From positions 1 to 20,321 of IMG/VR virus record IMGVR_UViG_3300037502_001879: a DNA stretch of 20,321 nucleotides, one strand, 5' to 3'. The notes below the pieces were generated by a model. It made no database searches, was not told the origin of the DNA, and saw only the letters and a program-made list of their open reading frames with translations. Positions 1-20,321 of the stretch are shown here, piece by piece; the stretch's first letter is position 1; every line of letters begins with the position of its first letter. This stretch comes from a virus. The translations under genes and the position numbers were made by a program.

Positions 1-39
1 GAGTTGTGCGCCGGTCTGCTCCTTTAAAGCATTTCAATA

Positions 40-114
40 TGGAGTCGCATACGGGTTACGATCCCGTCTGGTCACCTTGAAAGGGTGATGACCTCACCAG
101 AAGTCTAATGCGAC
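40..114 (-). tRNA. tRNA-Glu (anticodon TTC), first copy
   Basis: The minus strand folds as a full cloverleaf. The acceptor is GTCGCAT paired with ATGCGAC, the D stem GACT/GGTC, the anticodon stem TCACC/GGTGA with loop CTTTCAA (anticodon TTC), and the T stem ACGGG/CCCGT with loop ATCGTAA. A T discriminator and an encoded CCA follow. The T loop begins with A instead of the usual T, a quirk shared with the Asp gene at 342-416. It is the most promoter-distal tRNA visible in the array; the array may continue outside the window. Confidence 0.9.
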
Positions 115-341
115 ATGTTGAATTTGTTGTAGACGTGCCACCATCGTTATAGGCACCATTCACCCTTTTAATCAAGGCCGGCTGGGACTCGGTACGTTAC
201 TTGAGATTCATCCAGCCTGTACGCCGCCATGTACCCTGATCTTCCGATCAGTCGGGCATCGAACCCGCAACCTTCTACTGACTCGGTCCTTCGAAGAAAC
301 CTTGCCAGCGTGATTTCACTTGCTAACACTACAACAAAACT
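115..341 (-). other. Structured spacer between tRNA-Glu and tRNA-Asp
   Basis: No credible gene is seen in these 227 bases. The region contains hairpins GTGCC/GGCAC (135-139 with 152-156) and CTGATC-TTCC-GATCAG (236-251), plus competing stems GGTAC/GTACC (191-195 with 231-235) and GGCTGG/CCAGCC. It also has a T-arm-like piece (252-268) and an anticodon-arm-like piece (285-301, loop CTTCGAA on the minus strand), but no matching acceptor stem. It could be a decayed tRNA or part of a larger structured RNA. Confidence 0.45.
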
Positions 342-416
342 TGGCGGTCCCAAGGGGTAACGATCCCCTTCTTCGAGCGTGACAGGCTCGTGTGCGTCCA
401 TGAACACTTTGAGACC
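342..416 (-). tRNA. tRNA-Asp (anticodon GTC), first copy
   Basis: The minus strand gives acceptor GGTCTCA/TGGGACC, D stem GTGT/GCAC, anticodon stem CGAGC/GCTCG with loop CTGTCAC (anticodon GTC), and T stem AGGGG/CCCCT with loop ATCGTTA. The discriminator is G and CCA is encoded. The G discriminator fits aspartate identity. Sequence differs throughout from the second Asp gene at 844-918. Confidence 0.92.
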
Positions 417-582
417 AATTTTTATAGTCAAGCACCGAGAGATGCCCAATTTATGCGTCCTCCGCTAAGAGTGCAAAAGCCGATGGCAGTTATTTCAGGA
501 TCCGTTCCCGGCCGGTTGGACCCGAATAGTGTAAGCGTCCTTACACGATACCTTTATCGATGCTTGACTATAAAAACAAACT
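417..582 (-). other. Structured spacer between tRNA-Asp and tRNA-Tyr
   Basis: No coding gene is supported here. Two adjacent hairpins are clear: GTGTAAG-CGTC-CTTACAC (529-546) and CGATA-CCTT-TATCG (546-559). Like the other spacers in the array it is far more structured than needed for simple separation of tRNAs. Confidence 0.4.
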
Positions 583-670
583 TGGTGGAGGTAGATGGAT
601 TTGAACCACCGAGACCCCGAAGGGTGCAGGATTTACAGTCCCGTGCAATCGACCGCTATGCGATACCTCC
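583..670 (-). tRNA. tRNA-Tyr (anticodon GTA), class II
   Basis: The minus strand has acceptor GGAGGTA/TACCTCC, A discriminator and encoded CCA. The anticodon stem is CGGGA/TCCTG with loop CTGTAAA (anticodon GTA). A long variable arm with CCC-TTC-GGG and a T loop TTCAAAT complete a typical bacterial class II tyrosine tRNA of 88 nt. Confidence 0.93.
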
Positions 671-747
671 AAATACTAACTACAGGACGCCTGGGAGTTC
701 TACAGGTCGTTTAAGAATTCGCTTCGCAGCGACTCTCCCATTAAAAT
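671..747 (-). other. Hairpin spacer between tRNA-Tyr and the odd tRNA
   Basis: A nested stem-loop spans most of the spacer: TGGGAG/CTCCCA (692-697 with 735-740) encloses CGCT-TCGC-AGCG (720-731). CTACAGG occurs twice (680-686, 700-706). No gene is seen. Confidence 0.4.
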
Positions 748-836
748 TGGTGGATCTTGATAGAATCGAACTACTTGGCAACCACCCCACTTAACAAAGC
801 CTACCGGGTTACAGCCGGCAATGGGGAACAAGATCC
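748..836 (-). tRNA. Non-canonical tRNA-like gene, anticodon loop CTGTAAC (GTA?)
   Basis: On the minus strand a perfect 7-bp acceptor GGATCTT/AAGATCC, an A discriminator, an encoded CCA and a T loop TTCGATT are present, so the ends look like a real tRNA. The interior does not. The only convincing anticodon-like arm, GCCGG-CTGTAAC-CCGGT, begins about 10 nt after the acceptor, leaving no room for a D arm, and 27 nt then separate it from the T arm. A CCCC/GGGG pairing can enclose that arm. It could be a D-arm-less or rearranged tyrosine tRNA, a tRNA mimic, or a decaying gene. A canonical fold was sought and not found. Confidence 0.5.
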
Positions 837-843
837 AGTTGTT

Positions 844-918
844 TGGCGATGCGTGGGAGAATCGAACTCCCGTCTCTGGATAGACAATCCAGGATAATGA
901 CCATTATATGAACGCACC
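844..918 (-). tRNA. tRNA-Asp (anticodon GTC), second copy
   Basis: The minus strand forms acceptor GGTGCGT/ACGCATC, G discriminator, encoded CCA, anticodon stem CTGGA/TCCAG with loop TTGTCTA (anticodon GTC), and T stem GGGAG/CTCCC with loop TTCGATT. The D stem is weak (ATAT/TTAT, three pairs). This is a second, clearly different Asp tRNA in the same array. Confidence 0.9.
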
Positions 919-1014
919 AGAAATGATCAAGGGCCATGCGAGCTCATCTGCATGCTTAGGCTTTTTGTCTTCTCCTGCCCGGGCAGTTACGACTGTAGCG
1001 TCACCCTCAAAACT
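919..1014 (-). other. Spacer with 12-bp palindrome
   Basis: No gene is seen. CTGCCC-GGGCAG (975-986) is a perfect palindrome, and a GCATGC element lies near 950. Confidence 0.35.
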
Positions 1015-1089
1015 TGGTACTGGGTACGGGAATCGAACCCGTCTTAGTAGGTTGAAAACCTACTGTCCTAACCGATAGACGAACCCAGT
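1015..1089 (-). tRNA. tRNA-Glu (anticodon TTC), second copy
   Basis: The minus strand gives acceptor ACTGGGT/ACCCAGT, A discriminator, encoded CCA, D stem GTCT/GGAC, anticodon stem GTAGG/CCTAC with loop TTTTCAA (anticodon TTC), and T stem ACGGG/CCCGT with loop TTCGATT. It shares the anticodon but little sequence with the copy at 40-114. Confidence 0.92.
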
Positions 1090-1164
1090 ATAAAGAAGCG
1101 AAGTCAAGGTTGCAGGACCTAGTGCTCTTGCGAGGAAGTATCCAGGCGATATGACTTCAAAAAT
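1090..1164 (-). other. Stem-loop spacer between tRNA-Glu and tRNA-Leu
   Basis: The spacer is closed by GAAGTCA/TGACTTC (1100-1106 with 1152-1158) and contains an inner AGGT/ACCT hairpin (1107-1120). No coding gene is seen. Confidence 0.4.
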
Positions 1165-1248
1165 TGGTGCGTAAGGAGAGACTCGAACTCTCAATCCTCG
1201 CGGCGCTGGCTTCTAAGACCAGAGTGTATACCATTCCACCACTTACGC
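1165..1248 (-). tRNA. tRNA-Leu (anticodon TAG)
   Basis: The minus strand has acceptor GCGTAAG/CTTACGC, A discriminator and encoded CCA. The anticodon stem CTGGT/GCCAG carries loop CTTAGAA (anticodon TAG). A class II variable arm and a T loop TTCGAGT complete it. It is closely similar to the neighbouring Leu(TAA) gene in its 5' half, suggesting duplication. Confidence 0.94.
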
Positions 1249-1260
1249 AAATGTAAACAC

Positions 1261-1314
1261 ACTAAAAGGGATCTAGCCCGGCCCTGAATGGAAGTCTGAC
1301 TAAAAGGGATCTAG
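1261..1314. repeat. 16-bp direct repeat in the spacer between the two tRNA-Leu genes
   Basis: ACTAAAAGGGATCTAG occurs identically at 1261-1276 and 1299-1314. A CACTA/TAGTG pairing (about 1258-1262 with 1311-1315) can close the stretch between them. The remainder of spacer 1249-1328 holds no gene. Confidence 0.7.
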
Positions 1315-1328
1315 TGCATTTACAAAAT

Positions 1329-1413
1329 TGGTGCGAGTGGAGGGACTTGAACCCTCAATCCACAAAGGCGCAGGATTTTAAGTCCTGAGTGTATACCATT
1401 CCACCACACTCGC
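1329..1413 (-). tRNA. tRNA-Leu (anticodon TAA)
   Basis: The minus strand has acceptor GCGAGTG/CACTCGC, A discriminator and encoded CCA. The anticodon stem CAGGA/TCCTG carries loop CTTAAAA (anticodon TAA). The variable arm is class II and the T loop is TTCAAGT. It is the first tRNA after the structured leader, so the most promoter-proximal of the array. Confidence 0.94.
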
Positions 1414-1763
1414 ATTAGTTTTTCAACTATATGTAAACATACAAAGGAAGTCCAGTGACTACAGCTCACATAGGGCTTACATATTGCCTATGATCTTGCC
1501 TCAGCGGGTCTGTCTCCTGCTTCTCGCCTGCACTCATTATGGTCCGAACAACACCGCCGCTTTTCTGGATGACATCTCCTATTGGGAGAGCACCCGGCTT
1601 CATAACCCTGCACAGGCCCAGCCCATCGGCCAGCGTAACCTTGTGCAGAATCCTAACGGATTCGGTAACCCTTGTGTGTTTACATATAGTTGCCAGCCAC
1701 AAGGACTGGAACTATATGATAATAACTGTAACTTGTTAAAGAACATCTTGTTAGCGTTTAACT
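1414..1763 (-). ncRNA. Structured RNA leader of the tRNA array
   Basis: This 350-base stretch between the tandem promoters and tRNA-Leu has no convincing ORF but many pairings. A perfect 16-bp inverted repeat, CAACTATATGTAAACA at 1424-1439 and its complement at 1677-1692, brackets a domain containing CATAGG/CCTATG (1469-1474 with 1487-1492), TCTCC/GGAGA (1575-1579 with 1585-1589), CTGCACA/TGTGCAG (1608-1614 with 1642-1648) and GAATCC-TAAC-GGATTC (1648-1663). A local hairpin at 1684-1717 (ATATAGTT/AACTATAT plus CCAG/CTGG) reuses one arm of the long repeat, so two folds compete. I do not recognise the family. Phage structured RNAs linked to tRNAs such as GOLLD are a possibility to test. Confidence 0.55.
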
Positions 1764-1775
1764 AACTAAGCTTCT

Positions 1776-1804
1776 ATTGTAGCAGTTAGCGAAATATTCG
1801 TCAA
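1776..1804 (-). promoter_or_regulatory. sigma70-type promoter P1 of the tRNA array
   Basis: Minus strand: -35 TTGACG (1799-1804), 17-nt spacer, -10 TACAAT (1776-1781). It points at the structured leader and tRNAs. The -10 and following bases repeat those of P2. Confidence 0.8.
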
Positions 1805-1863
1805 CTACTATTTTTAAAAACTTTGTTGGAACAGGTCGATGCCTTGTTTCCTAACTTGCTTCT

Positions 1864-1892
1864 ATTGTAGCAAACTTCAAAATATCAGTCAA
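1864..1892 (-). promoter_or_regulatory. sigma70-type promoter P2 of the tRNA array
   Basis: Minus strand: -35 TTGACT (1887-1892), 17-nt spacer, -10 TACAAT (1864-1869). The block GCTTCTATTGTAGCA around the -10 is duplicated at P1. P2 begins right after the terminator at 1907-1925. Confidence 0.8.
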
Positions 1893-1906
1893 CTACAAAA
1901 AAGAAA

Positions 1907-1925
1907 ACCCTCCGAGTTGGAGGGT
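1907..1925 (-). terminator. Intrinsic terminator of the leader region
   Basis: Minus strand: ACCCTCC-AACTC-GGAGGGT followed by TTTCTTTTTT. The CCCTCC arm is also the 3' end of an alternative helix with 1955-1969, so the terminator and that helix cannot form together. Confidence 0.85.
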
Positions 1926-1969
1926 CTTTGTTAATGTAACACTAGAGTACTACTTTAACAAAGACCTCC
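1919..1969 (-). promoter_or_regulatory. Possible antiterminator helix
   Basis: On the minus strand GGAGGTCTTTGTTAA (1969-1955) pairs with TTAACAAAGACCCTCC (1934-1919) apart from one bulged C, with a 20-nt loop. The 3' arm overlaps the 5' arm of the terminator at 1907-1925. The 5' arm coincides with codons 28-32 of the small ORF at 1955-2050, including its stop codon, the usual geometry of a translation-controlled attenuator. Confidence 0.55.
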
Positions 1970-2050
1970 TTGATCTTCACGCTCATAGGCATAGAGGTCA
2001 TTGCTCAATGACGGTATGCTTGATAAGGTGAACAGGATGTTTTGCATCAT
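1955..2050 (-). CDS. Putative 31-residue leader peptide
   Basis: The ORF begins with ATGATG six bases after the -10 box of the promoter at 2057-2085, so the transcript would be leaderless, and it ends at a TAA inside the antiterminator arm. Residues 18-26 read DLYAYERED; seven of nine are Asp, Leu, Tyr or Glu, the very amino acids of the tRNAs encoded downstream. A hairpin (1997-2012, GTCATT/AATGAC) lies just before these codons. I know no homologue. It may be a true leader peptide, an unrelated micro-ORF, or the region may be a small RNA gene that merely contains an ORF. Confidence 0.45.
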   Translation of the reverse strand: MMQNILFTLSSIPSLSNDLYAYEREDQGGLC

Positions 2051-2056
2051 AGTGCT

Positions 2057-2085
2057 AGTATATATGACAGCGAATAAAAAGTCAA
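2057..2085 (-). promoter_or_regulatory. sigma70-type promoter of the leader region
   Basis: Minus strand: -35 TTGACT (2080-2085), 17-nt spacer, -10 TATACT (2057-2062). Initiation about seven bases downstream would fall on the ATG at 2050. Confidence 0.75.
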
Positions 2086-2087
2086 CA

Positions 2088-2103
2088 AAAAAGGCGCCTT
2101 TTT
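2088..2103 (-). terminator. Palindrome after the cupin gene, possible weak terminator
   Basis: AAAAAGGCGCCTTTTT is a perfect 16-bp palindrome 12 nt past the stop codon of the cupin-like gene and just before the next promoter. It could form a short GC-centred hairpin followed by T residues. Confidence 0.4.
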
Positions 2104-2115
2104 GGTGATTTTTCT

Positions 2116-2724
2116 TTAGATTCTATATGTGCCTCTGAACATTGGATGATCGTGTTCTTCTGTGGTACTGCTAAAAATATGCAGAGGCAGAACGACCAAT
2201 GGCTCGTCTGTGGTTGAAAAATGGTGCGGTATCATTTTGTCCAAGACCACTACCATGCCAGGTTGTAAAACGTGCTGTGTTGTATTGCCTGCGGATCCCA
2301 CATGACTAAGTCCTTTGCCTGAATGAACATATACCACTCTGGCAGTAGAATGAATGTGATGAGCCTGTTCGCTAGTGAATGGCGGGATATACAGCATCTG
2401 CCATGTGGGATCACCAGGACGAACAGGATTTATCAGTTGTTTTGAGCTGCATCCATTGATGTAAGGAAGATCCGTGAACTTGCCAAAAGTACTAGATCGC
2501 GATTCAGGTGTGTAGCCAAATATTTCAACACACATTGTCAAACTGTCAAATGCAATACTAGGGCCTGAATAGCATTGCACGGTGTTATCTTTGATGTACC
2601 AATAGCTGTTAGACTTCTGGGTAACAATGGAATGTTTGCCTATGTAAATGCAATATTGATAAAGATCATGGGGACTCGATTCAACAGTTCTAGTTTCATT
2701 TAGATAAAAATTGGATTCTAGCAT
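2116..2724 (-). CDS. Cupin-like protein
   Basis: This 202-residue protein appears to carry a C-terminal cupin barrel. Residues about 115-190 have an HxH metal-site pattern (HHIH, residues 122-125), a glycine turn (HSGKG, about 134-138), a PG turn (155-156) and a later PHHF (166-169), the order expected of cupin motifs 1 and 2, though the usual glutamate of motif 1 is not obvious. Many cupins are Fe(II)-dependent dioxygenases or sugar-modifying enzymes; no substrate can be named here. There is no Shine-Dalgarno sequence; instead TATAAGTA lies six bases before the ATG, like a T4-type late promoter giving a nearly leaderless mRNA. It is separated from its upstream neighbour by a strong terminator. 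Confidence 0.7.
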   Translation of the reverse strand: MLESNFYLNETRTVESSPHDLYQYCIYIGKHSIVTQKSNSYWYIKDNTVQCYSGPSIAFDSLTMCVEIFGYTPESRSSTFGKFTDLPYINGCSSKQLINPVRPGDPTWQMLYIPPFTSEQAHHIHSTARVVYVHSGKGLSHVGSAGNTTQHVLQPGMVVVLDKMIPHHFSTTDEPLVVLPLHIFSSTTEEHDHPMFRGTYRI

Positions 2725-2730
2725 ACAAAA

Positions 2731-2738
2731 TACTTATA
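2731..2738 (-). promoter_or_regulatory. Late-promoter-like TATAAGTA before the cupin gene
   Basis: Minus-strand TATAAGTA differs by one base from the T4 late consensus TATAAATA and ends six bases before the start codon, where no ribosome site is visible. Confidence 0.45.
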
Positions 2739-2762
2739 GTGATTTTTTTGAACCCAAAACAA

Positions 2763-2780
2763 AACCCGCCGGGGCGGGTT
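2763..2780 (-). terminator. Intrinsic terminator after the DUF4214-like gene
   Basis: Minus strand: AACCCGCC-CC-GGCGGGTT followed by a T-rich tract (TTGTTTT). It lies 17 nt past the stop codon at 2797. Confidence 0.88.
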
Positions 2781-2796
2781 CTGTGTCACAACAATA

Positions 2797-3696
2797 TTAT
2801 GCTACAAATGGCGTGTATTCGATACCTGTAGTAGCAAGACCAGTCAAGCCAATGGCAGTTTCAAAGCTGGCCAATTCGCTGGCAATGACCAACACTTCAG
2901 CTTGGCTGTAGTTGTTGCCATTCATCCAGTTGGTCAACGCTGTCACATCAGCCAATGCGGCATCTGTGCCTGTGACGTTTTTGTAAACGTGCTTGATGAA
3001 AGTTTCTTGGCTCACACCACCGGCGTCGGTTTTGTAAGTGTCAGTGGCCAACAAGGCTTCTGCCAATTGCTTGTTTGTCCAGCCAGCATCTGCAAGATGG
3101 ATACCAATGCCTTTGTATGCGTTGGTAACATCGGCTGTGCCCAATGCGGCTGCCAACAATGCGTAAACATCACCTGCACGACCTGCGGCATCAAATGCAA
3201 TACCTTTGTTGGAGAACTCCACACGCTCGTGGTCTTCCAGGGTGTATGTCACGTTGGTAGCCAATGTGCTGGCCAATGTGATTTCGTCAGCAGTTTTAGT
3301 AACTGTGAATTCTGTGCTAGCACCCGGTACAACGTAGGTGTCAACACCGTTGGTACCTGTAACATCAACTTGAACGTCGACTGTGCCATCGCCAACACGA
3401 CCTGTACCTACCACACCAAAGGTAGCAACTTTACCAGCAGCTCCAACTGTGGCCACTGTAACGATCAAGTTATTAGCACTTGTGCCGCCCAATGCTGTAC
3501 CAGCAAGAGTGATTGTGTCGCCAGCCGCATAACCAGTGCCCGCACTGGCTGCTAGGCTATCTAGAACAACAGAATAAACTCCGTTGGTTTTTGTAACATC
3601 AAAGGCAGCACCGTCGCCCGAGCCGCCAGTTAGACCAGTTACGTTCTGATATGTGGTATTGACTGCTTTGTCTTTGATTGTGATTGTAGTTGTCAT
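2797..3696 (-). CDS. Surface/structural-type protein with DUF4214-like C-terminus
   Basis: The 299-residue product is rich in Thr, Val, Gly and Ala with no cysteine. Residues about 1-160 look like beta-rich repeats, with a phrase GTGYAAGDTITLAG (54-67) typical of phage virion and secreted repeat proteins. Residues about 170-290 are alpha-helical and resemble DUF4214, a domain seen in S-layer-like and secreted adhesins. There is no evident signal peptide. AAAGGA six bases before ATG supports the start. It follows the tmRNA terminator and ends at its own terminator, so it is monocistronic. A virion decoration or adhesion role is inference. Confidence 0.8.
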   Translation of the reverse strand: MTTTITIKDKAVNTTYQNVTGLTGGSGDGAAFDVTKTNGVYSVVLDSLAASAGTGYAAGDTITLAGTALGGTSANNLIVTVATVGAAGKVATFGVVGTGRVGDGTVDVQVDVTGTNGVDTYVVPGASTEFTVTKTADEITLASTLATNVTYTLEDHERVEFSNKGIAFDAAGRAGDVYALLAAALGTADVTNAYKGIGIHLADAGWTNKQLAEALLATDTYKTDAGGVSQETFIKHVYKNVTGTDAALADVTALTNWMNGNNYSQAEVLVIASELASFETAIGLTGLATTGIEYTPFVA

Positions 3697-3771
3697 AATT
3701 TTCCTTTAAATAAAAATGAGCTATAAACTAATTAGTGGTTTATACTGAGAGTATACATGATTTTTCTAACA

Positions 3772-3797
3772 AAACATGTGCGTGTGCGCACATGTTT
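3772..3797. repeat. 11-bp inverted repeat upstream of the DUF4214-like gene
   Basis: AAACATGTGCG-TGTG-CGCACATGTTT is perfect over 11 pairs. Just beside it GTTTGACA occurs twice (3794-3801, 3807-3814). It lies between the tmRNA terminator and the gene start at 3696, where no good -35/-10 pair was found. It may be an operator, a second terminator for tmRNA, or an mRNA-stabilising hairpin. Confidence 0.6.
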
Positions 3798-3829
3798 GAC
3801 ACGAAAGTTTGACAATTTTGCCAAAAGAA

Positions 3830-3847
3830 AACCCGCCGAAGCGGGTT
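3830..3847 (-). terminator. Intrinsic terminator of the tmRNA gene
   Basis: Minus strand: AACCCGC-TTCG-GCGGGTT then TTCTTTT, a hairpin with a very stable TTCG tetraloop. Confidence 0.88.
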
Positions 3848-4097
3848 CCGAGTTTCTGTTACGAGGTATGTCTTACCCTAGGCTGCGTTTAGGCTGCCAA
3901 TGCGAACTGTGAGTCGTTTGCGTTTACTTTGTTTTCTTCTTTTTACATCGTTGCTGATGTGCTGTCCACTCTGTTACTCTTTGCCCTGTCGAAAACCAAA
4001 GTCATCCCCACCTAAATATACCTAATACACTTAGGTGGAGATGCCGGGAGTCGAACCCGGGTCCAAGACCTGTTTCACTTCACTTCATACAGCAATA
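3848..4097 (-). ncRNA. ssrA: Circularly permuted (two-piece) tmRNA
   Basis: tmRNA rescues ribosomes stalled on broken mRNA and adds a degradation tag. In transcription order the 3' tRNA-like part comes first: T arm CCGGG-TTCGACT-CCCGG (4044-4060) and acceptor strand CATCTCC with ACC (4034-4043). A 24-nt linker (4010-4033) follows, then the 5' part: GGGGATG (4003-4009) and GGTTTTCGACAGGG, the signature of tmRNA 5' ends. GGGGATG pairs with CATCTCC, and the pairing continues into the linker (ACCTAA/TTAGGT), so the precursor loop is excised to give two pieces. The tag frame (3889-3921) reads ANDSQFALAA then TAA. CCA is only partly encoded. Permuted tmRNAs are known in Alphaproteobacteria, some cyanobacteria and some Betaproteobacteria. 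The outer ends are inferred from promoter and terminator. Confidence 0.92.
3889..3921 (-). other. tmRNA tag reading frame (ANDSQFALAA)
   Basis: The resume codon GCA and the following codons encode ANDSQFALAA and stop at TAA. The AND start and the ALAA end match the standard proteobacterial tag and its ClpXP recognition end. The phage therefore tags with a fully degradable, host-like sequence. Confidence 0.92.
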
Positions 4098-4103
4098 ACT
4101 CTT

Positions 4104-4132
4104 ATTTTACGGCTCTACGATTTGTATGTCAA
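4104..4132 (-). promoter_or_regulatory. Promoter of the tmRNA gene
   Basis: Minus strand: -35 TTGACA (4127-4132), 17-nt spacer, -10 TAAAAT (4104-4109). It overlaps the last codons of the 58-residue ORF and would start transcription near 4097. Confidence 0.8.
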
Positions 4133-4283
4133 GTCGTAAAGGTTGATCCCAATCTACCCATGCTAGCTCGCCGGCTTCTCTGGCGCCTTCGATGTCGTCC
4201 AAGATTTCAGTTACGTTGTAACCGGGTCCCGAAATGTTGCGGGCTTCCCATAGAGTGTTTTGAAGGCGTATTTCGATAATCAT
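4107..4283 (-). CDS. Small protein of unknown function (58 aa)
   Basis: The ORF runs MIIEIRLQNTLWEARN to a TAA that overlaps the tmRNA -10 box. It is acidic, with an amphipathic middle (EILDDIEGAREAGELAWVDW) and no recognised domain. It starts eight bases after the preceding gene ends. No Shine-Dalgarno sequence is visible, but AATAAATA lies five bases before ATG. Confidence 0.65.
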   Translation of the reverse strand: MIIEIRLQNTLWEARNISGPGYNVTEILDDIEGAREAGELAWVDWDQPLRLDIQIVEP

Positions 4284-4291
4284 ATCAATAT

Positions 4292-4846
4292 TTATTCATC
4301 TAACACGATCCAGCCCAACTTGAACAAATCCTCACGGATTTCGTCAGTAACTACACTTTCACTGACAAAGTTTTTTTCCATCCAGTGATACCGTTCAACT
4401 TGCTCGGGAGTCATATTATTCAGATCTTCATCACCAACACCTCCTTTGATGCCCGAGCAGTACCAATCAATATAGTCACCTTCGCCGCGCATGTCAGCTA
4501 CGATGCCCCCGGCATAACGCCAACTTGCACCCCAGGTTTGATTTTTTAACTGTGGCCATACTTCGTTCTTTTGGAAGTCACGGTTGCACATTGCGGCATA
4601 CAAGTTTTGGGCATACGCTTCCGAAGCTCGTACCTTGGCAACCATCCATTCGGCACTACGCATGTCGTACTCCATGTTGTTTTTCTGCCATTCAACATCG
4701 GCTTCTTGTTCGCGTCGGCGGGTGTTGTGCGATTTGTAAAACTCAATCATTTCTTCTGCTTGGTCAGCAGTTGTGGATCCTTCTTCTACCTGTTTGAGTT
4801 GGTTTTCAATATGAAAGGTACCACGATCAGGACTAGAACTCAACAT
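4292..4846 (-). CDS. Conserved-looking phage protein of unknown function
   Basis: This 184-residue, mostly helical, acidic protein has a charged N-terminal half (many E, R, Q; possible coiled coil at about 15-60) and a compact C-terminal half with RYAGGIVADMRGEGDY (about 110-125), YHWMEKNFVSESVVTDEI and a terminal GWIVLDE. I associate the GIVADMRGEGDYIDWYCSG pattern with uncharacterised phage proteins but know no function. AAAGGA six bases before ATG supports the start. It begins one base after the gene at 4848-5054 ends, so the two are probably co-transcribed. Confidence 0.8.
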   Translation of the reverse strand: MLSSSPDRGTFHIENQLKQVEEGSTTADQAEEMIEFYKSHNTRRREQEADVEWQKNNMEYDMRSAEWMVAKVRASEAYAQNLYAAMCNRDFQKNEVWPQLKNQTWGASWRYAGGIVADMRGEGDYIDWYCSGIKGGVGDEDLNNMTPEQVERYHWMEKNFVSESVVTDEIREDLFKLGWIVLDE

Positions 4847-4847
4847 T

Positions 4848-5054
4848 TTATTTCCTTTGCAAGTTGGCCCAGGCCAACCATTGGTTAAAAGCTCGGTAAA
4901 CAGTTTCGGCTTCCTTGTCGTCTACTGGAATCCGCACACCACGCACATAGAAACCGTCGGCTGCTATACGAAGCATTTCATCAGCACCGGCGTTGAATAA
5001 GACACTGCTGGGTTCAGGGTTGCGAAACGCATAGGTAGTGGGTTGGTATGCCAT
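4848..5054 (-). CDS. Small phage protein of unknown function (68 aa)
   Basis: The protein MAYQPTTYAF... has a core FYVRGVRIPVDDKEAETVY that I recall from uncharacterised phage proteins. An upstream in-frame ATG at 5093 exists, but the ATG at 5054 is preferred because AGGA lies six bases upstream and the N-terminus looks natural. That ribosome site sits in the 3' arm of the hairpin at 5059-5088, so translation would be blocked in read-through transcripts. Confidence 0.75.
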   Translation of the reverse strand: MAYQPTTYAFRNPEPSSVLFNAGADEMLRIAADGFYVRGVRIPVDDKEAETVYRAFNQWLAWANLQRK

Positions 5055-5058
5055 AAAA

Positions 5059-5088
5059 AATCCTGTATAGTGTTGATTATACAGGATT
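5059..5088 (-). terminator. Terminator that also hides a ribosome binding site
   Basis: AATCCTGTATA (5059-5069) and TATACAGGATT (5078-5088) form a perfect 11-bp stem with an 8-nt loop. On the minus strand it is followed by T residues and closes the ahp operon. The AGGA of the next gene (start at 5054) lies inside the 3' arm, so the hairpin can both end transcription and mask translation. Confidence 0.75.
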
Positions 5089-5114
5089 CCCAATGTTGTC
5101 GCGACCAGTTCGGG

Positions 5115-5630
5115 TTAGCCAGTCATTACCTTGGCCACGTTGTTCATCACGGCAGCAATGCGACCAATGTCACGAAGCTGTTCCACTGTGTAGCCTTCCT
5201 TTTTCAAGGTTTCATAGTGAGCTTTCACACAAAAATGGCACTTGCCAACAATGCTGGCAGCGAGACTATAAGCTTCAAATCGGGCCTTGGTTGTGCCACC
5301 GTGTGACGCAATGGCATTCATACGCAACTGTGCCGGCAGGCCTTTGAGCTGCTCGTCGTCGGCCATTTCAACAAACGGATACCATGTGTTGTTTTGAGCC
5401 ATGATTGAGCCAGCTGTGAGAGCAGCATCTGCTTCCACACGGTTGGCAATTTGACTGTGAATCCAGGTCCACAGCTTGGTATTACCTGATGCAAAGGTAG
5501 CAGCCAATGCACATGCTTCAGCTTCTTCTACAGGCAATGTGCTACGCTTAATTACAGCGTCTAAGTTTAGTTTGGCATCTTTGGCATAGTCCGGGATACC
5601 TTCTTTGAGTTGATCTACCCATGTTGTCAT
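5115..5630 (-). CDS. ahpD: AhpD-like alkylhydroperoxidase
   Basis: AhpD uses a CxxC thiol pair to reduce peroxides and to recycle AhpC. The 171-residue product belongs to the AhpD/carboxymuconolactone decarboxylase superfamily. The active-site block GKCHFCVKAHYE gives C131, C134 and H138, with E119 upstream (RFEAYSLAAS), matching the Glu-Cys-Cys-His set of AhpD. Length agrees with bacterial AhpD (about 175). It is the last gene of a four-gene operon starting with ahpC, one base after the aldolase-like gene, and is followed by the hairpin at 5059-5088. The text resembles Burkholderiales AhpD, suggesting acquisition from such a host. Confidence 0.92.
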   Translation of the reverse strand: MTTWVDQLKEGIPDYAKDAKLNLDAVIKRSTLPVEEAEACALAATFASGNTKLWTWIHSQIANRVEADAALTAGSIMAQNNTWYPFVEMADDEQLKGLPAQLRMNAIASHGGTTKARFEAYSLAASIVGKCHFCVKAHYETLKKEGYTVEQLRDIGRIAAVMNNVAKVMTG

Positions 5631-5631
5631 T

Positions 5632-6252
5632 TTAATATTTCCCTGATGCTAATACGATTTGGCAAATATGTTCCAATCGTTCGATGTGTTCAAATGCACG
5701 CCACGGACTGGTGTCAATGGCCACTACTCCGTGACCTTTGATCCCAACAATGTCATAAGCAATATTTCCGTAGTCATCTAACTGCAAGTTCTCATGGCAA
5801 CGGTCAGCAAGTTCTTGACTGATAGGTGCTACATCTCCCACGTTAGGTGCTACTTTGGTATAACGACTGAGTTCAGGAAAGCTATCAGCAAGGCTGCTTA
5901 ACTCAATCCCCCGATGCATGGCTGCCACACAATATGTAGGATGCAAGTGAACCACAACCCTGACATCATTGCTGTGCTGGCCCATTGCTCTCTGCAATCC
6001 AAAGTGCAAGGGAATCTCCCCACTGGGCTTGAGTTTAGCACTGATATCAGAATAGTGTTCTTCCTGCCACAACAACCCGTGAATGCTGATCTTCTTGAAC
6101 TGATCCGGTTGCATTGTTTGCTTACGGACGCCACTGGGTGTGATGTAAAAGTGATCCCTGTCGTGATGACGAATTGAAACATTGCCATCACGACTGGTGA
6201 TCCAATTGCGTCTATATGCTTCAACTAATGTATCGCAAATGGTTTCTAACAT
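5632..6252 (-). CDS. Class II aldolase/adducin family protein
   Basis: The 206-residue protein has the class II aldolase layout: GNVSIR (23-28), YITPSG (36-41), KPSGE (75-79, with the catalytic-type E79), HLH zinc ligands (H102, H104) and a third ligand in KGHG (H174). Family members include L-fuculose-phosphate aldolase, ribulose-phosphate 4-epimerase and methylthioribulose-1-phosphate dehydratase; all key residues look intact but the substrate cannot be decided. It starts two bases after the 58-residue ORF and ends one base before ahpD, so it is co-transcribed with the peroxidase pair, an unusual companion. Confidence 0.88.
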   Translation of the reverse strand: MLETICDTLVEAYRRNWITSRDGNVSIRHHDRDHFYITPSGVRKQTMQPDQFKKISIHGLLWQEEHYSDISAKLKPSGEIPLHFGLQRAMGQHSNDVRVVVHLHPTYCVAAMHRGIELSSLADSFPELSRYTKVAPNVGDVAPISQELADRCHENLQLDDYGNIAYDIVGIKGHGVVAIDTSPWRAFEHIERLEHICQIVLASGKY

Positions 6253-6254
6253 GG

Positions 6255-6431
6255 TTAGGCCCCGTTGTAGAAGTTCAGTTCATCCTCTTCAGCAAGCTCA
6301 GAAGTGTTCCAAACATTACGATTGTTCCATTCACGAACGCGATCCAGTCGTTCCTGTTCTGTCATTTCATAACATCTAGGATTACGATCGGGTTGCCGTA
6401 GCGTGTCGATACCTCGTTGAAGCTTTATCAT
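6255..6431 (-). CDS. Small protein of unknown function within the ahp operon (58 aa)
   Basis: The start ATG overlaps the ahpC stop codon (TAATG), giving translational coupling. The product MIKLQRGIDTLRQPDRN... is charged and probably helical, ending DELNFYNGA. It has one cysteine in RCYEM and no recognised domain. An upstream in-frame ATG at 6470 lies inside ahpC and is not preferred. Confidence 0.75.
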   Translation of the reverse strand: MIKLQRGIDTLRQPDRNPRCYEMTEQERLDRVREWNNRNVWNTSELAEEDELNFYNGA

Positions 6432-7000
6432 TACAGAGTTTCTCCGCCGACTGTGCGGTTGCAAGCGCAAAGTTCGCCTGTTTGTAGTGCATCTAACACA
6501 CGCAGAGTTTCTTCTGGAGAGCGACCAACGTTGAGGTTGTTCACAGTAACGTGTTGAATTTCGTTGTTGGGATCAACAATGAATGTGGCACGAAGTGCGG
6601 CACCTGCTGGCGCATAGAATACACCCAGTTGTTCGATCAAGCTCAGGTTCTTGACTGTGCCAGATGCTGGATCATAGGTGGCACGTTGTGTGTCTGCAAA
6701 CTGATGGTGTGTGATCTTCTTCAAATCGGCGTGTGCATTTTGCCATGCTACTTTGCAGAACTCATTGTCAGTTGATCCTGTGAGCAATACTGCGTCACGA
6801 TCAGCAAAATCCTGTGCCAGTTTGTCGTAGGCCACAATTTCTGTTGGGCAAACGAATGTAAAGTCTTTTGGATAGTAAACGATTACTTTCCACTTGCCTT
6901 CAAAGCTGGTGTCTGTGATGGTGTAAAACGCATCTTCAGGTTGTCCAGGCTTGACGCCTGTGATTGCGAATGGGGCTAATTTGTCGCCAACTGTTTTCAT
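6431..7000 (-). CDS. ahpC: 2-Cys peroxiredoxin AhpC
   Basis: AhpC reduces hydrogen peroxide and organic hydroperoxides in the cytoplasm. The 189-residue protein carries FTFVCPTEI with peroxidatic C51 and a C-terminal GELCACNR with resolving C178, the normal spacing and length for AhpC/Prx1. The ending resembles betaproteobacterial AhpC. AAGGA about eight bases before ATG supports the start. A promoter at 7050-7078 lies upstream with a 5' stem-loop in the leader. AhpD three genes downstream would recycle it, as in actinobacterial and proteobacterial AhpC-AhpD pairs. No AhpF is present in the window. Confidence 0.95.
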   Translation of the reverse strand: MKTVGDKLAPFAITGVKPGQPEDAFYTITDTSFEGKWKVIVYYPKDFTFVCPTEIVAYDKLAQDFADRDAVLLTGSTDNEFCKVAWQNAHADLKKITHHQFADTQRATYDPASGTVKNLSLIEQLGVFYAPAGAALRATFIVDPNNEIQHVTVNNLNVGRSPEETLRVLDALQTGELCACNRTVGGETL

Positions 7001-7026
7001 TTTGATTTCCTTAGGTTAAAAAATGT

Positions 7027-7044
7027 CTCAGTGTTTGTACTGAG
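7027..7044 (-). promoter_or_regulatory. 5' stem-loop of the ahpC mRNA
   Basis: CTCAGT-GTTTGT-ACTGAG forms a 6-bp stem. Its 5' edge on the minus strand coincides with the predicted transcription start near 7043, so the mRNA may begin with a hairpin that protects the 5' end. Confidence 0.5.
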
Positions 7045-7049
7045 TGTTT

Positions 7050-7078
7050 ATTGTAATAGTATATAGCAATGAAATCAA
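7050..7078 (-). promoter_or_regulatory. Promoter of the ahpC operon
   Basis: Minus strand: -35 TTGATT (7073-7078), 17-nt spacer, -10 TACAAT (7050-7055), about 43 nt before the ahpC ATG. No OxyR-like site was recognised. Confidence 0.7.
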
Positions 7079-7134
7079 GCAAATTCATTGCTTTTGTCTG
7101 AAATTATTTCAATGACTGTAATTGAAATAAACTA

Positions 7135-7209
7135 TGGTCCGGGGTAGAGGAATCGAACCTCTATAAAGGGCTTAGAAGACCCGTGTATTATCCATTATAC
7201 GAACCCCAG
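7135..7209 (-). tRNA. tRNA-Arg (anticodon TCT)
   Basis: Minus strand: acceptor CTGGGGT/ACCCCGG, A discriminator, encoded CCA, anticodon loop CTTCTAA (anticodon TCT) on a GGGT/GCCC stem, and T stem AGAGG/CCTCT with loop TTCGATT. It reads AGA/AGG. It lies downstream of the GGQ protein gene. Confidence 0.9.
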
Positions 7210-7216
7210 AAATTGT

Positions 7217-7591
7217 TTATCTAACTGCTTTGGCTCTGGCCATGATCACAGGCTCCATGTCGCCTTTGCCAATAACATTGGTCCACGAATCTGTTAGGCC
7301 ACTAGCATGATCTACCACACGATTGTCAGGCTCATGGTATGTGCGAATGCGTTCTGTACCAGCCTGGAACCGCGGAGTATCTTGATGAAAGTGCGCCATT
7401 ACACGACTGCGGCATGTACTGAGAGCAGCCGCACGATTGTCTTCGCGGCTACGACTGTTGGTTCCGTTGGCAACAATCCCTGTGGGCTCGTGAATACAGC
7501 GGCAACAATTCTGGTGCTTGTTGCGATGCTGTCCTCCTTTGCCTGTGCCGGAGAACCATTCAAAACGAAACTGATCTTCAGTGACTTTCAT
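7217..7591 (-). CDS. Stand-alone GGQ (RF-1 domain) peptide-release protein
   Basis: The 124-residue protein consists of little more than the catalytic domain of class I release factors: GTGKGGQHRNK (15-25) contains GGQ at 19-21, followed by the domain's EPTGIVANGTNSRSREDNRAAAL. It has no codon-recognition domain and ends in a short basic tail (MARAKAVR), as in the rescue factor ArfB, which releases peptides from stalled ribosomes. The extra lysine before GGQ (GKGGQ) departs from the usual GxGGQ. It sits between tRNA-Met and tRNA-Arg. There is no Shine-Dalgarno sequence, but TATAAATA lies five bases before ATG. A ribosome-rescue role beside tmRNA is inference. Confidence 0.85.
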   Translation of the reverse strand: MKVTEDQFRFEWFSGTGKGGQHRNKHQNCCRCIHEPTGIVANGTNSRSREDNRAAALSTCRSRVMAHFHQDTPRFQAGTERIRTYHEPDNRVVDHASGLTDSWTNVIGKGDMEPVIMARAKAVR

Positions 7592-7596
7592 AAGGA

Positions 7597-7604
7597 TATT
7601 TATA
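7597..7604 (-). promoter_or_regulatory. Exact T4-type late promoter motif TATAAATA
   Basis: Minus-strand TATAAATA lies between the encoded CCA of tRNA-Met (7605-7607) and the ATG of the GGQ gene (7591), five bases before the ATG. If used, the mRNA would be leaderless. Confidence 0.5.
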
Positions 7605-7679
7605 TGGTGGGGCCACTAGGAATTGAACCTAGACTCAATGAATTATGAGTTCACTGCTTTACCATTAAGCTATAGCCCC
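7605..7679 (-). tRNA. tRNA with CAT anticodon (elongator Met, or Ile2)
   Basis: Minus strand: acceptor GGGGCTA/TGGCCCC, A discriminator, encoded CCA, D stem AGCT/AAGC region, anticodon stem GTGAA/TTCAT with loop CTCATAA (anticodon CAT), T stem CTAGG/CCTAG with loop TTCAATT. The paired 1-72 end and the lack of three GC pairs in the anticodon stem exclude an initiator. Lysidine-modified Ile2 cannot be excluded. Confidence 0.9.
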
Positions 7680-7687
7680 AATGTTAC

Positions 7688-7716
7688 ATTGTAACAGGGT
7701 TTTTATTTAGTGTCAA
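7688..7716 (-). promoter_or_regulatory. Promoter in front of tRNA-Met
   Basis: Minus strand: -35 TTGACA (7711-7716), 17-nt spacer, -10 TACAAT (7688-7693). Initiation near 7681 would be about two bases before the tRNA 5' end. It overlaps the last codons of the gene at 7713. Confidence 0.8.
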
Positions 7717-7961
7717 CTACTTTTAGTGGTCTTCAGCAGGTACATAGTAACTTCTGCTCCCGACACTTTGACCAGCTCGGTTGGGTACTTGTTACAAGAG
7801 CCCCAGCTTCTGGCACCCACAGCTTTGACACCAACCATTTTGGGATTGAGTTTGACTACTGTGCCCACGTTCATGCTGTTGCTTCGCGGATAAACCACAC
7901 AGTCGCCGATCTCCAAGGATTGGCCAAACAGGTCTCGATGCTCAGGAATGGTCTTAGTCAT
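7713..7961 (-). CDS. Small beta-barrel-like protein, paralogue of 9781-10020
   Basis: The 82-residue product has LEIGDCVVYP (16-25), GTVVKLNPKMVGVKAV, KYPTELVKV and EVTMYLLK. The same order of motifs (AGDFVAFY, YKVL, VKIILAEP, KYSREMCVI, EVTFWLLK) occurs in the protein at 9781-10020, so they are paralogues. The alternating pattern suggests a small SH3/KOW-like barrel; function unknown. Its start overlaps the preceding gene by 8 nt. Confidence 0.75.
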   Translation of the reverse strand: MTKTIPEHRDLFGQSLEIGDCVVYPRSNSMNVGTVVKLNPKMVGVKAVGARSWGSCNKYPTELVKVSGAEVTMYLLKTTKSS

Positions 7962-8154
7962 AGCGTGGTGGCAAGTTGTATGCTGTCAAAATAACTTCGC
8001 CGTAAGTGCCGCCGCCTTGTTTGGCAACATGTTTGACTTTGCTGGCGCAATCCTTGATCAGCAATTCTGAAAACTTTTGCAACAGTTCACCCCCAACTTC
8101 GGGGTAGTGGCTTCCGCCTGCTTGTAATGCTAATTCACGAATTCGTTCATTCAT
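7954..8154 (-). CDS. Small phage protein of unknown function (66 aa)
   Basis: MNERIRELALQAGG opens a helical protein with FSELLIKDCASKVKHVAKQ (about 28-46). I recall similar MNERIREL proteins in other phages, without function. The ATG at 8154 is chosen over an in-frame ATG at 8169 because it overlaps the stop of the upstream gene as ATGA. Confidence 0.75.
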   Translation of the reverse strand: MNERIRELALQAGGSHYPEVGGELLQKFSELLIKDCASKVKHVAKQGGGTYGEVILTAYNLPPRYD

Positions 8155-8378
8155 TTTGATACCTCGCAACCCTTATTATAATCCCAGCTGACACGCCCGC
8201 CAAGTTTTTTGAGTATCTCATACTTATCCATCTCATCTTTGCATGACCTTGGTTGCCCCATGCTGCCTACCACTGCCATACAATCCCAACAACGATGCCC
8301 GTAGCCTGCACCTTCGTCAAAGTGTGCTTCGCCACCACAAGGCAAGTGCATCGGCTTCATCCAAGTTTCGTATTCCAT
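8151..8378 (-). CDS. Small Cys/His-rich protein, possible zinc binder
   Basis: The 75-residue protein has cysteines in PCGG (14), CWDC (30-33), SCKD (46) and GC (71), with histidines between, compatible with a zinc site. No family is recognised. Start overlaps the upstream stop (TAATG) and its end overlaps the next start (ATGA). Confidence 0.7.
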   Translation of the reverse strand: MEYETWMKPMHLPCGGEAHFDEGAGYGHRCWDCMAVVGSMGQPRSCKDEMDKYEILKKLGGRVSWDYNKGCEVSK

Positions 8379-8650
8379 TATTTTTTTAACAGGCTCCAGA
8401 CCCGCTCGGGTTTTACAATGTCGATCAGTTGCCGAACTTCTTTGACTGAAACTTCGTACTCCACAAACTCCCAGTCTTGAATCTGATTACGATGGTACTC
8501 ACTGTGGCTGTTCATGTGCATGGTGATTATAGCACGAAGTTTGCCCAAGGTGTCATACACTTTGCCCGAAGTATTCCAGTTGCCATCAGCTTTGCGAAAC
8601 TGAGTAGGATCGCTCTTTTTGCGAATTTTGTAATAAGTTAAGGTAGTCAC
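8378..8650 (-). CDS. Phage protein of unknown function (GTG start, 90 aa)
   Basis: The open frame extends to an ATG at 8782, but that would overlap the whole of the gene at 8652-8861. A GTG at 8650, right after the upstream stop and preceded by AAAGGA, is a better start. The protein runs from VTTLTYYKIRKKSD, with MHMNSHSEYHRN (about 50-61) and a C-terminal helix EVRQLIDIVKPERVW. No function is recognised. Confidence 0.65.
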   Translation of the reverse strand: MTTLTYYKIRKKSDPTQFRKADGNWNTSGKVYDTLGKLRAIITMHMNSHSEYHRNQIQDWEFVEYEVSVKEVRQLIDIVKPERVWSLLKK

Positions 8651-8651
8651 A

Positions 8652-8861
8652 TCAATCCTTTGATAGTATTCTCCGTTCTGCTTTGTTACAGTGACCGCAT
8701 GCACGAAACTGTTCGATGAAATTGTAACCGCCACGCTGATTTTTAACAGGATCTTGCCAGGGTAACCAACTGTGAATACCAAGCCTGCACCACCACTGGC
8801 GTGCGGCTAGCAAGGGCAGATCTTTCAGTGCGCGAAATGTATTTTCTTTTTCTGCGTTCAT
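8652..8861 (-). CDS. Small zinc-ribbon-like protein (69 aa)
   Basis: The pattern WWCRLGIHSWLPWQ (C25, H30) followed by FRACGHCNKAERR (C54, C57) suggests one zinc site. The start overlaps the stop of the 37-residue ORF upstream (ATGA). Function unknown. Confidence 0.75.
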   Translation of the reverse strand: MNAEKENTFRALKDLPLLAARQWWCRLGIHSWLPWQDPVKNQRGGYNFIEQFRACGHCNKAERRILSKD

Positions 8862-8971
8862 ACAGTTACTATTCTATAGCGTGATTTTGGATAATGTTGT
8901 TGCAGCCACTCTAGCAGGCCTGGCTCGTTGGGCAGTTGAATAGTGTTGTTGTAGTTGGTAATGTATGTCAT
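8858..8971 (-). CDS. Very small protein of unknown function (37 aa)
   Basis: MTYITNYNNTIQLPNEP leads to LLEWLQQHYPKSRYRIVTV. Both its start and its stop overlap neighbours as ATGA, which makes it a convincing member of the operon despite its size. Confidence 0.7.
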   Translation of the reverse strand: MTYITNYNNTIQLPNEPGLLEWLQQHYPKSRYRIVTV

Positions 8972-9261
8972 GCTTTCAACTTGTTGATCAAGTCCAGTTG
9001 TTCAATACACTTCAAACACACTGCATTGTATTTGGGTCCACCAGTGCCGGAAACAGCACCGCCGCAACTAGAGCACAACACAAAAGCCTGTGTGACAATG
9101 CTGCCTCGGCGTGGTGCATAGATTGGTTCCAGTGTGTAGCCAATGGGCTCACGATCTTCCACCGGTTCTGGCACTTCCACAAACAGCACGGTACCTTCGG
9201 CAGGTTGGTTTTGGCCCAACCAGCGCACCTCTCCATTCTCAATCCAGCCTACTGCTTTCAT
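8968..9261 (-). CDS. Small protein with C-terminal zinc ribbon (97 aa)
   Basis: Residues about 63-86 hold CSSCGG and CLKC, a CxxC-x16-CxxC zinc ribbon, after an N-terminal beta-rich half (MKAVGWIENGEVRWLG, TVLFVEVPEPV). Function unknown; linked to both neighbours by ATGA overlaps. Confidence 0.75.
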   Translation of the reverse strand: MKAVGWIENGEVRWLGQNQPAEGTVLFVEVPEPVEDREPIGYTLEPIYAPRRGSIVTQAFVLCSSCGGAVSGTGGPKYNAVCLKCIEQLDLINKLKA

Positions 9262-9512
9262 TTTGCATACCTTAATGCAAAGTATATTGCAAGTTTTGGG
9301 TCTTTGATGTAATAATGAAATGCTGTGTATACTTTACAAGAATGTCGACGTCGCGGAGTCGGGTAATCGCTTGACGCAAAGATTTTGTAATGAGAATTAG
9401 ATACATTATCGCGCAAGAAGTGCTCTGCTTCTAGCTGGCGTCGCCAGTCCCCTGCATAAGGAATTGAACATTTTTCCCAGTTCCAATAATCTTTTACTGG
9501 TCTTCCCATCAT
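9258..9512 (-). CDS. Phage protein of unknown function (84 aa)
   Basis: ATGATG at 9512/9509 follows AAAGGTG and overlaps the previous stop; the longer frame to 9650 is rejected. The basic, aromatic product MMGRPVKDYWNWEKC... contains HYKIFASSDYPTPRRRHSC and ends YFALRYAK. No domain is recognised. Confidence 0.7.
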   Translation of the reverse strand: MMGRPVKDYWNWEKCSIPYAGDWRRQLEAEHFLRDNVSNSHYKIFASSDYPTPRRRHSCKVYTAFHYYIKDPKLAIYFALRYAK

Positions 9513-9781
9513 CACACCTTTGTTAGTTGGTCCCACACCAGGCCATGCCAGGGCTTGAAAAAGGCAGCGAAGTTGGCGTAAGTGATTTCCGACCACTCGC
9601 CTTCGCTGTCTTGATACACCACACGGCAACGTCCGTACATCTTTTGACACTCCAGAAAAACTGATTCAGCATCGTTGGTAACGCTCATACGCCCAATGTT
9701 GAGATCTCGAATAAACACAATGGTTTCCATAGGGTCACCTTTGTATATTTCTTTCCTAACAAATGCCCAAGAGCTTTTCAT
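9512..9781 (-). CDS. Phage protein of unknown function (89 aa)
   Basis: The ATG at 9781 overlaps the previous stop (TGATG) and has GGAAG upstream. A later ATG at 9730, after AAAGGTG, is an alternative giving METIVFIRDLNIGRMSVTND, which looks like a natural N-terminus. The core RVVYQDSEGEWSEI reminds me of uncharacterised cyanophage-type proteins. Function unknown. Confidence 0.7.
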   Translation of the reverse strand: MKSSWAFVRKEIYKGDPMETIVFIRDLNIGRMSVTNDAESVFLECQKMYGRCRVVYQDSEGEWSEITYANFAAFFKPWHGLVWDQLTKV

Positions 9782-10020
9782 CAATTCTTCCTTTTCAACA
9801 GCCAGAACGTTACTTCCTCTGCAGGAATAACGCACATTTCTCGACTGTACTTGTTTACAGGCTTTGTGGTCTTACTAGGCTCGGCTAGGATGATCTTAAC
9901 ATAACCGTGTCCGGTTGAATTAGGTTTGTTCGTTGATAACACTTTGTAGACGTTGGCATAGAACGCTACAAAGTCACCTGCACGGATCGGACGGTCGATA
10001 ATGTCGTGGACTTCGCTCAC
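9781..10020 (-). CDS. Small beta-barrel-like protein, paralogue of 7713-7961
   Basis: The GTG start at 10020 overlaps the preceding stop (GTGA). The 79-residue protein shares motif order with the one at 7713: IRAGDFVAFY, YKVL, VKIILAEP, NKYSREMCVIP, EVTFWLLK. Function unknown. Confidence 0.75.
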   Translation of the reverse strand: MSEVHDIIDRPIRAGDFVAFYANVYKVLSTNKPNSTGHGYVKIILAEPSKTTKPVNKYSREMCVIPAEEVTFWLLKRKN

Positions 10021-10742
10021 GCAAACTCCTTGGTGCTAAGTGTTTTCCACATTTTACGCTTCTCGTAGTAGCGAGCCATACCGGGCCAGTCTGAGGCAAA
10101 GATGCTGAAACTGTAGCCAGGACGCTGACACCAGGTGTTGAACTCTTTGCTGAAGTGCATACCACCGCCACCGCCCGAACCAGTGTGGGCACGTTGGCGA
10201 CCACTGCAAAATGTACCACGACTGAATAGGTCACTGCCCAAGTAGAGATGCTCAAATTCCTTGGGCCACTCAACCAGCCAGTCAATGCGTCCGTGCCAAC
10301 CGGGGTAGCCGCGTGGGCGACCATCTTGGGCTTCGTAACTGCTCCAGCAGGTAACACCGCCCACAGGACATGAGTGACTGTTGCTGACCATGTCACTCCA
10401 GTGCAACCCATGAGTGATCTTTAGGAGTCGCGGCATGGGCACAACCTGAGCATCCTTGCGGCGGCTGATCTTTTTGCCAACACAGGCCCAATCGTAGGGA
10501 TCACCTAGGGCGGCTTCGGCCCAGAACAGGTGCTGATTGTCAATAACCATTTGGCACCAATCATCGATGCTTTGCTCACGCTCGTACAGTTCTGCCCAGG
10601 CAGCATCTTTCTCTGCTTCGACAATCTTCAGCTTCTTTTGAGCCAGACGGTGACGGGCAAGAACTCGCAGGTGGTTCTGATACTTCTTCTTGTCTTCGAA
10701 GATCTTGCCGTCTGTTTCTGATTTGTATGCTGTGATAATCAT
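10017..10742 (-). CDS. Phage protein of unknown function (241 aa)
   Basis: The N-terminus MIITAYKSETDGKIFEDKKKYQNHL resembles a degenerate C2H2 finger opening, followed by a helical segment to about 65. The middle has VSNSHSCPVGGVTCW and RPRGYPGWHGRIDW, then a glycine run (SGGGGGMHF) and an aromatic C-terminus with IFASDWPGMARYYEKR. IFAS(S/D) recurs in the protein at 9258-9512. No function is recognised. The start overlaps the upstream stop (ATGA). Confidence 0.75.
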   Translation of the reverse strand: MIITAYKSETDGKIFEDKKKYQNHLRVLARHRLAQKKLKIVEAEKDAAWAELYEREQSIDDWCQMVIDNQHLFWAEAALGDPYDWACVGKKISRRKDAQVVPMPRLLKITHGLHWSDMVSNSHSCPVGGVTCWSSYEAQDGRPRGYPGWHGRIDWLVEWPKEFEHLYLGSDLFSRGTFCSGRQRAHTGSGGGGGMHFSKEFNTWCQRPGYSFSIFASDWPGMARYYEKRKMWKTLSTKEFA

Positions 10743-11056
10743 CGCTTTTTAAGACCCAACAGGATCTTGTCCTCATCAGTTAGTTTGGCCATAGCACGGG
10801 CTTTGGCTTCCTTGCGTTCTTGCTTGATGCGTTCTGCTTCACGTGCCTTGCGATCAGCTTCTTTGTGCTCAGTCCACCAGGCACGAACTTCGTCATCTTT
10901 GAGCAGGAGAAAATCTTCCTTGCCCATAGCCTCAAGAGCGTTAAGAGCCTTGCAGGCAATGCGAGCCAGTTTGTCAGCTTGTGCTTTCAGTCGCTTCTCA
11001 GTGGCATCACTTTTGTAAGTGACATAGTCATCACTGGTGTAATCTCTACAAGGCAT
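10739..11056 (-). CDS. Helical phage protein of unknown function (105 aa)
   Basis: The protein begins MPCRDYTSDDYV, a start I recall from several phage proteins. Residues about 18-95 are almost continuous charged helix (KRLKAQADKLAR, KEADRKAREAERIKQERKEAKARAMAKL), a likely coiled coil. GAGGAG lies upstream. Confidence 0.75.
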   Translation of the reverse strand: MPCRDYTSDDYVTYKSDATEKRLKAQADKLARIACKALNALEAMGKEDFLLLKDDEVRAWWTEHKEADRKAREAERIKQERKEAKARAMAKLTDEDKILLGLKKR

Positions 11057-11059
11057 ATC

Positions 11060-11497
11060 TTACTCCTCGTCAACACAATCAGATTCTTCGTCGTTGTATT
11101 CATCATCGCCGTCGTCGGCGGTTTCGATTTCAACATGCCCAAACACCAGCAGACCTTGATCTGCTGACACTTCAAAGGGTTGATCGAATTCTACAATAGC
11201 ACCCAGTTCTTCAATCCGTGCAGGATCGTAGGTGTTGTCGCGAATGTCTTCAACACGGATGCAACCGATGCTGCCAGAGTCCACAGAGTGGCTGGTGCCA
11301 ATGTTGGAGCGGTAACCGCCGTCGCCATATGCCGTGCCGAAGCTAGCGTATCGACGACCGTCTGCTAGTGTGAACTCACCTTCGACACCACGGCCTGAGG
11401 TACCTGGGGGGAAAAACCGATCACAAACTTCGCTCCATTCGTCGTGCATAACATAGCACAAATCACCAATGTAATAACGGCCAGCGGGCATGGTCAT
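11060..11497 (-). CDS. Phage protein of unknown function with acidic tail (145 aa)
   Basis: AAGGAG six bases before the ATG at 11497 sets the start. The product runs MTMPAGRYYIGDLCYVM with DEWSEVCDRFF, SFGTAYGDGGYRSN and SIGCIRVEDI, and ends in a strongly acidic tail (ETADDGDDEYNDEESDC). I recall GRYYIGDLCYV in small phage and plasmid proteins without function. Confidence 0.75.
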   Translation of the reverse strand: MTMPAGRYYIGDLCYVMHDEWSEVCDRFFPPGTSGRGVEGEFTLADGRRYASFGTAYGDGGYRSNIGTSHSVDSGSIGCIRVEDIRDNTYDPARIEELGAIVEFDQPFEVSADQGLLVFGHVEIETADDGDDEYNDEESDCVDEE

Positions 11498-11507
11498 ATT
11501 AGGCTCC

Positions 11508-11759
11508 TTAAGCCACGTTGAGTTGAATATTAAGGCCTTCCCATGTACCTGCAAGCCCTGTCGAAAACGCCAAAACGCCAGCATTCTGATAGCCACCGCT
11601 ACGCTGAAATTCCAGGGTATCCAGAGCCTTTTGCACTGCGGCGTTGCAGTTTACAAAGTCACCAATACCATTACGAATCTGTTTGGCAGTGGCATAGAAA
11701 CATGCTGGTCCAACGATAACACGAAAACGCTGGGCTTGTTTGAAACGCTTGATAGTCAT
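11508..11759 (-). CDS. Small phage protein of unknown function (83 aa)
   Basis: AAAGGAG precedes the ATG, and a near-consensus promoter starts about 25 nt upstream, making this the first gene of the long small-gene operon. The basic N-terminus (MTIKRFKQAQRFRV) is followed by a helical middle and LAFSTGLAGTWEGLNIQL. No domain is recognised. Confidence 0.75.
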   Translation of the reverse strand: MTIKRFKQAQRFRVIVGPACFYATAKQIRNGIGDFVNCNAAVQKALDTLEFQRSGGYQNAGVLAFSTGLAGTWEGLNIQLNVA

Positions 11760-11790
11760 TTGTGGCTCCTTTGTGTCTTACTATGCTTAT

Positions 11791-11819
11791 ATTATAGCAA
11801 ATCGGGCATTTTGGGTCAA
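11791..11819 (-). promoter_or_regulatory. Early-type promoter of the small-gene operon
   Basis: Minus strand: -35 TTGACC (11814-11819), 17-nt spacer, -10 TATAAT (11791-11796). The spacer text GCCCGATTTGC is repeated in the promoter at 12515-12543. Confidence 0.85.
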
Positions 11820-11827
11820 CCGAAATT

Positions 11828-11848
11828 GTAATACTGCAAAAGTATTAC
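11828..11848 (-). terminator. Hairpin after the membrane-protein gene
   Basis: GTAATACT-GCAAA-AGTATTAC forms an 8-bp stem just past the stop at 11852. T residues follow on the plus strand, so as a minus-strand terminator it is weak. Confidence 0.4.
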
Positions 11849-11851
11849 TTT

Positions 11852-12124
11852 TTACTGCAAGTCGCCTTTGAGGGTATGCCACACTTTGGGATCGCAACCC
11901 AAGTAGATGCGATACTGGGTATAGTTGCGCCAACGGCTCAGTTTGTTGACTTGAGTCTCAATAAAGCGGAACATGCCGTCTCGGAACCAAAACGGATTGA
12001 TAATTGCTATGATCAAAGAGATCACAACAGGCACAATCAAAACAGTAACCGTGACCCAATGGAAAGACATGGCACGGTAGTAATTGCCTTCGCCTGGCTT
12101 GAGTTCAATCTCTTTGCTTTTCAT
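11852..12124 (-). CDS. Small single-span membrane protein (90 aa)
   Basis: Residues about 23-43 (WVTVTVLIVPVVISLIIAII) are one hydrophobic span, with a charged N-terminus of about 20 residues and a basic C-terminal half (KLSRWRNYTQYRIYLG). AAGGA supports the start. It has its own promoter. Inner-membrane location is predicted; a role such as superinfection exclusion is possible but unproven. Confidence 0.75.
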   Translation of the reverse strand: MKSKEIELKPGEGNYYRAMSFHWVTVTVLIVPVVISLIIAIINPFWFRDGMFRFIETQVNKLSRWRNYTQYRIYLGCDPKVWHTLKGDLQ

Positions 12125-12148
12125 AGCAGTCCTTGTTAAGAAAGTTTA

Positions 12149-12177
12149 ATTGTAGCAGGGGTTGGATTACATGTCAA
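12149..12177 (-). promoter_or_regulatory. Promoter of the membrane-protein gene
   Basis: Minus strand: -35 TTGACA (12172-12177), 17-nt spacer, -10 TACAAT (12149-12154). It overlaps the last codons of the GIY-YIG gene. Confidence 0.82.
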
Positions 12178-12508
12178 CACCGCGCACGTCGGTATTGAGG
12201 TTGGGCTTCATGCCACGGATCAAGTCGCGTTCCAGATTGTGAGCGCCGGTCTTGCCACGCACCACAGCCATCACACGCACAGTGAAAGATTCCACACCGC
12301 GCTCGCGCATGGTTTCGTACAGCATCCAGCTCTTGTCTTCGCTACGCATACGATAAAAGTGCTTGCGGCAACGAGTAATCACGGACTTCTTAACAGTGCT
12401 TTCTGTCTTGGCAGTTACGCCAATGTAGAAGTCAGCGCCGGACTCGATCATGTAAATGATGTGAGTACGATCGACACGCTTTTTACGGGTTACTGTTTTT
12501 GTGTTCAT
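12167..12508 (-). CDS. Small GIY-YIG nuclease-like protein
   Basis: The 113-residue protein is essentially a bare GIY-YIG domain: IIYMI (17-21) and FYIGVT (27-32) form the two signature strands, then R46/R48 and H50, E93 in the helix NLERDLIR and N103 in KPNLNTD, which match the catalytic and metal-binding positions. It has no DNA-binding extension such as T4 homing enzymes have. The longer frame to 12556 is rejected because the ATG at 12508 lies six bases after the -10 box, giving a leaderless mRNA without a ribosome site. Confidence 0.82.
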   Translation of the reverse strand: MNTKTVTRKKRVDRTHIIYMIESGADFYIGVTAKTESTVKKSVITRCRKHFYRMRSEDKSWMLYETMRERGVESFTVRVMAVVRGKTGAHNLERDLIRGMKPNLNTDVRGVDM

Positions 12509-12514
12509 GTGTAT

Positions 12515-12543
12515 ATTATAGCAAATCGGGCGTTTTTGGTCAA
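12515..12543 (-). promoter_or_regulatory. Early-type promoter of the GIY-YIG gene
   Basis: Minus strand: -35 TTGACC (12538-12543), 17-nt spacer, -10 TATAAT (12515-12520). ATG begins at the expected +1 position. Confidence 0.85.
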
Positions 12544-12557
12544 CCGTTTTACACATG

Positions 12558-12587
12558 AAAAAGTAGTACTAAAAAGTACTACTTTTT
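12558..12587 (-). terminator. Symmetrical intrinsic terminator
   Basis: AAAAAGTAGTACT and AGTACTACTTTTT form a 13-bp stem with a 4-nt loop, with an A tract on one side and a T tract on the other, so it could work in both directions. It follows the gene at 12608-12817. Confidence 0.8.
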
Positions 12588-12607
12588 GGGGTTAAAAAGT
12601 GTTGTTT

Positions 12608-12817
12608 TTATGCAACTTTTCCTGCATAATCGGCACGTACATACCATTCAGGAGCATAATCTAAATTATTATGCTTGTTATTATAATCGATTGCATATTG
12701 TCGAGCTTCTGTTTCATTATCAAAGTAAATGGTATCCCAGGGTTTTTGTCCCGAGAAACGATCATATTCAGTCAATTGAACTTTGAATAGAGCTTGATTG
12801 AGTTTGACTTGTGCCAT
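12608..12817 (-). CDS. Small phage protein of unknown function (69 aa)
   Basis: AAAGGAG lies before the ATG. The acidic/aromatic product MAQVKLNQALFKVQLTEYD... contains DNETEARQYAIDYNNKHN, like small phage proteins built on a beta-beta-alpha plan, and ends WYVRADYAGKVA. No function is recognised. It is monocistronic, with its own promoter and terminator. Confidence 0.78.
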   Translation of the reverse strand: MAQVKLNQALFKVQLTEYDRFSGQKPWDTIYFDNETEARQYAIDYNNKHNNLDYAPEWYVRADYAGKVA

Positions 12818-12859
12818 TTTGGGCTCCTTTCTCGGGGGTTATTGGGATGGTGTAATTAC

Positions 12860-12888
12860 AGTATAAGCGATCATGAATATCGGGTCAA
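12860..12888 (-). promoter_or_regulatory. Early-type promoter of the gene at 12608
   Basis: Minus strand: -35 TTGACC (12883-12888), 17-nt spacer, -10 TATACT (12860-12865). Confidence 0.82.
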
Positions 12889-12901
12889 CCGTTTTTTCAC
12901 G

Positions 12902-12908
12902 GTAAGTA
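12902..12908 (+). promoter_or_regulatory. Late-promoter-like GTAAGTA
   Basis: GTAAGTA lies five bases before the ATG at 12914 on the plus strand. No ribosome site is visible. It is one of six similarly placed motifs in the window. Confidence 0.35.
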
Positions 12909-12913
12909 TTGCT

Positions 12914-13969
12914 ATGAATTTTGACCCATACACAGGCGAACCCATCCACAAAGGTGGTATCTGGAACTCAGGGTGTCTCGGCCGAGAAGCTGATGCACAA
13001 AACTTTTTCTACCGCGTACTCGAGAATCGAGGCTGGGAACAGGACCAACAGTTTCACAAGATTTGGCACAAAGGAGATCGTCAGGTCATTGTGTGCCTAG
13101 TCGATGACCTTCGCAGTTGCAGTGAAGACAAGCATACAGATTTACCTTACTTGTTTGATCGCAACACCACAGTGATCACTGATGGCTGGATAGGGTGTCC
13201 AACCCAATACAAGGTTTGGCAATTGCCCCCAAGCTTCTATGGTATCTATGCTTCCGACGATGCGCCAACAGAGTGGTTGCCGGACTTGCACTATACATTC
13301 AGCATCAACAGGATTGATACTCGACGACTCAAGCTTATGTTAGAACTAGCCAAGCGAGTTCATTTGCACAAGGGTTATGTAAACTTCAACTGTCAGTATG
13401 AGTTCCACGGGGACAAATTCCTGGGCACAGACGAGATTCCAGCATACTTCGAACAGCATTGGAATTATCTCAGCGACGAAGACAAAACCAACTGGAATGC
13501 TAGCTATGAGTTAATCAAGCCACAGATGCCGTTGAAGAACTATACGTTGCCACACGAAGAAATCTTTAATCGTAGCTACCTAAACATTGAATGTGAAACC
13601 TACAGCGGCGACAACTCGGCTGCCTACAGTGAAAAGATGTTTAGATTATTAACCACTCCTGTACCTTGGACTTGCTACACAGGACGTTATGGTGTTGCAT
13701 ACTTAGAAAGCCTGGGCTTTGACTGTATGAGTGACTTGATTGATCACAATCACTATGACCGTCTCAAAGAAGTGGAAAACAAGGTAGGTATCTTTATCTG
13801 GAAAAGCCTGCAAGTCGGCAAAGAACTGCGCACAGCAGACTTTGCACAAGTATCTCTACGCTGCCAACTAGCCGCTACCTACAACAGACACTTGTTAAAG
13901 CTATACCAACAAAACTGGAGCAGCGAGTTTGAACACTGGCAGCGCTCTTTCTTACCTTATCTTGAGTAA
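12914..13969 (+). CDS. Glycosyltransferase-like protein (351 aa)
   Basis: The start at MNFDPYTGEP is chosen because the longer frame to 12794 crosses the divergent promoter. The C-terminal third has the layout SEKMFRLLTTPVPWTCYTGRYGVAYLESLGFDCMSDLIDHNHYD, which parallels TEKTLLAIAAEQIPIVIGHQ...MGFDMFDDLVDTSYE in the protein at 14630-15604. This EK...P...LGF(D).(F)DD...D.SY pattern resembles the nucleotide-sugar-binding half of fucosyltransferase-like enzymes found in phages. Substrate unknown. The N-terminal half (YRVLENRGWEQ, VIVCLVDDLRS, WLPDLHYTFS) is unrecognised. It overlaps the convergent gene at 13957 by 13 nt. Confidence 0.72.
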   Translation: MNFDPYTGEPIHKGGIWNSGCLGREADAQNFFYRVLENRGWEQDQQFHKIWHKGDRQVIVCLVDDLRSCSEDKHTDLPYLFDRNTTVITDGWIGCPTQYKVWQLPPSFYGIYASDDAPTEWLPDLHYTFSINRIDTRRLKLMLELAKRVHLHKGYVNFNCQYEFHGDKFLGTDEIPAYFEQHWNYLSDEDKTNWNASYELIKPQMPLKNYTLPHEEIFNRSYLNIECETYSGDNSAAYSEKMFRLLTTPVPWTCYTGRYGVAYLESLGFDCMSDLIDHNHYDRLKEVENKVGIFIWKSLQVGKELRTADFAQVSLRCQLAATYNRHLLKLYQQNWSSEFEHWQRSFLPYLE

Positions 13970-14601
13970 ATGTCCCAGTTGATGTAACTACGAGCCCAGT
14001 CAATACTGAACTCAAAGTCATCAACTTGCGTGTCTATGTAACGTTGTATCATAGCAATACGTTGGTCAACATCGTGCAAGTGGTGTGCGGTAGTATGATC
14101 GCCCACTTCTAACCATTCTATTGCGTGGGTTGCAGCAGGCCTTAACATAACATGAGCCCCGCGTCCAAAACCAGTAAGTCTCAGCAGCTCGCGATTGTTT
14201 CTAACTGGAGTCCAATCTACAAACTCCTCAGCACGATCCTTGGTAGTGGTGCATACTACACTAACTTCACCAGGGTCAATCAACAGACCAAGACTCATTA
14301 GTCTTGTATCCCCGCAATCTACTACGAGTTTGCTGTTCTCTTTGTGTACCAGGATTGGTTTTCTTATAGGCTCAACGCCTAGTCGCTGATACATCCAGTT
14401 TACCCACAACAGTCTTGCAGCTTCGTCTTGAGCCGCAGGTTCCCATTTAGTAATAACACGCCCGCTTTTTGCTAGATGATAGTTAACTGTAGCAATGCTT
14501 TGTTTCAGTGTACACACTGGCTGTAGATCTTCTGCAGGCCAGGCCCCATGGTAAAACATTAGGTACTGATCTCCCAACGCTTGTTCAATAGTAAGTTCCA
14601 T
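13957..14601 (-). CDS. Phage protein of unknown function (214 aa)
   Basis: The protein begins MELTIEQALGDQYLMFYHGAW; an in-frame TTG one codon earlier is possible. It contains DEAARLLWVNWMYQRLG (about 60-76), LVVDCGDTRLMSLGLLIDPGEVSVV (about 92-116) and HTTAHHLHDVDQRIAMIQRYID near the C-terminus. No family is recognised. It is transcribed away from the gene at 14630, sharing a 17-bp inverted motif, and lies between two glycosyltransferase-like genes. Confidence 0.75.
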   Translation of the reverse strand: MELTIEQALGDQYLMFYHGAWPAEDLQPVCTLKQSIATVNYHLAKSGRVITKWEPAAQDEAARLLWVNWMYQRLGVEPIRKPILVHKENSKLVVDCGDTRLMSLGLLIDPGEVSVVCTTTKDRAEEFVDWTPVRNNRELLRLTGFGRGAHVMLRPAATHAIEWLEVGDHTTAHHLHDVDQRIAMIQRYIDTQVDDFEFSIDWARSYINWDIYSR

Positions 14602-14605
14602 CAAG

Positions 14606-14622
14606 TATTTACGGAGTAAATA
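14606..14622. promoter_or_regulatory. Divergent inverted motif TATTTAC-GGA-GTAAATA
   Basis: A perfect 7-bp inverted repeat with a 3-base centre fills the 28-base gap between divergent genes. Each half reads GTAAATA toward one gene, ending four bases before the minus ATG (14601) and seven before the plus ATG (14630). It looks like two back-to-back late-type promoters or one shared operator. Confidence 0.55.
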
Positions 14623-14629
14623 GACAGCA

Positions 14630-15604
14630 ATGAATTTTGGTAACTTTTACAATCAAACACTAGGCCCTATGGGTTTTGACATAACCCCAAATAGATTCCA
14701 CGCCTTCTGGGGTGAGTTTGATCCAGAGCATGGCTGGGACTTGAGATTAGAAATGCCAGAGATTACTCCTAAGACATTGATTGCTGTACACTTCCCAGAC
14801 TTTGTTACCATGCATGGCAGTCGTGTGTTGGAGCTTGAAAAAGTTGAAAAGTTCTACGGTCAACATTGTGATAGAGTGTTGGTGACATACTGGACCAGCG
14901 ACATGCACAAGTATTACAATGGCCCACTAAATCTAATCAAGTTTAGTGACCACAACTACAATTTGTGCAATGAGTTAGCAGCCAACTTCGATCAGTGGAG
15001 GCACATGTTGACACAACCAAGAACACACGCTTGGCAATGTCTAAACGGCCGCATGTGCATCAATAGATCAACAGCCGCTAACATCCTGAAAGAATTCGAT
15101 AACGGTTGGCTCAGTTTAGGTACAGATATCAAGTTACCACGTTTTGATTACAGCAATTACTTTGGCTGTGAGAACTATCCTAACTTCTTAGAGCTTGCTT
15201 ATGTTTACGGCACAGCGGCGGTAAACATTGTAAACGAAACACAATTCTTCCCACTCACGGGCATTGTAACTGAGAAAACGTTGCTGGCCATTGCGGCCGA
15301 GCAGATACCTATTGTTATCGGACATCAAGGCATTGTGGAGCAATGTAGACAGATGGGTTTTGATATGTTTGATGATTTAGTAGATACTAGCTACGAACAA
15401 GTTGAAAACCTGGATCGTGTATCTGCTGCTATCATGCGCAACGAAGATCTAATACGTGGGCGCATTAACCTTGCTCTATACAAGAAACGTTTGGAACGCA
15501 ACAGAGAATATTTGTTGTGGGAGTTCCCACGCAAGATGGAACAGGACTTTATCACACAAGCCCGAGCATTAGCGGACAAGTTACTGCCGCGCTATACCCC
15601 TTAG
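14630..15604 (+). CDS. Glycosyltransferase-like protein (324 aa)
   Basis: Residues about 1-120 include FHAFWGEFDPEHGWDL and LIAVHFPDFVTMHGSRVLELEK. Residues about 195-265 carry NIVNETQFFPLTG, TEKTLLAIAAEQIPIVIGHQ, QMGFDMFDDLVDTSYE and a helical end. The EKT-P-G-MGFDxFDDLVDxSY order is like the donor-binding region of fucosyltransferase-type GT-B enzymes. It is a paralogue, in its C-terminal part, of the protein at 12914-13969. A role in modifying host or phage glycans is inference. The 3' end overlaps the convergent gene at 15581 by 24 nt. Confidence 0.72.
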   Translation: MNFGNFYNQTLGPMGFDITPNRFHAFWGEFDPEHGWDLRLEMPEITPKTLIAVHFPDFVTMHGSRVLELEKVEKFYGQHCDRVLVTYWTSDMHKYYNGPLNLIKFSDHNYNLCNELAANFDQWRHMLTQPRTHAWQCLNGRMCINRSTAANILKEFDNGWLSLGTDIKLPRFDYSNYFGCENYPNFLELAYVYGTAAVNIVNETQFFPLTGIVTEKTLLAIAAEQIPIVIGHQGIVEQCRQMGFDMFDDLVDTSYEQVENLDRVSAAIMRNEDLIRGRINLALYKKRLERNREYLLWEFPRKMEQDFITQARALADKLLPRYTP

Positions 15605-15946
15605 GAACTTTTCTACATCGCCGTACAGCGCAAATAGAGCAGCTTCCTTGCTGCCATAGATATAGATTTCTGGAGCCTTGCCTTGTGTGAGATAGTAAGG
15701 ACAAGTCATCTTGCGATCCAAGATCAACAAGGTCCTAGCACGAGCATGTATGCTAGGCGGCAGTTGAAACTTGTAGTGCTGTATTTCAGCAAGATTAAAA
15801 ATGAAAAAGCCTTCAGCTGTTAATCGAAGGCCTGCATCTTCTCGAGGATTTTTCCACCATTCGGCCAAGGCTTGATCTAGTGTGGGCTTGTGTTCGCCTA
15901 CACAAATATCTAGCACTGCACAAGTGATGGTACGCTTACTGGCCAT
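15581..15946 (-). CDS. Conserved-looking phage protein of unknown function (121 aa)
   Basis: The ATG at 15946 is preferred to the GTG at 15964. The protein has LRLTAEGFFIFN, LLILDRKMTCPYYL (about 75-88) and IYGSKEAALFALYGDVEKFL (about 95-115). The KEAALFALYGDVEKFL ending is a pattern I recall in T4-like cyanophage proteins of unknown function. It overlaps the upstream gene by 11 nt. Confidence 0.75.
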   Translation of the reverse strand: MASKRTITCAVLDICVGEHKPTLDQALAEWWKNPREDAGLRLTAEGFFIFNLAEIQHYKFQLPPSIHARARTLLILDRKMTCPYYLTQGKAPEIYIYGSKEAALFALYGDVEKFLRGIARQ

Positions 15947-16235
15947 TGGGGTACACCTGGGCACCCTGTGTCAACAGCACCACAGCAAACTTGTCAGTTT
16001 TGAACTGTGTGTTGAGCTTTCTAGCCAGGTTGATTGCATGCCCTGGATTTGAGAACGAGACCTTTTTGTACTTGGGTCCCGGATACTGAGTCAAGAGATT
16101 GGATGTCTTGAGATTGATGGGGCTATTGTCGTAGAACACTGCCCATACTCCTTCCGACGCCAGCACTTGCTCGGTCTTGTAAGTTTGTTTGTTTGTGTGC
16201 TCTATCAGCACACTGGGTTTAGGTCTACTCATCAT
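15936..16235 (-). CDS. Phage protein of unknown function (99 aa)
   Basis: AGGAG five bases before ATGATG sets the start at 16235 or 16232. The basic protein contains SVLIEHTNKQTYKTEQVL, GVWAVFYDNSPINLKT and NPGHAINLARKLNTQFKTDKFAVVLL, suggesting a small alpha/beta fold. No function is recognised. CTAAATAA lies about 14 bases upstream of the ribosome site and may be a late promoter. Confidence 0.75.
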   Translation of the reverse strand: MMSRPKPSVLIEHTNKQTYKTEQVLASEGVWAVFYDNSPINLKTSNLLTQYPGPKYKKVSFSNPGHAINLARKLNTQFKTDKFAVVLLTQGAQVYPNGQ

Positions 16236-16273
16236 TAAACTCCTAGTTTTATTTAGCTAGAAAACTGAGTAGA

Positions 16274-16480
16274 TTAAAATGTGCCGCCGGTGAGCTCAAC
16301 CTTGATTACTTCATCTTTGTCGGTGTTTTGTCGTTCACGTAGAGACTCAACTACCAACAGTAACTTGGTAATATCTGCATGTAAATCTTTGGCATCTTTG
16401 AGACTCATGGTAACATCTCTACCGCCGCGACTCTCTTGTGCCTTGATTAGATCAATAAATCTGTTGATGTGTATGCTCAT
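16274..16480 (-). CDS. Small helical phage protein (68 aa)
   Basis: MSIHINRFIDLIKAQESRGG... with SLKDAKDLHADITKLLLVVESLRE is a type of short helical protein I recall in T4-like phages, without known function. The ATG at 16480 overlaps the upstream stop (ATGA); the longer frame to 16597 is rejected. Confidence 0.78.
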   Translation of the reverse strand: MSIHINRFIDLIKAQESRGGRDVTMSLKDAKDLHADITKLLLVVESLRERQNTDKDEVIKVELTGGTF

Positions 16481-16824
16481 TGTTGATTTCTTTCTGCTAC
16501 AGCCGCATGGTACCTGCTCCAAAAGCTGTGGTAGCTGTCGTTGTCTTCGGCCGAAATAGTATTCATCCAGTACAGATGAATTTCTTGATTTCGCCATTTG
16601 ATAGTGGCGTTTTCTGGATCAGGTGTATACACTTCTGCATCACCGGCGGCCACGGCTGCATGTACCGCGGCTTCGTGGATGTCATGTTGCTTTCGCCATT
16701 CTTGCTGTTCTTCCAGGCTTAGTGTCCCAACCCAATCTTCTATAGTGAATTCACCTCGCTTGACAGTGATCACTTTGTCGTAGTTGGGATCTTCGCCAAA
16801 AGTAGTATCTACTTTAGTGGTCAT
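16477..16824 (-). CDS. Phage protein of unknown function (115 aa)
   Basis: The ATG at 16824 overlaps the mazG-like stop (ATGA). The acidic product MTTKVDTTFGEDPNYDKV... contains TLSLEEQQEWRKQHDIHEAAV and an aromatic C-terminal part (EIHLYWMNTI, YHSFWSRYHAAV). No domain is recognised. Confidence 0.72.
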   Translation of the reverse strand: MTTKVDTTFGEDPNYDKVITVKRGEFTIEDWVGTLSLEEQQEWRKQHDIHEAAVHAAVAAGDAEVYTPDPENATIKWRNQEIHLYWMNTISAEDNDSYHSFWSRYHAAVAERNQQ

Positions 16825-17195
16825 TTTTTCTTTTTCAAGAATGGTTTGAGATCTGGTGGTGTCCAACCCTGAGGTTTGAGTACCTTGCCATCTTCGCGCT
16901 TGCGAACCTTGCCAGTTTCCTTGTCGATCTTGGCAAAGTTGGTTCTCATAACTTCTTTCCAGCCACCTTCAGCATCGGCACCAAAACTGTGTAGTGCGCC
17001 CATAGTAACAACGAGGATGTCTAGCAATGCATCAACAATTTCTTCGTCGTCGTTTTCTGCCAGCGCAACCTTTAGTTCTTTATGCTCTTCTTCAATAAGG
17101 GCACAGTACATGTCAAACTGTGTGCCGTTGAACTCGTCGACGCTTTGGTCGCAAGCTCGCATAAATTTTTCTTGATCACGAAACGGATTTGTCAT
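16821..17195 (-). CDS. MazG-like nucleotide pyrophosphohydrolase
   Basis: All-alpha NTP pyrophosphatases of the MazG/HisE group hydrolyse nucleoside or phosphoribosyl triphosphates to monophosphates and are common in phages. This 124-residue protein has the metal-binding set E36-E37...E40 (IEEEHKEL) and E52, D55, D59 (EIVDALLDIL), then WKEVMRTNFAKID and a tail GKVLKPQGWTPPDL, which is typical of HisE/MazG-like phage proteins. The start at MTNPFRD (17195) is preferred to the one at 17234. It overlaps the upstream gene by 20 nt. Substrate not determined; nucleotide clean-up or ppGpp lowering are suggested roles in other phages. Confidence 0.85.
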   Translation of the reverse strand: MTNPFRDQEKFMRACDQSVDEFNGTQFDMYCALIEEEHKELKVALAENDDEEIVDALLDILVVTMGALHSFGADAEGGWKEVMRTNFAKIDKETGKVRKREDGKVLKPQGWTPPDLKPFLKKKK

Positions 17196-17628
17196 TGGCT
17201 TCTTCTCTAGTATAAAATGGGCCTTGGTAGGCATAACGTTCTAACACAATCAATTTTGGATTGTGTATTGGCTTCCAGTTGCGATGTTGTTTGACCAAGT
17301 ACCAACCGGCAGCATACCAACTTTTGCTTTTTTCTTCCTTGGTAAACAATGGCAATCGGTGCTTGACATCCCAGATAGGATTGAATACTCGACAAGAGGT
17401 CTCATAGCCATGAACCTGTCGATCTGACTGTTTGCTGGTTTTCTCAGCTGGCTCGAATTCAATATTCTCACGGTTTCTCAACATAGGAATAGTTTTGTAA
17501 CTAGCTATCTTGTTGTTGATGGTGATCTGATAACCATCGTTTACGGCTTGAATGTTGCCAACCTTTTGATCATTTTGCTTGATGATCCAGTATTCTTTGT
17601 CTACTACTGGTTTAGCTATTAGCGTCAT
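17176..17628 (-). CDS. Conserved-looking phage protein of unknown function (150 aa)
   Basis: AAGGAG precedes the ATG. The protein has an N-terminal beta-rich part (YWIIKQNDQKVGNIQAV, GYQITINNKI) and a conserved-looking block NPIWDVKHRLPLFTKEEKSKSWYAAGWYLV (about 83-112) that I recall from T4-like cyanophage proteins. Function unknown. It overlaps the exonuclease gene by 17 nt. Confidence 0.78.
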   Translation of the reverse strand: MTLIAKPVVDKEYWIIKQNDQKVGNIQAVNDGYQITINNKIASYKTIPMLRNRENIEFEPAEKTSKQSDRQVHGYETSCRVFNPIWDVKHRLPLFTKEEKSKSWYAAGWYLVKQHRNWKPIHNPKLIVLERYAYQGPFYTREEANDKSVS

Positions 17629-18658
17629 TTAGGACTCCTTTGTATGTTTCATTGAGCCAGCGACTGATTGGTTCAGCCTGCTCACTCAATTTATTGAGTT
17701 CGTATCGTCCACAGAACTTCAGAAAGTGAGCACCTACCATGCCCACGTCTCGGTGACTTACTTGTTCGCGTATTGCTGTGTCCACACTGTGTTTGATATG
17801 TTCGGGTTGTGCAGTAAGATCAATCAGTTCGCAGTTGCGTTCGTAATCGGTCAATACCTTGTGTTCTTCGTTGTTGTGGTCAGTCCAGCGCTGAAGCATG
17901 AGGTTGTTCCATGCATAGCCTTTTTTGTTGCGATCTTCAAAGGCTTCTGTCAGTCCCACACGATTCTTTGTGCTTTTAACAGGAGCACCTGGGTAAGCTG
18001 AGAACACATTGTCGCCGGTATCGCCTCGCACACATTTCAAGAACAAGGCCCACCGGTGATAGTCCACAGGAGCCACAAAGTTGGCATCTGCTTTGCCAAC
18101 CTTGATCTTGGAATTGCTTTCAACTGAAAATGCCAACTTTTTACCTTTTGCGTCAATCACGCCATCTGTGGTGAACAAGTGATCCGTAATACCATTGTAC
18201 AATTGCACATTGGGTGCAACCAGTTGCACAAAATCTGAGTCACTGCTGACAATCACATGTTCATCTTGGGGGTGTAGCGCAATCCAACGAGCAATCACAT
18301 CATCTGCTTCAGCAGTGGCGCAACGAATAACGCTACAATTTGTTTTTGTAGACAAGTATTTAGTCAGATCATCATAGGTTTCCCAGAACAGCTTGTCATC
18401 TTCTGCTTCTGTTTCTGTCATTGCACTGCGAGCTTCGGCACGATTGGCTTTGTAAGGTTTGTAGTGATCTTTGCGCCAGCTTCGACCTTCCAGTGCAAAT
18501 ACCACGTGATCTGCACCAAAATTACGAGCCACTTTGTTTGCGCTCATCATTGTGACTTGCAGAGCAAAACCCAGCTTGGTCCATGTGTCACTTTGCCGAT
18601 GTGCACTGTGACGGGCACGGAAAAACATGTTGCTGGTATCAATAAGCAGGTATTTCAT
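17612..18658 (-). CDS. 5'-3' exonuclease / RNase H, FEN superfamily
   Basis: The enzyme should remove RNA primers and 5' flaps at the replication fork. The 348-residue protein has all FEN-type acidic motifs: D7 (LLIDTSNMFFRA), E57 with R59 and the basic HYKPYKANR (65-73), E117/D119/D120 (TAEADDVIA), D140/D142 (VSSDSDFVQL) and D213/D216 (RGDTGDN, helix-hairpin-helix region). Length agrees with T4 RNase H (305) plus an extension. The ATG at 18658 (MKYLLID) is used; the frame to 18733 adds an unlikely leader. It overlaps the SGNH-like gene by 20 nt. Confidence 0.9.
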   Translation of the reverse strand: MKYLLIDTSNMFFRARHSAHRQSDTWTKLGFALQVTMMSANKVARNFGADHVVFALEGRSWRKDHYKPYKANRAEARSAMTETEAEDDKLFWETYDDLTKYLSTKTNCSVIRCATAEADDVIARWIALHPQDEHVIVSSDSDFVQLVAPNVQLYNGITDHLFTTDGVIDAKGKKLAFSVESNSKIKVGKADANFVAPVDYHRWALFLKCVRGDTGDNVFSAYPGAPVKSTKNRVGLTEAFEDRNKKGYAWNNLMLQRWTDHNNEEHKVLTDYERNCELIDLTAQPEHIKHSVDTAIREQVSHRDVGMVGAHFLKFCGRYELNKLSEQAEPISRWLNETYKGVLNDANS

Positions 18659-19367
18659 TGGAGTCCAAAAGTTGGTTGTTCTTGATGTATTGTAACAGAT
18701 ATTCTGCCCAAAAGCAATGGGCATCTGACCCAAAATGCCAACTATCAGGGTTAACAGTTTTAAATCCGGAATTTCTTAATACAAAATCGTACGTTTTTGT
18801 ATGATCATAGGGTCCAATGTAGCTGGTACCCCAATCAAATTGATCCTGAATGCCTTCAAAATGGTTATTGCCGTTGAACATAACATGGCGGATGCCTGCG
18901 TCTTTGAGCTCGTTATGAAATGCCCAAATCTCGTTATGGGCACGTTGACGGCATGTTTCCCAGTCGATGTCTACAACAAACTGTTTGTACCGGTCTTGTA
19001 GCTCTGGCGGTACGGTGTCGATTCCACTAGCGTTGACTTGATAGTCTTCGCCCATGTGCCACCACTCTTCACGTTCCCAGGTGGTCCATTGGATTACCAT
19101 GAAGCAATCTTTTACAGCATCGGGATTGTCTTTGATCCACTGCCTGGTAGTGCGCATGATGCGAGTATTAGAACAACCTGCTTGTGCATCGAGGTACAAG
19201 ATAGCTCGCAACCAGTTGGCTAACTCACAACTGTAACTAGCACGTTCGTTGTCGGGGTGTGGCTGTTTGCCCAAGCCCCAAAAGAATCCATCGTCACATG
19301 CCCAGGCATGTGTATTAACTGCTTCAGCCGCGGCGGAGTGACTGTTCCCGTTCGAATATAATAGCAT
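18639..19367 (-). CDS. SGNH-hydrolase-like protein B (242 aa)
   Basis: The N-terminus LLYSNGNSHSAAAEA places a GNS where SGNH/GDSL enzymes have GDS, and the C-terminal part has HFGSDAHCFWAEYLL, corresponding to the Asp-x-x-His block. The middle includes CFMVIQWTTWERE and IRHVMFNGNNHFEG. The overall order matches the protein at 19324-20016, so the two are tandem paralogues. Such phage SGNH-like proteins may act on esters of carbohydrates, but the Asp-to-Asn change in block I makes activity uncertain. The start lies 44 nt inside the upstream gene. Confidence 0.72.
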   Translation of the reverse strand: MLLYSNGNSHSAAAEAVNTHAWACDDGFFWGLGKQPHPDNERASYSCELANWLRAILYLDAQAGCSNTRIMRTTRQWIKDNPDAVKDCFMVIQWTTWEREEWWHMGEDYQVNASGIDTVPPELQDRYKQFVVDIDWETCRQRAHNEIWAFHNELKDAGIRHVMFNGNNHFEGIQDQFDWGTSYIGPYDHTKTYDFVLRNSGFKTVNPDSWHFGSDAHCFWAEYLLQYIKNNQLLDSNEIPAY

Positions 19368-20016
19368 GTGCTGGACTTGTGTTGATTTCGTTGATCAGGA
19401 TGTCTGCCCAAGCCTTGTGACCTGCAGGTTCAAAATGTTGCCATCCTGGAGTGAGTTCTTCGTAGTTGTTTTCAATGCAAAACGGAACATAGCATTGACG
19501 TTCGTTGTATGGGCAGAAGAAACAACAATGCCAATCCAACCATTCCTTTTCGCTTTCAATTTGGAAGTGATGGAATGCATTAAAAAACAAATGAGGAATC
19601 TTGCGCTCGTACATCCACATGTGCAAGTTGTAGATCTTGTTGTGCCAGTAGTAGCTCATGACCCTGTGCCAATTGGGATCTTTCTGGATGTGATTCTTCC
19701 AGAACTGATAGCGTCGACGAAACTCATTGGGAATCTGTTGACCCACGTCCAGCTGGTTGATCTCGTGAAACTGTTTTTCAAAATACCACTGCTCACGCCC
19801 GTGCTCACTCCAGCCAATGACCACAAGATCAGGGGCAGGATTGTTTTGTAAGTATTCCCAGGTTGAAGTGTAGATCAAGTCATTGCTGGCTCCGCTCACT
19901 GCTAAATTTGTTGCAGTAGCACCATAGTAGTCTGTGATGACTCCGGCCATTCCAAGCTTTTTGTCATCTAGTTCTTCGCCTCCCATGTTGGAGTCGCCGT
20001 TAAAAAGTATATGCAT
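19324..20016 (-). CDS. SGNH-hydrolase-like protein A (230 aa)
   Basis: Block I is ILFNGDSNMGGEE (GDS at 7-9), block II-like is LAVSGASNDLIY (about 38-49), a middle strand is DLVVIGWSEHGRE, and the final block is HFEPAGHKAWADIL with the expected histidine. This is the plan of SGNH/GDSL esterases, with the catalytic Ser being S9. A cluster CCFFCPYNERQC may bind metal. Substrate unknown; carbohydrate de-acetylation is only one option. It lies one base after the gene at 20018. Confidence 0.78.
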   Translation of the reverse strand: MHILFNGDSNMGGEELDDKKLGMAGVITDYYGATATNLAVSGASNDLIYTSTWEYLQNNPAPDLVVIGWSEHGREQWYFEKQFHEINQLDVGQQIPNEFRRRYQFWKNHIQKDPNWHRVMSYYWHNKIYNLHMWMYERKIPHLFFNAFHHFQIESEKEWLDWHCCFFCPYNERQCYVPFCIENNYEELTPGWQHFEPAGHKAWADILINEINTSPAHAIIFEREQSLRRG

Positions 20017-20017
20017 G

Positions 20018-20257
20018 TTATTCTTGGTATACAGGATTAGGGATTTCTAGTTCGAACACATGGTATTTGTTGCCGCTACCAGTGGTGTCTTTGAGAATCT
20101 CTACGGTTCGTAATTGTTCAGCTTCTTCCCTGGTGCTGTAAAAGCCAGGGCCAAACGCACTAGAGGTGCTGCCTCCATAAACGTAGTTCATGGTTATACC
20201 ACTTTGTCTGATCAATGCGTAGACCTTGAAAGTCTTTATGGGCTTAATTGGTTCCAT
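20018..20257 (-). CDS. Small phage protein of unknown function (79 aa)
   Basis: The product contains KVYALIRQSG, YVYGGSTSSAFGPGFYSTREEAEQLR and YHVFELEIP, a beta-alpha-beta plan common in small phage proteins. It ends one base before the SGNH-like gene and its start overlaps the 3' end of the partial ORF upstream. Confidence 0.75.
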   Translation of the reverse strand: MEPIKPIKTFKVYALIRQSGITMNYVYGGSTSSAFGPGFYSTREEAEQLRTVEILKDTTGSGNKYHVFELEIPNPVYQE

Positions 20258-20321
20258 TTGTTAGAGCCTTGAATGTTTCTGCGTGGACCACACGTTTGCG
20301 CAAACTGCTGCTACTAAATGA
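20244..20321 (-). CDS. C-terminal end of a gene entering from the right edge
   Basis: An open frame runs from the window edge to TAA at 20244-20246 and ends SLRKRVVHAETFKALTNGTN. Its 14-nt overlap with the next gene is like other junctions in this operon. Too short to identify. Confidence 0.55.
   Translation of the reverse strand, partial: SFSSSSLRKRVVHAETFKALTNGTN

Follow-up and report, generated by a model that had tools for sequence, protein, structure and literature searches.

Results

The window analysed here (20,321 bases) is the entire IMG/VR record IMGVR_UViG_3300037502_001879, a virus fragment from a large freshwater phage. Its 299-residue protein (2797-3696, minus strand) has close relatives on contigs that reach 300-525 kb; this protein, which has a weak DUF4214 match and is a useful marker of the phage group, shows 77-98% identity in the 80 viral loci kept. 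The tmRNA gene of the virus, located upstream of the tRNA array (3798-4125, minus strand), fits the betaproteobacterial model and has the tag ANDSQFALAA, with different predicted tags in relatives.

On the minus strand, a promoter (P0), a short leader ORF, an intrinsic terminator, two further promoters and a series of tRNA genes follow each other (Table 1). The initial annotation had described P0, the 31-codon ORF, an antiterminator helix, a terminator with a common CCCTCC arm, and two promoters beyond that terminator; scan, translation and folds returned all of these, exactly in every coordinate checked. A 24-base inverted repeat (1424-1447/1669-1692) that encloses ~220 nt lies downstream of the promoters and ahead of the first tRNA-Leu gene, and a 20-base inverted pair (419-438/557-576) is found between tRNA genes; both are possible processing stems. 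A degenerate tRNA-like stretch is visible by eye, not by ARAGORN, between P1 and P2 in the relatives L020 and L110 (read in L105). Positions 1730-1745 I take to be a boxA, given their resemblance to the boxA of rRNA. Such a motif (TTCTTTAAMAA type) precedes the tRNA array in the 11 leader-bearing and six leader-less relatives checked, which suggests that, as in rRNA operons, Nus factors may act in antitermination on a long and untranslated tRNA transcript.

Table 1. Features of the leader and tRNA array in the window
Feature	Position	Strand	Basis and remarks
P0 promoter, TTGACT-17-TATACT	2057..2085	-	Sigma-70 type; promoter scan; predicted start at or adjoining ATG 2050
Leader ORF, 31 codons, probably leaderless	1955..2050	-	Translation MMQNILFTLSSIPSLSNDLYAYEREDQGGLC; 20 distinct homologues
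Hairpin I within ORF, possible pause hairpin	1976..2032	-	Folds
Control region, codons 18-26 DLYAYERED	1973..1999	-	Invariant core Tyr22-Glu23 at 1987-1982
Antiterminator 5' arm GGAGGTCTTTGTTA	1955..1969	-	Folds; overlaps final ORF codons and stop
Antiterminator 3' arm TAACAAAGACCCTCC	1919..1934	-	Folds; common to terminator
Intrinsic terminator ACCCTCC-AACTC-GGAGGGT + T-tract	1896..1925 (hairpin 1925-1907)	-	Scan; covariation
P1 promoter, extended -10 type	1864..1892	-	Scan and repeat search
P2 promoter, repeat of P1	1776..1804	-	Scan and repeat search
Presumed rrn-like boxA TGTTCTTTAACAAGTT	1730..1745	-	Motif also in relatives
tRNA-Leu (UAA), first of array	1329..1413	-	ARAGORN
tRNA-Leu (UAG)	1165..1248	-	ARAGORN
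tRNA-Glu (UUC)	1015..1089	-	ARAGORN
tRNA-Asp (GUC)	844..918	-	ARAGORN
tRNA-Tyr (GUA)	583..670	-	ARAGORN
tRNA-Asp (GUC)	342..416	-	ARAGORN
tRNA-Glu (UUC); contig end here	40..114	-	ARAGORN

Protein and pattern searches retrieved homologous leaders in L016, L020/L021, L103, L104, L026/L106, L105/L110, L107, L156/L157, L153/L159 and L158. A final scan, whose pattern comprised only start region, helix and terminator and left out the control codons, added L184, L186, L187, L188, L189, L190 (with the same leader in L195 and L196), L192, L194 and L197 (likewise in L198), so that 20 distinct leaders are available, i.e. the window and 19 further distinct viral sequences. All of them have a TATAxT-type -10 box a few nucleotides before the ATG, the -10 region of P0 and its spacing to the ATG being conserved, and a tRNA array follows in 19/19 leaders with visible downstream DNA (the contig of L186 ends before). 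Four other scan matches (L183, L185, L191, L193) have neither the promoter geometry nor a leader and were set aside as chance. In 96 related records, a covariance model built on the leader added no member to the known pattern matches, and its weaker matches, when inspected, looked like ordinary terminators. In bacterial genomes the pattern gave seven matches in unrelated phyla, about the chance estimate; a blast search of named phages with the region returned only short pieces of ~79% identity over tRNA genes, and the cupin protein (2116-2724), used as a search lead, pointed mostly to loci that lack this array. In six relatives (L030, L069, L073, L076, L093, L094) the promoters, boxA and Asp-Glu-Tyr tRNAs are kept and the leader is absent, hence the device can be dispensed with in this virus group. 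According to the initial annotation, relatives that keep the tRNAs without the ORF would speak against an attenuator; these six are of that kind, and the objection applies in part.

The ATG lies ~7 nt past the -10 box of P0 and no Shine-Dalgarno sequence is present, so that, given the predicted RNA start, only leaderless translation is possible; the leader ORF is thus probably leaderless. The proposal that the leader is translated gains from its conservation: the frame is kept in all 20 leaders at a length of 30-32 codons, though the lineages share little N-terminal sequence, and within the lineage of the window 39% of the pairwise codon differences (67 of 174) leave the amino acid unchanged, where random single changes would give ~23%. 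In L103 a one-base loss is compensated by another indel that restores the frame. Tyr-Glu is invariant (20/20 leaders, hence in every true homologue of the scan that left out the control codons) and is written with synonymous codons (TAT/TAC for Tyr, GAG/GAA for Glu). It is followed by Arg in 11 leaders, Ser in 7 and His in 2, and then by Asp (13) or Glu (7), and Ala stands directly before Tyr in 19/20. Conservation of the peptide is therefore concentrated in Ala-Tyr-Glu-x-Asp/Glu and the arm-encoded Gly-Leu-Cys and does not extend along its whole length. Arg, demanded by earlier search patterns, was dropped as a motif residue after the scan without control codons. An internal ORF in another frame (ATGAGCGTG...) was rejected by eye, its length not being conserved and a ribosome site being absent.

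The 161-nt leader folds better than 200/200 dinucleotide shuffles (z -4.7). The helix of 1969-1955 with 1934-1919 and the terminator hairpin (1925-1907) have the CCCTCC arm in common, and in 20/20 leaders the antiterminator helix takes up two or all three of the C residues at the terminator base. In order to model the switch, the RNA downstream of the ribosome was folded for every A-site codon in turn (ViennaRNA), taking the RNA as free from 13 nt past the first A-site base, at equilibrium and ignoring kinetics. Throughout the 20 leaders the basal terminator pair has a low probability when the Tyr or the Glu codon is in the A site, and this probability rises to 1.00 within a few codons. The model thus predicts that a ribosome at Tyr/Glu hinders the terminator and that a ribosome a few codons further on frees it. 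The drop is not equally deep everywhere: L026 has a terminator probability of 0.34 at Tyr and already 0.99 at Glu, and in L107, L110 and L156, where the equilibrium competition is weak, it falls only to ~0.5. Dinucleotide shuffling of the arm region in 11 leaders raised the mean terminator probability to 0.88-1.00; a value as low as observed or lower was reached in 0-13 of 400 shuffles in 10 of these leaders and in 59/400 in L026. In the leader-less L073, L076, L093 and L094, which have a similar hairpin before the terminator, there was no competition, with a probability of 1.00 at every codon tested.

Aligning the region in related phages, as had been proposed, showed the terminator to covary: three pairs have both partners altered in register, in 11 cells against a shuffled mean of 3.4 (0/500 shuffles). 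The antiterminator does so in part, with four pairs altered on both sides in the 11-leader alignment (7 cells, shuffled mean 2.7, 0/500). Its core GGUCUUUG/CAAAGACC is nearly constant across leaders, and since it hardly varies, covariation neither supports nor opposes it. The extension of the antiterminator into the terminator matches the terminator changes in L110 and L026, not in L107, L153, L156 and L158. Hairpin I is clear in the lineage of the window, where it has paired changes, and less clear in the distant L153 and L158.

That the short ORF, promoter and hairpins have no function at all would suit the weak statistics of the single window, in which 7/9 codons match the tRNAs (~0.03 after allowing for 23 windows), and the initial annotation had conceded that this match might be chance. 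Against it stand 19 further distinct viral sequences that likewise contain the ORF in its leaderless geometry, the antiterminator core and the terminator, with the frame kept, a covarying terminator and a non-random helix competition, and I consider this explanation hardly credible.

A second alternative is a self-contained small gene, i.e. a leaderless mRNA of ~150 nt with its own terminator, encoding a peptide of 30-32 residues or acting as a small RNA in trans, in which the helix would only stabilise the 3' end, with P1 and P2 as the sole promoters of the array. Promoters do follow the terminator, the leader-less relatives have similar arrays behind P1/P2-like promoters with a hairpin directly before the terminator, and the trp attenuator RNA of S. 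meliloti is both trans-acting and a small leaderless mRNA (PMC7298713). I nevertheless deem it unlikely, as the helix overlaps the terminator in all leaders, with no competition in leader-less relatives, the leader always adjoins an array, and the peptide is constant mainly at two short motifs.

The seven tRNAs of the window are a partial array, as the contig stops there; the arrays of L176, L177 and L179 extend over ~8-15 kb, with 31-36 tRNAs that cover nearly all amino acids. Among the arrays in which Leu does not come first, 11 were clearly read (L026, L153, L158, L184, L187, L188, L189, L190, L192, L194, L197); in these the first three types are exactly Glu, Tyr and Asp (ARAGORN), while the lineage of the window has Leu, Leu and Glu first and Tyr soon after. 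In L104 ARAGORN gives no Tyr tRNA; two long-arm tRNA-like stretches (5949-6034 and 6112-6198) show, by eye, a GTA anticodon loop and degenerate D arms. The enrichment of Asp/Tyr/Glu codons is modest (P ~0.04 in an eight-codon window, by the composition test alone), and the match between arrays and codons calls for caution, as the leaders share ancestry. The Tyr, Glu and Asp control codons coincide with the first tRNAs, while complete arrays span nearly all amino acids; the proposed match accordingly concerns the promoter-proximal block and not the array as a whole. From the suggested control set of Asp, Leu, Tyr and Glu, Tyr-Glu-x-(Asp/Glu) is constant in the 20 leaders, whereas Leu is inconstant, and L104, with Leu codons in its leader and no Leu tRNA seen in its array, breaks the correlation between Leu codons and leading Leu tRNAs.

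The same switch might answer to another signal, such as nascent-chain arrest or ligand sensing by Ala-Tyr-Glu-x-Asp, or the general state of translation, read e.g. via leaderless initiation, instead of the charging of Tyr, Glu and Asp tRNAs. A nearly invariant Ala before Tyr would fit this, as would the lack of a repeated run of control codons as in trp or his, and a general sensor would make sense for arrays that cover nearly all amino acids. Yet the residue between Glu and Asp varies freely, the invariant residues coincide with the first array tRNAs, and the folding model puts the switch point at Tyr-Glu, which makes this reading quite unlikely.

Discussion

With fair confidence, based on comparative sequence analysis and folding models, I interpret the element as a ribosome-mediated transcription attenuator of the trp/his kind, placed before a phage tRNA array and having Tyr, Glu and Asp as control codons. 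Several features of that class are present: a promoter, a short leader ORF of inferred translation, an intrinsic terminator and an antiterminator that is predicted to be mutually exclusive with it, and in silico a ribosome at the stop codon favours termination and one at the control codons antitermination. The architecture with mutually exclusive helices, as initially proposed, is thus borne out by the 20 homologous leaders and by folding, and the leader is probably a conserved, functional attenuator of the array. A T-box or another Rfam leader was rejected, as there was no Rfam match at the gathering score and no T-box at E up to 1.

Leaderless translation, stalling, read-through and the sensing of tRNA supply are what I infer in the following scheme. 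RNA polymerase would start at P0, and a ribosome would load directly on the 5' AUG, which may let it start once the RNA emerges. When the Tyr, Glu and Asp codons are read fast, the ribosome at the end of the ORF would cover the antiterminator 5' arm, allowing the terminator to form and the transcript to end at ~150 nt. A ribosome waiting at Tyr-Glu would leave the 5' arm free to pair with the terminator base, and with the terminator blocked the polymerase would continue into the tRNA genes, the first of which include those for Glu, Tyr and usually Asp. As at least one promoter lies 3' of the terminator ahead of the array, such a device would add to tRNA synthesis and not gate it. According to modelling, the sensitivity of an attenuator rises with the number of its regulatory codons (PMC1183508), and with only a handful of mixed codons a modest response is predicted.

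What tRNA genes are for in phages has long been asked. If the proposed attenuator operates, the phage gauges the decoding of given codons and replies with their tRNAs, which would then repair shortages during infection, and the leader would tell which of these shortages matter. Retron-Eco7 (PtuAB) cleaves tRNA-Tyr, to which T5 and SP15 reply with their own tRNA-Tyr (PMC11555353), and against Septu (PtuAB) the tRNA-Tyr of T6 is raised to replace the cleaved host tRNA (PMC13096335), the increase being due to a strong promoter or gene amplification (PMC11555353; PMC13096335). By analogy, stalling at Tyr-Glu could be a regulated version of this answer. It is possible, though doubtful, that the leader acts as an alarm for tRNA-targeting host defence, a feedback-controlled counter-defence in which depletion of tRNA-Tyr (or Glu, Asp) would stall the ribosome at Tyr-Glu-x-Asp and yield extra replacement tRNAs.

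The trp, his, leu, pheA, thr and ilvGMEDA operons of Escherichia and Salmonella have ribosome-mediated attenuators, the thr and ilv leaders answering to several amino acids. The phage element resembles this class in its promoter, its short leader ORF with control codons, its antiterminator opposed to an intrinsic terminator, and in the position of the ribosome as the switch. It differs in that it precedes viral tRNA genes and not biosynthesis genes, has no codon runs, is probably leaderless and is followed by more promoters after the terminator. Ribosome-mediated attenuation has long been known for amino-acid operons, and a viral tRNA array under such control would be the first found; in agreement with the initial annotation, none was encountered in searches of an open-access library with little coverage of subscription journals. 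T-box riboswitches likewise attenuate transcription on uncharged tRNA; they bind the tRNA directly without a leader peptide, whereas the phage leader has a leader peptide ORF and no Rfam match at the gathering score. The phages that counter PtuAB are similar in that they raise their own tRNA, and different in that no attenuation is named in the main texts (PMC11555353, PMC13096335). In trpL of Sinorhizobium meliloti (rnTrpL/peTrpL), attenuation is ribosome-dependent, and the terminated RNA acts in trans (PMC7298713). This system is cellular, answers to Trp only, lies upstream of trpE(G) and encodes a peptide of 14 residues that includes Trp codons, but its RNA begins at the ATG of the leader ORF (PMC7298713), as is predicted for the phage leader.
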